Shown here: piece after piece, positions 1 to 64,000 of the stretch | Numbering within the stretch: position 1 is the stretch's first letter | Layout: each line of letters starts with the position of its first letter | Assembly: GCF_002078015.1 (NCBI RefSeq) | Contig: NZ_LWBP01000123.1 | Coordinates: 1-64,000 of the forward strand | Reading direction: 5' to 3' | Length of the DNA: 64,000 nucleotides | From: Niastella populi | GTDB lineage: Bacteria > Bacteroidota > Bacteroidia > Chitinophagales > Chitinophagaceae | Notes under the pieces: generated by a model | What the model was told of the DNA's origin: nothing | Database searches by the model: none | The model's input: only the letters and a program-made list of their open reading frames with translations | Made by a program: the position numbers and the translations under genes

Positions 1-1775
1 GCGCTGGCGCAGATGGTTACATTTTCTGTAGTTGTTACCGGCGCCGAAACGCCGATAATCTGTGAACCTGCAACAGTATTGTTACAGGCATCCGTAGCAG
101 ATACATACAGCGTATGCATTCCGTTTCCCGGAAAAGTTACGTTGGCGCTTCCACCTGTTGCAGCAACCGGCGTTCCTGACGGGTCGAAGCTCCAGGAATA
201 AGCATATGGAGGAACGCCGTTTTTTGCGGAAGCCGACAGATTATGGGTTAAACCCTGGCAAACCATAAGAGCAGGGGTGTTGATCGGGTTCGAAGGATTA
301 TTTAAGGATATGTCCTGACACTCCAGTGTCATCGTCCACGGACCGGCCGCGCCAATGCAGGAATTTGAACAACCTGAGGCGCCCCAGCATGATCTGTAGA
401 ATTTTAAAATAAACGGAATATTCTGCACAGCGCACGAAGGCACAGGCATACAACTCTGAACGTCGCCAAGAATGGAAAAATTACTTGCATTACAGGTACC
501 GCCACCTATTCCGTTGCAAAACCATACTAAACCGCCGGCAGAGGGGCTTGAACATGCACCGGAACCGATCTTTACTGCGCCATCCTGTAACCAGCAGGTA
601 GAACCGTTTGCAACATAACTGAAATTGAAACTGATATTAGTGATTGTGGTATTTGCCGGCTGTGCCACATTGAGATTATAATCACATGAGTTGGCAAAAT
701 TACAACTCGCGTTATACCGGCTGCCCGTAATGGATGCCTGGGCAAGCGTATTTGAGGCCGTCACAATGGGATCAACTACCAATTCGTATTTACCGATATT
801 CTCCGAAATCCATTTGGCCGGCACCACAACATCCATCCATTTGTCGCCGATTGCATACGCCAACCCAATCGAGCGTTCCTTGGTAAAGCGGGCATAGGCA
901 ACACCGGCATCAACTTTTAATGCATCTTTGCCATTGTTAAAAACGGTAAGCTGTCCTACCCCTTTTTTTGATTTCGCATTATCAGTGAAACGGATACTGG
1001 TATTTTTTCCTTCATTGAATTCATCGCGAAAGATCAATTCATCATATTCCCCGAATTCATTTGTTTTTATAATGAAGTTTGTTTTTATAACGCCCCTGAA
1101 TACCCTTAGTTCGGCATCGATGCCACTGAAAATATTTGTCACATACATGCCGTCTTCACCGATGGTATAATTTGTCCAGTCAGGCGTTGCCAATGCAATC
1201 TCCTGGCCTTTTTTGTTAGCCAGCAGTTTCCAGTTATTGAAAGATATTTTTCCATATACAGTATGAATGGATATATTGCGGTTGGGTATGTCGAAACTTA
1301 CCGGCTCCTGCGTATTGACAGATGTGTATTTGCCATTCTCCACCGGTTGCAACTTATGATCGATGGTAGTCCAATGGCCATTCTTCAACATATTCAGGTC
1401 GCCCAGCGCCTTTTGCTGATATATCCTGTTCGTATCGGTCAAACTCCTAAAGAACCGTTCATCGACCTTTCTTTTACTTAGTATTTCAACACAGTTTTCC
1501 GGTGCACCTTCCGGCAGTATCCCCAACTCAGGATGATTGTAGTAACCCGGTTCATTGTATTTCAACCATGCATCATCATTGCTTTTTACTTTTTCACGAA
1601 AGGAAGTATAGTTGAATTTACCGGCAACCATTCCCGATCGCGGCTTTGAATGCTCACCTGTTTGTGTACCGGCAGAGGCTGTAGCGGTTTGTGCGGAACC
1701 GGTGTAAGGCACTGAAAGTATAATAATAAAGATAAACTGAAAGTAAACGAACAAAGAACTTAATAGTTTTTTCAT
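1..1775 (-). CDS. Large secreted surface protein, C-terminus beyond window
   Basis: The minus-strand frame is open from an ATG at 1775 to the window edge, about 590 codons, so the C-terminus is missing. It begins with a signal peptide (MKKLLSSLF... ending near GSAQ, about residue 29). The middle has no domain I can name. Near the edge there is a PKD/Ig-like stretch (GVPPYAYSWSF followed by a GMHTLYVSA core), and Cys pairs occur in the second half. Chitinophagaceae carry many such multi-domain exported proteins that usually end in a type IX secretion signal; that end cannot be checked here. Export is well supported. A surface or adhesin-like role is inferred. Confidence 0.75.
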   Translation of the reverse strand, partial: MKKLLSSLFVYFQFIFIIILSVPYTGSAQTATASAGTQTGEHSKPRSGMVAGKFNYTSFREKVKSNDDAWLKYNEPGYYNHPELGILPEGAPENCVEILSKRKVDERFFRSLTDTNRIYQQKALGDLNMLKNGHWTTIDHKLQPVENGKYTSVNTQEPVSFDIPNRNISIHTVYGKISFNNWKLLANKKGQEIALATPDWTNYTIGEDGMYVTNIFSGIDAELRVFRGVIKTNFIIKTNEFGEYDELIFRDEFNEGKNTSIRFTDNAKSKKGVGQLTVFNNGKDALKVDAGVAYARFTKERSIGLAYAIGDKWMDVVVPAKWISENIGKYELVVDPIVTASNTLAQASITGSRYNASCNFANSCDYNLNVAQPANTTITNISFNFSYVANGSTCWLQDGAVKIGSGACSSPSAGGLVWFCNGIGGGTCNASNFSILGDVQSCMPVPSCAVQNIPFILKFYRSCWGASGCSNSCIGAAGPWTMTLECQDISLNNPSNPINTPALMVCQGLTHNLSASAKNGVPPYAYSWSFDPSGTPVAATGGSANVTFPGNGMHTLYVSATDACNNTVAGSQIIGVSAPVTTTENVTICAS

Positions 1776-2059
1776 AAAAAGGGTCGATAACGATTTAACC
1801 TTGTAAAGGGGCAATAATGAGGCTGAGATGAAAAAAAACACGGCATTTCAATCGGGGGAAGAGCACTTATTGCAGCACATTGATCGTGAAAAGTAAAATT
1901 TTAGCATACGCAGGAAGAGTTAAGGGTTTGTCACAGGCAGGGACCCGTTTCAAACAACAACGTATAAATATCAAATTTAGTATTTTGAAATTCAGCAGTT
2001 AACAACAATACCAGCAACTGGCACTCAGGAATTAGCAGGGCCGGGTGTTATTTCACCTG

Positions 2060-2524
2060 TTACTGTTGTACCTGCACCCGTATAAAACAGGTAGCCCCAT
2101 CGATATTGAGATTGAATCTCGTAATGCCCGCCGAAACAGGCGTACCAACCGCCATAAGGCTGATCAGGTGAATACCGGTTTGAGTGAAACTGCCAAACCC
2201 TGCAAATGCAAATCCATTTGCGAGTGATGTAGAGTAATTCCATTCACCGGTTTTTGTAACGTTGACAGTAACGATCAGTTCCTCATCCATTCCCACAGCT
2301 TGTCCTGCAACATACGACCCGTCAACAACGGCATCGGAACAATTTGCGCCGGAAGGCACCAATGAAAATACGGCTGAACTGTCCACCGGGCCGCCGCCAC
2401 CGCCACCGGGCAGCAACCCATTCTCTGCAGAGATTTCTTTTTGGCATCCGACATTTGCTAAAAGGAGCGGGAGAACGATTAAATGCAAAAAGGTAAGTGA
2501 TTTACCATTCATGAGTAAATGCAT
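2060..2524 (-). CDS. Small exported lipoprotein with Ig-like module
   Basis: 154 residues. Start could be residue 1 or the internal Met5 (2512), which places the hydrophobic signal closer to the N-terminus. The signal ends in NVGC followed by QKE, a lipoprotein-like cleavage site with a polar -3 residue. After a Gly-rich linker, the rest (NCSDAVVDGSYVAG..., repeated T/V strands, GVGTPVSAG-like turn) resembles the beta-sandwich modules repeated in Bacteroidota surface proteins. Function unknown. It lies upstream of, and in the same direction as, the large surface protein at 1-1775, with a 284-base gap. Confidence 0.7.
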   Translation of the reverse strand: MHLLMNGKSLTFLHLIVLPLLLANVGCQKEISAENGLLPGGGGGGPVDSSAVFSLVPSGANCSDAVVDGSYVAGQAVGMDEELIVTVNVTKTGEWNYSTSLANGFAFAGFGSFTQTGIHLISLMAVGTPVSAGITRFNLNIDGATCFIRVQVQQ

Positions 2525-2927
2525 AAGCAGCCGGTGTTTTGGGGTAAGTTATTGATAATTGGCAAAGATAAAGAAAGGAGCGGCATGGACAGTCACAACA
2601 CGTCGAAGCAATTTCACAAGACCGTTGAAGGGAATCCTGAACCTGACCGGTTAAACCGGAATGAATATGATTGAGTACGACCCGGAGCGGCTAATTTTAG
2701 ACCAATGATGCCTAGAGCGCACTGATTGTAATCACAAATCCACGCTTTAAATTATAAATACCTCATTTGCAATTGCAAACCACCTGTTTATAATGTTAAA
2801 CCATACTTTTAAAATTATAAATGGCCGATTGTAATTTTAAAAGATGGAATAGGGTCAATTTCTATCCCAAACGCCGGCCTGCCACTCCATTATGAATTCA
2901 CAAACCGATATGTTATTTTTACATCTT
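2525..2927. other. Divergent intergenic region, AT-rich palindromes
   Basis: About 400 bases between a minus-strand lipoprotein and a plus-strand exported protein. The left part (2525-2700) shows nothing recognisable. The right part is AT-rich and holds two dyads that are listed separately. No convincing ORF. Confidence 0.5.
2766..2842. repeat. AT-rich palindrome pair
   Basis: A perfect 14-base palindrome TTTGCAATTGCAAA sits at 2766-2779. A perfect 11-base inverted repeat follows (TTTTAAAATTA at 2807-2817, TAATTTTAAAA at 2832-2842). A related imperfect dyad lies upstream of the AraC-type gene (6554-6579). The spacing and position ahead of a gene suggest operator sites, but no regulator is assigned. 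Confidence 0.45.
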
Positions 2928-3821
2928 ATGAAAACCCTATTGCTGTTTCTTTTCCTGGCCGTTGGTCAATTTGCACTTGCACAGGATGAGCCTGGTTATC
3001 CCGATATGCGCTGCTGGAGTATCCGCAACAATGATACTTCCGACCGGTACATTTTTGCCGATACGGCTTTGATCCGCATTTCGCCCGATACCAGGCAGCC
3101 GCCTGCCGATACATTGTTTGCCGGTGATAATATTACTGTAACCGGTGTTGCAGCCAACGCACTTACCATTCGTGGACTGAAAGGTCCCTGGCTTAAAATA
3201 AATTATACAAAGAACGGCCACGCAAAGACGGGATACATCTGGCAGGGCCTGGTAAGCTGCAGGGAACTTCGCCGTGGCGATGTGAAATTTGTGCTTGGTA
3301 TTGAACGCCGGGCCGACAGTGTTATCGGTTCGGGAAAAGATAAAGTTATCCGCCAGCGGTTTCTTGTAAAGCTCAAAGTGGTACAACAGGGCGTTGTACG
3401 AGCAATAGCAGGTTTTATTACAGACAACGATGAAAGCGCGAACTTCTGCGATGGTAAAGTAATGAGCGGTATGGGACTTTCGAACGTGCAGCATATATTA
3501 GACATCACCTTTTCAGGCGGGGCCTGCGGCGTACCCAGCTATGATTATTACTTCGCCTTTACAAAAACCGGCCAGTTGATCCGGTTCCCCGAAAAATTCA
3601 ATGTAGGCGATGCGGGTGTATATTACCATGAAGAAACGTTTACCTTTCCCAATGAAAAGAATGGTAAACCCGATTCTATCTTGTGGAAAATGACCGAAGC
3701 AGAAGCTGCGGAGGAAACAGATAAGAACGGTGAGCCAAAGTACAAGGTCACCGCAAGCAAAAGCGCCACATATACCTGGGATGGCGTGAATGAAAAGCTC
3801 TCGGGCCAGGCCGGAAAATAA
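2928..3821 (+). CDS. Exported protein with SH3b-like N-terminal region
   Basis: Start chosen at the Met giving MKTLLLFLFLAVGQFALAQ, a clean signal peptide. In-frame Mets at 2892 and 2910 would add a polar leader and are less likely. The region after cleavage (ADTALIRISPD..., GDNITVTG, GPWLKINYTKNG, TGYIW) has the strand pattern and G-W-I pattern of bacterial SH3 domains, roughly residues 35-95. The remaining ~190 residues are not recognised; four Cys are spread through the mature part. Monocistronic, closed by a strong terminator at 3842. Role unknown; a periplasmic or surface location is inferred. Confidence 0.75.
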   Translation: MKTLLLFLFLAVGQFALAQDEPGYPDMRCWSIRNNDTSDRYIFADTALIRISPDTRQPPADTLFAGDNITVTGVAANALTIRGLKGPWLKINYTKNGHAKTGYIWQGLVSCRELRRGDVKFVLGIERRADSVIGSGKDKVIRQRFLVKLKVVQQGVVRAIAGFITDNDESANFCDGKVMSGMGLSNVQHILDITFSGGACGVPSYDYYFAFTKTGQLIRFPEKFNVGDAGVYYHEETFTFPNEKNGKPDSILWKMTEAEAAEETDKNGEPKYKVTASKSATYTWDGVNEKLSGQAGK

Positions 3822-3841
3822 TACATATACAATTTCAAAAA

Positions 3842-3873
3842 AGCCTGCCGGTTTAGCCGGGAGGCTTTTTTTG
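3842..3873 (+). terminator. Intrinsic terminator
   Basis: Stem AGCCT(G)CCGG / CCGG(G)AGGCT with a TTTAG loop and a following run of T, 20 bases after the stop at 3821. Confidence 0.85.
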
Positions 3874-4054
3874 TTCTTTTGACAATTAAAGCCCACAAAA
3901 ATTGGGGCCACTTATAATACGTATGTGCCTATACCACATGGTCACCCGATCATGGCCGGCAATGCCAGCAGGATAGAGCAGGTTGCTTTGTACCTTCCCA
4001 ATAACTTACATTTAGTTTACTGGAAAATATTTGCAAATAGTATCCACAGACGAA

Positions 4055-4077
4055 GCCGAAAATCTTAAGAGTAGGCA
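4055..4077 (+). promoter_or_regulatory. Leader motif shared with 7804-7829
   Basis: GCCGAAAATCTTAAGAGTAGGCA lies 27 bases ahead of the beta-helix lipoprotein start. Nearly the same string, with two extra A, is found 38 bases ahead of the Cys-rich peptide gene. GCC/GGC ends could pair. Function not known to me. Confidence 0.45.
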
Positions 4078-4104
4078 CCCATTAACTAAACGCTTGCTTT
4101 TTTT

Positions 4105-5178
4105 ATGAAAAAAAACACACTAACGCTTGCATTGCTTGTATGCATGGCGGCCGCAGCCACTTTTACCGCTGCCGGTTGCAAAAAACAGGTTGAACAAATA
4201 CCAGAACAGGATCAGGGAACTGAAAGAACAGCCACTACAGAAGCTTCAGGAGAAGTATTTGTAACAAATGGTACCTGGACGGCCAGGATCAATGGTGTTA
4301 CGAAGTATACCGGCACCGATTACATTGCAGCCATTCAGGCAGCCTGTAACAACCTCACCGCCGGCCGCACCTCCAAAGAAACGATCACCATTAAAAATTC
4401 AGGCAGCTCGGGTAATTCGGGCGGCGCTATCAAAGCGGTGAACATCCCCAGCTACACCATTCTTGATTTTGTAGGCACTACTTTCAACTGCAACAGCAAT
4501 GACCTGCTGATCGTTCCTGTACAGGGCGACAGAAAAACCCAGATCGAAGTAAGGAACCTGCGCGTAACCGGTAACCCGCGTTACGGGATCTGGTTCAAGG
4601 GTTGTAGCAATATGGTCCTTAGCAATATCACCATGTCGCTTAGCGCTGGCTTGGGCATTCGCGTTGACCACAGCACAGCAGCTACCAGTAACCTAACCAT
4701 CAACGGCAACATCAACATCACCGGCTCGGGTACCCATGCCATTGAAACCTATGGGTTAGACGGCTTCAATATCGGCAGTGTAACCTGCAACAATACCGGC
4801 GGATGCGCCGTACTGTTGAACCAAAGCAGGAACGGATCGGTTGGTACCGTAACAGGAAGCTATAATAACAATGGCGGCGGTTACGCCACTTTCCGCGTTG
4901 CCAATAACAACGGCCCCAACGTAACCTGTGCCAAAGTTTATTCGCGTAACAGCGGCCGCGGATTCTTCAGCGTTTCAGGCAGTAACGGAACCACGGTAAA
5001 CACGGTAGATATCGCCAATTCTACCAGCCACGGCATCTTCCTGGAAGATGCATCCAATACCAGGGTAAATGGAGGAACGGTTTCCAGCGGCAATCCAAAC
5101 GTGCAACACGTAAGAACCTCCAACTGCAGAACCGCTGTGAACGGCCAGGTGTATACAGCGGCCAATGGCAGATGGTAA
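4105..5178 (+). CDS. Right-handed parallel beta-helix lipoprotein
   Basis: 357 residues. N-terminal signal with a lipobox TAAGC (Cys25), followed by KKQ, so it is a lipoprotein. From about residue 95 the chain is a series of short Asn/Gly/Ser/Thr-rich turns (NLRVTGNPRYGIW, NITMSLSAGLGIRV, TVDIANSTSHGIF) typical of pectate-lyase-type parallel beta-helix (PbH1) repeats. This fold is used by polysaccharide lyases, GH28 enzymes and non-catalytic surface proteins; I see no clear catalytic set, so I do not name an enzyme. Preceded by a leader motif shared with 7804 and followed by a long hairpin. Carbohydrate binding or cleavage at the cell surface is an inference. Confidence 0.8.
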   Translation: MKKNTLTLALLVCMAAAATFTAAGCKKQVEQIPEQDQGTERTATTEASGEVFVTNGTWTARINGVTKYTGTDYIAAIQAACNNLTAGRTSKETITIKNSGSSGNSGGAIKAVNIPSYTILDFVGTTFNCNSNDLLIVPVQGDRKTQIEVRNLRVTGNPRYGIWFKGCSNMVLSNITMSLSAGLGIRVDHSTAATSNLTINGNINITGSGTHAIETYGLDGFNIGSVTCNNTGGCAVLLNQSRNGSVGTVTGSYNNNGGGYATFRVANNNGPNVTCAKVYSRNSGRGFFSVSGSNGTTVNTVDIANSTSHGIFLEDASNTRVNGGTVSSGNPNVQHVRTSNCRTAVNGQVYTAANGRW

Positions 5179-5190
5179 TTCATTAATTAA

Positions 5191-5276
5191 AACCACACAG
5201 GTACCTGCTTTTTTGTGTATTCCCACGACAACGTTTTTTTGGCAATACACCAGGCATGTATGGTACCTGTGTGGTT
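5191..5276. repeat. Long nested hairpin
   Basis: A perfect 15-base inverted repeat (AACCACACAGGTACC at 5191-5205 and its complement at 5262-5276). Inside it TGC/GCA and GTGTATT/AATACAC pair as well. The whole folds into one ~86-base hairpin. It lies between the beta-helix gene and the next lipoprotein gene; it may serve as a terminator or be a remnant of a repeat element. Confidence 0.7.
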
Positions 5277-5293
5277 CCATTTAATTATATCAT

Positions 5294-5857
5294 ATGGCAC
5301 AATGGATCTTTATGATAAGCATCATGCTGCTGATGGCCTGCGATCGACGTAACACGAAACCACCTGCGCCGGCCCCTGCTGCGGCTGTTACCCACTACCC
5401 TGCCGCATTGCCACCGTCAGTGATAAATTACCTGCAGCATGTATATCCACAATGGCGTGTTGTTGAAAAAAGCGATTACAGTAAAACCTGGTGGTCTTTC
5501 TATGACACCAGCTACAACCCCTGCTGGGCGCGTACAGATATAAATGACGATCAACTGGCCGATTATGCCCTGTGGTTAAAAAAAGGAACGCAGTTACGAT
5601 TGGCTATTTGTACTGGTGAAGCCAACCGGTTATTCAGCCATACCATTGTGATTGACACCAGCGATGTGTTTAACGAAGCAGCGCATAACCTGTCGATGGG
5701 TATTGCAGTAGCGCCGCCAGCACAAATTGATGTAGTGAAACCCCGCATACAATCACTGATACTTAAACCGAATGGATTTGCGCTGATGGAACTGGAAGAG
5801 CGTACCCGTATTTATCATTGGGCGAACGAAAGCATTCAAACGTTTTACATGAAATGA
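5294..5857 (+). CDS. Hypothetical lipoprotein
   Basis: 187 residues. Short signal with lipobox LMAC (Cys16), then a Pro/Ala-rich linker. The mature part has D-x-N-D-D (TDINDDQLADYALW), similar to calcium-binding or FG-GAP-like loops, but no family is recognised. Its stop overlaps the start of the next gene (ATGA), so the two are translationally coupled. Function unknown. Confidence 0.7.
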   Translation: MAQWIFMISIMLLMACDRRNTKPPAPAPAAAVTHYPAALPPSVINYLQHVYPQWRVVEKSDYSKTWWSFYDTSYNPCWARTDINDDQLADYALWLKKGTQLRLAICTGEANRLFSHTIVIDTSDVFNEAAHNLSMGIAVAPPAQIDVVKPRIQSLILKPNGFALMELEERTRIYHWANESIQTFYMK

Positions 5858-6477
5858 AAACAGCCTTTACGCCGTTCCTGTATACGATACTAATAATTTA
5901 CATCCTCTTTTTTACCCGCTGTACCAATAGCGGATCCGGCGCGTTTGTAAAAGATATCGATGGCAATGTATATCCAACCTGCACTATTGGCAACGAGGTA
6001 TGGATGGCCGCCAACCTGCGCGTAACCCGTTATCGCAACGGCGATCCTGTTTCCCTTTTGACCGACTCAACCGCCTGGAGCAAAACCACAACAGGCGCTT
6101 ATTGCTTTTATAATAACGATTACTCCTTTGATACCGCTTATGGTAAACTATATAACTGGTATGCCATAAACGACCCACGCAATATAGCCCCCGAAGGCTG
6201 GCATATTCCCACCAACGAAGAAATAACAGCCCTGATAACTGAACTCGAAAAAGACCCGGCCAATGCCGGTAAATTAAAACAAAATGGGTTGGGCGGCTAC
6301 CGCTTTTATACCGGCGCCACCTTTCATACCCTGGGTTTCAACGGCTATTGGTGGGGAGCAAACCACAGCTTTGAGCTCTACGACCATAGTCCCCGTATGT
6401 ATACCGGAATGGCCGATGTACAACGCAATACATATGAAGCCGGTTATGGCATGGCCATCCGGTGCGTGAAGGATTGA
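5854..6477 (+). CDS. FISUMP-domain lipoprotein
   Basis: Start set at 5854, where ATG overlaps the preceding TGA by ATGA; an upstream in-frame Met lies inside the previous gene. The signal carries lipobox FTRC. The rest matches the Fibrobacter succinogenes major paralogous (FISUMP) domain: DIDGNVYPTCTIGNEVWMA near the start, then YGKLYNWYA, GWHIPTNEE and a C-terminal GMAIRCVKD. The domain is common in exported Bacteroidota and Fibrobacter proteins; its molecular role is not established. Coupled with the lipoprotein upstream. Confidence 0.85.
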   Translation: MKTAFTPFLYTILIIYILFFTRCTNSGSGAFVKDIDGNVYPTCTIGNEVWMAANLRVTRYRNGDPVSLLTDSTAWSKTTTGAYCFYNNDYSFDTAYGKLYNWYAINDPRNIAPEGWHIPTNEEITALITELEKDPANAGKLKQNGLGGYRFYTGATFHTLGFNGYWWGANHSFELYDHSPRMYTGMADVQRNTYEAGYGMAIRCVKD

Positions 6478-6573
6478 TAATTACTTGTAAACGTTGAAGT
6501 GCCTGCACGGGCATACCCATTATCTAACAGCTACGATCAATTGTGATTTATATGTGCAATTTTAAAATATAAA

Positions 6574-6600
6574 TTGTACTGACAAAACATTCTACTTTTG
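6574..6600 (+). promoter_or_regulatory. Putative Bacteroidota promoter of AraC-type gene
   Basis: TACTTTTG at 6593-6600 matches the Bacteroidota -7 element TAnnTTTG, with a TTG at 6574-6576 as a weak -33 box. A near-perfect dyad GTGCAATTT/AAATTGTAC (6554-6579) overlaps the upstream box and could be an operator. Confidence 0.4.
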
Positions 6601-6706
6601 CTGTCGTATAACACAACACCTCCCCTATTAAAATCACAGACAATTCAGGATGATAAAGGCGCCTGTTAAGTAATGCATCTGATTTATTCTACCTAAAATA
6701 CTAACT

Positions 6707-7069
6707 ATGAAGCTATCAAATGAGGACCTGCGAAAAATTGCACAGGTAAAATCCATTTTAGAGAAGGAGTACCGGAACAATAATACGCATGCACAACTGG
6801 CCAGCAGGGTAAACACCAATGAAAGCAAACTACGCAAGGGGTTTAAACTGGTGAACAATAAAACAATTTATGAATACCTTACCCAGGTGCGGATAGAAAA
6901 AGCGAAAGAGCTGCTGGAGACAACCGATGATCCGGTAAAGGCGATAGCATTCAAATTGGGTTACGATGTAAGTAACCTGGTAAAACAGTTTAAGAAAATT
7001 ACGGGCATGGCCCCGATCGAATGGCGCAGGAAAAATACACCGAATCGTTCTTTCACCTTTATGTTATAA
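6707..7069 (+). CDS. Short AraC-family DNA-binding protein
   Basis: 120 residues, essentially only the AraC/XylS DNA-binding domain: first helix-turn-helix around residues 25-48 (HAQLASRVNTNESKLRKGF) and second around 70-105 (PVKAIAFKLGYDVSNLVKQFKKITGMAP). There is no N-terminal effector domain, so its activity may be set by its level or by a partner. It stands 5' of the MauE/Cys-rich peptide genes and could regulate them; this is inference from position only. Confidence 0.85.
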   Translation: MKLSNEDLRKIAQVKSILEKEYRNNNTHAQLASRVNTNESKLRKGFKLVNNKTIYEYLTQVRIEKAKELLETTDDPVKAIAFKLGYDVSNLVKQFKKITGMAPIEWRRKNTPNRSFTFML

Positions 7070-7295
7070 TAAAGAAAAACCGGATTCGCCATGAGTTTAA
7101 CCGGATTCGCCAATAATCAATAAGTAATTTGCTGCTGGCTTCAATGCCAGATTATATTCTTCTTACACTTCCTCCACTGTTATCAACCTCAGACACTGAT
7201 AAAAATCTTCTTCCGGGAAAGGATTGTACACCAGCAACTTTATTTTATGAATAAATGATGCATGGCCGGTTGGCCCTGTACTTAGACCTTATTTT

Positions 7296-7778
7296 ATGAA
7301 AAAAGAACTATTAAGCAGCAGGCAGCTACCAAAGCCTGTTCTGTATAACCTGTTATCATTTACCTGGTTAAAAAAACAAATCGTTGTTGAAGTTATCAGC
7401 TCGCTGTTGATCATTCTTTTTATTTATACGGCATTGAGCAAGCTATCGAACTATAATAATTTTATCGCTCAATTAAGCAAGTCGCCCTTTATTACTTCCT
7501 ATGCCAATTCAATTGCATGGAGCATCCCTGCGGTTGAAATAGTACTATCTCTTTTGTTGGTCTTCAACAAAACACGGTTATTGGGATTGTATGCTTCGTT
7601 CTTTCTGATGAGCCTGTTCACCGCTTACCTGGTAATCATGTTGAACTTCAGTTATTATATCCCCTGCTCCTGCGGCGGTGTATTGCAATATTTAACGTGG
7701 AATGAACATATAGTATTCAACTCGTTCTTTATAGTTATTGCCGGAACAGGTGTTTTATTAAAAGAGAACACCTTTTAA
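7296..7778 (+). CDS. MauE/DoxX-like redox membrane protein
   Basis: 160 residues with four hydrophobic segments. The pattern (IIFLYTALSKLSNY..., ...CSCGG between the third and fourth segments) fits the MauE/DoxX family, which in methylamine utilisation and in Bacteroidota clusters is linked to thiol-disulfide chemistry. The CSC pair near residue 125 is a likely redox centre at the membrane. It is followed by an exported four-Cys peptide (7868) and a propeller-like protein (8185), and a TlpA-type thioredoxin faces it (9215), so a role in oxidising or maturing the peptide is plausible but inferred. Confidence 0.75.
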   Translation: MKKELLSSRQLPKPVLYNLLSFTWLKKQIVVEVISSLLIILFIYTALSKLSNYNNFIAQLSKSPFITSYANSIAWSIPAVEIVLSLLLVFNKTRLLGLYASFFLMSLFTAYLVIMLNFSYYIPCSCGGVLQYLTWNEHIVFNSFFIVIAGTGVLLKENTF

Positions 7779-7803
7779 AATATTTACGCGTAAACAAGGG
7801 AAT

Positions 7804-7829
7804 GCCGAAAACCTTAAAAAGAGTAGGCA
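7804..7829 (+). promoter_or_regulatory. Leader motif shared with 4055-4077
   Basis: GCCGAAAAC then CTTAAAAAGAGTAGGCA: the second copy of the leader string seen before the beta-helix gene, ending 38 bases before the start at 7868. Confidence 0.45.
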
Positions 7830-7867
7830 AACAAACTTTTATTTGGTTTAATCAAAAAAGCTGAATT

Positions 7868-8065
7868 ATGAAAAAAATTAAGTTCTCACTCGCTGCACTG
7901 GTGCTTATAGTAGCCATTGCAGGCACTGCTACTGCCAATGCCAATAAACAACTGGCAGATCCCTGTAGTAAAGTAGATCCGAAAGGACTAATATGTGTTG
8001 ACGGTTCCGATGAACCATGCTGTGAAGATGATTTCGGCAATATCTACTTTTATCCACCGCTTTAA
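7868..8065 (+). CDS. Exported Cys-rich small peptide
   Basis: 65 residues: a Sec signal (residues 1-25, ending TANA) and a ~40-residue acidic mature peptide with Cys at 33, 43, 51 and 52. Small exported peptides of this layout (NVEALA-type, DUF6520-type) occur in Bacteroidota beside propeller proteins and TlpA-like thioredoxins; I am not certain which family this belongs to. It sits between a MauE-like redox protein and a propeller-like protein and carries the shared leader motif. Role unknown; disulfide-bonded extracellular peptide is the likely state. Confidence 0.7.
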   Translation: MKKIKFSLAALVLIVAIAGTATANANKQLADPCSKVDPKGLICVDGSDEPCCEDDFGNIYFYPPL

Positions 8066-8070
8066 TCGTT

Positions 8071-8169
8071 TGGGGCTGACTAAAAAGGAGCCTTACCAGG
8101 TCAGGTGACTGAGTAGATGGTCGTGCAGGTTATTCCCGGCCATTTCGCGAACCTTTTTGGCCAGCCCCA
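8071..8169 (+). other. Structured ~100-nt element, candidate RNA
   Basis: Long-range arms TGGGGCTGACTAAAAAGG (8071-8088) and CCTTTTTGGCCAGCCCCA (8152-8169) pair at 17 of 18 positions if one G-U is allowed. Inside are two smaller hairpins: TCAG-GTGA-CTGA (8101-8112) and a 7-base stem 8117-8123/8137-8143. The fold is a three-way junction ending 15 bases before the next start codon. It may be a cis-regulatory RNA or a small repeat element. Confidence 0.45.
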
Positions 8170-8184
8170 TTTTAAATTAGTTTT

Positions 8185-9231
8185 ATGAATAGCAGGAAGC
8201 CTGTTCTTAAATTAGCGATTTTATTTATAGCCTCATTTACGATTATCGGCATACTGGCATTCCTTTCAAAAAAATCGATTCCAAAAAAGAATGGATTTGA
8301 AAGGCGCTTCATTTCCACCGCACTGATACCCCGGAAACATATTACATTTCCGGTAAAGCCGGTAAAATTGATCGGCATGCACTCAGGAAAGATTTTTTTC
8401 CAGGAAGAAAAACCCTATGAGATACTAACTACCACACCTTCACTTGACTCACTGCAGGCAATAAAATTGGAATTGCCAGCCAATAGTAACCCGGGCCGAA
8501 GCATTCGTATGTTCATGCAGGGGCATCATTTGTACCTGGCGTGCAGAAATATGCCCGGCATCATCGACTATAACCTGAATACGGGAAGCGTAATCAATCA
8601 TGCGCTGTCAGGTTATTTCAATCAGGAAGCCATGTCATCAACCGATAACTTTATCATAAGGATCAAGGACCGCGTATCGCAAAGCCACCTGTTCGCCAGG
8701 CTCAACCTGAACAAAAAAGACAGCATGAGCGAAGATAACTTCAGCGACAGAAAAACAATCGGCGGATTTGAAACTGCGGGCCTGCTCTATTACGACACCG
8801 CTACACAACAGGCATGTTATAATTATTTTTACCAGAATGGGTTTATTTGCATGGACACAAACCTCAACCTCACACTTAAAGCCAGGACCATAGATACAGT
8901 CACCCACCGTAATATAAAGGTTGCCCGGGTAGCCAATTCGCTCACAATGAAACAACCGCCGCAACGTATAAATTATAACGGTTCTGTAAATGACGGAAAG
9001 CTCTTTTTACAATCTTTGTTAAAAGCCGACAATGAATATGAACTTGACTTCAATGAAAATACCATCATAGATGTATATAGCCTGAAAAACGGCAGCTATA
9101 AAGGAAGCTTTTATATCCCTGCCTATGAAGAAAAAAAAGCGCACCAGTTTCAGGTGGTTAACCAAAAACTGTATGCGCTCTACGGTAAAACGGTAGTGTT
9201 ATATGATCTGGGGTTTATCGCGGATCTCTGA
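8185..9231 (+). CDS. Membrane-anchored hypothetical, propeller-like
   Basis: 348 residues. One N-terminal hydrophobic segment (about 9-27) followed by a long extracytoplasmic part rich in strand motifs such as GKIFFQEEKPYEI, HHLYLACRN and QKLYALYGKTVVLYD, spaced as in six-bladed propeller proteins found beside NVEALA/DUF6520-type peptides. No catalytic motif is visible. Its stop overlaps the convergent TlpA-type gene by 17 bases. Most likely works with the peptide upstream; function unknown. Confidence 0.65.
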   Translation: MNSRKPVLKLAILFIASFTIIGILAFLSKKSIPKKNGFERRFISTALIPRKHITFPVKPVKLIGMHSGKIFFQEEKPYEILTTTPSLDSLQAIKLELPANSNPGRSIRMFMQGHHLYLACRNMPGIIDYNLNTGSVINHALSGYFNQEAMSSTDNFIIRIKDRVSQSHLFARLNLNKKDSMSEDNFSDRKTIGGFETAGLLYYDTATQQACYNYFYQNGFICMDTNLNLTLKARTIDTVTHRNIKVARVANSLTMKQPPQRINYNGSVNDGKLFLQSLLKADNEYELDFNENTIIDVYSLKNGSYKGSFYIPAYEEKKAHQFQVVNQKLYALYGKTVVLYDLGFIADL

Positions 9232-10498
9232 TGACCAGCATTTGAGCCTGCCGGTCTTCATACTGAAGGCTTAATCCGTATTTTTTTAACTCACCATTCA
9301 CAGCATCCACATCATTCATCTGGGCTTTTAAAACTACTGTTATTCTGCCCGACAGGCCGGTTTCATCTAGAAGAATTTTGTCAGACAAAAAATGGCTTAT
9401 ATTATCAACAAGCCTCGGGAATGGCTGATTTACGAGCGTAATACCGCCTACGCTGATCGATGCAGAAGGTTTTACAGACGTATCGGCCAGATGGCGGAAG
9501 TTCTTATCAGCCTTCAGGATCAAACACTTTTGTTTGCGGTATTCCTGGCATGCGCTATAACCAAACAATTGCCGCAGGTCATCACGCATTAAACTCCAGA
9601 TGCTGTCGCGTTTTGCTTCCGGCACAGTGATCTCATAACAAAACGTATTATCGTATTTCCATTTCTCATAATCCTCATTTGGGGGGCATTCGATCTTTTC
9701 CGAACTCGAAGATTCGACAATGGTCCTGTTAAAAGGCACCGGACCTGTAGAGTCGCCATAGGCAAGCTGGTATAAATTCCTGACGGCCATATTATGCGCA
9801 GCGATCCTGTTTCTATATACACCCTTCCGGGAAACATTCATACTGGACCTTACCCCTTTTAAATGCCTCGTAAGAACCGAACCAAAGACCACACTATTAC
9901 TATCTATTTCTTTAGCTATCTCAAGTAATGGCTTTTTATAATCAACAGATATTTTTTTCTCTTTCTCACGAACCATGATCTCTTTTCTGTTTACAAATCC
10001 GGCAATATTCTCGTCGGTAAGTTGTGAACCGTCGGTAATGGCCCTGATGTAACCCTTATCGTCTATCCATACATAAGTGGAAACATCCTTTACCTGAAAA
10101 TATTTTACCATACTTTTGTTTATGGCACAGGGCAGGGACATGGGCTTGTTCCCTTTCTTCCTAATTTCATAAAACTGTTTGGTCTTTGGGTACCCATCGG
10201 TGGCCACTAACAATATTTGCAGGTTGTCGCCGTATCGCTTTTGCCAGTTCTCGAGCTTTGGAAATGCTTTAATGCACGGCAGACAAAATGTGCCCCAGAA
10301 ATCTATGATCACAAATTTCCCTTTCAATTCGGGCAAAGACAGTTTGTCCTTAGGATAATTGAACAGTGTATCGAATGAAAACGCGGGGCACAACTGATTG
10401 ATCAGCGGATCGCCTGTTGTGTTTATATTAACGGTTTGCGCCCTGCCGGTAATGTAAATGAATGACAGAACAAATAAAACAGCAAAACAGCTTTTCAT
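9215..10498 (-). CDS. TlpA-type thioredoxin with DUF3738-like C-terminus
   Basis: 427 residues with a signal peptide (to about residue 20, TGRAQ). The thioredoxin-fold part, residues ~35-170, has the redox motif C72-L-P-C75 in WGTFCLPC. The C-terminal ~130 residues (VNQPFPRLVDNISHFLSD, LDETGLSGRITVVL, LKKYGLSLQYE, MLVIRDPR) match the pattern of the DUF3738/TIGR03435 domain. Such fusions occur beside SusC/SusD genes in Chitinophagaceae. It probably reduces or exchanges disulfides of exported partners. Same strand as susD (102-base gap) and likely the last gene of that operon; its 3' end overlaps the convergent gene by 17 bases. Confidence 0.85.
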   Translation of the reverse strand: MKSCFAVLFVLSFIYITGRAQTVNINTTGDPLINQLCPAFSFDTLFNYPKDKLSLPELKGKFVIIDFWGTFCLPCIKAFPKLENWQKRYGDNLQILLVATDGYPKTKQFYEIRKKGNKPMSLPCAINKSMVKYFQVKDVSTYVWIDDKGYIRAITDGSQLTDENIAGFVNRKEIMVREKEKKISVDYKKPLLEIAKEIDSNSVVFGSVLTRHLKGVRSSMNVSRKGVYRNRIAAHNMAVRNLYQLAYGDSTGPVPFNRTIVESSSSEKIECPPNEDYEKWKYDNTFCYEITVPEAKRDSIWSLMRDDLRQLFGYSACQEYRKQKCLILKADKNFRHLADTSVKPSASISVGGITLVNQPFPRLVDNISHFLSDKILLDETGLSGRITVVLKAQMNDVDAVNGELKKYGLSLQYEDRQAQMLVIRDPR

Positions 10499-10599
10499 AC
10501 TAATGATTTTAACCGGTAGACGCGATAAAATAAAAAACGGGTACGGATATGCTCTGATCTATCTAACGATCTTTATTAAGTATACATCAGCGATGTATA

Positions 10600-11961
10600 T
10601 CATCTGTCGTTTTGAGGCATGCCAGATAAAATAATTACATCGGGCGGAAACGGCAAGGCATACCTGGGGCTGTTAGGCTGCAGGGTATATGTTTGGTTTT
10701 CCACCACCCGGGTCAGAACAATATTAGCGCCTTCACTGTTCAACCGGCGTATATCAGGCCACCGCAAACCGCGGAACAGTGTTTCTTTTCTTCTTTCCTC
10801 CAGTATCAGGTCCAGCGCCTCGCTTGCATTGCCCGCAGTTAATGGAACAAAGGTGCCGGCCTTATACCGTTTTATCAATAAAGCATTGAGATCATCCATA
10901 GCGGCTGTGAAATCTCCCGTGCGGGCCAAACACTCAGCCCGCGTAAGAAAAACTTCGTCTGTAGCAATGCCGGCGAAAAAGATCTGGCCGGTATTGCCGC
11001 CGGTGTAAGTACCAACAAAGCGCACGCCCCCATTGACATTCGACTTGAAAAAAACTTTCTGCCTGAGGTCATTTACGTTATAGCTTTTGTAGAAATTAGA
11101 ATCGATAATTACCGTATTTGCGTAGAAATAATTTGACATGGATGCATGAAATATCACTTCCTTATTCAACCCGGGAACAGGGTATGCCGCATTTGAATTC
11201 AGGGTATTATAATCAATCAGGGAATCATACAATTTTAAACAGGAATCGGCATACGACAAGGCCCGTGGGTAGTCCTGCATTACCAGATAAACCCTTGATA
11301 GCAGTGCGTAAGCCGCCGGTTTGGAAGGCCGCGTTTTATAAAGAGGCGTAACAGGCAGATAATTTACTGCCGTATGCAAATCGTTCAGTATTTGCTGATA
11401 GGTTTCTTCCAAACCGGACCTTACCGACCTGATATTGGGATCAGCATTCAACCGAAGCGGAATGCCCGGCTCGTTTACTGAACCAGCCTTATAAGGCATT
11501 GCATATATCTGCGATACATTAAAAAATGCTTCACCCCTGAAAAAATGCGCACTTCCCTTTACGTTATTCCACGCGGGCGTACCTTTATCCGCTTCCGTCA
11601 CCTTGTCGATATCATCTAATATAACATTCGAACAAAAAACCTGCCGGTATGCGGTATTCCAATTGTTAGGATCGGCGTCTACATCAATATAAATATCTTT
11701 ATCCCATATATAAGTATTTCTCTCTGAAGCTGAATATCCGGCCCACATGGCGCTGCTCACATAATAATTATCGGCACTTTCCTCACCTAATGCCGGACGG
11801 CCATCGTTCATGTAAACCGAATGATCTAACATAGCCTGAAATTCCTTTACTGTAGTAGGTACATCGAGCGACTTGTTCGACTTAGCTTCCATCCAGTCCT
11901 TTTTACAGGAAACACCGATGGTACCTGCAAAAACAAACAATAGTATTTTATATTTAAGCAT
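10600..11961 (-). CDS. SusD/RagB-family outer-membrane lipoprotein
   Basis: Start set at 11961 (MLKYKILLFVFAGTIGVSC), giving a lipobox GVSC; the longer frame reaching 12030 would overlap susC and bury the signal. About 453 residues, with the SusD pattern: N-terminal KDWMEAKSNKSLDVP, TPR-like helices (AHFFRGEAFFNVSQIYAMPY), and near the end EERRKETLFRGLRWPDIRRLN. SusD proteins sit on the cell surface as lids of SusC transporters and bind the substrate. It follows susC directly. The substrate is unknown; the partner TlpA and redox genes do not suggest a specific glycan. Confidence 0.95.
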   Translation of the reverse strand: MLKYKILLFVFAGTIGVSCKKDWMEAKSNKSLDVPTTVKEFQAMLDHSVYMNDGRPALGEESADNYYVSSAMWAGYSASERNTYIWDKDIYIDVDADPNNWNTAYRQVFCSNVILDDIDKVTEADKGTPAWNNVKGSAHFFRGEAFFNVSQIYAMPYKAGSVNEPGIPLRLNADPNIRSVRSGLEETYQQILNDLHTAVNYLPVTPLYKTRPSKPAAYALLSRVYLVMQDYPRALSYADSCLKLYDSLIDYNTLNSNAAYPVPGLNKEVIFHASMSNYFYANTVIIDSNFYKSYNVNDLRQKVFFKSNVNGGVRFVGTYTGGNTGQIFFAGIATDEVFLTRAECLARTGDFTAAMDDLNALLIKRYKAGTFVPLTAGNASEALDLILEERRKETLFRGLRWPDIRRLNSEGANIVLTRVVENQTYTLQPNSPRYALPFPPDVIILSGMPQNDR

Positions 11962-12010
11962 GTGTGTATTTTTTGATTGAAAAAAATCGGGCTGTTGCCA
12001 GGCATTGTTT

Positions 12011-15000
12011 TTAAAAATCAAATTTGGCACCCAGTGTCACGCTGCGGGATGCAGGCAGAAAATTGGCATATGTATTCGGTAGCGCATCGGGATCAATGCC
12101 GTATTTGTTCGCCCGCCATAAAATACCGATGTTATTTATATTACAGTAAACATGAATTCCCTTAAACAGTAGCCGCGCCCATTGTTCTTTATCGAAGTCA
12201 TAGCCGATCACGATATCCTGCAAACGGATATGATCGGCCTTTTGCACCAGTATCTCCGAATTTGCATAAAATGACCTTTCCCTTGAACTGGCCTGGGTTG
12301 GAGCTGCAACAGTATTAGGCAAAGAAGGAACAAATGTCAATTCCTCATCACCCGGCTTCTGCCACCTTTTACCCAAATCGGCATTTGTGCCCCATACATT
12401 CAACATGGCACCATAATCAACTGAAGGCCGCCTGAAAAAATGACCAATTTTATACGTGATGTTTACAGAAACACTCAAGTTTTTCCATGTAAAATCATTT
12501 CTGAATGCCCCCACAAAAGGAGGATTGACAGGCCCATTATAAATCATTCCGGTAAGCGTTGTGCTGGAAGATATTTCAGAATAGCTCTTTGATTTCTGGC
12601 CATCCACGTATCCTAAGGGATCGCCGTTTGCAGGATCTAAGCCCCCCCAGGCATAACTATAAATACTTAAAACAGGACGCCCCTTCAATGGCGCAACAAT
12701 GCTCTGATCTCCACTTCCCTGAGTAACGTATCCGCCTGCAGATGTTGTTTTAAAATATTCTAAAACCTTATCGGTGGCATAGCTGAACAAAAGGTTTGAG
12801 GTCCAGCCGATCAACCTGTTCTTTAATATCTTTCCGGTCAATTGCACATCAACTCCATTCCCTTTGATATTTGCCATATTACCTTTGAATAAAGTAATAC
12901 CGGTTGTTGGGTCCACTGTTGCCTCTCCAATAAGGTCGTTACCTCTTTTAGAAAAGTACTCTATGGTACCCGACAAAACATTTTGTTTCAATGCAAACAC
13001 AACGCCCAGGTTCAACATGCTCACCTTCTCCCATCGCAAATCGGGGTTGGGCGGGTTAACAACCTGCGCCACGGTAGCTTTCGTTATTGCGTTGGTACCA
13101 AACCGTATGGTGGTATAGGCAGTAAGGTCTTTATTGATATTTCCATTATAGCCATATGTAGCGCGCAACGCCAGTTGATCGATGATACCGCTGCGGAAAA
13201 ATTCCTCGCGTGAAATATTCCATTTAAAACCAGCCGACCATAACGGCAGAATACGCTGATTGGCTTTTATGCCGAAAAAATTAGTATTGTCAAAACGCCC
13301 GCTGGCCGAAAAAACGTACCGGTCGTTGAAAGTATACGAACCATTTGCGTAATACGACAGGAACCTGTCGAGAAAACCGGTCACCTCACGCGGATAGGGA
13401 ATCGTTGCAGCAGAAGTTGAGGCATTGTTGGGATTGGTTTGAAACCTGGTAACAAAATCTATTGGCTGGCTGATCGCCGACTCATCATCATAACCATATA
13501 AACGGGACTGGCTTCCCTTTTGTTCCAGTTGCTTTACCTCGAAGCCACCAATCACGTTTACCCGATGCCGTTGCCACGCCTGGTTAAAGTTCAACTGCAC
13601 CCTGCCGGTATGCCCATCCAGCTCTGAGATCCCTTCATCGAGAATGTCGCCAAAAGGTACCGGATAAGTAACCGGGCCGGCCGGATTATAATACTGATTT
13701 ACCAAACTTCTTACAAAATAGGTTTCCTTGGGTGATAAACTGCTGGCTTTCCGGTATTGCTTTTCATATTGATATTTCAATTCAACATTAAAGCTGGTGG
13801 AAAACGTTTTCCTGATCTCAAGACTGGCCCGGTTATAATTCTGACGGGTAACGTTATTGGCCATATTGAGCTCATCGAGCGGCCTGTACTGCCAATCTAA
13901 AAATCCCTGGCTTTCCTTTTCCTCCTTATACGTTTGCCTATAACCATAATTTATTGGAACGGCATTCCCATTTTCATCAACGAGCCGGGCATAGGGATAA
14001 ATCCTTTTTAAGGTTGTATGAACCAGGTCGTTTATTCCCGGATTATTATTCACAAATTTCGTGTTGGTATATAACAGGCCGGCATTAACATCTACGTTTT
14101 TAAAAGGCGTAAACTGGTTCGATGCGTTTATCGAAAAACGGTCGAAGCTATTCCTTACGTAACTGCTTTGGTCTTTATCGTAACTTATTGCAACAAAGTA
14201 CCTGCTTTTATTTCCGCCACCCGATACGGTCAGTGCATTCTGGGCTAAAACACTATTTCTTAAAAAATACTTTGAATACTGATCTTTATAACTATTTGCT
14301 TTCAGCGCCTCGATTCTCTGGTCGGCTTCACCTGCAGGTATCAAACCATCTCTTTTTGCAATTAAAAGCTCCACTACCGGCGTTAACGGTGTTTTAAACA
14401 AGCTCGACTCCTGTGCCGTATACCACTTCCTGGAAAAGAATTCCTTTTCTACTTCAATATAGTCTTCAGATGAGGCTAACGGCAAATACCCCAGGTCGGG
14501 TTTCTCCCCTATTGTTACATTGGTATTGAACTGGGTTTGCGGAGGCTGGTTCAGGTTACCTCTTTTTGTTGTAATTACAATTACGCCGTTGGCGGCACGC
14601 ACACCATATATAGACGCGGCAGCAGCATCTCTTAAAACGGTTATTGACTCAATGGTATTGGGGTTAAGATTATTGATATCGCCATCGTATGGAAAATTAT
14701 CGAGTATGATCAGCGGGGTGGCATTTGCAAGAATGGTGCTTCGGCCACGGATGTTCAATGTAGGCTGATCGGTTTTGCTGCTCCGGTAAAAAGCAACGCC
14801 ACTGGCTACGCCTTCCATACGCGATAATACATCCAAAGAAACACCGCGGTTCAATAGTTTATTGTCGATGGTAACAAAGGAACCTGTAGCCCTTTCCTTC
14901 GGGATCTGTTGATAACCGGTAAATACCGATACGGATACACTGGCCATTTCACTTACCGCCAGTTCAAGCTGTATCGATACATTGGTTTTTCCATCGAGTT

Positions 15001-15622
15001 TGAACGTCTTGGTTTCAAAGCCCAGGTAAGAGATCTCGATAGTGGCATTTTCTTCTACGCCCCGTAATATAAAAAAGCCGCCATCATTGGTAATTCCGCC
15101 AATAGCGGTACCTCTTACTTTTACATTGGCGCCAACAAGCGGTTCTCCTTTATGGTTCAGCACCCTGCCATTCACTTCTATCGGCGGTGGTGTTATCTTC
15201 TTCCGGTTTTGCGGTTCTTCTGCCGCTTCTCCGGTCTTTGAAATAATTACCGTTTTATTTTCTATAAGATAGCCGAGCGGCTGTCCCTTTAAAGCAAGTT
15301 TTAATACGTCTTCCAGTGCGGCGTCCCTTACATCGAGACTGACCTTTCTTGCGTCTTTGATAACATCATCGGTGTACAGGAATACATACCCGGTTTGTTT
15401 TTTTATGGCCGTGAATACTTTTTCAAGCAAAATGTTCTTACCTGAAAAAGTAACGGTCTGGGAAATACCTTCCGCCTGCACCTGAAGTAAGGATATGGTT
15501 AAAATGATTGCCGTTAATTTCATAATTCGTAAGGTTTGTTTTCCTACGAGGGTTTTTGAGCAGTTAATGGTTATGCCGGCAGTATAATAAATTACTGCCT
15601 GCAGGTAATTGCGAAAATGCAT
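12011..15622 (-). CDS. SusC/RagA-family TonB-dependent transporter
   Basis: 1203 residues from the first Met; an internal start MKLTAIILTISLLQVQA (Met34, 15523) directly provides the signal peptide, but extended N-termini ending RIMKLTA are common in related proteins, so the longer form is kept. Domains in order: STN (secretin/TonB short N-terminal, ~60-110), which receives sigma/anti-sigma signalling; carboxypeptidase-like regulatory domain (~150-230); TonB plug with the SusC signature (LNIRGRSTI..., AAAASIYGVRAANGVIVITT); then a large beta-barrel ending in ...SVTLGAKFDF. Imports a substrate captured by SusD. The STN domain and upstream FecR/sigma genes indicate trans-envelope regulation. 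Confidence 0.95.
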   Translation of the reverse strand: MHFRNYLQAVIYYTAGITINCSKTLVGKQTLRIMKLTAIILTISLLQVQAEGISQTVTFSGKNILLEKVFTAIKKQTGYVFLYTDDVIKDARKVSLDVRDAALEDVLKLALKGQPLGYLIENKTVIISKTGEAAEEPQNRKKITPPPIEVNGRVLNHKGEPLVGANVKVRGTAIGGITNDGGFFILRGVEENATIEISYLGFETKTFKLDGKTNVSIQLELAVSEMASVSVSVFTGYQQIPKERATGSFVTIDNKLLNRGVSLDVLSRMEGVASGVAFYRSSKTDQPTLNIRGRSTILANATPLIILDNFPYDGDINNLNPNTIESITVLRDAAAASIYGVRAANGVIVITTKRGNLNQPPQTQFNTNVTIGEKPDLGYLPLASSEDYIEVEKEFFSRKWYTAQESSLFKTPLTPVVELLIAKRDGLIPAGEADQRIEALKANSYKDQYSKYFLRNSVLAQNALTVSGGGNKSRYFVAISYDKDQSSYVRNSFDRFSINASNQFTPFKNVDVNAGLLYTNTKFVNNNPGINDLVHTTLKRIYPYARLVDENGNAVPINYGYRQTYKEEKESQGFLDWQYRPLDELNMANNVTRQNYNRASLEIRKTFSTSFNVELKYQYEKQYRKASSLSPKETYFVRSLVNQYYNPAGPVTYPVPFGDILDEGISELDGHTGRVQLNFNQAWQRHRVNVIGGFEVKQLEQKGSQSRLYGYDDESAISQPIDFVTRFQTNPNNASTSAATIPYPREVTGFLDRFLSYYANGSYTFNDRYVFSASGRFDNTNFFGIKANQRILPLWSAGFKWNISREEFFRSGIIDQLALRATYGYNGNINKDLTAYTTIRFGTNAITKATVAQVVNPPNPDLRWEKVSMLNLGVVFALKQNVLSGTIEYFSKRGNDLIGEATVDPTTGITLFKGNMANIKGNGVDVQLTGKILKNRLIGWTSNLLFSYATDKVLEYFKTTSAGGYVTQGSGDQSIVAPLKGRPVLSIYSYAWGGLDPANGDPLGYVDGQKSKSYSEISSSTTLTGMIYNGPVNPPFVGAFRNDFTWKNLSVSVNITYKIGHFFRRPSVDYGAMLNVWGTNADLGKRWQKPGDEELTFVPSLPNTVAAPTQASSRERSFYANSEILVQKADHIRLQDIVIGYDFDKEQWARLLFKGIHVYCNINNIGILWRANKYGIDPDALPNTYANFLPASRSVTLGAKFDF

Positions 15623-15900
15623 ACCTTAGTAATTGAAAGGTTGAATAATAAAATACCTAACAGTGTTATTATTGGCCTTTTTACACCGGTGCGTCCACGA
15701 AACGTACCGGTTTTTTTATGGCCTGAGGGAGGAGATTACGGAATCTGCGTATTACAGATCGTGTGGTAAACCGAAGCGGTTTGGATGTTTAAATGGTTCA
15801 TATGGTTTTAGATTTAATATGGTATTTAGGTCAGTTTTGGATTTAGTGATTAGTGCTTGAGAAATGGTCAAATGAGAAAATAAAATCAGGTATGGTATAG

Positions 15901-17148
15901 TTAATTTGAATCTTTGTTCCGGCTTTTAGCATCTTTCGGCGCTTCTACGATCAGTTTCCTTGCCGCCACATCAACACGGAAATGAACACCTGTTGTATAT
16001 TCAAGGGCACGCAGTACCTGCGACAACATTAGTCCTCTTTCCATTTCACCAATAAACAGCTTTGTGGGTTTGGCGCCTTCGTACACAACTTCCACGTTGT
16101 ACCATTTTGCCAACTGGCGCATAACAACGGTAATATCACTTTTCGAGAAGTAAAAACGGCCGTTCTTCCAGGCGGTTACGGCTTCTATATTGGCATCGGG
16201 TTTCACTTTGGTAACGCCATTGCTTACCTGTGCCTGCTGGCCCGGTTCAAGCAGTGTTTCTACATTGGCGTGCTTTATCTTAACCGAGCCTTCAACCAAT
16301 GTAGTTTTTATAATTGCTTCATCATCGTATGCATGGATATTGAAATGTGTTCCCAAAACCTGAACATCCATTTCATTTTCTTTGCGGCCCGATACGTGAA
16401 CGATAAAGGGTTTATTTTTATCGGGAGCCACTTCAAAATATACTTCACCGGTAACTTCCACTTTTCTTTCATTGCCGGCAAAAGCCACCGGGTATCTTAT
16501 GGTAGCGCCGGCATTTAGCCATACTTTACTGCCATCGGCCATCACCATGGCATAGGTTTCGCCATTGGCCGTGGTCAATGTATTATAAATCAATTCAGCC
16601 GGCTGGTCTTTTTGCTGGTATTTCAGGATGCCTTTTCCATTTAAAACAACGGTTCCGCCCTGCTGTGCCAGCTGACCAATGGCAGTACTATCAAGCACCA
16701 GCTTGCTGCCATCGGCCAGGGTTAACAGGGCGGTTGTTTGTCCAGGTGCAATATCATGCAGAGATACCGTTGCTGCCTTGTCCTTTGGCAATACATTGTC
16801 ACCTTGATTCGGCGTTCTAAACCAGTAAAAAGCAGCAGCAGCCAGTACAAGTACCGCTGCTGCCGAGGTTGCTACATCCCTAAACAACTTCCATTGCCTT
16901 TTCCTTATTATTATGCGCTTTCCATTAGCCAGTTTTTGTTCAAAGTAAGCCTTATCGCCCCCAACGTCTACCCTATGCGCCTCTATCAGCCTTTCGAGCA
17001 TATAATCTTTATTGCTCCATTTCTCGAACCACCTGCGGTTGTCTTCGTCGGTAAGCCATTCTTCAAAGATCACGGCCTCCGCTGAATTAAGGTCTTCTTC
17101 GGAGATCGCTTTTAAGATGATACCATTTATAAGGCTATTGTCGGTCAT
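15901..17148 (-). CDS. FecR-family anti-sigma factor
   Basis: 415 residues. N-terminal ~80 residues cytoplasmic with the FecR pattern (FEEWLTDEDNRRWFEKW), a single membrane segment about 90-107, then a periplasmic FecR domain (GSKVWLNAGATIRYPVAF, VTGEVYFEVAPDKNKPFIV) and a C-terminal DUF4974 domain (KNGRFYFSKSDITVVMRQLA). It senses the STN domain of the nearby SusC and controls the ECF sigma encoded upstream (17455). The 306-base gap to the sigma gene contains a possible promoter, so the two may be transcribed separately. Confidence 0.93.
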   Translation of the reverse strand: MTDNSLINGIILKAISEEDLNSAEAVIFEEWLTDEDNRRWFEKWSNKDYMLERLIEAHRVDVGGDKAYFEQKLANGKRIIIRKRQWKLFRDVATSAAAVLVLAAAAFYWFRTPNQGDNVLPKDKAATVSLHDIAPGQTTALLTLADGSKLVLDSTAIGQLAQQGGTVVLNGKGILKYQQKDQPAELIYNTLTTANGETYAMVMADGSKVWLNAGATIRYPVAFAGNERKVEVTGEVYFEVAPDKNKPFIVHVSGRKENEMDVQVLGTHFNIHAYDDEAIIKTTLVEGSVKIKHANVETLLEPGQQAQVSNGVTKVKPDANIEAVTAWKNGRFYFSKSDITVVMRQLAKWYNVEVVYEGAKPTKLFIGEMERGLMLSQVLRALEYTTGVHFRVDVAARKLIVEAPKDAKSRNKDSN

Positions 17149-17454
17149 TACTCCTGCTTTGCCGGTGATAATTAAACCCCCGTAGGTGATTAAAACGCTT
17201 CATGTTCTGGCTATCGGCTATATGAATACGGACGGACAAAATTTTTGTACCAGTGACCAACAGAAATTTCTTAACTTTTTTTTAGCGGGGCAACATACAT
17301 ATGAGATAAAAAAGAAGAGCGTGAAAACGGGAGCAGTCGATATTCCTGATTAGAAATATATTGCATATTTGCGTACACAAAACACTATCAATTTACGCAT
17401 GAGCGGCAGGTATATGTCAAAACCCGACGTAACGCATTGGAATAGATGATTTTT
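17149..17454 (-). promoter_or_regulatory. fecR upstream region with candidate promoter
   Basis: Gap between the sigma gene and fecR. On the minus strand TTTG (17378-17381) and TATATTTC (17353-17360), 17 bases apart, approximate the Bacteroidota TTTG / TAnnTTTG promoter. An A/T-rich tract nearer fecR has imperfect dyads (AAATTT...AAAATTT). No ORF of note. Confidence 0.35.
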
Positions 17455-18042
17455 TTAATTACAGGCCGACATGAAGAACAACAGGGAGAGAAAGATGAGT
17501 ACCACCATTTGTTCTACACCGAGGGTGAGCCTGATGGCTTTCATTGCAGCAGCATTGGTGTTGCGAATTGTGTTTTCAGATAAATTGAGCATTTGTGCTA
17601 CTTCCGTTCTGCTATAGCCATCGAGATAAGTAAGCTTGAACACCTGCTGCATTCGCTCGGGCAGTTGATTTATACGTTCATATAATATCTGAACCAGTTC
17701 GGCCTCCTGGTATCTTCGTTCAATGCCGTTCTCGCTGACGGTGCCCGACTTAAGGAGATGATTTTCTATTTTATTTCTGAGCTTGTTCTTTCGTAAGTGA
17801 TCTATACAGGCATTCTTTATAACGGTATAGAAGTATACCTGTAGATGAACCATGTTGGCGAAATTGTTCTGCTGCGCCCAAAGTTTGATAAATGATTCGG
17901 TTACAATATCCCGGGCTTCTTCCGTATCATCGATCAGGCTTTTTGCGAATAAAAATAATTTTCTATATAGCTTATCATACAACTCGTTATACACGGTGGG
18001 ATCCTTGTCCATGATTCGCTGCATAATCTGCTCATCTGTCAT
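17455..18042 (-). CDS. ECF RNA polymerase sigma factor
   Basis: 195 residues. Region 2 (NELYDKLYRKLFLFAKSLI, ARDIVTESFIKLW) and region 4 (INQLPERMQQVFKLTYLDG, EVAQMLNLSENTIRN) are clear; there is no region 1.1 or 3, as in ECF factors. The C-terminus is unusually hydrophobic (VVLIFLSLLFFMSACN), as in many Bacteroidota FecI-like sigmas. Directs transcription of the SusC/SusD genes when released by FecR (inferred from order and family). Confidence 0.95.
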   Translation of the reverse strand: MTDEQIMQRIMDKDPTVYNELYDKLYRKLFLFAKSLIDDTEEARDIVTESFIKLWAQQNNFANMVHLQVYFYTVIKNACIDHLRKNKLRNKIENHLLKSGTVSENGIERRYQEAELVQILYERINQLPERMQQVFKLTYLDGYSRTEVAQMLNLSENTIRNTNAAAMKAIRLTLGVEQMVVLIFLSLLFFMSACN

Positions 18043-18204
18043 ATAAATACAGGATGGTTTACAAATCAGAGAAATAAGGTTTCACGGTAACTGGCCCAAG
18101 TTATAAATAGCCCACCTTATAAGCAAAAAAATTATTTCATCCGCGTTTAATATATATCGGTTAAGGATGATGTTATAGTTAGCAATTTGATCATGATCAA
18201 CTTT

Positions 18205-18646
18205 TCATATTTCTTTAAAGAATAACCGCCGGCAGCGTAAACTCAAAAACAGCGCCCTCTGCCTTTCTTTACTTTTCACCGAAATAGTTCCCCCGTGGTT
18301 CCTGATGATCTCTGCAGAGATATATAAACCTAATCCCATACCCGGGTAGGCGCTCATGGTATCATCGCTTACGCGAAAGAAACGCTCGAATATTTTATCC
18401 TGATAACTTAAGGGTATACCTATACCGTTGTCAGCTACCCGAACTGTAACTTCACGCTCATTATCTTCACTGCTAATTTTTATTTCGGCACCATCGGGTG
18501 AATATTTTACGGCATTCGTCCCAGATCATTTCAATAATGCAGAAACCCTGATTCATGGAGTTGAAAAGTAAATAGTATTTATCGGTGACCCGTTGAGCCA
18601 GTTCATTGTTTTTCAGATCATCGTCCTGTTTGCTGCCGGTGCCCAT
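18205..18646 (-). pseudogene. Decayed PAS-histidine kinase fragment
   Basis: Not an intact ORF. On the minus strand the first part reads as the start of a PAS domain (LLFNSMNQGFCIIEMIWDE). It then shifts frame straight into a histidine-kinase ATPase domain: N box NAVKYSPDGAE, G1 box DNGIGI, F box FERFFRVS, G2 box GMGLGLYIS. A second shift near the end replaces the expected FEFTLP-like ending. The dimerisation/His region is absent. A deletion joining PAS to ATPase plus two frameshifts explains this. The ATPase boxes are still well preserved, so decay is recent. Confidence 0.8.
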
Positions 18647-18691
18647 AAAAAGGAATACGCAAAGAACGCATTACCATCTATTTGACTACAA

Positions 18692-21130
18692 TCATCGTAC
18701 CAGCACAAAGCTACCTCGTTTTACAATGGTTTTGCCGGTGTAATCCACCGCCTGTATCATGTATACATAGGTTTGGGACGACTGCCTGGCGCCGCCAATT
18801 GTTCCATCCCAGCCCTTGTTTGGCTGATTGGTATTGAAAACCAGCTGGCCCCAGCGATTGTATACCCTGAAGAAGAGCAATTGCGCCACCCCGGCCATTA
18901 CCGGCCTTATGACATCGTTCTTTCCATCACCATTTGGTGTAAACGCAGATGGCATGAAGATGTCGGCGCCTGTTTTGAAGATCTTTACCGTAACCGTATC
19001 GGCACCGGTACAGCCAGCGGGGGTTTGCGCCGTTACAACGTACGTGATGGCTGCAGGAGCGCTTGCATTGTACAGAGCCACAGGGTTGGCAATATTCGGA
19101 AAAGTCAAACCCGCAGCAGGGTTCCAGCTCCAATTGTTGGCATTGGGATCATTTGCCTTTGCATTTAACTGCAATGGCTGGTTTATTACCACTGCGGTAT
19201 CGTTACCCGCATTTACGATGATGGGCTCGGTAACCCGAATATGGAAAGTATCTTTCAATTCGTTTGGACAACCGGCATTGGTAACGGAAAGCACTACATC
19301 AGCCGTTCTCAGCGGTGTTGCAGTGGTAGTTATTGAGTAAGGAAGGGCCGGAACGGTTCCGCCGCCCCCCGGCGATAAGGGCACATTGTTGCTCCATGTA
19401 TAGCTGGTGCCAGTTGTAATGGTAGCATTCAACACGGCCGATTTGCCATAACAGATATCGGAAAATGGCGGATCTATATTGGCTTCCGGCATGGGCACAT
19501 TGAAGAACCTGACCGTTGCCGCATCGCTTAGTTCGGCGGGGCAAACCCCGCTTTTTACCCGTGTGCGGTAATACATTGTTCTGTTAACCAAACCGGTATT
19601 ATAAGATGAATTAGTGTTAACGGGCGTGAGATCACTCCAATTGGTATTATCCAGGGAAAACTGCCAGTTCAATACCGCTCCTGTATTGCCTCTTAATGTA
19701 AGCAGTGGGTCAACAACCTGATTGACACAAACATTGGTAAGGCTGGGATCGATCCTGCCCCCTACCGTTTGGGGATCAACCGTTATAAAAGCGGCATCAC
19801 TGGTATCGATGGTACAGGCGGCGCCGTTTTGAATAAGGGCGGCGTAACGGGTGGAGGTAGTAAGATTTTGCGCGGTATAGTTGTCGGAAGTGACGTTTAT
19901 GTCGCGCCACGTAATACCATCCGTTGACGAAAGCCATTTCAAAACACTTCCCACTTCATCTGCCACCACGAGCTGGCAATTATTATTACCTGCACAAACT
20001 GTTGTATCGTCCATTACCCGGCCGGCAATCGTAGGCGGAGTGGTTGTTACATCGATGGTATCGAGCAGATCGGCGCAACCATTTACCTCATGGCTGATGA
20101 TATGGCCGCCCGTACTTCCTACAGTAACATTAATAATATTGGTATTGTGACCCGAATTGATCACCCAGCCGGGCGGAACTTTCCAGTCGTAGGTAGCGCC
20201 GGCAAGCGCCGGTATTGAATATTCTACTGTTGTATTGGTGCAGGCCACCCTTTGCCCGCTGATCTCCAAACCGGCGCAGGTATTTCGTAGCGCCACGTAA
20301 GAATAAGCAAAATGGGCTCCGGGGCGGCAATTGTCTGCCTCAAAAGTAAGGGTTACCTGCTCGCCGCGGTAGGGAGAAAGATCGAAGGTCACTTCGGTCC
20401 ATCCCTTGGTCCATACATCATATAATAAAGTACCATTCTGGTTACCCGCTCCTGAAAAAGACAAAAAAGGCGTTGGGCTGTTTGAAAACCCATTGGCGAG
20501 AGCCGAGGCGGTATCGAGGGTGGCGCCGGTGCCCGATGAGCCGCCACCGCCTCCTGATGCATTATTGAACGTGGGCAGATAATAACCCGGCGAGGCGCAG
20601 GTAATTATGCTGTCGTGCGTGGTGAGGGTGGCCTTGAAAAGCGGCTGTTCGTTTGAATTATGAGTTCCGTTCTCGAGCACCATGGCGTAGGCATAGGTCA
20701 TGGTGTATGGCTCGGTAGTGGGTCCGGGCGGCACATTGATAATATAAGTGATGGCCCGGGTAAAGCCACCGGGGTTGCGGCCGCCGCCTGCGGTTAGCGA
20801 GCGGCTGGTAGCCGTTGAACCCAGCATAATGGAATAATTATAAGCATAACCGTTTATGGTTGGAACGGTTGGAAAAAAACCGTAAGGATCAGTGGTAGGG
20901 GAAGTGATCACCTGTACACCGGTATTACCAATTGAATATTCAGGTACCGTGGTTAGCCCTGTATTGGGAGCAGGGTATGTTTGGGTAGCCCCACCCATCA
21001 GGCCCGTGGTAACCGACCAATGCGACAGATCCCCCGACCCAAAATTGATGTTAGTTGGACAGGTTTGCGTTTGGGTAAACCCTGAAAACGCTACAGCAAT
21101 GGCAATTAAGCAGAGTAGTATATGTTTCAT
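18692..21130 (-). CDS. T9SS type B cargo protein, gliding-motility C-terminal domain
   Basis: 812 residues. Signal peptide (to about residue 20, FTQTQT). The N-terminal ~290 residues form a lectin-like or jelly-roll region (FDLSPYRGEQVTLTFEADNC). Ig/PKD-like repeats follow (ISGQRVACTNTTVEYSIP, GRIDPSLTNVCVNQ, ...ATITTGTSYTWSN, LQLNAKANDPNANNWSW). The last ~90 residues are a gliding-motility-associated (CHU_C) sorting domain: DIFMPSAFTPNGDGKNDVIRP, YNRWGQLVFNT, GWDGT, TYVYMIQAVDYTGK. Secreted by the type IX system and attached to the surface. The ligand is unknown. Confidence 0.92.
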   Translation of the reverse strand: MKHILLCLIAIAVAFSGFTQTQTCPTNINFGSGDLSHWSVTTGLMGGATQTYPAPNTGLTTVPEYSIGNTGVQVITSPTTDPYGFFPTVPTINGYAYNYSIMLGSTATSRSLTAGGGRNPGGFTRAITYIINVPPGPTTEPYTMTYAYAMVLENGTHNSNEQPLFKATLTTHDSIITCASPGYYLPTFNNASGGGGGSSGTGATLDTASALANGFSNSPTPFLSFSGAGNQNGTLLYDVWTKGWTEVTFDLSPYRGEQVTLTFEADNCRPGAHFAYSYVALRNTCAGLEISGQRVACTNTTVEYSIPALAGATYDWKVPPGWVINSGHNTNIINVTVGSTGGHIISHEVNGCADLLDTIDVTTTPPTIAGRVMDDTTVCAGNNNCQLVVADEVGSVLKWLSSTDGITWRDINVTSDNYTAQNLTTSTRYAALIQNGAACTIDTSDAAFITVDPQTVGGRIDPSLTNVCVNQVVDPLLTLRGNTGAVLNWQFSLDNTNWSDLTPVNTNSSYNTGLVNRTMYYRTRVKSGVCPAELSDAATVRFFNVPMPEANIDPPFSDICYGKSAVLNATITTGTSYTWSNNVPLSPGGGGTVPALPYSITTTATPLRTADVVLSVTNAGCPNELKDTFHIRVTEPIIVNAGNDTAVVINQPLQLNAKANDPNANNWSWNPAAGLTFPNIANPVALYNASAPAAITYVVTAQTPAGCTGADTVTVKIFKTGADIFMPSAFTPNGDGKNDVIRPVMAGVAQLLFFRVYNRWGQLVFNTNQPNKGWDGTIGGARQSSQTYVYMIQAVDYTGKTIVKRGSFVLVR

Positions 21131-21494
21131 CCACGTTTTTATAGGGGCAACTAAAAAACTTGTAAACTATATTACGAAAATTAGTTAGCCGGGGTTGGTC
21201 CTCCATTTAGATATATACCGTTTAAAGGGGAAACCAACAGTAATGGGACAACTGCCCGGTGATAAAAAAGGGAAATGGTTGTAAGGATCTTATTAGTGTT
21301 GTTAAATATACAAGTAAAAACACAAATTACCAGCTGCTGTATCGATGAGTAAGTGAAAAGTAACGGTGAAATAAATTAGCTTACAGCCCTGCCCCTGCAA
21401 CAGCCTTTAAATCAATTGCATTGTAGTTGTTTTTCCCGAAGCAAACTGAAGTTGGCAGAAACCCCTCCGGAATTAGTATACGATTTCAGCAGTA
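21131..21494. other. Gap between two minus-strand genes
   Basis: 364 bases upstream of the T9SS protein and downstream of the TfoX-like gene. No ORF, terminator or repeat of note; a clear TAnnTTTG promoter was not found. Confidence 0.5.
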
Positions 21495-21839
21495 TTATTT
21501 CTTCTTTTTCGAAGGTTTGGCCCTTTTATTAAAATCAAGCGCCAGTTGCACCCAGTAGTCGAGTTTTTTATTTGTATTCAGCACGGCAGCATCAACGAAT
21601 ACATACCCCTTCATCACCTTGCCGGTGAAGTCCATTGGTGTGCAGCCATCTTTTTCCAGCGCGGCATCATAAACCGCAGGGTCAAGCCGCACCATCATGC
21701 GTTCAATTTCTATACCAACGCACATTTTATCATTGACCATAAAACACAATCCGCCAAACATCTTTTTTTCCTCTACCCTGTCATGCGTCAATGCAATAAT
21801 TTCCCGCACCCGGTTGGCCAGCTTTTCATTGTATGACAT
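21495..21839 (-). CDS. TfoX/Sxy N-terminal-domain protein
   Basis: 114 residues. The sequence EEKKMFGGLCFMVNDKMCVGIE followed by RLDPAVYDAAL and FTGKVMKGYVFVD is the TfoX N-terminal domain pattern. TfoX in Haemophilus and Vibrio is a competence regulator with an extra C-terminal domain, absent here; single-domain versions are widespread in Bacteroidota and their role is unknown. The C-terminus is Lys-rich (KPSKKKK), which could bind nucleic acid. Likely single gene; a terminator of the preceding gene separates it (21862-21900). Confidence 0.88.
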   Translation of the reverse strand: MSYNEKLANRVREIIALTHDRVEEKKMFGGLCFMVNDKMCVGIEIERMMVRLDPAVYDAALEKDGCTPMDFTGKVMKGYVFVDAAVLNTNKKLDYWVQLALDFNKRAKPSKKKK

Positions 21840-21861
21840 ATGAGCGTTGTTTTAATTTCTA

Positions 21862-21900
21862 TAAAGAAAGGAGGGTCGCCCGCGGTAGCGGGGACCCTCC
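21862..21900 (-). terminator. Intrinsic terminator of the lipoprotein gene
   Basis: Stem GGAGGGT(C)...CCCGC / GCGGG...ACCCTCC with a GGTA loop. On the minus strand it is followed by TTTCTTTAT. It lies just downstream of the stop at 21924. Confidence 0.75.
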
Positions 21901-21923
21901 AAATTAATTAATTCTTTTCAACC

Positions 21924-22973
21924 TTACTGATACTGAATATAGATCGGCTGTGGTTTTTCAGCCAGTACTTCCTCAGGCGTCAGCATATGGCTGCCTTGTT
22001 TGCGGATATCATTTTTATAGAACAGTTTATAACCGGCAAACTGTACAGGTTCCTTCCAAACATACGCTTTGTAGCTGTCATGTTTAAGTGAAGGTTCTCC
22101 CCAGCCATCCATATCGATAACGATCTGAACTTCGGGTTGAAGTTTAATATTTTTATAGTTGGTTACCATGTTTTGCGTAAAGCGGTGCACTACGAGGATC
22201 TTGGGCGGCAGGTTGTTTGCCTTTGCGAGTTTGGCCAGGTAATCAGTAACAAAATTGATGTCGCTGGCATCCATGGTGCCAATTACCGCCCCGGGTCTTT
22301 TACCGGTTTTCATGGAAAACTCAGGATCGATACCAAGGTGCACATGCGGCATCTTCAGGTATTTCTCCAGTTCGGGAATTTCGGCCTGTACATTGCTGAA
22401 GCCTACCTGCACATCGATAAACACCAGCGCATTAATGCGTTCCGCCATTTTCAGCACGGAGTCTATCTGGTGAAAGGGCATCCGCAGGCGGTATTTGCCA
22501 CCCGCGCCGGGACTTCCCTGGGCGGTTACAGCAATATAGTGTAATGCCGGTTGTACCGGAATGGCAGGGTCGGCGGCTTCCCATTTCTTACATTCTGCGG
22601 TTAACTTTTGCAGCATTTCATCTGGTGGATATTCGCCCAGGGCGCCCATATTCTTTGAATACAGGTTGCCATAGTAAGCTACCACCCTTTTGAAAGGGAA
22701 AATAGCACCGGCCCTGGGGTAGGCAGTTTTTACCGGCCAGCGGCCCGATGAATCGCCATTGGCCAGGTGTAAATTCAATTTATTGAACAGCGCAGTATCC
22801 AGCGTGGTGGCAGCAGGACTGGCTACGTTCTCCTGGGTTTCTTTAATTGCTGAAGTGTTTTTCGGAGCGGTGGAATCTGCAGCTTTAGTTTCTGTAGTGT
22901 TTGCCTCACCATTAGAGCAGGCATTCATTACAAGAGCTGTGCAGGCAGCAGCTAAAAGGCGTACTGATGGCAT
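21924..22973 (-). CDS. Exported lipoprotein of unknown function
   Basis: 349 residues. Signal with lipobox MNAC (Cys19), then a Thr/Ala/Ser-rich linker to about residue 60. The body has alternating strand/helix segments (VVAYYGNLY, ALHYIAVTAQ, INALVFIDVQVG, HVHLGIDPEFSM, PKILVVHRFTQ, QIVIDMDGWG), a pattern typical of an (alpha/beta)8 barrel, with acidic residues at strand ends (D and E in IDVQ, IDPEFSM, IDMDGWG) where glycosidases keep catalytic residues. I do not recognise a family. A cell-surface hydrolase is one possibility. Confidence 0.7.
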   Translation of the reverse strand: MPSVRLLAAACTALVMNACSNGEANTTETKAADSTAPKNTSAIKETQENVASPAATTLDTALFNKLNLHLANGDSSGRWPVKTAYPRAGAIFPFKRVVAYYGNLYSKNMGALGEYPPDEMLQKLTAECKKWEAADPAIPVQPALHYIAVTAQGSPGAGGKYRLRMPFHQIDSVLKMAERINALVFIDVQVGFSNVQAEIPELEKYLKMPHVHLGIDPEFSMKTGKRPGAVIGTMDASDINFVTDYLAKLAKANNLPPKILVVHRFTQNMVTNYKNIKLQPEVQIVIDMDGWGEPSLKHDSYKAYVWKEPVQFAGYKLFYKNDIRKQGSHMLTPEEVLAEKPQPIYIQYQ

Positions 22974-23190
22974 AAACCAGGTATTGATTTTATTTTAAAT
23001 GATACGAAAATGTGCTTATTGTGCAAAGGCAAAACAGCGGGCGAAAATAAGGCAAAAGAAGGGATGATTATCAGGCTGTTCATATTTTTCGGCAGGCTAT
23101 GCCTTTGTATTGGATTTCAATACCTATAAACCATTATATTCCCTATTTAGTATGTATGGGGGCAAATTTTTTGCGGGCAGCAAACCAACG

Positions 23191-23778
23191 TTAAAAGTCT
23201 GGCGGCAGGCCCTCTTCCTGTAATTTGTTTTGAAGCACCTGCAGCTCTTTCATTTTGTTGCGGTATATATTTTGCTCCCAGCCGCTGGCGATAAAAACCA
23301 GCACAAAGAAAAGCGCTACAGCCACTAAAAACCAAACAGATTGCCCCCCCTCCCAGCTACCCAACAAAACCAACAGTGCAATTGGCAATGTATTCCAGCG
23401 CATAATTTGCGCAATGCGCACCTGGTAAACGGCCGTTGCAAGTGCATGTTGCAAATCGCCGCTCAGCGAACGGTTGAACCGTTTTTGTTCCCGCATGCGG
23501 CGAACGCGGTTTACCAGCACATATAATGCGCTACCCAATAACCATATAGCCAACAAGTAAGCGAATACCAAACTACGCCGCCCGGTAAAATTTTGTTGCA
23601 GCACGAACGCTCCGGAGATGGCATTGGCAATTATAAGGATCCATTCGGTTACAACAGCAATATGTATTACCTGGTGTTTTTTGGCAACGATGCGGTTATG
23701 CAATGCATGTTCATTGATCACATACAACGGCTTGTTATTTTGTGTATCCCAGATCTTTTGCAATTCATCGAATTCCAT
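23191..23778 (-). CDS. Membrane partner of ECF sigma factor
   Basis: 195 residues from the second Met (the first, at 23784, overlaps the sigma gene by 20 bases; both starts overlap it). N-terminal MEFDELQKIWDTQNNKPLYVI and a run HNRIVAKKHQ are followed by four membrane segments, and the C-terminus is a charged helix (NKMKELQVLQNKLQEEGL). Proteins of this layout follow ECF sigma genes in many Bacteroidota. Overlap with the sigma ORF means coupled translation. An anti-sigma role is likely but not shown by a known domain. Confidence 0.75.
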   Translation of the reverse strand: MEFDELQKIWDTQNNKPLYVINEHALHNRIVAKKHQVIHIAVVTEWILIIANAISGAFVLQQNFTGRRSLVFAYLLAIWLLGSALYVLVNRVRRMREQKRFNRSLSGDLQHALATAVYQVRIAQIMRWNTLPIALLVLLGSWEGGQSVWFLVAVALFFVLVFIASGWEQNIYRNKMKELQVLQNKLQEEGLPPDF

Positions 23779-24280
23779 GGTCACTGATTTTTTTCGATTG
23801 AAGAATGAGTTGCTTCTTTATGCGGTTGATCTTCACACCTACATTTGAAACGCTGATACCCAGGATAGCCGCCATTTCTTTATAACTGAACCCATCGAGC
23901 AGCAGCAGGGCCAGCGACCGGTCAATTTCATCGAGGGAATGTATGGTTTCATACAACCAGGTCAGCTGTTCATCAACAGGTTTATGCGGGTGGCTCAATA
24001 CATCGGGAATGCCATGCAATGCGCCGCTGACCTTGCGGTATTTGTGCTCTTTGGTGACCCAGCTGATAGCAGTATTCAGGGCAATGCGATAGATCCATGT
24101 AGTAACGGCAGATTCATTTCTGAAAGCCGGGATCGAACGCCACACCTGGATACTGATCTCCTGAAACAGGTCATCCTGATCCATAGCCGTATTGCCATAT
24201 GCACGCACTATTTTAAAGATGAGCGCTTTATGCTGATCGATCCATTGATTGAAGATGTATCCCTGTTCCTGAAAGGTCAC
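23765..24280 (-). CDS. ECF RNA polymerase sigma factor
   Basis: 171 residues. Region 2 is seen in DQDDLFQEISIQVWRSIPAF and TTWIYRIALNTA; region 4 in EIDRSLALLLLDGFSYKEMAAILGISVSNVGVKINRIKK. It overlaps the next gene (the membrane protein) by 14-20 bases, forming a two-gene sigma/partner unit. The regulon is unknown. It is divergent from the GNAT gene at 24431. Confidence 0.95.
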   Translation of the reverse strand: MTFQEQGYIFNQWIDQHKALIFKIVRAYGNTAMDQDDLFQEISIQVWRSIPAFRNESAVTTWIYRIALNTAISWVTKEHKYRKVSGALHGIPDVLSHPHKPVDEQLTWLYETIHSLDEIDRSLALLLLDGFSYKEMAAILGISVSNVGVKINRIKKQLILQSKKISDHGIR

Positions 24281-24430
24281 TAACTGTATGGTTTATACCA
24301 TTAGTAGCAAACGGAGGCCTGTTTCTTACAGTTTAGCGAAGAATTATTTGATCCGCCTCGTTGAATAATAACTAAAACACATGTGTTGCCGGAAGATGGG
24401 AGTTGAAGGCTTTCACCTATATTAGCGTTT

Positions 24431-25213
24431 ATGCATATCATACACAAAGTTGATACCGCCCTGAAAGCAAAGCTGGTTCCGTTTTTCAATACCCATCACC
24501 GGGTTGATCTTGGCATTGACAGTTTACTTGACGGACAAAGCGGCAAACAGATCAGTGTGGTGGTGGATAATGTTACCGATCCCAAAATAGCATTTATCAG
24601 GTATGGTACATTTGGCGTATTGGCCGGAGATGCAACACATGATAAGGCCGCTGCGCTTATACAATCGATTGAACTACCGTGCGCCATTCAACCTTCGCCG
24701 GAACCATGGATGAATTTATTGCAGTATACATATGCAGAAAAACTAAAAAAAACAGAACGGTTCTCGTTTACGCATACGTTTATTGAAGTGGCTGAACTCA
24801 ACAGGATCATCGAGCAGAATGCAGGCGGTTATAAGGTACATGAAATTGATGCAGCCACTGCACAGGCAATGGAAACAGATGAATGGCATAAGTACCATTT
24901 ATCGAACTACCATTCTCCCGATGATTTCTCGGCCAATGCACTTGCTTCAGGTATTTTTATAGATGGAACGCCTGCCAGCGTTTGTTCCGCTGCATTGCGC
25001 TGTTCTTATGGAATAGAATTGAATGTGATCACCCTGCCGCAGTTCAGGAATAAAGGACTGGCAGCAATTGTTTCAGCAGCAACTATAAAAAAAGCCATTG
25101 AACAAAACCTGGTGCCGCATTGGGATGCCGCCAATGAACGATCGGCGCGGCTCGCTATGCGATTAGGTTTTAAACCTGCCGGTTCTTACTTCACGCATTA
25201 CATATCTGCATGA
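24431..25213 (+). CDS. GNAT-family N-acetyltransferase
   Basis: 260 residues. The C-terminal half has the GNAT acetyl-CoA fold: LNVITLPQFRNKGLAAIVSAATIKKAIEQNL carries the Arg/Gln-x-x-Gly-x-Ala pyrophosphate-binding loop in the form FRNKGLA, followed by WDAANERSARLAMRLGF, the usual final motif. The N-terminal ~130 residues match the GNAT_acetyltran family layout. Substrate unknown. Ends in a strong hairpin (25228). Confidence 0.85.
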   Translation: MHIIHKVDTALKAKLVPFFNTHHRVDLGIDSLLDGQSGKQISVVVDNVTDPKIAFIRYGTFGVLAGDATHDKAAALIQSIELPCAIQPSPEPWMNLLQYTYAEKLKKTERFSFTHTFIEVAELNRIIEQNAGGYKVHEIDAATAQAMETDEWHKYHLSNYHSPDDFSANALASGIFIDGTPASVCSAALRCSYGIELNVITLPQFRNKGLAAIVSAATIKKAIEQNLVPHWDAANERSARLAMRLGFKPAGSYFTHYISA

Positions 25214-25227
25214 TCGCTTACAAAAGC

Positions 25228-25258
25228 AAAGAGCCCTTCCGTAACCGGAGGGCTCTTT
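25228..25258 (+). terminator. Strong hairpin terminator
   Basis: AAAGAGCCCT / AGGGCTCTTT arms (10 bases, plus CCG/CGG inside) 14 bases after the GNAT stop. The trailing T run is short, so it may act in both directions. Confidence 0.7.
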
Positions 25259-25743
25259 GAATATTATTTGATGGGAATTAAAATTACTGTCCATAATCAA
25301 CTCGATGCAGTTTAAAATCGAACTACTCAAAGAACAATGACGCATGCACCAACAACACACATTGATCTCCGTTATATGATGCCATTATCCAAATTCAGAT
25401 CTGCAAACACCATTACCCAACAGATAAAAATGATGATCTTCAACTCCTGATTATTAAGGCAGGCAACCATTCACCATAGGAAATCCACTACGTAGTAATC
25501 CATCCCTCAAAACCCCGCCCCAACTAAGTTCCAGAAACTTTTTTGTTGACATTTATCAAAACGCGTGTTGTGCCGCAATTGTCCGCTGAAGGGTTTAGCA
25601 ATTTTAATGCATTGAACCCCAGCACATATACCATTAGAAACAGATTAGAACCAATACCAGTAAGGATTTACCCGTAAAACCTTTTTCCCGGCCGCTATTG
25701 CACATGTAAAGAATCGTGTGTACATTTAAAAAAACCCATTCGT
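25259..25743. other. Intergenic region without gene
   Basis: 485 bases between the GNAT terminator and the next plus-strand gene. I see no ORF, repeat or clear promoter; a TTGACA is present at 25546 but lacks a matching downstream box. Confidence 0.5.
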
Positions 25744-26247
25744 ATGTATATGAAAACCCGATTATTTACATTGGTACTTGCTACCCTGGCCGTCCCTGCG
25801 CTTGCGCAGCAGAAACCAACAGCACAATTTGCCAGTCAGAAGACAACTGCACCGGCAGCTCCTTTAATCAACTTCGAAAACCAAAAACTACAGATTGATT
25901 CTATAGTTCAGCTTGCCGAAGGAGGTCAGTATTTAGATCATGCTTCTTTCAGAGGCAAAGCCCGTGAAGGCAAATACTGGGTTGAATGTTTCTATAACAA
26001 AAAGACAAAAGAGATATTGAAGGCCAACTATATCTTTACAACAGACTCGGCCAACTTCAGCAAATGTTATTATTTCAAAAATAACAGCGTTGTTAAAGTG
26101 CTTGACAATAACACAACCAATTATTACCAGGTTGGTAACGTGGTATTAACTGAGCAAGGTACTCCGGCCAATGCCACTTTATCAAAGAAGTTTGGTGAAT
26201 TGATCACGGATACTTTCCAGGCCCTGCACGCCGGTTTGTTCCCTTAA
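25744..26247 (+). CDS. Exported protein of unknown function
   Basis: 167 residues (or 165 from Met3). Signal peptide ends near ALAQ (residue 21). The mature part is a small alpha/beta domain with a repeated Tyr/Phe pattern (YWVECFYNKKTKEILKANYIF, FSKCYYFKNNSVVKVLDNN). It looks like a compact beta-sheet protein. No family recognised. Single gene with a strong terminator 170 bases downstream. Confidence 0.7.
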   Translation: MYMKTRLFTLVLATLAVPALAQQKPTAQFASQKTTAPAAPLINFENQKLQIDSIVQLAEGGQYLDHASFRGKAREGKYWVECFYNKKTKEILKANYIFTTDSANFSKCYYFKNNSVVKVLDNNTTNYYQVGNVVLTEQGTPANATLSKKFGELITDTFQALHAGLFP

Positions 26248-26416
26248 TGAATTAGTTCAGAAACCTAACAGCTTTAGCTTCATGTAATGAATTTTTCAGG
26301 GCCTGAAGATTTTGCCAGGTACAGCAAATTAGCCCTGAAGGCTTGCAAACACATCACCAGCGACTTAATTGTTTTGCAAGTTGTAAGTTGTTTCGGTATA
26401 ACTACAAGATGTTTTG

Positions 26417-26454
26417 CAAGCCCTGTAAATGAATTACAGGGCTTGTAATTTTTT
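26417..26454 (+). terminator. Intrinsic terminator
   Basis: Perfect 12-base stem CAAGCCCTGTAA/TTACAGGGCTTG, loop ATGAA, tail TAATTTTTT. It lies between two convergent genes and can end transcription of the plus gene; it is also just past the GH2 stop. Confidence 0.85.
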
Positions 26455-26461
26455 ATACTTC

Positions 26462-28885
26462 CTACTTCACGATTATATCTATAGCTGCCGGCAAAAGCCC
26501 TGCCGATTGTGCCTGTAACTTTATACTTCCCGGTTTTCCGTTCGATTGAACCACTGCCAGTGCCAACCCGTTAAATGCCTTTACATTGCCGGCCTTGAAT
26601 GATTCGAGATTCGTTTGGCAACCGTTGTCAACACCCGCTATAAAGCCGGAGCCGGCAATTTTGAACTTAATTCTGTTAGCAGCATCCGGCACCAGGTTAC
26701 CGTCTTTATCAACCACCTTCACCGTTACGAACGACAGATCTTTTCCATCTGCTTTTATCGTACTTCTATCTGCCTGTACAATGATCTTCGCAGGCGCACC
26801 TGCTGTTTTTATCAATTTGGAAGCCACCACTTTTCCGCCCTTTCTCGATACGGCTTCTACCTTGCCGGCCTCATATTGCACCCGCCACATCACATACAGC
26901 TCATCGCCCGATTTCTTTTTAACGCCCTGTGATCTTCCATTGATAAACAACTCCACCTCATCGGCGTTGTTATAATACGCCCACATATCTATCGTTTGTG
27001 AAGGTTGCCAGTTCCAGTGCGGGAACAAATGCAATACATTCTTTGTAGTGAACAAACTTTGATACAGGTAATAAACATCTTTCGGGAAACCGGCCAGGTC
27101 TACAATGCCGAAGTACGAGCTACGCGCCGGCCAGGGATAAGGCGTTGGTTCGCCCATATAATCGAAGCCGGTCCACACATACATACCGCTGATGCTTTCA
27201 TGTTTCAGGAACATGCGCAGGGTAGCCAGGTGCGATGAGCCCCAGGGTGTAAAACAATTCTCGTAAGCAGAACACGTAAGATCGGCATTGGCATTGTCAA
27301 CAGGCAGGTCCCAGCGTTTTGGCCAGATGCGCATACTGTCTGATGGCATATCATAATGCCCTCTCGATTGCAATGCAGAAACCGATTCCGTTACAATAAA
27401 AGGTTTGCGGCCCCATGTTTTTTGTACTGAATCAGGATGCCAGTCATTATGATGATAATTGTAGCCGATCAGATCGTTGATATCCGATTTCAATAACTGG
27501 TTCCATGACTGCACATGGTTATTGGCAGTTACTGTTGGCCTTGTATCGAGTTTGCGAACGATCTGTTGCATCTCACGCAAATACATTATACCGGAAGAAT
27601 CGCCTTTTTTACCCCCCTGTTCGGGGATCTCATTACCTACGCTCCAGATAAATACAGAAGGATGGTTGCGGTCGCGCAGAATATGATCGGTCAGGTCCTT
27701 TTTATACCATTCATCGAAATCGTTGCTATAATCGTATTGGGTCTTGCTGCGCTTCCACATATCGAAGGTTTCATCCATTACAATAAAACCCATTTTATCG
27801 CATAGGTCGAGCAGCTCGGGCGCCGGCGGGTTATGTGAGGTACGAATGCCGTTCACTCCCATATCTTTCATGATCTGCAACTGCCGTTCCAGCGCACGGG
27901 TATTGATGGCCGTTCCTAAACAGCCGAGATCGTGGTGATTACATACCCCCACTATTTTTACTTTTTTGCCATTCAGGGAGAAACCTTTGTCTACATCGAA
28001 ATTAAAATACCTGATACCGAAGGGAGTGGTATACTGGTCAAGCAGTTTCCCGTTCGAAGTGATCTTCGTAACCGCTTTATACAGGTAAGGGTTCTCAAGG
28101 CTCCATAATACCGGCGCCTGAATATTGAACACCTGTTTTGCGGTTTGCAAAGCGCCGATATGAATATTCTTTTGTGTTTGGGATGCTACCGGCTTTCCGG
28201 CGGCATTTACGATCGTAGTGGTAATATCAGCATAACCACCGGTACCGAGAATATCGGTTGAAATATTAACCGTGGCAGACGAAGCAGATACTTTTGGTGT
28301 GGTTATATATGTGCCCCAATTATCTACATAAATGCTGTTTGTTTTTACCAGCCACACATTGCGATAGATCCCGCTGCCGCTGTACCAGCGGCTGTTGGGC
28401 TGTTTGCTATTGTCGACCTTTACCACTATGACGTTCTTTTCGCCGCCATATTTAAGGAACGAGGTAAGATCATAGCGGAAAGAAATATACCCATTGGGCC
28501 GAACCCCGAAAGAGTGGCCATTGATGAACACCTCGCTATTGCAGTACACCCCGTCAAAATCGATAAAAATGTTTTTCCCTTTGTCGGTTGCCGGCAATGT
28601 AAATGTTTTCCGGTACCAGCCCAGTCCGCCGCGCAAAGCGCCGCCGCCTGTTCCGGTGGGGCTGGTTGAATCAAATGGCAACTCGATGCTCCAGTCGTGC
28701 GGCAGGTTCAGTTTGCGCCAGGAAGCGTCATTAAAAGAAACCGATTGAGGACGCTCGGCTTCGCCGAGGTGAAAGGTCCAGTTCTTATCAAAATCTTCGC
28801 GCACCCGGGTAGGCTGAGCAAAAAGCGTTTGGTGCAAACATAACAGGAAACAGAGAAAGGGCAGAGAAAATTGACGTAGCTGCAT
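26462..28885 (-). CDS. Glycoside hydrolase family 2 (beta-galactosidase-like)
   Basis: 807 residues. Signal peptide to about residue 23 (TLFAQ). Sugar-binding jelly-roll (NLPHDWSIELPF, YRKTFTLP, ...NSRWYSGSGIYRNVWL), Ig-like domain, then a TIM barrel starting KIVGVCNHHDLG with IRTSHNPPAPELLDLCDKMG. Catalytic acid/base E419 in VGNE; nucleophile E500 in IVTE. C-terminal domains resemble DUF4982 and a Big-like Ig domain. Exported glycosidase acting on beta-linked galactose or glucuronate oligosaccharides; exact substrate not determinable. It stands alone, not beside a SusCD pair. Confidence 0.95.
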   Translation of the reverse strand: MQLRQFSLPFLCFLLCLHQTLFAQPTRVREDFDKNWTFHLGEAERPQSVSFNDASWRKLNLPHDWSIELPFDSTSPTGTGGGALRGGLGWYRKTFTLPATDKGKNIFIDFDGVYCNSEVFINGHSFGVRPNGYISFRYDLTSFLKYGGEKNVIVVKVDNSKQPNSRWYSGSGIYRNVWLVKTNSIYVDNWGTYITTPKVSASSATVNISTDILGTGGYADITTTIVNAAGKPVASQTQKNIHIGALQTAKQVFNIQAPVLWSLENPYLYKAVTKITSNGKLLDQYTTPFGIRYFNFDVDKGFSLNGKKVKIVGVCNHHDLGCLGTAINTRALERQLQIMKDMGVNGIRTSHNPPAPELLDLCDKMGFIVMDETFDMWKRSKTQYDYSNDFDEWYKKDLTDHILRDRNHPSVFIWSVGNEIPEQGGKKGDSSGIMYLREMQQIVRKLDTRPTVTANNHVQSWNQLLKSDINDLIGYNYHHNDWHPDSVQKTWGRKPFIVTESVSALQSRGHYDMPSDSMRIWPKRWDLPVDNANADLTCSAYENCFTPWGSSHLATLRMFLKHESISGMYVWTGFDYMGEPTPYPWPARSSYFGIVDLAGFPKDVYYLYQSLFTTKNVLHLFPHWNWQPSQTIDMWAYYNNADEVELFINGRSQGVKKKSGDELYVMWRVQYEAGKVEAVSRKGGKVVASKLIKTAGAPAKIIVQADRSTIKADGKDLSFVTVKVVDKDGNLVPDAANRIKFKIAGSGFIAGVDNGCQTNLESFKAGNVKAFNGLALAVVQSNGKPGSIKLQAQSAGLLPAAIDIIVK

Positions 28886-28994
28886 GGCAATGTTTCAGGA
28901 ATGGTGACAGATATTTATTTCGGGCGTGAAAATACGTATCCGTCACCAAAAACCCGGTATACAAATGTTTACAGCAGGGGTATGAATTGTATTA

Positions 28995-30359
28995 TTATTT
29001 TATATCAGGCACTTCAAACAAGACACCGCCAAATAAAAGGTATGCCCATAACAGGGTCCAGATGATGTTGAACAACTGCGCGGAAACAAATGCCACCGCC
29101 GGGCGACCGCCATCGGTCTTTACCAGGTCGGCAAACCGGGCTTCCAGGCCAATGGCTACGAATGCGAGGGCAAACCATACAGTACGCAGTCCGGCAAAAA
29201 CAGGTGTTACCCTACCCGACAATTCGGCCGGGATCTGGAATGAGAACAACAATGATGCTGCCACAAAACCGAGCACGAACTTGGGAAAACGCTCCCAAAC
29301 AACCCCCAGCCCTGGTTTTTCTGCGCCTTCCGCTGATGCGCCTTTTCTATACGTCCACCAGAGTGCAATAAAGAAAGCGGCAATTCCTATCAGCACATTT
29401 TGTGAGAATTTCACGATCACACCGGCCTTCACGGCTTTTTCGCCTACCTGCTGGGCAGCGGCCGAAACCGATGCCGTAGTATCGAGCGTACCGCCCAGCC
29501 AGGCGCCGCCTACCACTTCAGATAGGTTCAGCAGTTTGCTCAACCAGGGTTGAATGATCATCATGGGAACAGCTACCAGCAATACCAGCGTGGTCACATA
29601 TGACAATTTCTTTTTATCGCCTTTAATGGCTCCACTGGCAACAATAGCCGCCGACACGCCGCATATTGCTACTGCCGACGCCAGGATTACGCCAAACTCA
29701 TCATCTACTTTCAATTTCCGGCTTATCCATAATGCTATAAACCAAACCACGCTCACCACCAATACCGATTGTAATAAACCAGGCAGCCCGGCCTTTACAA
29801 TATCGGTAAACAGAATACTTGTGCCATAGATCACAAGCCCGGTCTTTATAAAAAACTCCGAACGGGCGGCCTCTTTCAACCAGGCCGGAACGGTGGTAAG
29901 GTTGCCGATCAACAATCCGAGGATCAAAGCAAAGATCACATATTCAAATCCGTAATATGAAATGACTTTATTACCTGCTACGATCAGCGCCGCCACAGCC
30001 AGCACATAGATCAACGAAAACCCTTTTAAATATTTTTTTATACTGCCGCCAGATAAACTAATGGCGATACCCGACAATACCAGGGAGATCACTCCTGTTT
30101 GCAGGATCAATAAAATATTTTTGCCTGCCAATACTTTATTCACCAGGTCACTCCCGGTTTCCCATTTATACGATGGCAATGACAAACTGAACCCCGGCAC
30201 CCACAGTGTAAGTGCCAGCATGGTTAGAATGATCACACCTGCAATGGAAACCGCCCAGTAATCTTCGGTAAAGCTTTCGAAAAAGGATTTTTTGGCCGGA
30301 ACAGGTTTGGTTGTTTCATTGACTGCGATGTCTTCGACGTTCGCGTTCTGGTACGACAT
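28995..30359 (-). CDS. YeiH-family putative anion exporter
   Basis: 454 residues with about ten membrane segments. The family signature is seen in VIFALILGLLIGN, KTGLVIYGTSILF and especially ICGVSAAIVASGAI, ending in a final TM pair (UPF0324/YeiH, PF03601). Members are described as putative sulfate or small-anion exporters. An N-terminal hydrophilic tail of ~40 residues precedes the first TM. Substrate unproven; the nearby sulfatase (32188) would release sulfate, which is at most suggestive. Confidence 0.9.
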   Translation of the reverse strand: MSYQNANVEDIAVNETTKPVPAKKSFFESFTEDYWAVSIAGVIILTMLALTLWVPGFSLSLPSYKWETGSDLVNKVLAGKNILLILQTGVISLVLSGIAISLSGGSIKKYLKGFSLIYVLAVAALIVAGNKVISYYGFEYVIFALILGLLIGNLTTVPAWLKEAARSEFFIKTGLVIYGTSILFTDIVKAGLPGLLQSVLVVSVVWFIALWISRKLKVDDEFGVILASAVAICGVSAAIVASGAIKGDKKKLSYVTTLVLLVAVPMMIIQPWLSKLLNLSEVVGGAWLGGTLDTTASVSAAAQQVGEKAVKAGVIVKFSQNVLIGIAAFFIALWWTYRKGASAEGAEKPGLGVVWERFPKFVLGFVAASLLFSFQIPAELSGRVTPVFAGLRTVWFALAFVAIGLEARFADLVKTDGGRPAVAFVSAQLFNIIWTLLWAYLLFGGVLFEVPDIK

Positions 30360-30477
30360 GTTTGATTGGTTGAAATCGTCAGGAATCTTTCTGTCTGGAA
30401 CCGTGATACGGCGCCCATGTTACAAGTTAGGAATTTCCTGAAGTCCCGTATTTAAACAGACTTATTTATTTCAATTT

Positions 30478-31914
30478 TTAATGCGTCTTTATCTCGATGG
30501 AAAACACGTCGTGCAGGGCCTTTTTGGCAGCATGATATCCGCACATGCCGTGCACACCGCCCCCCGGCGGCGTAGAGGAGGAACAGATATAAATTCCTTT
30601 TGCCGGCGTGGTATAAGGCGACCAGCGTATAGCCGGCCGGGTATATAACTGCCGAATATTGATGATACCGCCATTGATATCGCCCCCGATATAATTTGGG
30701 TTGTATGCTTCCATTTCGGCAGTATTCATAGTATGCCTGCCGAGAATACAATCCTTAAATCCCGGCGCAAAGCGTTCTACCTGGTTCTCTACGATCGTTG
30801 TCATATCAACGGTTGAACCATTCGGCACATGACAATAAGCCCAGGCGGTATGTTTTTTTTGAGGCGCCCGCGAGGCATCAAATACGCTGGGCTGCGTCAG
30901 CAATACGAATGGTTTTTCGGCATGAACACCTTTCGACGATAGCCGTTCGCTTTCTACTATTTCTTCCAGCGTATTCCCCAGATGCACCGTTCCTGCTATG
31001 CGGCATTCATTTGCTGTAAAGGGAACCGGCGCGTTTAGAGCCCAGTCGATCTTAAAAACGCCCATCCCATACTGGTAGCGCTGCAATTGTTTTTTATAAA
31101 AGGAAGAGAACCGTTCACCGGCGATCTGTAACAACTGCCTGGGTGTTACATCGAACAACACGGCTTTTGCCAGGGGTAATTCATCGAGTGAGCGAATATA
31201 TTGCGCGGTCTCAATTTTTCCGCCGAGGCTCAAAAAATAAGAAGCCAGTGCGTTGGCAATGGATTGCGATCCGCCTTTTGGCACCGGCCAGCCTTTTAAA
31301 TGCCCGGCTACCATCAAAACCAAACCAATAGCCGAAGTAACCGCATTGGTCAATGGTTGTATGGAATGCGCGGCCATCCCGGCCCAAAAGCCCTTTGCTT
31401 TTGCCGTTTTGAATTTACGGGATAGAAAGTTGGCAGAAGTAAGGGCGGACAGCCCAAACCGCGCCATCGACAGGGGATGTCTGGGGAAACGCAACGGTCC
31501 TAAAACGTCTGGGGCTATTGCAGGCCAGATATTCAATATTGGTTGTATCAGTTTTGTATAATTATCAGCATCCGCACCAAGCAACCGCGCGGTTTCGGTT
31601 ACAGAATGCATCAGCACAGCGGCAGTACCATCATCAAACGGATGCGCCGCTGCCACTTCGGGATAAATAAATTCCAGCCCATGCTCCTGTAAGGGCAGCG
31701 TAGTTAAATAAGGCGATGCGGCCGCCATGGGATGTATGGCCGAACAGATATCATGCAAATAACCGGGCAAAGTAATTTCGGCTGTGCGCATTCCACCGCC
31801 GATGGTTTCTTTCCCTTCCAGCAACAGCACCGATAAACCGGCCTGCTGCATGGTGATCGCCCCTGCCAGCCCATTGGGGCCGGAACCTACTACTATTGCA
31901 TCGTAATTACTCAA
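30478..31914 (-). CDS. Phytoene-dehydrogenase-like FAD oxidoreductase
   Basis: 478 residues. N-terminal Rossmann FAD site GSGPNGLAG (residues 10-18) with the acid after it in LEGKETIGGGMRT, as in the carotenoid desaturase/amine oxidase group (CrtI-like, COG1233). The C-terminus has a Gly-rich FAD loop (SSTPPGGGVHGMCG). Catalyses desaturation or oxidation of a lipid-like or isoprenoid substrate; no other carotenoid genes are nearby. Cytoplasmic, no signal peptide. Confidence 0.9.
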   Translation of the reverse strand: MSNYDAIVVGSGPNGLAGAITMQQAGLSVLLLEGKETIGGGMRTAEITLPGYLHDICSAIHPMAAASPYLTTLPLQEHGLEFIYPEVAAAHPFDDGTAAVLMHSVTETARLLGADADNYTKLIQPILNIWPAIAPDVLGPLRFPRHPLSMARFGLSALTSANFLSRKFKTAKAKGFWAGMAAHSIQPLTNAVTSAIGLVLMVAGHLKGWPVPKGGSQSIANALASYFLSLGGKIETAQYIRSLDELPLAKAVLFDVTPRQLLQIAGERFSSFYKKQLQRYQYGMGVFKIDWALNAPVPFTANECRIAGTVHLGNTLEEIVESERLSSKGVHAEKPFVLLTQPSVFDASRAPQKKHTAWAYCHVPNGSTVDMTTIVENQVERFAPGFKDCILGRHTMNTAEMEAYNPNYIGGDINGGIINIRQLYTRPAIRWSPYTTPAKGIYICSSSTPPGGGVHGMCGYHAAKKALHDVFSIEIKTH

Positions 31915-32187
31915 AACATTCTTTGTTACATTATTGTAAGATCATTTTATTACCGGAAACAATTCATGATCGGAATCGGTAAAACCCTACTTCATCGGCA
32001 AAAGACCGGCTCTCTCCCGGCGGGTGAATTCAAACGATTCAAATCCTGCGGTCTATTTTCCCTGTCACCTGTGAACCAGTCAGCCTGTTAGCATAATTTA
32101 GAGCATATCGATTCCATTGCCATAAGTGCCTGTCCACAGATAAACCATCGGCCACCGTATAGTTGCGAAAAAGGAGTTGCTGAGCCA

Positions 32188-33852
32188 TTATTGCGGGCCG
32201 CTCCCGGGGCGCAGATGAATATACGGTTTCATATTGTTATACCAGTTCTCCCAGGCGGTTTTCATTTCATTAAGCTTACCGGTATTGGCCGCCGCGAGAT
32301 TGGTATGTTCATTGGCGTCTTTACTGAGGTCGTACAATTCCCACTCGCTGGCATTCGTTTTCATTACCAGTTTCCAGTTGCCTTTTATGTAAGCTTTTCC
32401 CTTTACATGCTCGAAGAAGATCTCACTCCGGCCCTTTTTTGTTTTACCGCCGATCACCGGTAACAGGCTTTGTCCATCCATTGGAGTCAATGCATTTCCG
32501 TTGTAAGCTGCAGGATATTTTGATCTACTTACATCGAGCAGGGTTGGCAGAATATCTGTCACATGCCCCATGGCCGGGTTGATGCTTCCTTTTTTTGTTT
32601 TTAAACCGGCCGGCCAGTGAATGATCATGGGCGTATGAATGCCACCTTCAAAACTTTCCATTTTCCAGAACCGGTAAGGGGTATTCGCGGCATTGGCCCA
32701 GTTGGCGCCAATACCGGTATAGGAAATTTCTGAACCTATATTTTCGGCTGTAACAACCTTATCATACTGCAACTCACGGCCATCGCGGGTTTGCGAAGGC
32801 CGGTCGTAACCGGGCACATCGATGATCTCAGGCGAAGCACCATTATCGGCGAGGAAAATGACCAGGGTATTTTGCAGGGTATTGGTTTGTTCCAGTGTTT
32901 TGATGATGTCCCCTACTCCAATATCGAGCCGTTCGATCATGGCGGCATGGGTTGCCATTTTCATCGACTGTTTTTCTTTTTCAGCTGCGCTTAATTTTTC
33001 CCAGGCGCCGTTTCCACCCATTACATTTATTAAAGGTGTGGTGGTGGAATCAATTAAACCCATTGTCACCATGCGACGATACCGCTGTTTGCGCAACTCA
33101 TCCCAACCCATGTCGTATTTGCCTTTGTATTTGGCAATATCTTCGGGTTTGGCATGAACCGGCCAGTGCGGCGCGGCATGGGCCACATATAAAAAGTAAG
33201 GCTTTCTGGCAGCGGTGAATTCTTTTATGTATTCCACCGATGTTTTATTGATGGCATCGGAGATGTAATAATCTTTAGGTACTTCCTTTACCGGTTTTTC
33301 GCCGTCAACCAGCGAAAAAGGATCGAAATAATCAACCACTCCCCAAATGATGCCGTAATGTTTCTGAAAACCGCGGTTGATTGGATAACTTTCGACTGAC
33401 GCAAATGGCGCATCGGCAAAACCCTGGTGGTTAAGCCATTTCAGCTGTTCTTCTTTGGTTGGTTGTTGTATATCATCGCTCAGGTGCCATTTTCCTACCA
33501 TGCCGGTCTGGTATCCGTTTTCTTTTAACAACTCGGCAATGGTGGCGCCATTGCGGGTGAGCGCATTTCCGTTTGCCGCCAGTCCCACTTTATGCGCATA
33601 TTGCCCGGTAAGCAGGCTGGCCCGGGTTGGGCAACAGCGGGCATTGTTATAAAAATTGGCCATGCGCATCCCATTCTTTGCAAGGCGATCGATGTTAGGT
33701 GTATTGATCTCCCCGCCATAACAGCCGATATCGCTGTACCCGAGATCGTCGGCCATGATAATGATAATATTCGGACGGCTGTTTGCTTTATCCTGCGCCA
33801 GCACACCGCTGCAGCAGCACCAAAAAGCGAGCAATAAAATATTCCTTTTCAT
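32188..33852 (-). CDS. Arylsulfatase
   Basis: 554 residues. Signal peptide to about residue 20. The sulfatase core shows the metal-binding DD (D35, D36 in IIMADDLGYSD) and the formylglycine motif C73-C74-P-T-R at CCPTRASLLTGQ. Downstream motifs are GKWHL and NGASPE with C-terminal YDLSKDANE. The presence of Cys at the catalytic position means an activating enzyme (anaerobic or FGE type) must modify it. Exported. Probably removes sulfate from glycans or small esters; the substrate is unknown. Confidence 0.95.
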   Translation of the reverse strand: MKRNILLLAFWCCCSGVLAQDKANSRPNIIIIMADDLGYSDIGCYGGEINTPNIDRLAKNGMRMANFYNNARCCPTRASLLTGQYAHKVGLAANGNALTRNGATIAELLKENGYQTGMVGKWHLSDDIQQPTKEEQLKWLNHQGFADAPFASVESYPINRGFQKHYGIIWGVVDYFDPFSLVDGEKPVKEVPKDYYISDAINKTSVEYIKEFTAARKPYFLYVAHAAPHWPVHAKPEDIAKYKGKYDMGWDELRKQRYRRMVTMGLIDSTTTPLINVMGGNGAWEKLSAAEKEKQSMKMATHAAMIERLDIGVGDIIKTLEQTNTLQNTLVIFLADNGASPEIIDVPGYDRPSQTRDGRELQYDKVVTAENIGSEISYTGIGANWANAANTPYRFWKMESFEGGIHTPMIIHWPAGLKTKKGSINPAMGHVTDILPTLLDVSRSKYPAAYNGNALTPMDGQSLLPVIGGKTKKGRSEIFFEHVKGKAYIKGNWKLVMKTNASEWELYDLSKDANEHTNLAAANTGKLNEMKTAWENWYNNMKPYIHLRPGSGPQ

Positions 33853-34021
33853 ATGTTTACAATCTTGTTACAAGATGCGGTTACCACAAGGTAAGTAGTG
33901 TCAAATTTGTAGACTTTTATTGTAAAAATGTCCATTCCATGCTGCTAATCTGTGTTTTGCAGCGTAAAAGGGCCGCCCCCCTGCCCATTTTCGCCTGAAT
34001 TACCGGCCGGGTATATTGATG
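33853..34021. other. Intergenic region
   Basis: About 170 bases upstream of the sulfatase with no gene. The adjoining stretch to 34331 holds a small plus-strand membrane ORF. Confidence 0.4.
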
Positions 34022-34264
34022 ATGGCTCAAATGCACAAAGTGTATGGCGGGCAATTATGGATGCGGGTAAAGATCGGGTTGGTGCTCGGCATTTTTGTGA
34101 TCAGGATCTTTTATTCAAGGAACATCCGCCAGCTTAAGAAAAGGCCTGCCGGCGAAACGAACGTTCCATTTACCGATATAAAGAAAAAGATCGCCCTTTG
34201 GCAATTGGTGCAGGTAGCGTTTGTTGCGGGCATTATCATTTTGAGTGTGTGCAGGTTTAATTAA
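34022..34264 (+). CDS. Small membrane ORF or gene remnant
   Basis: About 80 residues from a run of adjacent ATG codons (34019, 34022; TTG at 34016). Two membrane segments (VKIGLVLGIFVIRIFY and LVQVAFVAGIIILSV) are joined by a charged loop (SRNIRQLKKRP). It looks like the last two helices of a larger membrane protein with its N-terminus missing, and the same frame upstream remains open but shows no start or membrane segment. It may be a remnant or a genuine small protein. Confidence 0.35.
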   Translation: MAQMHKVYGGQLWMRVKIGLVLGIFVIRIFYSRNIRQLKKRPAGETNVPFTDIKKKIALWQLVQVAFVAGIIILSVCRFN

Positions 34265-34331
34265 CCCTGAAGCCGCACCGGTAAATTCAGGATCAGTAAT
34301 TTTTACAGGAGAAATGTGCAAATACCTACAC

Positions 34332-36032
34332 TTACGCCACGTTAAACCGGCAAAAGAAATAACTGCCTTTTCCCGGCGACGACTCCACGCCGATGGCGCC
34401 ATGCATGGCTTCGGCAAAATCTTTACTGATGGCCAGTCCCAACCCGGTGCCTTTATTCTCATGAATGCCCGGCACGCGGAAAAACCGGTCGAAGATCTTT
34501 TGCTGCAAGGAAGTATCGATTCCGATCCCAAAATCCTGTACGCCTATTTCAATCTGCTGCTCATTGGGCTGATGAGCTTTTATTACAATATGATCGTTCT
34601 GTGCCGAATAGCGAATGGCGTTGGTAAGAAAATTATTGATGATCCAACCGGTTTTTTCGGCATCGGCCCGGAATGCAGGCAATTCTGCGGTGACCTGTTG
34701 TTCTATCCTGATGTTCTTTTCGCGGGCCGCGTTCTGCACAGCGCCCAACGCTTTTTCAATGATGCCGCTCACGGCTACAGGTTGCAGGTGTAACTGCATC
34801 TTGCCGCTTTCTACCTGCGACAGATCGAGCAATTCGCTCAGGATACGCAGCAACCGCTGGTTATCGTTTTTCAGGCTTTGCACCAGTTCTTTTTGTTCAG
34901 TGGTTAAGGTACCAATCCGTTGATCTTCCAGTAAACGCAAACTGAAATCGGAGGAAGCCAGTGGTGTTTTCAGCTCATGTGAAATAGTGGCGATGAAATT
35001 GGTGCGGGCTACATCCAGTTCTTTGAACGGCGTTATATTTTTAAGAATGATCACATGGCCGGTCACTTCTTTTTCCTGCTGAATATCGATCTGTTCTTTT
35101 GTGAAATAATTCTCCTTATCATTCACTACGATCCTGAACGGCATTCCATTTTCTTCATTGGAAAGGAAACGGAACAGGTCGTTCCGTTGCTGTATGTCGG
35201 CCTGCCTGTGCCCGACCACTTCGGCTTCCTTGAGGTTCAACAATTGTAAAGCCTGCTGGTTGGCAAACAAAACGGTGCCGTTCTTATCTATTCCAATGCT
35301 GGCATCTTTCAATGAATTGATAACGGTTTCAGCGCGTTTTTTTTCAAACAGGATCGTGGCCAGGTTACTGTGCTCATAAGCGTCAAGCTGTTCGGCCATA
35401 TTATTGAACGCATTGGCCAGTTCGCCAAATTCATCTTTTCGCTCGAGGTGAATACGCTGACTGTAGTTCCTGTTAGCTATCGCCTTTATACCTTCGGTAA
35501 GTTTGGCAATGGGATTCGCTATTAATCCTGGAAAATTAACAATGAACGTAAAGCCGATCAGCAGGCAGAAAGTAACGATGATGGTTATGATCACCTTTGC
35601 ATTATCTACCGCCTGTTGAGCAACAGCATTTTTTTCGTTTATGGCGTCGAGATTGATCTTAATAATATGGCCGATGTGCTTTTGCAGCGCCAGTTGTAAT
35701 GGCATGGAATCATTGTGTTTCAGGAAGGCGGTATAATGCTGGTGCAGGGCCGCGGTCAACTCGTTCTCGCCTTTCTCCGTTATATTATTTTTTTGTGCGG
35801 CCAGGTTCTCCTCAAATACCTTCCGCGCGGTATCGCGTTCTTTTTCCCAGGTATTCAACGCATCGAGCATCCTGCGGCCATAGTCAACGCTTTTGTAGTT
35901 GTCTTTTAACACATCGCGCGATTCGAGACTGATCTTATTAAAATAATAAAAACCCACCCCGCCAACCAGCAGCAGCAATGTAAACAGAAACCCTACGCCG
36001 AGGGCCACCCTGGTTTTTAACTTTAATGGCAT
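34332..36032 (-). CDS. Membrane histidine kinase, partner of KdpD sensor module
   Basis: 566 residues. Two TM segments (about 10-30 and 145-167) enclose a periplasmic region; then HAMP, a PAS domain (ASIGIDKNGTVLFANQQALQLLNL), HisKA (ISHELKTP) and an ATPase domain (DFGIGID, GTGLGLAISKD). It starts one base inside the preceding kdpD-like gene (TAATG overlap), so the two are translationally coupled. It supplies the kinase half that KdpD normally has in one protein; but its own TM/HAMP/PAS input is unlike the KdpD four-TM domain. Confidence 0.93.
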   Translation of the reverse strand: MPLKLKTRVALGVGFLFTLLLLVGGVGFYYFNKISLESRDVLKDNYKSVDYGRRMLDALNTWEKERDTARKVFEENLAAQKNNITEKGENELTAALHQHYTAFLKHNDSMPLQLALQKHIGHIIKINLDAINEKNAVAQQAVDNAKVIITIIVTFCLLIGFTFIVNFPGLIANPIAKLTEGIKAIANRNYSQRIHLERKDEFGELANAFNNMAEQLDAYEHSNLATILFEKKRAETVINSLKDASIGIDKNGTVLFANQQALQLLNLKEAEVVGHRQADIQQRNDLFRFLSNEENGMPFRIVVNDKENYFTKEQIDIQQEKEVTGHVIILKNITPFKELDVARTNFIATISHELKTPLASSDFSLRLLEDQRIGTLTTEQKELVQSLKNDNQRLLRILSELLDLSQVESGKMQLHLQPVAVSGIIEKALGAVQNAAREKNIRIEQQVTAELPAFRADAEKTGWIINNFLTNAIRYSAQNDHIVIKAHQPNEQQIEIGVQDFGIGIDTSLQQKIFDRFFRVPGIHENKGTGLGLAISKDFAEAMHGAIGVESSPGKGSYFFCRFNVA

Positions 36033-37102
36033 TACGATAATATAATGATGTCAATGTCTTTTTTAGAAAGGGTTTTTAACAATTGATTGAACAGGCCCGT
36101 TCTCAAAATTACCTGAAATAAGCTCAAATGTGGTTTACCGATGCAAATGGTGGTGATCTTTTTTTCGACGGCTGTTTGAATGATCTGGCCGCCAATGCTT
36201 TTGCTTTTTACCTGTAAAACTCCGGCGCCCAGTTCGGTGGCCAGCTTCAGGTTATTGATCAAATGCCGTTGGGCGGCCAGTGGAATTTTATCAGGTTCTT
36301 CGCGGGGCGTTTGCACATACAACACGTGCCAGGCGGCATTGTAATACGAAGCCAGACGGCTGGTCTTACGAATAATATGCCGCGCCGTTTCATGGGAGCT
36401 GGAGATGCAGGCAAGAAATATTTCGTGTTGCCATGCATTATTTTTAGTGACGGTGTAATCGACCTTTCGTTCTACCTGGCCTGCCACTTCCTTTAATGCC
36501 AGCTCCCGTAGCTGTAAGATCTTTTCAGGCTGAAAAAAATTTGCAAGCGCCTGCTGCACCTTATCAGGTTCATATATCTTTCCTTCCTGCAATCGCGTTA
36601 TGAGCTCCTGCGCAGTTAGATCGATGTTCACTACCTCGTCGGCCATTTGCAATAACTTATCGGGGACTCTTTCTTTTACCAATAAGCCGGTTATCTGCTT
36701 TACATCCTCGTTTATGCTTTCAATATGCTGGATGTTCACCGCGGTGATCACATCTATACCGGCATCGAGGATCTCTATTACATCCTGCCAGCGTTTTTCA
36801 TTTTTACTGCCGGGGATATTGCTATGCGCCAGTTCATCAACGATCACCACCTCGGGATGTAACAATAAAATAGCCTGCACATCCAGCTCATCCAGTTGTT
36901 TACCTTTGTAAAACACCTGCCGCCGCGGCACCAGCGGCAGGCCTGCTGTCAATGCATGTGTTTCTTTACGATTGTGTGTTTCTACAAAACCAACCTTTAC
37001 ATTCACATTCTTCCTGAGCAGCTCATGCGCCTCCTGCAGCATGCGGTAGGTTTTACCCACACCGGCGCTCATGCCGATATATATTTTAAGTTTCCCACTC
37101 AT
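36032..37102 (-). CDS. kdpD: Stand-alone KdpD N-terminal sensor module
   Basis: 356 residues covering only the KdpD N-terminal part: P-loop GMSAGVGKT (10-18), KdpD-specific PGSKNEKRWQDVIEILDAGI, AVNIQHIESIN, and then a universal-stress-protein-like domain (EIFLACISSS, TTICIGKPH). The four-TM region, GAF and kinase domains of full KdpD are absent. The kinase follows as a separate gene. In full KdpD this part binds c-di-AMP or ATP and senses turgor or K+. Symbol used for the family; it is a split form. Confidence 0.88.
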   Translation of the reverse strand: MSGKLKIYIGMSAGVGKTYRMLQEAHELLRKNVNVKVGFVETHNRKETHALTAGLPLVPRRQVFYKGKQLDELDVQAILLLHPEVVIVDELAHSNIPGSKNEKRWQDVIEILDAGIDVITAVNIQHIESINEDVKQITGLLVKERVPDKLLQMADEVVNIDLTAQELITRLQEGKIYEPDKVQQALANFFQPEKILQLRELALKEVAGQVERKVDYTVTKNNAWQHEIFLACISSSHETARHIIRKTSRLASYYNAAWHVLYVQTPREEPDKIPLAAQRHLINNLKLATELGAGVLQVKSKSIGGQIIQTAVEKKITTICIGKPHLSLFQVILRTGLFNQLLKTLSKKDIDIIILS

Positions 37103-37156
37103 AAGTTATTAATGGGATCAATTACGCATGTAGATTTTACTATACTGATGTAAGAA

Positions 37157-37187
37157 GCAGGAAATAAGAAGATCTTGCATTTCCTGC
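37157..37187. repeat. Intergenic inverted repeat
   Basis: Perfect 9-base arms GCAGGAAAT/ATTTCCTGC between the porin and the kdpD-like gene. Looks like one of the word-like intergenic inverted repeats seen elsewhere in the window. Confidence 0.5.
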
Positions 37188-37194
37188 CTCCTGC

Positions 37195-38280
37195 TTAAAA
37201 ACTTACAGCTGCAGAAAAGGTAATTGCCGCATTATTGGCTGACCAGCTTTCCTTCTTTACAAAGATCCTGTCTTTACTGCTCAACCATCGCCCTTCCAAT
37301 CGCAATGCAAGATGGTTGACCGGCATATAGTCGATATTGGTGGAAAGACCGGTGGTTTTAAATCCGTTTGGCGTACCCGTACCGATGATAACACCATGCT
37401 CATCATTGTAGTATTCACCGCGTACCGCAACAGCCCACTGATCAACCGGTGCATAGCGAAGAATAATTACCGGCGCATACCAGGTATTGAGTTTGCTTTC
37501 ACCTTTTGAGGCCTGCTCCTGCCCAAGATCGAAACCCAGCGTTGCTTCTAATTTATCACTTAGCTGTACAATGCTATATACGTTATGAAAATACCGCCAG
37601 CGCCGCGCACTATCGGGTTTATCGGTACCTAAAAACGTACTGTAGTTCAGCAATACTTTATCCGTTGGTTTGAACTGCAGCTGTGTACCCCAGCTCATCA
37701 GCGAATTACCACTCACCCGTTGAATACGTTGCCAGCCGTTCAGCGCCAGCGCACTCAGCAACCATTTGCCATTGTCGGTTGTGTAGGTAAGTTTGGCGCC
37801 GCTTTCATAGTAAGGTGAATTTTCAGCCACCAAACTCCGCGTCAATGCCCGGCAATCTTTACTGACGGCGCTTTCAAAACCGATATGGGATGGCATAATG
37901 CCTATATCGAACCAGAGGTTCTTACGCTGACTTACTTTAAAACCTACATTAGCCTCGTATACATTCTTAAGCACACCGGGCTCAGCCGCATAGTTGGCAT
38001 TCATATAGGTACCGGCCGCCAAGGCCAGGCTGGCACGTACACGTTCTGCAGTATAACCTGCTTTTACATAGGCGAGGTTAATATTGAATTCGTTGCTGCG
38101 GTTATGACTATACAAAAATCCCGGCCGGTAATGATCTGCCGGTTTGTTTAAATCATAATTGTAATATGCTTCTGCATATCCGCTAATGCTTACCTGTGCT
38201 TTATTTTCTTTCCGGGTTGTATCCTGGGCGGTCAGGTTCGTAACAAAAAGCACAGCGATACCTGATAAAACATTTTTCAT
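37195..38280 (-). CDS. Outer-membrane beta-barrel porin in kdp operon
   Basis: 361 residues from the second Met (MKNVLSGIAVLFVTNLTAQ signal; a Met four residues earlier is possible). The mature protein has alternating amphipathic strands with aromatic ends (SISGYAEAYYNYD, NEFNINLAYVKAGY, RGEYYNDEHG...) and ends in Phe (AAVSF), as in BBP2/OmpL-like porins. Located between kdpC and the kdpD-like gene on the same strand; it probably allows K+ or small solutes through the outer membrane. Confidence 0.85.
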   Translation of the reverse strand: MKNVLSGIAVLFVTNLTAQDTTRKENKAQVSISGYAEAYYNYDLNKPADHYRPGFLYSHNRSNEFNINLAYVKAGYTAERVRASLALAAGTYMNANYAAEPGVLKNVYEANVGFKVSQRKNLWFDIGIMPSHIGFESAVSKDCRALTRSLVAENSPYYESGAKLTYTTDNGKWLLSALALNGWQRIQRVSGNSLMSWGTQLQFKPTDKVLLNYSTFLGTDKPDSARRWRYFHNVYSIVQLSDKLEATLGFDLGQEQASKGESKLNTWYAPVIILRYAPVDQWAVAVRGEYYNDEHGVIIGTGTPNGFKTTGLSTNIDYMPVNHLALRLEGRWLSSKDRIFVKKESWSANNAAITFSAAVSF

Positions 38281-38362
38281 TATAAAAGCCAATTGTTTAG
38301 TTATTTAGTTATTCAATTGTATCCGCTACCAATTTCGAAATCAAATGGTGCAAACGTAATAA

Positions 38363-38923
38363 CTATTTTATTTCATCCAAACTTATATTCAGCCTCAACA
38401 CATTCACTTTCGATGGCCCAAACATTCCCAACAGCGGCCCCTGTATCTGCGCTGAAACCAACGCCTTTACCTTTTCTTCGGCAATGCCGCGTACAGCCGC
38501 GATCCGCTTCACCTGTAAGTAAGCCGATGCCGGTGAAAGATCAGGATCGAGTCCGCTACCCGATGCCGTTACCATTTCCGCAGGAATATCTTCTTTTTTT
38601 ACCGCTGAATTGTGCACTAAAATAGTATCGATGCGGTCCTGCACTGTTTGCAAATAATCAGGATTGGAAGGGCCTTTATTGGAACCGCCTGAACCGGCGG
38701 CATTATAATCCACCGCAGAAGGACGGCCCTGGAAGTATTTATCTTCAGTAAATTTTTGTCCAACATTGGCATAGCCCACAACCCTGCCGTTAACCTTTAC
38801 GGTTTCCCCTTTTCCGCCGCCGGGCGCCAGTTTGCCAGCAAAACCGATGAGGAGAGGATACACTATTGAACATATAAGTATAAAAACAACTGTCAGCCTT
38901 ATTGGTATCAAAAAACTTTTCAT
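38363..38923 (-). CDS. kdpC: Potassium-transporting ATPase subunit C
   Basis: 186 residues. One N-terminal TM (VVFILICSIVYPLLIGF) then the KdpC signature: KYFQGRPSAVDYNA, GSGSNKGPSNPDYLQ-like segment, TASGSGLDPDLSP, AYLQVKRIA. Assembles with KdpA and KdpB in the high-affinity K+ pump. 21-base gap from kdpB. Confidence 0.97.
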   Translation of the reverse strand: MKSFLIPIRLTVVFILICSIVYPLLIGFAGKLAPGGGKGETVKVNGRVVGYANVGQKFTEDKYFQGRPSAVDYNAAGSGGSNKGPSNPDYLQTVQDRIDTILVHNSAVKKEDIPAEMVTASGSGLDPDLSPASAYLQVKRIAAVRGIAEEKVKALVSAQIQGPLLGMFGPSKVNVLRLNISLDEIK

Positions 38924-38944
38924 TGTTACATCTTTTTAAAAAAA

Positions 38945-41026
38945 TTACATAAACGTGCCCAGCAACATATCAATCAGCTTTATACCGGCGAAAGGAATAA
39001 TTACACCGCCAACGCCATAGATCAGCAGGTTCCTTCGCAACAGCGCGCCTGCACCAATTGGTTTATAAGCAACGCCTTTGAGTGCCAATGGTATCAATAA
39101 AGGAATAATGATGGCGTTGAAAATGATGGCCGACAAAATAGCCGACCCCTGACTTTTCAAACCCATTACATTTAAATGCTGCAAGGCAGGAATAGAAGCA
39201 ACAAACAATGCCGGAACGATCGCAAAATATTTGGCAACATCATTGGCAATCGAGAACGTGGTAAGTGTACCCCGGGTAATGAGCAGCTGTTTTCCTATTT
39301 CAACCACTTCTATCAGTTTGGTTGGGTCGTTATCGAGGTCTACCATATTACCGGCCTCTTTGGCAGCCTGTGTTCCGCTGTTCATGGCAACACCTACATC
39401 GGCCTGCGCCAATGCCGGGGCATCGTTTGTGCCATCGCCCATCATGGCCACCAGTTTGCCCGACGCCTGTTCTTTGCGGATGTAGTTCATTTTATCTTCG
39501 GGTTTTGCTTCGGCAATAAAATCGTCAACACCTGCTTTACCGGCAATGTATTTTGCGGTGAGCATATTATCGCCGGTAACCATTACCGTTTTCACCCCCA
39601 TTTTGCGCAGCCGTTCAAACCGCTCCTGTATACCGGGTTTTATAATATCCTGCAACCCGATCACGCCTTTTATTTCATTGTTCACAGCTACCACCAGCGG
39701 GGTTCCGCCATCGCCGGCGATCTGTTTCACTTTTTCTTCCACTTCAGCGGGCATACCTTTACCGGCATCCAAAGCCATATTGCGAATGGCGTCAAATGCG
39801 CCTTTACGGATCTTTGTGCCATTGGGCAGATCGACGCCACTGCTACGGGTTTCGGCTGTAAATTTTACGAAGGTAAGCGGCACCGATAGGTGCTGCTGAC
39901 GGAATTGTTCAAGTGAAGCATGGGCGTTTGATCGTTTAGCAGCCAGCTCAACTATAGATCTGCCCTCAGGCGTATCATCGGCCAGCGAACTGTACACCGC
40001 CAGATCGATAAACGACTGTTCATCTACATGCTTTGCAGGGTAAAAATGCGTGGCCTTCCTGTTACCAATGGTAATGGTACCGGTTTTATCGAGCAGCAAT
40101 ACATCTATATCACCGGCAGTTTCTACCGCCTTACCGCTTTTAGAGATCACATTGGCGCGCAGGGCCCTGTCCATTCCCGCTATACCAATGGCAGATAACA
40201 AACCACCGATGGTGGTGGGAATTAAACAAACGAACAGGGAAATAAAGCTGGCAATGGTAATGGGTGTATTCGCATAATCGGCGAATGGTTTTAAGGTAAC
40301 GCATACTATGATGAAGATGAGTGTGAATGCGGCCAGCAAAATGGTAAGGGCAATTTCATTGGGTGTTTTCTGCCGGCTGGCGCCTTCTACCAGCGCTATC
40401 ATTTTATCGAGGAACGTTTCACCGGGCCGGGTAGTTACCTGTACAACAATACGATCGCTCAATACTTTGGTACCACCGGTTACCGATGATCTATCACCGC
40501 CGGCCTCCCTGATAACCGGCGCCGACTCACCGGTAATGGCCGATTCATCGATGGTAGCAATACCTTCAATGATCTCGCCATCCATCGGTATCACATCATT
40601 GGCTTCGCAAACAAACCTGTCGCCTAAACGCAGTTGCGAAGAGGGCAACAGTTTTATTTCTTTTACAAAAATATCACCGGGCGACACCACCTTTTTCGCC
40701 GGGGTTTCCTCTCTTGTTTTACGCAGGCTTTCCGCCTGCGCCTTTCCTCTTGCTTCAGCCAGCGCTTCTGCAAAATTGGCAAACAATACTGTCAGGAATA
40801 GAATGGCAAACACCACGACGTTATACCAAAGCGCGCCCTGGGTACTGTCGTGCGTTATCATTTGCCACATCACTACCGCCAGCATTACCAACGTACCGAG
40901 CGCTACGGTGAACATTACCGGGTTCCTGACCATTAACCGCGGATTAAACTTTATAAAGGATTGTTCGATGGCGGTATGAACCAGCGCCGGTTCAAACAAT
41001 TTTGTTTCTCGTTTTACTTTTAACAT
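38945..41026 (-). CDS. kdpB: Potassium-transporting P-type ATPase subunit B
   Basis: Start set at [11 protein letters not shown] (41026). About 693 residues. P-type ATPase motifs: TGES (ITGESAPV), phosphorylation site in [18 protein letters not shown], and [10 protein letters not shown]. Energises K+ uptake through KdpA. Gap of 13 bases to kdpA. Confidence 0.97.
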
Positions 41027-41039
41027 GATCAGTTCTGAA

Positions 41040-42755
41040 TTATTGTAATGATAAATATTCTGCAATAGGGCCGAGTGCCAGCGCCGGGAAGAACGAAAGG
41101 GCATTTACGATGACGATAACCGCAAAGGTCATGGCGCCGAACGTAAGCGAATCGGTGCGCAGCGTACCCGCCGATCCGGGAATGTATTTTTTATTTGAGA
41201 GGATGCCGATAATAGCTACCGGACCGATCACAGGGATAAACCTTGCCATAATCAGCACGATACCGGTAGATATGTTCCAGAACATGTTATTATCACCCAG
41301 CCCTTCCAGCTCGCTTCCATTGTTGGCGCTGGCCGAAGTAAATTCATATAACATTTCTGAGAAGCCATGATGCGAAGGATTGTTCAGCCAGGCAGCGGGT
41401 TTTACCGTCAATGCCATTTCAGGATGGTGCGTTACCATGTAAGCGGCCAGCGCCGCACCGCCTTTTACCAGCAGGGCCGATAGCAAACAAACAAGGGATG
41501 CGATCTTGATCTCCCCTGCCTCTACCTTATGACCCATAAACTCAGGCGTTCGGCCAACCATTAAACCGGAGATGAATACTGCAATTATGATGTAGAGTAG
41601 ATAGTTTAACAGTCCAACCCCGCAACCGCCATAGAAAGCATTGATCATCATACCCAGCATTTGCATCAACCCCGATAAAGGCATAGAGCTGTCATGCATT
41701 GAATTAACCGAACCGGTAGAAATAATGGTAGTTACAATACTCCAGTAAGCAGATGCCGCAGCGCCAAAGCGCACCTCCTTCCCTTCCATAGCGCCCGTTG
41801 CCTGCGCTACACCCATTTGGGCAATGGCCGGGTTACCGTTCAGTTCTGTAACCATAGTAGGAATAAGCAGGCATAACATTCCAATGGTCATAACACCGAA
41901 GATCACCCACGCCAGTTTTTTACGCTTGATGTACGATCCCATCGCAATGATCATAGCTATGGGAATAAGCATTTGTAAAACCAGCTCGAACATATTGGTG
42001 AAGTAATTGGGATTTTCGAGCGGATGGGCCGAATTGGCGCCAAACCAGCCGCCGCCATTGGTGCCAAGATGTTTAATGGCGATCATTCCGGCTGCGGGTC
42101 CGCGTGCTACCTGAACCGTATCGCCCTGCAAGGTGGTAATGGTATCCCTGCCGTTAAAACCAGCCGGCGTTCCGTTGAAGGCCAGCACAATTGCGGCAGC
42201 CAGGCTAAGCGGTAATAAAATGCGGGTGAGGCTTTTGGTGAAGATCACCCAGAAGTTGCCCAGATCATTGGTGGTCTTTTCCTTTAACCCGTTGAAGACG
42301 CCAACCAGGGCTGCAATACCCGTTGCAGCGCTTACAAACTGTAAAAACGTGATCACGAATAACTGCGTGAAATACGTAACACCGGTTTCACCCGAATAGT
42401 GCTGCAGGTTACAGTTCACCAGGAAACTGATGGCAGTGTTAAAAGCCAGATCGGGCGCTTGCCCGGCATTGCCATCGGGGTTCAACGGTAATTTGTGCTG
42501 GAAGAGCAGCACAAAATACGCATATACAAACCACAGCAGGTTAATGCTGAGCATGGCTTTTAAAAACTGTTTCCAGTTCATACTTTCCGCCGGGTCAATA
42601 CCGCTGACGCGGAAGATCAACCGTTCCAGGGGATGCATAAAATCGGTAACGGCGGGTTCGCCTTTGAATACTTTGGTAATATATTTCCCGAGCGGCATTG
42701 CCAGAAGTACCGTTAGCAGGAAGGTTATTATTACACCAAATAATTCCGTGTTCAT
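41040..42755 (-). CDS. kdpA: Potassium-transporting ATPase subunit A
   Basis: 571 residues with ten or more TM segments. The selectivity-filter-like motifs of KdpA are visible: [37 protein letters not shown]. Forms the K+ channel of the pump. Begins one base after the kdpF stop. Confidence 0.97.
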
Positions 42756-42756
42756 G

Positions 42757-42837
42757 TTAGAATCTTTCAGGTTTAATTAATACATACAACAGGTAACCAA
42801 AAACCAGTATCGATAAAAAAAATAATGCGTTGATCAT
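42757..42837 (-). CDS. kdpF: Potassium-transporting ATPase subunit F
   Basis: 26 residues: MINALFFLSILVFGYLLYVL then IKPERF. One TM helix and the KPERF end typical of KdpF, a lipid-like stabiliser of the complex. One base (C) separates its stop from the kdpA start. Confidence 0.9.
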   Translation of the reverse strand: MINALFFLSILVFGYLLYVLIKPERF

Positions 42838-42840
42838 AGT

Positions 42841-42924
42841 TTATACTTTTTCAAAGAAGTCAATTGATTTATAGAATACATAAAAACAAACGAGGCCTGT
42901 TAGCAAAAGAATGAGCGTTAGCAT
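42841..42924 (-). CDS. 27-residue membrane peptide upstream of kdpF
   Basis: ATG at 42924, 27 residues: a single TM helix (LTLILLLTGLVCFYVFY) then KSIDFFEKV. Its stop lies 3 bases before the kdpF start, so it is the first cistron of the operon. Not recognised as a known subunit; it resembles KdpF in length and shape but lacks the KPERF end. Confidence 0.65.
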   Translation of the reverse strand: MLTLILLLTGLVCFYVFYKSIDFFEKV

Positions 42925-43062
42925 AATTGAATTTTATTTGTGCCTTTAAAAAGCCAACGAAGTGCCGCGATTGAAAAAAAACGAAGGAAGAACAACAAGC
43001 AATTAATTCCCAGGCAACTACAACAAATTACCAACAAGCGTTCATATAACCGGAAAACCTAA

Positions 43063-43083
43063 ACCCTTTCATTTTGAAAGGGT
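43063..43083. promoter_or_regulatory. 21-base palindrome between kdp operon and kup
   Basis: ACCCTTTCA-TTT-TGAAAGGGT, perfect 9-base arms, about midway between the divergent small-ORF/kdpF start (42924) and kup (43205). Position and symmetry suggest an operator for co-regulation of both K+ systems. Confidence 0.5.
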
Positions 43084-43204
43084 GCTTTATCAAATTGAAA
43101 AGGTTTTGTAACAATTAGGGTATAGCCCATACTAATAATAAACCTGAAAAAATAAAACCGCATTCCCGACCTGCGTTGGGGGTATGGTTTAAAACAAGAA
43201 TAAA

Positions 43205-45154
43205 ATGAGCTCATCTGCATCACCGGCTGTCTTTCATAAGCGAATCACCGCAGCCGGTATTTTAATTGCCGCCGGTATTGTGTTTGGCGATATCGGTACT
43301 TCACCATTGTATACGTTGAACGCCATCTTCCATGGCCGCGTTGTTACGGAAGATGTGGCGCTGGGTGCTTTATCGGCTATTTTCTGGACCCTCTTTTTTC
43401 AAACAACTTTAAAATACGTGATCATCACCCTGCAGGCCGACAATAAGGGCGAAGGCGGGATCCTCTCGCTGTATGCGCTTATCCGCCGTTTCTGGGGCAG
43501 ATGGTTGCTGATACCTGCCATGGCCGGCGGCGCTTTTCTGCTGGCCGATGGTATTATTACCCCACCCATTTCTGTAGCTTCTGCCATAGAAGGGCTGCAA
43601 AAGATAAATCCGCATATTGATACGGTGCCTATTGTGATTGTGATCCTTGTTATCTTATTTACTTTTCAACAATTTGGTACAGATAAGATCGGTAAGGTAT
43701 TCGGTCCCGTAATGATGGTTTGGTTTACGTTTATCGGCGCACTGGGTATTATGGCGTTGAGTCATGAACCCCGGGTACTTAAAGCGTTAAACCCTTATTA
43801 TGCATATGTGATGCTGAAAGAAGTACCGGGTGGTTTCTGGTTGCTGGGTAGTGTGTTTTTGTGTACAACCGGTGCCGAAGCGCTTTATAGCGACATGGGT
43901 CACTGCGGCAGAAATAATATACGCATAGCCTGGATCTATGTTAAAATAATGCTGATCTTAAGCTATGCCGGACAAACCGCCTGGTTGCTGCAACATACCG
44001 GTAAGCAACTGGATGGCATCAGTCCTTTCTACCATATAGTTCCCGAGGTAATTTATATTCCTTCAGTTATCATTGCCACCCTGGCTACCATTATTGCCAG
44101 CCAGGCGTTGATAAGCGGGTCATTTACACTGGTCAATGAAGCCATCAGGCTGAACATGTGGCCCCGCCATCGTGTGGTGTTCCCGGGCCATATAAAGGGA
44201 CAGATCTATATCCCTTTTGTGAACTGGTTATTGCTGGCCGGCTGTTTAGGTATGGTTTTGCATTTCCGCGAGAGTACCAAAATGGAAGCTGCCTACGGCC
44301 TAAGCGTTACACTTACAATGCTTATGAGCACTGTACTGATCAACTTCTACCTGTATACCAGAAGGGTAAAAATGATATGGGTTGTGCTGGTCATCGGATT
44401 GTTTTTGCTTATCGAGATCTCGTTCCTGACGGCCAATTTTCAAAAGATAAAAGAAGGCGGCTGGATAACGCTGATCATTGGCGCTATATTATTCGCCATC
44501 ATGTATGTATGGCGCAAGGGTCGCAATATCGTTAACGGCTTTAAAAGGCTGGTATCTATTGAAGAATATATTCCAAAGCTGAAGCGCTTAAGCCTTGACG
44601 AGAATATTACCAAATATGCTACCAACCTGGTTTTTCTTACCACTTCAGGAACATCGCGTAAAGTGGAAAAAACGGCCATCGATTCCATTCTGTCAAAATC
44701 GCCCAAACGCGCCGACATCTATTGGTTTGTGCATGTGAATGTGCTCGATGAACCCTACGCCATGAACTATCACGTTGATACTATCGTAAAGGACGACGTT
44801 TACTTTATTGAGTTCAACCTGGGTTTCCGTATTGAACCGCGTATCGACTATTATTTCAGACAGGTGGCTAACGAGCTGGTTAAGTCAGGCGAAGTTGACG
44901 TATCGGGCCGTTACGAACAACATTACCAGGATAGCAAGATCGGCGACTACCGGTTCCTGGTAATGGAAAGTTTCCTGTCGTACGAAAACGATATGCCCTT
45001 CCTGAAAAATATAATGATGAAGAGTTATTTCAATCTAAAATTCCTGGGTGTAAAAGAATCCATCAACTTTGGTCTTGACCCCAGTAATGTAACCATTGAG
45101 AAATACCCGGTGGTGGTTAGTTCGTTCCAGCACCCGCCGCTGGTTAGGCAGTAA
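43205..45154 (+). CDS. kup: KUP-family potassium transporter
   Basis: 649 residues with twelve TM segments in the first ~430 residues and a soluble C-terminus. Family motif GIVFGDIGTSPLYTLN near the N-terminus and EGGILSLYALIRR. Proton-coupled K+ uptake at the cytoplasmic membrane. Divergent from the kdp operon; closed by a terminator at 45173. Confidence 0.97.
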   Translation: MSSSASPAVFHKRITAAGILIAAGIVFGDIGTSPLYTLNAIFHGRVVTEDVALGALSAIFWTLFFQTTLKYVIITLQADNKGEGGILSLYALIRRFWGRWLLIPAMAGGAFLLADGIITPPISVASAIEGLQKINPHIDTVPIVIVILVILFTFQQFGTDKIGKVFGPVMMVWFTFIGALGIMALSHEPRVLKALNPYYAYVMLKEVPGGFWLLGSVFLCTTGAEALYSDMGHCGRNNIRIAWIYVKIMLILSYAGQTAWLLQHTGKQLDGISPFYHIVPEVIYIPSVIIATLATIIASQALISGSFTLVNEAIRLNMWPRHRVVFPGHIKGQIYIPFVNWLLLAGCLGMVLHFRESTKMEAAYGLSVTLTMLMSTVLINFYLYTRRVKMIWVVLVIGLFLLIEISFLTANFQKIKEGGWITLIIGAILFAIMYVWRKGRNIVNGFKRLVSIEEYIPKLKRLSLDENITKYATNLVFLTTSGTSRKVEKTAIDSILSKSPKRADIYWFVHVNVLDEPYAMNYHVDTIVKDDVYFIEFNLGFRIEPRIDYYFRQVANELVKSGEVDVSGRYEQHYQDSKIGDYRFLVMESFLSYENDMPFLKNIMMKSYFNLKFLGVKESINFGLDPSNVTIEKYPVVVSSFQHPPLVRQ

Positions 45155-45172
45155 TCGAAATGTAATAAGGTA

Positions 45173-45203
45173 GCCACGGGTAAAACCGTGGCCCTTTTCT
45201 TTT
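45173..45203 (+). terminator. Intrinsic terminator of kup
   Basis: GCCACGG-GTAAAA-CCGTGGC followed by CCTTTTCTTTT, 19 bases after the kup stop. Confidence 0.85.
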
Positions 45204-45302
45204 ATAAACCGTAATAAGAAGTACGATGTATGAATTACGAAGAGTTCGACATTCGTACCGCCTGATTTTTACTCAACTTCCTACTTCCTGCCTCCCGAAG
45301 TA

Positions 45303-46631
45303 TTAAACAATCTTATATTCCTCCATTTTCCGGTACAACGTCGTTAAGCCAATACCCAGCAGCACCGCGGTTTTCGTTTTATTGCCGTTGGTATAACGCA
45401 GCACTTTCTGAATATGATCCTTTTCAACGGCGGCCAGGGTAAGGCCCGAAGCGCCGGTTGATTGTTTCTGAATGTCAAACGGCAAATGTTCAGGCAAAAT
45501 AGTATCACCATCGGCCATGACGGTAGCGCGTTCCAGTACATTGCGTAGTTCGCGAATATTGCCTTTCCAGGCATGCTGCTGCATCAATTGCAGGGCGTCT
45601 TTATGTATCTGCAGCACCGGCTTGTTCTCTTTTGCTGCCAAGTACGCCAGGAAATGACCGGCCAGGGCAGGAATATCCTCTGCATGTTCGCGCAATGGCG
45701 GCAATGAAATTGTGAAAACGTTCAGGCGGTAATACAGGTCTTCCCGGAACATTCCTTCGGCAATCGACTTTTCCAGGTTGCGATTGGTAGCCGCAATAAT
45801 GCGCACATTGACCCTGGTTGTTTTTACATCGCCCAGCTTTATGAATTCGCCGTTTTCAATTACGCGTAACAGTTTGGCCTGAAGATCGATATTCATTTCG
45901 CCGATCTCATCGAGAAAAAGCGTGCCGCCATCGGCCAGTTCTATCAGTCCTTTTTTATCTTTCGCAGCACCGGTATAAGCGCCGGCTTTATGGCCAAACA
46001 GTTCGCCTTCGAGCAGGTCGCGCGCAAAGGCGCTGCAGTTTATGGCCACAATGGCTTTATCGCTTCGTTTGCTGCTTGCATGAATGGCATTGGCAAATAC
46101 TTCTTTGCCCGTACCGGTTTCACCCAGCAATAATACATTGGCGCCGGCCGGTGCAATTTTCTGCGCCAGTTGTATTGCCTGTTTTATCAACGGGCTTTGT
46201 CCAATGATATCGTCAAAAGTATAGGCGCCTGTTTCTTTTATTTTTACTGCCGACTTCTTTTGCACTACGCCCTTTTCATATGCCTGGTACAACAGGGGCA
46301 CAATGCGGTCGTTATCGTTGCCTTTGGTAATATAGTCGAATGCACCGTTCTTAATGGCCTGCACGCCATCGGGAATGTTACCGAATGCGGTGAGCAGAAT
46401 GATCTCCACCAGCGGGTATTTCGCTTTCAGTTCTTTTACAAAACTTACCCCATCGCCATCGGGCAGCTTAACATCGCACAAAACAATATCAGGTTCTTTC
46501 TGAGCGAGCGAAGCCCGGGCCGCTTTTAACGTGGCGGCCTGCTCAACGGTAAATCCTTCCAGTGATATGATGCGGCTTAACAATTTCCGAAGCTGTTCTT
46601 CATCATCGATGAGTAAGATATTTCCGGGCAT
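45303..46631 (-). CDS. Sigma54-dependent response regulator
   Basis: 442 residues. Receiver domain with phospho-acceptor D53 (CDVKLPDGDG) and acidic pocket D9-D10. AAA+ domain with Walker A GETGTGKE (170-177), GAYTGA loop (217-222; Tyr for the usual Phe), Walker B LFLDE. C-terminal Fis-type helix-turn-helix (KTAVLLGIGLTTLYRKMEEY). NtrC family. It is convergent with kup and lies on the same strand as the kdp operon. As no kdpE is present, it is a candidate partner of the split kinase (inferred). Confidence 0.93.
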   Translation of the reverse strand: MPGNILLIDDEEQLRKLLSRIISLEGFTVEQAATLKAARASLAQKEPDIVLCDVKLPDGDGVSFVKELKAKYPLVEIILLTAFGNIPDGVQAIKNGAFDYITKGNDNDRIVPLLYQAYEKGVVQKKSAVKIKETGAYTFDDIIGQSPLIKQAIQLAQKIAPAGANVLLLGETGTGKEVFANAIHASSKRSDKAIVAINCSAFARDLLEGELFGHKAGAYTGAAKDKKGLIELADGGTLFLDEIGEMNIDLQAKLLRVIENGEFIKLGDVKTTRVNVRIIAATNRNLEKSIAEGMFREDLYYRLNVFTISLPPLREHAEDIPALAGHFLAYLAAKENKPVLQIHKDALQLMQQHAWKGNIRELRNVLERATVMADGDTILPEHLPFDIQKQSTGASGLTLAAVEKDHIQKVLRYTNGNKTKTAVLLGIGLTTLYRKMEEYKIV

Positions 46632-46716
46632 AGTGCGGTTTAATAGCCCAAAGGTAGTGGTTCTTCATTATGTCAATGCCTGGTAGCACCAACCACAAGG
46701 CAACGGCATAAACGAA

Positions 46717-46745
46717 AAAAGCCCCCGACACATCGGGGGCCTTTT
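46717..46745. terminator. Bidirectional hairpin terminator
   Basis: AAAAAAGCCCCCGA-CACA-TCGGGGGCCTTTT. Perfect 8-base GC stem with A and T flanks, 86 bases ahead of the response-regulator start, so on the minus strand it lies in or before its leader. Confidence 0.75.
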
Positions 46746-46876
46746 CTATACCTATGAAGACTAATTCCTGTTATCAAGTTGTGCTCTGTATGCGTCACCA
46801 GCATTTCAATTAGCACATTAGCATATTATCAAATCAGCACATTTTGTATATGGCAATGCCCGTACCATGCCAACGG

Positions 46877-46897
46877 GGCCCCAAATGGGCCTTTTTT
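46877..46897 (+). terminator. Hairpin plus T run
   Basis: GGCCC-CAAAT-GGGCC-TTTTTT on the plus strand. No plus-strand gene is upstream within 1.7 kb, so it may end a small RNA. Confidence 0.5.
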
Positions 46898-47191
46898 ACA
46901 CTTAGTCACAAATTCACGCGCTACTAACTGACTTTCAGCTAGTTGAAATTAAAATTGAGGTATGAAAATAATTAAAAGAATGCAAATACAACAGCGTAGG
47001 AATACGCAAATTTGTTTCAAAACCGGAATTAACACATCTTTTTGGGAAAGAAATTCACCATTCCAACAGGCGCCGCAACTGAATTTCCCCCTATTCTTTC
47101 CAGTTATATGTGCCAGGCACCCACTGCACAACCAGCGTAACGTGTTGGGCATACCTCGTTTCTTATTATTTTTGACCATCAATAAAAACCG

Positions 47192-47839
47192 ATGACAATA
47201 ACCCTGATCATTATTATTATTACCGTTATTACTTCCATTGCAGCCTTTTCGAATGATAAAGTTTTTAACGATTTCATTTTTTACCCGCCAGCCGTTACCC
47301 ACAATAAACAATGGTACCGCTTTTTTACCTGCGGCCTAATTCATGCCGATATTGGCCACCTGTTCTTTAATATGTATGCTTTCTATATGTTTGGTGACAG
47401 CGTAGAGGCCAGTTTCATTCAGCTCTTCGAACAGAAAGGAAAACTGCTTTACCTGTTATTATATATTACGTCCCTGGCAGCCTGTTTACTGCCCACGTAT
47501 TCAAAACATAAAAACGATGAAAATTACAGAAGCCTTGGCGCTTCCGGTGCTGTTTCGGCGGTGATCTTCGCTTATATTATGCTCAATCCTTTGCAGAAGA
47601 TCGGTATCATCTTCATCCCCGGTATCGGGTTGCCGTCGTTTATATTCGGGCTTCTGTATATTGTTATCTCGTCGTGGCTCGATAAACGGGGCGGTGGTAA
47701 TATCAATCACTCGGCGCACATTTTCGGCGGGTTGTACGGTATAGCGTTCCTGATCTTTGCCGGTTACGTTTTTTCCGATTATCATGTGCTGGCAGAATTC
47801 CTCGAGCGGGTACGGGGTTTTTCCAGCCGCTATTTTTAA
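47192..47839 (+). CDS. Rhomboid intramembrane serine protease
   Basis: 215 residues, six TM segments. HIGHLFFNMY (HxxxN) in TM2, catalytic Ser118 in GASGA and His176 in SAHIFGGLYG make the rhomboid Ser-His dyad. Cleaves membrane proteins within the bilayer. Substrate unknown. Starts just after the 560-base intergenic region; tandem with no other gene. Confidence 0.95.
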   Translation: MTITLIIIIITVITSIAAFSNDKVFNDFIFYPPAVTHNKQWYRFFTCGLIHADIGHLFFNMYAFYMFGDSVEASFIQLFEQKGKLLYLLLYITSLAACLLPTYSKHKNDENYRSLGASGAVSAVIFAYIMLNPLQKIGIIFIPGIGLPSFIFGLLYIVISSWLDKRGGGNINHSAHIFGGLYGIAFLIFAGYVFSDYHVLAEFLERVRGFSSRYF

Positions 47840-47880
47840 TAAGGTAACAGTTTTACCGGTTAGCCGGTCAAATTGTTACC

Positions 47881-49293
47881 TTACCTTGTCAACTTATCAA
47901 CTTTTACCAACTGTATTTTCAAAACCTGCTTCGTAGCTTCCGTGAGCTTAAAGCGGTCGTCTATGCGCAGCCCCACCACCCACAGGATCTTTTTATTACT
48001 TTCCAGTACCCATACCTTTTCCTTATCGGTGAGCGATAGCTTCTGATCGATAAAGAATCGCGCCAGTTTCTTTTTCTTTTTCATCCCCAACGGGTAAAAA
48101 TAATCGCCCTTTTTCCATTTGCGTAACAACAGGGGAAACTGCAACGCTGTTCTGTCGATGAGGGCAATGGCTGCATCATTCACCAGTTGTATATTTTTGC
48201 CTGTCAGCTGCTCAAATGCAAGTTCGCCGTTCTCAAATACCACTTTGCTTTCATCCTCATCAATCGCCAGCGTTTGGGCCTGCTCCGATTGGGCAGGCGC
48301 TATGATCAGCCAGCGCCTGTTCTTTATAATGCGATGGGTGGCAGATTGCACATAACGGCCCGACTCGCTGCCGAGCAGTTTGATCACTTCTTCTGTTTGT
48401 GCGGGTGAAAAGCCAAACGCTTTTATTATTTCGTATACGACAGTATACAACGGTTCCGCTTTTTGCAGCTTCAGCACCGGTATATGCACTTCGTGTCCTT
48501 TTTGTTCGAGCAGTTTTTTCTTATGCTGTTGTACAGCCTGTTCATACAATTGTTCCATATCGGCAAACCGGCGCAGGTTGGCGGCAAGGTTATTTTCTGC
48601 TTCGGGATAGATGTTTTGTACCAATGGGATCAATTGATGCCGGAAGTAATTACGGGAATATTTGTCCAATGCATTGGAACTGTCCTCAACCCATGTTAAG
48701 TTGTTCTCAGCAGCAAACTGTTTCAGTTCCTGTTTCCGCGCAAACAGCAATGGCCGAACGATTGACCCCTGTTTGGGCTGCATACCCCGCAAACCATGAA
48801 TGCCGGTACCGCGGAAGAAATGCATCAGCATGGTTTCTATGTTGTCGTCAAGGTGGTGCGCTGTAAGCAGGCAGGTGGCGAGTGGCGAGTGGCGGGTGGA
48901 ATGTTCCGATCCTGGCGCAACCGCTTCAGATTTCTGAACTCCCGTTTCACGGCCAAGCAGTTCCCCAAACCATTCATACCTCAACTCCCGCGCAGCTTCC
49001 TGTATAGATAATTTATGCTGCCCGGCATACGCTTCCGTATCAAACTCCTTCACCTGCAGGGGCACATTGTAATTTTGCGCCAGTTGTTGCACAAAGGCCG
49101 CATCACGTTCGCTTTCGGCGCCCCTTAATTTAAAATTGCAATGGGCAATGATGAATGAATAACCCGATTGTTTGCACAATTCGCACAACACAACGGAATC
49201 GATGCCGCCACTCACAGCCAGCAGTAATGTATCCTTTGGTGAAAAAAGATGATGCGCTGAAATATATTGCTGAAATCGTTGAAGAAGACTCAT
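47881..49293 (-). CDS. tilS: tRNA(Ile)-lysidine synthase
   Basis: Start set at MSLLQRFQQYI (49293). 470 residues. PP-loop SGGIDS (28-33); TAHHLDDNIETMLMHFFRGTG identifies the TilS core, and the C-terminal domain (FYPLGMKKKKKL) is present. Adds lysidine to tRNA-Ile (CAU). An in-frame insert of about 26 residues (GRETGVQKSEAVAPGS...) precedes the LTAHHLDD motif and contains word-repeat DNA. Convergent with the rhomboid gene. Confidence 0.93.
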   Translation of the reverse strand: MSLLQRFQQYISAHHLFSPKDTLLLAVSGGIDSVVLCELCKQSGYSFIIAHCNFKLRGAESERDAAFVQQLAQNYNVPLQVKEFDTEAYAGQHKLSIQEAARELRYEWFGELLGRETGVQKSEAVAPGSEHSTRHSPLATCLLTAHHLDDNIETMLMHFFRGTGIHGLRGMQPKQGSIVRPLLFARKQELKQFAAENNLTWVEDSSNALDKYSRNYFRHQLIPLVQNIYPEAENNLAANLRRFADMEQLYEQAVQQHKKKLLEQKGHEVHIPVLKLQKAEPLYTVVYEIIKAFGFSPAQTEEVIKLLGSESGRYVQSATHRIIKNRRWLIIAPAQSEQAQTLAIDEDESKVVFENGELAFEQLTGKNIQLVNDAAIALIDRTALQFPLLLRKWKKGDYFYPLGMKKKKKLARFFIDQKLSLTDKEKVWVLESNKKILWVVGLRIDDRFKLTEATKQVLKIQLVKVDKLTR

Positions 49294-49344
49294 GAAAAAG
49301 ATTAAATGATCAGGGCACAAACAAAAAACCGGGGAAGCGGGTTA

Positions 49345-49656
49345 TCAAAAAGTGAGTTCTTCGTACGCACTTCGCAGTTCCCCAAAAGCATGTTTATCGC
49401 CCGCCTGTTTGGCCGCTTCCATCCCCTTCTCATACCATGCTATTGCCGCAGGGGTATCGCCGGTTCGCTCGAGCAGTTTGGCCAAATGATAATAAGAACC
49501 AATATATGCCGGACTTTGGGTCAATATTTCCTCAAAAATTGACCTCGCTGTATTGTCATCGCCCAGTTTTATGTACTCCAGGGCCAGTGCATGCCTTAAA
49601 AAATTGTCACCGGGCGAAGCCTGCAAAAACGCCTTCAGTTGGGTTATGCGGTCCAT
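49345..49656 (-). CDS. TPR-repeat protein
   Basis: 103 residues, two to three TPR units (FLRHALALEYIKLGDDNTARSIF, GSYYHLAKLLERTGDTPAAI). A small cytoplasmic scaffold. 51 bases upstream of tilS on the same strand, so likely co-transcribed. Confidence 0.85.
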   Translation of the reverse strand: MDRITQLKAFLQASPGDNFLRHALALEYIKLGDDNTARSIFEEILTQSPAYIGSYYHLAKLLERTGDTPAAIAWYEKGMEAAKQAGDKHAFGELRSAYEELTF

Positions 49657-49708
49657 AATTCCTCAATTAAAAAATCCATAAAATATCTAAATGTATCTTT
49701 ATGGCATG

Positions 49709-49716
49709 TATATTTG
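49709..49716 (+). promoter_or_regulatory. Promoter -7 element of etfB
   Basis: TATATTTG, an exact TAnnTTTG match, 47 bases before the etfB start. The -33 box is weak. Confidence 0.5.
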
Positions 49717-49763
49717 TATACATGGTTGCATAAACAACCAATGAACCAATAAATCTATTGCCA

Positions 49764-50507
49764 ATGAAGATATTAGTTTGCATCAGCAAAACGCCGGATA
49801 CCACGGCAAAAATAGCTTTCACCGATAACAATACGAAATTTGCGCAGGACAACGTACAGTGGATCATCAACCCATACGATGAATGGTACGCCCTTGTGCG
49901 CGCTATTGAATTAAAAGAAAAAGATCCATCTACTGTGCTGCATCTTATTAATGTAGGCGGCGCCGATGCCGAACCGGTTATCCGCAAAGCCCTGGCCCTG
50001 GGTGGCGACGAAGCCATCAGGGTGAACAGTACCAGCACCGACAGTTTTTATATTGCCTCACAAATTGCGGAAGTAGCCAAACAAGGTAATTATGATCTTG
50101 TTTTTACCGGTAAGGAAACCATCGACTTCAATGGTTCATCCATCGGCGGTATGGTGGCCGAACTGCTCGACATGCCATATGTTTCTCTGGCCATAAAATT
50201 TGAACTGAATGGCGCTACCGCTACCATCACCCGCGAAATTGAAGGCGGCGAAGAAGTTTGTGAAGTGGATCTGCCCGTTGTAGTTAGCTGTCAGAAAGGG
50301 ATGGCCGAACAGCGTATTCCCAACATGAAAGGTATTATGGGCGCCCGTACCAAACCGTTGAAAGTACTGGAGCCGGCTGCTGCCGATACGCTCACTACCG
50401 TTGCGAGTTTTGAATTGCCGCCAGCGAAAGCAGGTGTAAAACTGATCCCGGCCGACAACCCGGCCGAGCTGGTGCGTTTACTGCACGAAGAAGCGAAGAT
50501 CATTTAA
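49764..50507 (+). CDS. etfB: Electron transfer flavoprotein beta subunit
   Basis: Start ATG at 49764 (MKILVCISKTPDT); a TTG six bases earlier is not needed. 247 residues. EtfB pattern: INPYDEWYALVRAIELKE, DLVFTGKETIDFNGSSIGGMV, PVVVSCQKGMAEQRIPNMKGIM. With EtfA accepts electrons from acyl-CoA dehydrogenases. Separated from etfA by a 200-base repeat element. Confidence 0.96.
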   Translation: MKILVCISKTPDTTAKIAFTDNNTKFAQDNVQWIINPYDEWYALVRAIELKEKDPSTVLHLINVGGADAEPVIRKALALGGDEAIRVNSTSTDSFYIASQIAEVAKQGNYDLVFTGKETIDFNGSSIGGMVAELLDMPYVSLAIKFELNGATATITREIEGGEEVCEVDLPVVVSCQKGMAEQRIPNMKGIMGARTKPLKVLEPAAADTLTTVASFELPPAKAGVKLIPADNPAELVRLLHEEAKII

Positions 50508-50708
50508 TGTGATAATGTGAGAATTAGTTAATGTGATAATTAAATACATTAGCTGATTATGAGCCAATCGATAGTAACAGGCTTCCGTTCCGCCAGCTGG
50601 CGGACACTTGTACGTTCGGTTCTTTATTCACCATCATTCAATTTGCTGATCTGATCGTGTATTTCATTATCACGTTATCACATTAGCTAATTATCAAATT
50701 AATTAATT
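50508..50708. repeat. MITE-like inverted-repeat element between etfB and etfA
   Basis: Arms AATTAGTTAATGTGATAA (50522-50539) and the complement at 50675-50692 match at 17 of 18 bases. In between is a perfect 16-base palindrome TCCGCCAGCTGGCGGA (50589-50604). The arms contain the same TTAGC/ATTATCACATTAG words found at 46808-46846. Confidence 0.6.
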
Positions 50709-51674
50709 ATGGTTTTAGTATTTATAGATCAGGCCGATGGCCATGTTAAAAAAGCTTCTTATGAAGTATTGAGCTATGGTGCCAAAGTAGCAGAACAATT
50801 AGGCACATCCGCCGAAGGTGTGGTATTGGGCGCGGTTTCAGCGGGCGACCTCGCTGCATTGGGAAAATATGGGGTAAAAAAGATACACCATGTGGCCAAT
50901 GATGCCCTTAATCACTTCGATGCACAGGTTTTTACAAAAGTAATTGCCCAGGTTGCGCAGGCAGCCGGGGCAAAAGTGATCATATTTTCGAACAATGTCG
51001 ATGGTAAAGCTATCGCTCCGCGGCTGGCGGCCCGGCTCAAAGCCGGCTTTGTGCCCGGTGCAGTTGCATTGCCGGATACTGCCAACGGTTTCACCGTAAA
51101 GAAAAACGTTTTTTCCGGTAAGGCTTTTGCTAATTTGACTATCAATTCAGACATCAGGGTTATTTCGCTCAATCCCAATTCTTACCAGGTAACGGAAGGC
51201 AGCGGCACCGCCGAAGTTGTTCCTGCTTCAGTAACCGTAGATGCCCCTAAAGTGAAGATCAAAGCCGTGAATAAAGCGTCGGGCGAAGTACCATTAAGCG
51301 AAGCTGAAGTGGTGGTAAGTGGCGGCCGTGGCTTAAAAGGACCCGATAACTGGGCACTGATCGAGAACCTGGCCCATGCCCTTGGCGCCGCAACCGCCTG
51401 CAGCCGCCCTGTGGCCGATGAGCACTGGCGCCCGCATCATGAACATGTTGGACAAACTGGCCTCACTATTGCTCCTAATTTATATATTGCAGTCGGCATT
51501 TCGGGAGCCATTCAGCACCTCGCGGGAGTGAACCGCAGCAAGGTGATAGTGGTTATCAATAAAGATCCCGAAGCCCCCTTCTTTAAAGCAGCCGATTATG
51601 GTATTGTGGGTGATGCATTTGACATAGTTCCCAAAATAACGGAAGCGGTTAAAAAGCTGAAAGGAATGGCATAA
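50709..51674 (+). CDS. etfA: Electron transfer flavoprotein alpha subunit
   Basis: 321 residues. C-terminal FAD-binding part: VSGGRGLKGPDNW, HHEHVGQTGLTIAPNLYIAVGISGAIQHLAG. Forms the EtfAB heterodimer. Ends the etf unit. Confidence 0.96.
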   Translation: MVLVFIDQADGHVKKASYEVLSYGAKVAEQLGTSAEGVVLGAVSAGDLAALGKYGVKKIHHVANDALNHFDAQVFTKVIAQVAQAAGAKVIIFSNNVDGKAIAPRLAARLKAGFVPGAVALPDTANGFTVKKNVFSGKAFANLTINSDIRVISLNPNSYQVTEGSGTAEVVPASVTVDAPKVKIKAVNKASGEVPLSEAEVVVSGGRGLKGPDNWALIENLAHALGAATACSRPVADEHWRPHHEHVGQTGLTIAPNLYIAVGISGAIQHLAGVNRSKVIVVINKDPEAPFFKAADYGIVGDAFDIVPKITEAVKKLKGMA

Positions 51675-51758
51675 ATAAACCCGGTATATTCAATGAAATG
51701 AGGCTAAAGGATTAAGGCTCATTTTTTGAATAAAATCCCTTAGTTTCGTGCTTTCGTT

Positions 51759-52358
51759 ATGAAGAAAATAGAGTTGGAAATAGTTGCCTTGTCACACAGC
51801 ATTACGCAAACTCATTCCTATGCTGTTGTGTTGGGAGAAGTAAACGGGTTGCGCAGGCTGCCGATCGTTATCGGGGGCTTTGAGGCTCAGGCTATAGCTG
51901 TTGCACTGGAAAAAATGCATCCAAGCCGCCCGCTCACGCATGACCTCATGAAAAATTTCATGAATGCCTTTAACATTGACCTGCAGGAGATCGTGATCTG
52001 CGATCTGCAGGAGGGCATATTCTATTCAAAGCTGGTTTGTGTAAGTGAACACGATACGGTTGAAATTGATTCAAGAACATCCGATGCGTTGGCCCTGGCC
52101 GTACGCTTCGGATGTCCTATTTATACCTACGATAATATTCTCGAAAGCGCCGGTATTTTGATGGAAGACCCTTCCGGTAAGAAAAAACAGCCCCGCGAAG
52201 CCGTGGCCGCCGAATCTTCTGCCGGTACCGACGATCTGAAAACCCTCACCCTCGATGAACTGACCACCTTGCTGAACGAGGTGCTTGAACAGGAAGACTA
52301 TATCAGGGCCATCGCCATCCGCGATGAAATAAATAGCCGCAAACGGAACAGAGGGTAA
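51759..52358 (+). CDS. Bifunctional nuclease (DUF151) with UvrB/C motif
   Basis: 199 residues. N-terminal BFN/DUF151 domain: LPIVIGGFEAQAIAVALEKMHPSRPLTHDLMKN and IDSRTSDALALAVRFGCPIYTY. C-terminal ~35 residues (LDELTTLLNEVLEQEDYIRAIAIRDEIN) are a UvrB/UvrC interaction motif. The domain has been described as a nuclease in plants and archaea; the bacterial role is unclear, possibly DNA-related given the UVR motif. Confidence 0.92.
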   Translation: MKKIELEIVALSHSITQTHSYAVVLGEVNGLRRLPIVIGGFEAQAIAVALEKMHPSRPLTHDLMKNFMNAFNIDLQEIVICDLQEGIFYSKLVCVSEHDTVEIDSRTSDALALAVRFGCPIYTYDNILESAGILMEDPSGKKKQPREAVAAESSAGTDDLKTLTLDELTTLLNEVLEQEDYIRAIAIRDEINSRKRNRG

Positions 52359-52360
52359 TA

Positions 52361-52500
52361 CAGATTTCTGATTTTGAGATTTTGAGATCTGCTTAAATGC
52401 GAAACGCCCCATAAATTTCAATATTCGCTAGTTTCAAAACACCCGGTTCAAATAATAGCAGATTTCCGGTTTTTCAAATCTAAAAATCCCAAAATCTCAT
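52361..52500. repeat. Intergenic imperfect inverted repeat
   Basis: ATTTTGAGATTTTGAGATCTG (52371-52391) pairs with CAAATCTAAAAATCCCAAAAT (52475-52495) at 18 of 21 positions. Same style as other gaps. It overlaps the region just before the TTG start of ispE. Confidence 0.55.
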
Positions 52501-52503
52501 CCT

Positions 52504-53361
52504 TTGGTTGTTTTCCCCAACTGCAAAATAAATCTGGGCCTTCATGTTGTACGCAAACGGGAGGATGGTTACCACAACCTGGAAACCATTTTTTATCCCC
52601 TGCCCCTGCGCGATGCACTGGAAGTGGTCAGCCGGCAACCGGTTGCGCCTCAAAGCGGAAGCGATCGGCCAATGCCTGATAGCGCAACCGCCTCACTTCA
52701 TTTAAGCGGCTTGAATGTGAATGGCAGGCCGGAAGACAATCTCTGCATCAAAGCATATCACTTACTGAAAAAACATTATCCGCAACTCAGTGACGTCGAC
52801 ATGTACCTGCATAAGGCCATTCCCATGGGCGCCGGCCTTGGCGGCGGTTCTGCCGACGGCGCTTTCGCCTTACAACTGCTCAACGACAAATTTCAACTGA
52901 ACATTCCCCTCGAAAAGCTGCTCGATCATTCGCTGCAACTGGGTAGCGACTGCCCGTTCTTCATCATCAACAAACCCTGTTTTGCTACCGGCCGCGGCGA
53001 GCTTCTGCAAACTATTCAACTAGATCTTTCCGCTTATTCATTCCTCGTAGTGCACCCCGGCGTTCACATCAATACCGGCTGGGCGTTTTCTCAACTCACG
53101 CCTGCCCCATCGCCGCAACCTTTACAGCAGATCATTCAGCAACCGGTTGCCCGCTGGCGCCATGCGCTTACAAATGATTTCGAAGCGCCTGTATGCAAAC
53201 AGTATCCCGAACTGCAAGCCATTAAAGACAAACTCTATGAAGCCGGCGCATTGTATGCATCCATGACGGGCAGCGGCTCCTGTTTCTTTGGCATTTTTAA
53301 CAAAGAACAACTCCCCTCCCTGCAATGGCCTGATAATTACGCGGTATTTAACCTGAAATAA
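52504..53361 (+). CDS. ispE: 4-diphosphocytidyl-2-C-methyl-D-erythritol kinase
   Basis: 285 residues, TTG start: the product VVFPNCKINLGLHVV matches the usual N-terminus, and no ATG or GTG is found in frame upstream. GHMP-kinase motifs PNCKINLGL, PMGAGLGGGSADGA and GSGSCFFG are present. MEP pathway step from CDP-ME to CDP-MEP. The start lies 3 bases after the inverted repeat, so the repeat may hide or replace the original start. Confidence 0.95.
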   Translation: MVVFPNCKINLGLHVVRKREDGYHNLETIFYPLPLRDALEVVSRQPVAPQSGSDRPMPDSATASLHLSGLNVNGRPEDNLCIKAYHLLKKHYPQLSDVDMYLHKAIPMGAGLGGGSADGAFALQLLNDKFQLNIPLEKLLDHSLQLGSDCPFFIINKPCFATGRGELLQTIQLDLSAYSFLVVHPGVHINTGWAFSQLTPAPSPQPLQQIIQQPVARWRHALTNDFEAPVCKQYPELQAIKDKLYEAGALYASMTGSGSCFFGIFNKEQLPSLQWPDNYAVFNLK

Positions 53362-53421
53362 TCTGTCTACCGAACGGGTAGTTTAATATTTTCATCATTT
53401 TCACCCCTCGCCCAAATTGCT

Positions 53422-53622
53422 TATATTTGCAGCAAATAGCGTTGTTATCACTTTTAAGATCAACATACCGCACTTTCTTCACTTCAACCTCGATTTTCTG
53501 AATCATCGAGGATAATCCATCTGTTTCCCGGCCCTGCCGGGCGTATAAGGTATTCTGCCTGTTCGATCCCTTACGATATATTTTACCGTCGCATTTATTT
53601 ATAATATTTATATCACCTGTTT
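53422..53622 (+). promoter_or_regulatory. Promoter and long leader of ornithine aminotransferase
   Basis: TATATTTG (53422-53429) is an exact -7 match. The ~190-base leader that follows contains two hairpins: CCTCGAT/ATCGAGG near 53490 and CCCGG/CCGGG near 53530. It may carry control elements. Confidence 0.5.
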
Positions 53623-54852
53623 ATGGTTTCCACTTTATCTGACAAAACGAAGCATTATCTCGATCTTGAAGAACAGTATGGCGCACACAATTATCATCCC
53701 CTTCCCGTAGTGTTGCAAAAAGGAGAAGGCGTGTATGTATGGGATGTCGATGGCAAAAGGTATTATGATTTCCTGAGCGGCTATTCAGCCGTTAACCAGG
53801 GACATTGCCATCCTAAAATTATTGCTGCATTCATGCTGCAGGCGCAACAACTTACACTTACCTCCCGGGCATTTTACAACGATGCACTGGGTGAGTATGC
53901 AGCGTTCATCACTAAATATTTCGGCTACGATAAAGTGCTGCCGATGAACACGGGGGTTGAAGCTGTTGAAACAGCCATCAAACTGTGCCGTCGCTGGGGA
54001 TATACCGTCAAAGGCATTCCTGAGAACAAAGCCACCATCATTGTATGCGGAGAGAATTTTCATGGCCGCACCAGCACCGTGATCTCGTTCAGCACCGATC
54101 CTTCTTCACGGAGTAAGTTCGGCCCATATATGCCGGGCTTTACCGTTATTCCCTATAACGATCTGCCTGCGCTTGAAAAAGCGTTGCAAGATCCTAACAT
54201 GGCGGGTTTCCTGGTTGAACCCATACAGGGCGAAGCCGGTGTCGTAGTTCCCGACGAAGGATACTTGTCAAGGGCAAAACAATATTGCGAAGCAGCCAAT
54301 GTACTGTTCATGGCCGATGAAATTCAAACCGGTTTGTGCCGTACAGGCAAAATGCTGGCATGCGACCATGAAAATGTACAACCCGATATCCTCATTCTTG
54401 GTAAAGCATTGAGCGGCGGTACGGTACCGGTATCGGCTGTACTGGCAAACGATGCTGTTATGCTTACCATTAAACCCGGCGAACATGGTTCTACTTACGG
54501 CGGTAATCCGCTGGCATGCCGGGTGGCCATTGAATCGCTGCGCGTGCTGAAAGAAGAGCATATGGCCGCCAATGCAACCGCCATGGGCGAATTGTTAAGA
54601 AAGGAGTTACAGGCATTGCAATCACCTTTTATTGATGTTGTTCGGGGAAAAGGATTATTAAATGCGATCGTCATCGAGCATACCGACAAGAACGCCGCAT
54701 GGAATTTATGTCTCACGTTAAAGGACAATGGCCTGCTTGCCAAACCTACCCATGGCGATAAGATCAGGTTTGCACCGCCGCTGGTCATTAATAAAGAACA
54801 AATAATTGAATGTGTGCAAATTATTAAAAAGAGTCTCGACGCACTGGCATAA
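53623..54852 (+). CDS. rocD: Ornithine--oxo-acid aminotransferase
   Basis: 409 residues, class III aminotransferase. Pyridoxal-phosphate Lys261 in [27 protein letters not shown] and [15 protein letters not shown] identify ornithine aminotransferase. Converts ornithine and 2-oxoglutarate to glutamate semialdehyde. Start at the first Met, typical length. Confidence 0.95.
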
Positions 54853-54960
54853 CTAGTTATTCAGTTGTTCAGTTATTCAGTTGTTCAGTTGTTCAGTTTT
54901 CTAACCAACACTCAAGCTAATCAACTGAACAGTTCAATAACCAATGAACTAATCACTAAT
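54853..54960. repeat. Tandem/inverted intergenic repeat
   Basis: Tandem copies of TTCAGTTGTTCAGTTATTCAG, and a complementary block TCAACTGAACAG (54921-54932). Lies between rocD and the next gene. One of the word-like repeats. Confidence 0.55.
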
Positions 54961-55650
54961 ATGGACCACAAAGAAAAACATTTAGCAAGTTCTGCCATGC
55001 TCACCGATATAGTGATAGGCATGAGCGACGGGCTTACCGTTCCCTTTGCACTGGCAGCGGGTTTAAGCGGCGCCGTTAGTTCAACCGGCATTATCATCAT
55101 TGCCGGCATCGCCGAAATTGCCGCCGGTTCCATTGCCATGGGACTGGGTGGCTACCTGGCAGGCAGAACCGCGACAGATCATTATAACAGCGAGCTGAAA
55201 AGAGAATACGAAGAAGTGGAACTGGTTCCGGAAAAAGAAAAAGAAGAAGTACGCGGGTTCTTTGAAAATCTCGGCCTAAGCGAAGAAGTTCAACAAAAAG
55301 CGGTTGAAGATATTGCCAGAGACAAAAAGAAATGGGTCGACTTTATGATGAAGTATGAACTCGGCCTGGATAAACCCGACCCCAAACGCGCAACCAAATC
55401 GGCATTGAATATCGGGTTATCGTATGCAGTGGGCGGACTGGTACCATTAAGCCCATACTTCTTTATCGATACACCCGTAGAAGCATTGAAACTTTCGGCA
55501 ATCGTTACACTGATCTGTCTTTTTGTATTCGGTTATTTCAAAAGCCGCATGACCGGCGTTTCTCCCTGGGCCGGCGCATTAAAAGTGATGCTGATAGGCG
55601 CTGTAGCAGCCAGTGCAGCATTTGGTGTGGCGAAGATCTTTGAAGGATAA
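54961..55650 (+). CDS. VIT1/CCC1-family iron or manganese transporter
   Basis: Start at MDHKEKHLASS (54961), after the repeat. 229 residues. VIT family: DIVIGMSDGLTVPFALAAGL in TM1, followed by TM2 and the cytoplasmic helices with acidic residues (EREYEE-like KREYEEVELVPEKEKEEV), then three more TM segments. In eukaryotes and some bacteria these move Fe2+ or Mn2+ out of the cytosol. Confidence 0.9.
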   Translation: MDHKEKHLASSAMLTDIVIGMSDGLTVPFALAAGLSGAVSSTGIIIIAGIAEIAAGSIAMGLGGYLAGRTATDHYNSELKREYEEVELVPEKEKEEVRGFFENLGLSEEVQQKAVEDIARDKKKWVDFMMKYELGLDKPDPKRATKSALNIGLSYAVGGLVPLSPYFFIDTPVEALKLSAIVTLICLFVFGYFKSRMTGVSPWAGALKVMLIGAVAASAAFGVAKIFEG

Positions 55651-55730
55651 TATTTTGTCTTTGATCAATTTCTTACACATTAATTGCCGGCACCTGATAC
55701 ATTCAAATGACAAAGTTGTAATTTGATGGT

Positions 55731-56423
55731 ATGGAAAATAAAATACCATTAGAGGAGTACAAAAAAACACGCTATACCATTCAGGAATATCTTGAAGCGG
55801 AGCAAGCATCCGACGCAGAGTATAAATTTTTCCTCAACGAACCAGCAGTTGAATACAACAAAAAACGTTATACCATAGAAGAGTTCCTTCACATGGAGCG
55901 TGCATCAAATGTGAAGCATGAATATTACGAGGGTGAAATATTTGCCATGGCCGGCGCCGGCAAAAGGCACAACTGGATGTTCACAAATGTTTTCACAGGT
56001 ATCGGCATTCAACTAAAAGGCAAACACTGCCTTACCTATGGCAGTGATATGAGAATGCATATTCCCGAAAACACTTTATTCACCTATCCCGATATTTCCA
56101 TTTATTGCGGCGATCCAATTGCACTAAATGAAGATACACTTACAAATCCCACTATCATTATCGAAATTCTTTCCAGGTCTACCAGAAACTATGATCTTGG
56201 CACTAAATTTAAACTCTACCGCAATATACCTGCTCTTAAAGAATATATCCTGATAGATACAGAAAGCATTAAGGTAACGTCCTGGCGCATCAATACCCAT
56301 CAAAACTGGGAATCTGAAGAATACACATCTTTACAGCAAATAGTTAAAATACCAACTGCAAGCTTAGCCATTTCCATGGAAGATATTTACCATGGAACTT
56401 CTTTGCTGAAACCACTTAGTTGA
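55731..56423 (+). CDS. Uma2-family nuclease-fold protein with duplicated N-terminus
   Basis: 230 residues. The Uma2 (DUF820) restriction-endonuclease-like fold is seen in [52 protein letters not shown] (PD-(D/E)xK residues D, E, K). The N-terminal segment occurs twice: [19 protein letters not shown] and [21 protein letters not shown], 31 residues apart. The family is expanded in many bacteria with unknown role. Confidence 0.88.
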
Positions 56424-56433
56424 ATTACAAATA

Positions 56434-56838
56434 TCAATTTGTTGCTGTTTCTTCCTTTTTCAATTTAATATCGGGGAACAATGACATTACCATCATAAGT
56501 ATGGCCGATAACAGCATAACCCACAACCCGATCTTTTTATCGGGACAAATACCGCGGTAACAACCGGAGTAAACGATATAACATCTTATAGCATACGAGA
56601 GAACGATAGCGCAGATAAACACGTTCCAGCGTTTGGCCCAGATCCGCTGAATGGCAAAAAAAGCAATAGTTACCACACTCATCACCACAAATACATTGCC
56701 CGGCTTTCCATAAGCCCTGTTCTCGGAGAAAAAGCCATTAAAGGTCTTATCCAGGTCAGGATGATAGGTCCAGGGTAAAAAACCAGCCAACACAAGAATA
56801 ACAGCCGCTGCAATGCCGATCCATTGAGAATACTTCAT
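56434..56838 (-). CDS. Four-TM membrane protein of unknown function
   Basis: 134 residues, four TM segments (IGIAAAVILVLAGFLP, GNVFVVMSVVTIAFFAI, WNVFICAIVLSYAI, LWVMLLSAILMMVMSLFP) and a CYRGIC loop between TM3 and TM4. Convergent with the Uma2 gene, 10 bases apart. No family recognised. Confidence 0.7.
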   Translation of the reverse strand: MKYSQWIGIAAAVILVLAGFLPWTYHPDLDKTFNGFFSENRAYGKPGNVFVVMSVVTIAFFAIQRIWAKRWNVFICAIVLSYAIRCYIVYSGCYRGICPDKKIGLWVMLLSAILMMVMSLFPDIKLKKEETATN

Positions 56839-57042
56839 CAGGTATTATTTGATTTAACCGGCAAAGTGCCGTTTAGGGCCGCAAACATACTAAATTCAGC
56901 TTAAAATGCTTAAGGCCGAAAGCCGAAGGCTTAACGCAGCACCTGACCATGCACTTTCACGAAAAATAGTTACACCCTGAAATGAAGGCAGTTCCGCCCG
57001 CTGCGTTCTACGTTCTGCCTTCCGCGTGTTGCGATAAGCGTT

Positions 57043-58293
57043 TCACAACGTACTCACCATCTCCACTTCTCCCTTCGCCACCGCTTCGGCGCGGGCCCTT
57101 ATATAAATAATGTTTCGCCCTACCATATACATTGTAAAAGCACCAATGGCGCAGCAGGCCATTACGGCGGCCATGGGAAGCGCCGTGCTGTTCTGAAATA
57201 TGCTCACCAGGGCCGATGTACAGGCGCCAATACACATTTGAATGGCTCCCATAAGCGCCGAAGCGCTGCCTGCGTTATGTCCGAAAGGCGCCATCGACAG
57301 GGCCGAAGCATTGGGAAACGTAAAACCCTGGCAGCATAGGAACAGAAAAATGAGAAATATGGTTATGAACAGATCGCCCCAGCCCAGCAATGTAAGGGCA
57401 ACCAGTATCAACCCTATCGTACTCTGGCAGGCCAGCGCCACTTTAATGATCTGTTCGCTGGTATAATTCTTCAGCAATACGCTGTTGATCTGGCTGGCCC
57501 CTATCAGCCCCATGGCAATCAAAGCGAAGATCCAGCCGTATTGTTTTTCCGTTACATGAAAAACGCCCATAAACACAGAAGGGGAACCGCCTATATAAGC
57601 ATATAAACCGGCAGCCGAAATTGCCGCCGTTAACGCATAGGTATAGAACTGCGGATGTTTTATTACGCCTGCAAAGTTTTTGAGGATGGGCACCGGTTTC
57701 AGCGAAAATGCGGGATCGGGCGGTTTGCTTTCGGGCAGCAAAAAATATATTCCGGCAAGCACGATCAAATCAACGATCATCAGCATGGCAAACACCCAGC
57801 GCCAGCCAAACAGGGCGGTAACATAACCGCCCGCCGTAGGTGCAATAATGGGTGATACAGCCACTACCAGCATCAGCATCGAAAACACTTTGGCATTCTC
57901 TTTTACGTCGAACAGATCGCGCACCATGGCGCGGGCTGCCACCATACCTACGCATCCCCCAAGCGCCTGCAGCAACCGCAGCCCGATCAATGCATTTACC
58001 GAAGCCGCCAACGCACAACCCAGCGACGCCAGCATATAGATCGAAAGCCCTATGTACAATGGTTTCTTGCGGCCAAACCGCTCCAGCAGGGGACCGTAAA
58101 TTAATTGCCCGGCCGAGATGCCGATAAAAAAGCTCGATAACGAAAGCATCACCTTCGAAACTTCGGTGTTCAACCCTTTGGCAATATCCGGGAAAGCCGG
58201 CAGGTACATGTCGATTGAAAATGGACCAATGGCCGAAAGCATGCCGAGGATGAGAATCAGATAAAACTTCTTCTTGGGTTGGGAACTGCTCAT
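57043..58293 (-). CDS. Bcr/CflA-type MFS drug exporter
   Basis: 416 residues, twelve TM segments. Bcr/CflA signature: DMYLPAFPDIAKGLN in TM1, GQLIYGPLLERFGRKKPL (MFS loop 2-3 motif) and LLQALGGCVGMVAARAMVRDLF. Exports bicyclomycin-like or other drugs in related bacteria; the substrate here is unknown. Confidence 0.93.
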   Translation of the reverse strand: MSSSQPKKKFYLILILGMLSAIGPFSIDMYLPAFPDIAKGLNTEVSKVMLSLSSFFIGISAGQLIYGPLLERFGRKKPLYIGLSIYMLASLGCALAASVNALIGLRLLQALGGCVGMVAARAMVRDLFDVKENAKVFSMLMLVVAVSPIIAPTAGGYVTALFGWRWVFAMLMIVDLIVLAGIYFLLPESKPPDPAFSLKPVPILKNFAGVIKHPQFYTYALTAAISAAGLYAYIGGSPSVFMGVFHVTEKQYGWIFALIAMGLIGASQINSVLLKNYTSEQIIKVALACQSTIGLILVALTLLGWGDLFITIFLIFLFLCCQGFTFPNASALSMAPFGHNAGSASALMGAIQMCIGACTSALVSIFQNSTALPMAAVMACCAIGAFTMYMVGRNIIYIRARAEAVAKGEVEMVSTL

Positions 58294-58487
58294 GCGTTTA
58301 CAAAGTTACTTTATTGAAACGCAAAATAAAAGCCACAGGCAGGCCGCCATTTCAAAGCTGCCTGCCTTCTTTTACCGGGGCAGCGCCTTTGAAAGGGAAC
58401 CTGCCCTTACACCGCCGGCACAAAAAAAGGTGAGCCTCCTTGCGGAAACCCACCATAGCTGTGTGGTTCTGAGAAAAAATTTATTCG

Positions 58488-60152
58488 TTAATCCGTTATC
58501 AATACCGCCGGGTTGGCGCCATTGCTGAACGCCACTTTACCGGCGCTGTTCGGTATCCTGGCATTCACCACCCTGATGTTCTTATTCTTCTCCCCGTTGA
58601 TGCTGAATAATAATCCCGCATCGGATGCATACTTAAATCCGTTCAATGTAATGTTTGAACCCGATTCTACATATACCACCGGGCCTGCGTTTTTACTGAT
58701 AAGGGTAACATTCTTCATGCTGATCTCGCTCGCTTCTATGATCTCGGCCCCTTTATCGGTTTTCAGCACGATATTACTAAGTTCAATGCCCATTACTTTC
58801 ATTTCGGGTAACCCGCGGATGAAAATGCCCCTTTTGGCTCCATTGCAAACGATATCCGAGAGCTGAAAATTGCGGAACCGGGGCGTAGCTTCCGTAACCT
58901 CCGGCACCTCTGTCTTTTCACCGGCCGCCGGCGGTTTGGTAAAATAATACATGTCCCACAGGATGGCATCCTCCACAATATCTTTCATGCGAATGTTCTT
59001 CACAAAGATGTTCTCTACCACACCACCCCTGCCGCGGGCCGTTTTAAAACGAAGCCCGATATTGGTGCCCATAAAAGAACAGTCATACACAAATATATTA
59101 CGCGCGCCGCCGCTCATTTCTGAACCAACGACAAAACCGCCATGTCCTTTATAAACGATATTGTTGCGTACGATCACATTCTCCGTGGGTTTGCCTCTTT
59201 TTCTTCCTTCTTCATCTTTACCCGATTTTATACAAATGCCGTCATCCCCTACATCGAACGTGCAGCCTTCGATCAACACATTCCGGCAACTTTCCACATC
59301 GAGGCCATCGCCGTTTTGCGCATAATCGGGGTTTTTGGCAAAAACATTCCTGACGGTAAGGTCTTCACACATCACCGGATGCAAACACCAGGCGGGTGAA
59401 TTCTGAAAAGTGACGCCTTCCAGCAACACCTTTTTACAGTTGTTGAATACAACCAGGTTGGGCCGTAAAAAATCCTTGATGTCTTCAAAATCTTTCAGGG
59501 TTTGTCCCGGCAAAATGGCGGTACCTCTTCTTTGTTCATGCGCCAGTTTTGTTTTGGCAGAAGGGAACCAGATGCGGTCATCGGCGCTCACCAAACCACC
59601 CGATGCTTTTTTCGCCTTCCATTCCCTTTCGGTAAGCTTGTCCTTCCCCACCATTCGCCACACATCGCCATTGCCATCTACCACACCGCGGCCGGTAATG
59701 GCAATATTCTGCAGGTCGTTGCCAAAGATGGGCGATTGATTGCGGGCCGACCTTCTCCCTTCATATGTTCCTTCAACCAGCGGATACTGATCAAAATCGG
59801 AAGTGAACAACAGGATAGCATCGCGTTCAAGATGCAGGTTTACATTGCTTTTCATTTCAACGGGCCCTGTGAGCCAGATGCCGCCGGGAACCAGCACCAC
59901 CCCGCCGCCTTTGCTGCTACAGGTGGCAATTGCCCTGTTTATGCTCACGGTGTTCAGGGTTAACCCATCGGCTACAGCGCCGAACTTTTCTATATTGAAT
60001 GTATCACGCCTGAACTTCGGTTCTGCTATCTTCGGCAGGTTATTCCAGTTGTAGGGCGATCGCTCGTTTGTGGTTTGCGCTTTCAATTGTACTGCATACA
60101 CACTTACCATTGCGATAAGAACAAAGAAGATCAGGTTGTTTTTCTTCATCAT
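58488..60152 (-). CDS. Glycoside hydrolase family 28 (polygalacturonase-like)
   Basis: Start at the Met6/Met7 pair (MMKKNNLIFFVLIAM...), giving a signal peptide; the longest frame reaches 60167. About 554 residues. GH28 catalytic signature: N-x-D (NGDGLD, D287 in the 559-residue numbering), DDG (D308-D309), GHG (341-343) and RFK (373-375), on a parallel beta-helix. Cleaves polygalacturonan or rhamnogalacturonan-type links. Stands alone near an MFS exporter and without SusCD genes. Confidence 0.93.
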   Translation of the reverse strand: MMKKNNLIFFVLIAMVSVYAVQLKAQTTNERSPYNWNNLPKIAEPKFRRDTFNIEKFGAVADGLTLNTVSINRAIATCSSKGGGVVLVPGGIWLTGPVEMKSNVNLHLERDAILLFTSDFDQYPLVEGTYEGRRSARNQSPIFGNDLQNIAITGRGVVDGNGDVWRMVGKDKLTEREWKAKKASGGLVSADDRIWFPSAKTKLAHEQRRGTAILPGQTLKDFEDIKDFLRPNLVVFNNCKKVLLEGVTFQNSPAWCLHPVMCEDLTVRNVFAKNPDYAQNGDGLDVESCRNVLIEGCTFDVGDDGICIKSGKDEEGRKRGKPTENVIVRNNIVYKGHGGFVVGSEMSGGARNIFVYDCSFMGTNIGLRFKTARGRGGVVENIFVKNIRMKDIVEDAILWDMYYFTKPPAAGEKTEVPEVTEATPRFRNFQLSDIVCNGAKRGIFIRGLPEMKVMGIELSNIVLKTDKGAEIIEASEISMKNVTLISKNAGPVVYVESGSNITLNGFKYASDAGLLFSINGEKNKNIRVVNARIPNSAGKVAFSNGANPAVLITD

Positions 60153-60400
60153 TTGTAAGATATACAATTATTTAACATCCATATGGCATGTAAGCGTATG
60201 ACGCAGACAAAGGATGATTGGTTGCAGTGGCCGGGGTGGCGGGAGCGGATTTTTATGGTAAACACGCACAATTTTTATGCAATCGTTCCCGGCCGATCTT
60301 ATGAGGGACACTTAGTGACTAACTGCATTTCCTGTACAGTCAGGTACTTAGTAAATTAGTGAACTGAACTAACCGTTAACCATAGTCTTCACACAGAAGG

Positions 60401-60506
60401 CGCCTTATCCATTTGTAAAGTGTACCTGTAATATTGATGGAATGCACGTTCTGCCAGTGTACGGGTAAAACGGGAAAGGATCGCTTCATTGCGGTCCTTT
60501 TTTATT
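60401..60506 (+). ncRNA. Candidate small RNA, block 1
   Basis: CGCCTTATCC (60401-60410) leads to a terminator stem AAAGGATCGC/GCGGTCCTTT (60475-60484/60491-60500) with loop TTCATT and a T run. One T-G wobble in the stem. No coding frame. Confidence 0.4.
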
Positions 60507-60617
60507 TATACATGCCGCTATGAATTCGTGACTAACCGTTTTTTTTAAGCAGGCGGCATCATGCTAATTTAGCTGTATCATTTAATCGAATTACCATAAA
60601 CCTTTTCCATAAGATCA

Positions 60618-60710
60618 CGCCTTATCCTTTCATGATGCTTATGGCGCTACTTAAGACCATTTAAGAGGTACTAACAACAGGAGGGATCACCAACCGGTGG
60701 TCCTTTTTCT
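60618..60710 (+). ncRNA. Candidate small RNA, block 2
   Basis: CGCCTTATCC (60618-60627) again, with terminator stem GGATCACC/GGTGGTCC (60684-60691/60696-60703), loop AACC, and TTTTT tail. The T-G wobble is at the same place in the stem as in block 1. Confidence 0.4.
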
Positions 60711-60838
60711 TTATCAATCATTCAAAAAATTATAATAACAGCCCGAAAGTGTAGAATTTTTTCCACTACACCCCCTTGATTTTTCGTTGGCCCTGGTTTT
60801 TATATTAGTTTTTCTACAGTACTAAATCTCTTTTTTAC

Positions 60839-62569
60839 ATGTCACGTTCAGTAAAAAAAAGCAATACGACCGCCTTCGAAAAGACCCCTACCGGCATCAA
60901 TGGTTTCGATGAAATCACTAATGGCGGCCTTCCCGCCAACAGGCCAACGCTCGTTTGTGGCGAAGCCGGTGCAGGCAAAACATTATTCTCCATAGAATTT
61001 ATAGTTCGCGGGATACTTCAATATAATGAGCCGGGTGTTATTATGGTTTTTGAGGAAAAAGCTGAAGACCTTGAACAGAACGTAGCCTCGCTGGGTTTCA
61101 ATTTGAAAAAACTACAAAAAGACGGATTACTGTGGATCGATCATGTGCATATCGACCGCACCGAAATTGAGGAAACGGGGATGTACGACCTGGATGGTTT
61201 GTTCATTCGTTTAGCACATGCCATTGATACCACTGGTGCCAAACGGGTAATGCTCGACACCATCGAGAACCTGTTTGGCGGCTTCGAGAATGAAGGTATT
61301 TTGCGCGCTGAATTAAGAAGGCTATTCAGCTGGCTTAAGAACAGAGGCATCACTACCATCATCACCGCTGAAAAAGGGCTGGGTACGCTTACCCGCCATG
61401 GACTTGAAGAATATGTTTCCGATTGTGTGATCCTCCTCGATCACCGGGTTAAAAATCAAATTTCTACGCGACTGCTTCGCGTGGTGAAATATCGTGGCTC
61501 CCTGCATGGTACCAACGAATATCCGTTTCTCATTGATGAAGATGGTATTTCTGTATTACCTGTTACATCCCTGTTGCTCGAAAGAGAAGTTTCCTCCCAA
61601 CGGATCTCCTGCGGTATTCCATCGCTCGATGACATGTTGGACGGCAGGGGATTTTACCGGGGAAGCTCTATTCTTATCTCAGGTACTGCGGGCACCGGCA
61701 AAACCAATATTGCCGCTTATTTTGCCGATGCTTCCTGCAAACGTAAAGAGCGCTGTTTGTTCTTTGCATTTGAAGAATCGCCGCCTCAGATCATTCGGAA
61801 TATGCAATCGATCAATATCGATCTGAAAAAGCATATAGATGCCGGGCTTTTGCAGATCCTGGCTACAAGGCCAACGTCGTATGGACTTGAATCGCATCTT
61901 GTGTCCATACATAAAAGAGTAAAACAATATAAACCACGTACGGTAATCCTCGACCCTATAACAAACCTGGTGACCGTGGCCTCCATCAGTGATGTAAAAT
62001 CAATGCTGACCCGCCTGCTCGATTTTTTGCAGAACGAAGGCATTACTGTTCTTTTTACAGCATTGGTATTTGATAATGAGAAATCGTTACAAACAGATGA
62101 GGGTATATCTTCCCTGGTAGATGCGTGGATTCAGGTGCGCGATATAGAAGGTAACGGCGAACGAAACAGGGGCATCTACATTATGAAATCGAGAGGCATG
62201 AACCACAGCAACCAGGTAAGGGAGTTTGTGATCACCGAAAAAGGCCTGGAGCTCGTTGATGTGTTCCAGGGGCCTGAAGGCATTCTGGTTGGTTCGGCAC
62301 GGCAGGCCCAGCTACTGCAGGAGGCTACCGGCATTGAATTACGAACTTACGCCGCCAGCCGGAAAGATCAGGCAATCGAACGTAAGAAATTAGTGCTGGA
62401 AGCGAAAATCGCGTCATTGAGAGAAGAGTTTGAGTCGGTACAGGATGAGCTCAATAAAACATTTATGGAAGAAAAATTGAAGAAAGAGATCATGGAGCGG
62501 AACAGACAACAATTAGCCAATTCCCGAAACAACCGGAATTTAAAAAATGGCAAAAACAGCAAAAAATAA
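60839..62569 (+). CDS. kaiC: KaiC-like dual-ATPase
   Basis: 576 residues with two RecA/KaiC domains. CI: Walker A GEAGAGKT (41-48), catalytic Glu pair E72-E73 in [12 protein letters not shown]: Walker A GTAGTGKT (282-289), Glu pair E312-E313 in FEESPP. In the CII stretch that aligns with the cyanobacterial phosphosites S431/T432, this protein has Ser424-Ser425 (DEGISSLVD). The C-terminal ~70 residues are a charged coiled coil ([20 protein letters not shown]) not found in cyanobacterial KaiC. Its 3' end overlaps kaiB by 23 bases. No kaiA gene is nearby. Confidence 0.95.
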
Positions 62570-62897
62570 AACGAATAACCAGTTAAGGTCTGTTATACGG
62601 CCAAACAAGCCAAAAGAGGAAAAATGGCAGTTACGTTTGTATATTGCCGGTAACACACCAAAATCGGCCGCTGCGCTTATCAATTTAAAAAAATATTGCG
62701 AAGAGCACCTGAACGACCGGTACGAGCTGGAAGTGATCGACCTGTTGGTGAATCCCCAACTGGCGGCCGGCGACCAGATACTGGCTATTCCTACCCTGGT
62801 AAGAAAAGTACCGGTGCCGGTTCGTAAAATAATCGGCGACCTGTCGAATGAAGAAAAAGTTTTAGTAGGACTAGACCTTAGATCTATAAAAAAATAA
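62547..62897 (+). CDS. kaiB: KaiB-like protein, copy 1
   Basis: 116 residues. The thioredoxin-like KaiB fold is clear and close to the cyanobacterial form: [66 protein letters not shown]. KaiB binds KaiC CI and can switch fold. Starts inside the end of kaiC (23 bases overlap) and ends one base before the second kaiB. Extra ~25 basic N-terminal residues. Confidence 0.95.
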
Positions 62898-62898
62898 C

Positions 62899-63219
62899 AT
62901 GAAAAAAAACGGCGGGAACAACGATCTGAAAAAAAAATCGAAACCTCCTCCGGAGTATGACCTACGCCTGTATGTTACCGGCGCTACACCAAACTCTGTA
63001 AAAGCGATAGCCAATATCACGAATATTTGCGAGTCGTTTTTAAAAGACAGGTATGATCTGCAGATCATAGACGTTTACAAAGACGCTTCTGTGGCCTGGC
63101 AGGAGCAGATCATTGCCCTGCCATTATTGATAAAAAAACTCCCGCTCCCTGAACGAAAGCTCATAGGCGACCTATCTGAAACCGATAAAGTATTAAAAGC
63201 CCTGGGGGTTGAAATGTAA
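62899..63219 (+). CDS. KaiB-like protein, copy 2
   Basis: 106 residues, KaiB family: LRLYVTGATPNSVKAIANITN, DLQIIDVYKDASVAWQEQIIALPLLIK, PERKLIGDLSETDKVLKALG. Diverges from copy 1 at NPQL (DASV) and in the PVPVRK region (LPLPERK), so the two are not recent duplicates. Its stop overlaps the kinase start (TAATG). Confidence 0.93.
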   Translation: MKKNGGNNDLKKKSKPPPEYDLRLYVTGATPNSVKAIANITNICESFLKDRYDLQIIDVYKDASVAWQEQIIALPLLIKKLPLPERKLIGDLSETDKVLKALGVEM

Positions 63220-64000
63220 TGGACAGGAATATCAAACTTAAAGACGACCTGTTGCGGGAACTGGAAGAAACCCGCCGCCAGTTGTACGAAGCTAAAGAAA
63301 CCATCGAGGCTATTCGTACAGGTCAGGTCGACGCGCTCGTTGTACAAAAAGGCAGCACCCACCAGTTATATACACTTAAAACAGCCGATCATACTTACCG
63401 GATATTTATCGAAAAAATGACCGAGGGCGCATTAACGCTCAGCCAGCAGGGCATTATCCTGTATGCCAATTCAAGTTTCGGTAATATGATCGGTATGCCG
63501 CTTTCGAGCATCATTGGCCTTCCATTCGAACAGTTCATTTCAAAAGACAACCTTGCTTTTTATAAAACGCTTTTCAAAACCTCCTGGGCAGGTGATTGCA
63601 AAGGAGAAGTAGAGATCTTTTATAACGGCAACCGTACACCGGTTCAACTTTCACTCACCGTGCTCGAGCTCGATGAAGGCATAGCCCTAAGCATCATCAT
63701 TACCGATCTCACCCTGCAAAAAAACACCCAAAGAAAACTTGAAGAGAACAATCGCCAACTTGAACACCTGAACCATACACTCGAAAACAGCAATCACGAT
63801 CTGCAGCAGTTTGCATCGGTAGCATCGCATGACCTGCAGGAACCTTTGCGCAAGATCCAGATGTTTTCAAACATTTTGAAGAATAAAGCATCGGGCAATT
63901 TAAGCAATGAAGAGATTGCCTACCTTGAAAAGATCATCGCTTCCACCGAACGCATGAAAGCATTGATAATTGACATCCTGAATTACAGCAGACTTTCTGC
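63219..64000 (+). CDS. PAS-histidine kinase, 3' end beyond window
   Basis: Starts at ATG 63219, overlapping the kaiB stop by one base. At least 260 residues are visible. N-terminal coiled coil (LKDDLLRELEETRRQLYEA), a PAS domain (about 65-175: GIILYANSSFGNMIGMPLSSI), a second coiled coil and a HisKA domain with the His in ASHDLQEPLRK. No TM segment, so a cytosolic kinase. Its ATPase part lies beyond 64000. The position ties it to KaiC output, as SasA/KaiC-linked kinases in other bacteria, but it has no KaiB-like domain of its own. Confidence 0.9.
   Translation, partial: MDRNIKLKDDLLRELEETRRQLYEAKETIEAIRTGQVDALVVQKGSTHQLYTLKTADHTYRIFIEKMTEGALTLSQQGIILYANSSFGNMIGMPLSSIIGLPFEQFISKDNLAFYKTLFKTSWAGDCKGEVEIFYNGNRTPVQLSLTVLELDEGIALSIIITDLTLQKNTQRKLEENNRQLEHLNHTLENSNHDLQQFASVASHDLQEPLRKIQMFSNILKNKASGNLSNEEIAYLEKIIASTERMKALIIDILNYSRLS

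Follow-up and report, generated by a model that had tools for sequence, protein, structure and literature searches.

The divergence of KaiBb, the second of two KaiB proteins encoded in a KaiA-less operon on contig C123 that is akin to the cyanobacterial day-night clock, is tied to the N-terminus of the adjacent histidine kinase more than to KaiC. KaiC and the first KaiB (KaiBa) are of the established KaiC2/KaiB2 type, of which the Rhodobacter sphaeroides system has been solved. The apparent novelty lies in the second KaiB and in the kinase, which carries a Kai-linked module near its start. Judging from sequence, we tentatively interpret the locus, at less than even confidence, as a KaiA-less KaiC2 energy-state timer in which KaiB function may be divided, KaiBa serving KaiC and KaiBb acting as a SasA-like adaptor of a dedicated kinase.

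Operon composition and distribution

The operon comprises kaiC, kaiBa, kaiBb, a PAS/HisKA/HATPase kinase, and a stand-alone receiver (Table 1). The window, the whole 64,000-nucleotide stretch of DNA that was analysed, ends within the kinase gene, which on the contig occupies 63219–64505 (428 aa) and is followed with zero gap by the receiver gene (64506–64913), encoding a 135-aa single-domain response regulator. The kaiC and kaiBa genes overlap by 23 bases (62547–62569), a single base separates the stop of kaiBa (62897) from the start of kaiBb (62899), and base 63219 is common to the kaiBb stop and the kinase start. The four reading frames, junctions, and residues given in a previous sequence-only reading of this DNA all check out, the operon being shortened only by the window end. 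As that reading claimed, there are two KaiB domains (Pfam E-values 6.9e-26 and 2.6e-21) and a kinase with PAS and HisKA domains; no further KaiB domain was found in the genome (E 0.001). KaiA is likewise absent to the sensitivity of PF07688, which has 0 matches in the genome and does match the Synechococcus control. A Bacteroidota-type promoter pattern matches twice in the window, no more often than by chance, and neither match is near the operon. The sequence-only reading was thus right to see one Kai module with a kinase in a Bacteroidota-type genome without KaiA, but it missed the two distinct KaiB groups, the Kai-linked kinase module, and the receiver gene, which lay out of its view.

Table 1. 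Coordinates of the kai operon features within the window
Feature	Coordinates	Strand	Description
kaiC (KaiC2 type)	60839..62569	+	576 aa; two ATPase domains (CI and CII), two Glu pairs, Ser424-Ser425, coiled-coil-type C-terminal tail
kaiBa	62547..62897	+	116 aa; canonical KaiB, KaiC-binding helix region PQLAAGDQI conserved
kaiBb	62899..63219	+	106 aa; divergent second KaiB, helix 2 conservation lost, fold-switched model
Kinase, in-window part	63219..64000	+	N-terminal coil and module, PAS, HisKA, HATPase_c
Kai-linked kinase module	63276..63404	+	43 residues (kinase residues 20–62)

KaiC has the features of the KaiC2 type (R. sphaeroides clade), and what had been claimed for it is borne out at the sequence level: two ATPase domains with catalytic Glu pairs (72–73 and 312–313) and Walker A motifs beginning at residues 41 and 282, as well as a Ser-Ser phosphosite at Ser424-Ser425. 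Its tail, sought as a coiled-coil extension of ~50 residues, aligns with that of R. sphaeroides KaiC (8dba); from position 490 on, the two proteins have 87 and 88 residues, respectively. The tail and the Ser-Ser site are treated as KaiC2 marks in the accessible text of PMC10076222, which sets out the mechanism of the R. sphaeroides system. Among solved KaiC proteins, that of R. sphaeroides (8dba, 8fwi) is nearest, the two sequences being 52.4% identical across 550 aligned residues. The two Glu pairs and the two Walker lysines are retained by 80/80 relatives, and the phosphosite is Ser-Ser in 78 and Ala-Ser in two. KaiBa contains a KaiB domain with the conserved KaiC-binding helix and is 61.9% identical over 84 residues to R. 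sphaeroides KaiB, its nearest solved relative.

The KaiC-KaiB-KaiB-kinase order recurs in 78 of the 80 best relatives, in 17/20 family-sample genomes with KaiB over the cut-off (pairs counted by hand), and in 21/38 phylum-sample genomes. The two exceptions among the 80 are L067, with no kaiBa found and the kinase frame split in two, and L075, with three kaiB genes. These genes are therefore not rarely together, which was the survey outcome that the sequence-only reading had named as counting against it. Its remark that such a layout has been little described in this phylum is reasonable for the tandem KaiB in the literature, but the layout itself is common. We found a kaiCBB order mentioned only once, in a line on Thiodictyon in the accessible text of PMC5944118; Schmelling 2017, in its accessible part, notes a group of Bacteroidetes that encodes only KaiB2/KaiC2-like proteins.

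Divergence of the second KaiB and its link to the kinase

KaiBb contains a KaiB domain (PF07689, 75.6 bits against a cut-off of 27) and is 47% identical to KaiBa, but its KaiC-binding helix is not conserved. Over S. elongatus positions 50–58, a stretch picked after the table was seen, KaiBa has a mean top-residue frequency of 0.979 and KaiBb one of 0.522 (79 rows each), compared to 0.857 and 0.721 outside it. In the KaiBb model, positions 50–55 form helix 2; according to PMC6769508 (accessible text), KaiB contacts KaiC mainly through helix alpha2. The AlphaFold model has the fold-switched (thioredoxin-like) order; it depicts a single state of KaiBb alone, and pLDDT falls from 83 to 62 across the five models.

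The KaiB tree was built from 175 of 250 rows, after removal of L113–L117, rows with <60 filled columns, and near-copies. A recent tandem duplication was considered and rejected, as the first copies from Bacteroidia group in a single starred cluster (54 of them plus one solo copy, SH-aLRT 98) that contains no second copy. The second copies do not form one clade (nine label changes), and those of Methanoperedens and G453/G512 emerge close to the base of the side that holds the first copies; these features and an alignment of only 99 columns limit any estimate of the number and age of the duplications.

Covariation was compared to a null of 200 simulations on one tree for 64 of the 78 standard loci, excluding 10 from Flavobacterium and two from Methanoperedens (long branches) and L038 and L056 (short kinase fragments). 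The partial correlation between KaiBb and the kinase N-terminus is 0.50 against a null of 0.16, a value reached in 0/200 simulations, whereas that between KaiBb and KaiC is 0.10 against 0.40, with 200/200 simulations at least as high; KaiBa and KaiC give 0.37 against 0.35. The direction is the same in the short-kinase (34 loci) and long-kinase (26 loci) subsets, if weaker in the former (0.39), where KaiBb-kinase exceeds KaiBb-KaiC in 449/500 resamplings. The plain KaiBb-kinase correlation (0.70) only equals its null (0.71), and the other five pairs fall below theirs (for example, KaiC-KaiBb 0.57 against 0.77 and KaiC-kinase 0.73 against 0.84), indicating that the real data are poorly fitted by one shared tree. 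Joint swapping of kaiBb and the kinase, or relaxed constraint on both, could be the source of the partial excess.

The kinase consists of an N-terminal coil and the module, followed by PAS, HisKA, and HATPase_c domains, and no membrane segment was seen in it by eye. The module (consensus L.EA.E.I.AIR.G.VDALVV....G.Q.YTL..AD..YR) lies near the kinase start, has no Pfam entry, and is predicted to form the end of a long helix and a low-confidence beta-hairpin (hairpin pLDDT <50). A regular expression for it matches 127/130 adjacent kinases, and the three misses (L067, L075, and L123) show the module by eye, more divergent in L067 and starting upstream of the listed frame in L075. These 130 kinases were collected by a kinase profile and are not independent (the window's kinase occurs twice, L113–L117 repeat other loci, and collapsing the 13 sets of identical copies seen on comparison of 80-residue stretches leaves 115), so the real test of the module is the whole-genome and plasmid searches. 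Among 392 Bacteroidota genomes, 29/29 clear copies lie 63–320 bases after a KaiB domain, and none occurs in the 354 without KaiB; the module follows a KaiB domain in 18/18 cases in the family sample (positions compared by hand), and 13/13 plasmid matches adjoin kaiB. The first 114 kinase residues have no match in the phages searched. Within these Bacteroidota genomes, plasmids, and phages, the module is thus present in one copy per genome and only beside kaiB. It also occurs in the R. sphaeroides kinase, annotated as HWE class, and beside the single KaiB of R. sphaeroides, Sinorhizobium, Falsirhodobacter, G120, G318, G421, and family f18, so it cannot need KaiBb everywhere. Conversely, the module is missing from G269 and G445, which do have KaiB and whose KaiC is roughly as close as that of genomes carrying it.

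Possible functions of the divided KaiB

By homology with R. sphaeroides, KaiC hexamers would pair by their C-terminal tails, KaiC would phosphorylate its own Ser424/Ser425 at high ATP without KaiA, and binding of KaiBa to the ADP-bound CI ring would reset KaiC. KaiBb, in which the canonical KaiC-binding helix is not conserved, may mainly partner the kinase, docking on its N-terminal coil/hairpin module to couple it to the Kai complex, and the kinase would then phosphorylate the adjacent receiver. Two observations lower our confidence in this explanation: the plain KaiBb-kinase correlation only equals its null, and the module is missing from G269 and G445.

A substantial possibility is that the operon is an energy or stress switch without timekeeping, in which KaiC and KaiBa report ATP/ADP to the two-component system. 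The R. sphaeroides system follows ATP/ADP according to the accessible text of PMC10076222, and the distribution is patchy, with no KaiB match in two other sampled genomes of the same genus. A slow energy switch and an hourglass timer would differ only in kinetics, and the present evidence fits both.

In its wider form, the adaptor idea may hold with somewhat lower probability: KaiBb would be a free adaptor, split from a KaiBa devoted to the KaiC ring, that recognises an undescribed Kai-only docking module, and in Bacteroidota, Rhizobia, R. sphaeroides, and Methanoperedens this module would serve Kai timers without KaiA as their general output port, pluggable onto HisKA or HWE kinases.

It is rather doubtful that both KaiBs instead sit on the KaiC CI ring, mixed or in competition, with KaiBb tuning the reset and the kinase module reading KaiC or the ring. 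The KaiB core is kept in KaiBb, where S. elongatus positions 15, 20, 23, 26, 45, 62, 69, 77, 78, 80, and 89 carry residues that are identical to those of KaiBa and almost invariant in each type. In the PDB, the KaiBb model is matched best by KaiB from KaiC complexes and by Lpp1115, and the SasA N-domain appears from rank 12. KaiBb has arginine at position 22 in 62/79 rows, a position that contributes to lateral contacts between cyanobacterial KaiB neighbours (PMC6769508, accessible text); KaiBa has Glu83 in 78/79 and mostly Thr or Ala at 22, making a complementary contact between the two types conceivable. However, this arrangement conflicts with a KaiC-binding helix that is no longer conserved in KaiBb and with a KaiBb-KaiC covariation below the shared-tree prediction, and R. 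sphaeroides KaiB, where Glu83 is also present, is described as lacking neighbour contacts (PMC10076222, accessible text).

We consider it unlikely that the kinase is an input, acting on the Kai proteins in response to redox or some other cue sensed by its PAS domain. This role has been proposed for R. sphaeroides (PMC5520375 and PMC10931921, accessible parts), and the PAS domain does come after the module, but a receiver directly after the kinase, here and in 23/78 standard loci (the only ones in which it was detected next), suggests an outward phosphorelay. That KaiBb is a redundant or decaying duplicate is highly improbable: its evolution is faster than that of KaiBa (mean identities of 0.55 and 0.77, respectively, 64 loci), and G318, G421 (in both, the three coding-strand frames of the gap read by eye showed no hidden copy), and other single-KaiB genomes yielded no second KaiB, but it retains 14 invariant columns over 55 sequences, including the start Met, and the KaiB pair is kept in 78/80 loci and also in Methanoperedens and Pararhizobium.

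If the adaptor explanation is correct, the naturally split KaiB would separate resetting KaiC from signalling out, jobs that are mixed in single-KaiB systems, and the two copies, which seem to serve the clock ring and the kinase, respectively, would offer a way into the signal output of non-cyanobacterial timers. The KaiC/KaiB chemistry of the KaiA-less R. sphaeroides timer is solved, but the term 'histidine kinase' never appears in the main text of the paper that describes it. The 43-residue module is a concrete candidate for the missing link to output and also provides a sequence marker with which Kai outputs can be sought in further genomes.

Comparison with known systems

The closest system is R. 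sphaeroides (Cereibacter) KaiBC, which shares the KaiC tail and Ser-Ser site, a canonical KaiB, and an adjacent kinase with the same N-terminal module, but has a single KaiB, an HWE-annotated kinase, and no receiver gene listed adjacent. By description only, Rhodopseudomonas palustris has kaiC, kaiB, and a PAS histidine kinase, with one promoter thought to be shared, but one kaiB in the figure legend (PMC4794148, accessible text). Thiodictyon syntrophicum, also compared by description, has kaiC and two kaiB genes but a diguanylate cyclase neighbour, and the accessible text of PMC5944118 contains no statement that we found on how its two KaiBs differ. In Ramlibacter tataouinensis, RtaNt belongs to a kaiC-tied kinase family whose N-terminus is thought to meet KaiC, but the genome lacks KaiB and RtaNt was likened to SasA and to KaiB (PMC3164672, accessible text); its comparison with the module is by description only.

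Cyanobacterial SasA-RpaA likewise combines a KaiB-fold domain with a histidine kinase, and the SasA N-domain (6x61 and 1t4y) is among the KaiBb-model matches. In SasA, the KaiB-like domain is in the same chain as the kinase, whereas here a separate gene encodes it and the kinase has another module; a KaiB-kinase fusion, which would have favoured the adaptor reading as Rosetta-stone evidence, was not found in the phylum sample, where all KaiB-bearing frames are <200 aa. KaiBb and its kinase may represent a two-chain counterpart of the one-chain SasA.

Operon anatomy and the two KaiB proteins

Re-reading of the sequence bore out the positions and overlaps that the sequence-only reading had given for the four genes of the operon. 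The N. populi genome (8.6 Mb, 263 contigs, completeness 100) contains no second frame with two full KaiC domains and, by profile search, no KaiB domain outside the operon pair; it likewise gave 0 KaiA matches, in line with the earlier proposal of a system without KaiA.

Coordinates of the N. populi kai operon and of kai loci in other genomes
Feature	Record	Positions	Profile match
kaiC	NZ_LWBP01000123.1	60839-62569	
kaiBa (first, canonical KaiB)	NZ_LWBP01000123.1	62547-62897	
kaiBb (second, divergent KaiB)	NZ_LWBP01000123.1	62899-63219	
Kinase gene; 3' part past the window end, up to 64505	NZ_LWBP01000123.1	63219-64505	HATPase_c, E 4.9e-22
Receiver-only protein, 135 aa, directly after the kinase gene, outside the window	NZ_LWBP01000123.1	64506-64913	Response_reg, E 2.8e-17
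Single KaiB	L125	1486-1827	
Three kaiB genes downstream of kaiC	L075	7689-8885	
Arcticibacter svalbardensis locus	L067	7746-9838	
KaiB without nearby KaiC (G371)	L120	291-3246	

Judged by sequence, KaiC and KaiBa are of the known KaiC2/KaiB2 type. Among the listed genome_contigs matches, Niastella caeni has the closest KaiC (81%). The nearest solved structures are R. sphaeroides KaiC (8dba, 8fwi; 52.4% identity, 550 aligned residues) and, for KaiBa, R. sphaeroides KaiB (8fwj), to which KaiBa is 61.9% identical over 84 residues and KaiBb 43.5% over 85. The two Glu pairs and the two Walker lysines are present in all of the best 80 of at least 582 relatives, and the phosphosite is Ser-Ser in 78 of these and Ala-Ser in two.

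The two KaiBs differ in kind, as read from a tree and from residue conservation. In the tree of 175 KaiBs, the deep order of which is not settled, first copies from Bacteroidia come together in a single supported cluster that contains no second copy. At S. elongatus positions 50-58, the second helix of fold-switched KaiB and, according to PMC6769508, the part through which KaiB chiefly contacts KaiC, KaiBa is almost invariant (conservation 0.979 vs 0.522 in KaiBb). Over the rest of the protein the values are 0.857 and 0.721, and the gap is larger at 50-58 than elsewhere (Mann-Whitney p 0.0007, for a stretch picked after the table had been seen). KaiBb carries specific marks, among them IDVYQQ ahead of this helix. 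Its AlphaFold model, made of KaiBb alone and representing one state only, has the fold-switched order with a mean pLDDT of 83 (83 to 62 over five models); in the structure comparison, KaiB taken from KaiC complexes and Lpp1115 rank highest, and the SasA N-domain appears from rank 12 on. In locus L125, from a genome of another Bacteroidota family, the single KaiB combines the YQQ of KaiBb with the PQLA helix of KaiBa.

Spread of the tandem-kaiB layout

The four-gene order noted in the sequence-only reading is conserved, occurring in 78 of the best 80 of at least 582 relatives from a genome_contigs scan, a sample that favours close kin; it includes Chitinophagaceae, Spirosomataceae, Sphingobacteriaceae, Flavobacteriaceae, and Methanoperedens. 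One of the two non-standard loci has three KaiBs and the other lacks a detected first KaiB. KaiB matches were found in 25/195 genomes of the family sample (20 over the cut-off, 17 of them with an adjacent KaiB pair, counted by hand). In the phylum sample 40/392 genomes match, with 38 passing the cut-off and 21 of those carrying two KaiBs side by side. The family sample also includes the two further genomes of this genus, neither of which gave a match. On a Pararhizobium plasmid, kaiC-kaiB-kaiB precedes a gene that bears the annotation response regulator, matches the kinase profile, and carries the kinase module discussed below. Neighbouring kaiC, single kaiB, and kinase are already known (PMC4794148, PMC5520375, and PMC3164672), and among open-licence papers the tandem layout surfaced only as a passing 'kaiCBB' for Thiodictyon (PMC5944118).

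In L075, from an uncultured archaeon with a Methanoperedens-like KaiC, kaiC is followed by three consecutive kaiB genes; on the tree, two join the first type and the third joins the Methanoperedens second copy. In L067, kaiC and kaiBb have no kaiBa visible in between, and the kinase reading frame falls into two pieces, reflecting either a mistake in the assembly or an operon in decay. The L010 record bears the title Williamsia sp., the name of an actinomycete, and contains a kai operon with a KaiC 77% identical to that of N. populi and grouping with Chitinophagaceae; the record is probably a mislabelled bin.

A kinase module beside KaiB

Near the kinase N-terminus, residues 20-62 form a 43-residue module consisting of a helix end and a hairpin, with no Pfam match over the cut-off. 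It is more conserved than the PAS domain (0.776 vs 0.585; 45 sequences, p 0.0003), and its hairpin is unanchored in the structure model (pLDDT < 50), as expected of a partner surface and also of a poor model. Open-licence papers contain no mention of its motif letters together with KaiB.

The distribution of the module suggests that the kinase head is Kai-linked. In the phylum sample, with only 18 candidates scored in big genomes, it matched in 31/392 Bacteroidota genomes: 29 clearly, and two (G283, G430, both without KaiB) weakly and partially. The clear copies, one per genome, all come from the 38 genomes whose KaiB passes the cut-off, begin 63-320 bases after a KaiB domain match, and are absent from the other 354 (Fisher 2.6e-36, kinship ignored). 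Single copies were found in 18/195 genomes of the family sample, all ≤120 bases from a KaiB match (distances compared by hand); the bearers are the 17 genomes with a KaiB pair and G120, which has a single KaiB. In G010 and G139, KaiB is divergent and the module absent. N. populi itself has one copy among all 57 candidates scored. The first 114 kinase residues matched 13 of 72,556 plasmids (five genera, nine plasmids from one species), each ≤83 bases from a KaiB match, and matched neither five further KaiB-bearing plasmids nor any phage.

Of the phylum-sample genomes with KaiB, nine are without the module, and all but G540 were checked. In G364 and G404 KaiB is represented only by short matches; in G199 and G278 KaiC is more distant, and in G207 and G371 none was seen within 1.5 kb. 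The KaiC of G269 and G445 is roughly as close as that of genomes bearing the module, which makes these two true exceptions to the link. In the G371 locus (L120), KaiB is flanked by a kinase on one side and a receiver-type protein on the other.

Covariation suggests that KaiBb goes with the kinase. From pairwise distances over 64 loci, the partial correlation is 0.50 for KaiBb and the kinase N-terminus, 0.10 for KaiBb-KaiC, and 0.37 for KaiBa-KaiC. In 200 sets simulated on a single tree fitted to the four proteins with a separate rate for each, the KaiBb-kinase value was 0.16 (sd 0.095) and never reached 0.50, while KaiBb-KaiC averaged 0.40 and was at or above 0.10 in all 200; the remaining four partial correlations lie inside the null spread. 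Counting against the link, the plain KaiBb-kinase correlation (0.70) is no more than level with its null (0.71). Each of the five remaining pairs is lower than its null (0.64 vs 0.74, 0.57 vs 0.77, 0.73 vs 0.84, 0.44 vs 0.62, and 0.60 vs 0.67), which indicates that the proteins fit one tree poorly and that KaiBb and the kinase stay together. The KaiBb-kinase partial correlation is 0.39 in loci with short kinases (34) and 0.53 in those with long ones (26); with the kinase catalytic core it is -0.08 and 0.14, respectively. Joint transfer of two neighbouring genes could produce covariation of the same sign, yet kaiBa lies equally near kaiBb and shows none.

Candidate mechanism and comparison with the R. 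sphaeroides system

Anatomy, conservation, module location, and covariation are the observed basis for the mechanism we propose. We think that KaiC2 and KaiBa constitute an ATP/ADP-driven hourglass, which would provide timing, and that KaiBb and the kinase read it out, acting as a two-chain SasA. KaiBb would dock on the kinase module, the signal would run from KaiC to the kinase, and the pathway would end in the adjoining receiver by phosphotransfer from the kinase. The chief difficulty is that the module is also present in single-KaiB operons, where the one KaiB may serve both functions (compare the L125 KaiB, with both YQQ and PQLA).

As described by Pitsawong 2023 (PMC10076222), KaiC of the R. 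sphaeroides type is a dodecamer with its tails as the joint and is phosphorylated independently of KaiA; KaiB binding targets the ADP state of CI, and the system responds to ATP/ADP. By analogy, N. populi KaiC and KaiBa would behave likewise, with a tail-joined dodecamer, KaiA-free phosphorylation, KaiB binding to ADP-state CI, and an ATP/ADP response. Kinases encoded next to kai genes share the module in Bacteroidota, Methanoperedens, Rhizobiaceae, Falsirhodobacter, and R. sphaeroides; the R. sphaeroides kinase, annotated as HWE class, carries the same module as that of N. populi.
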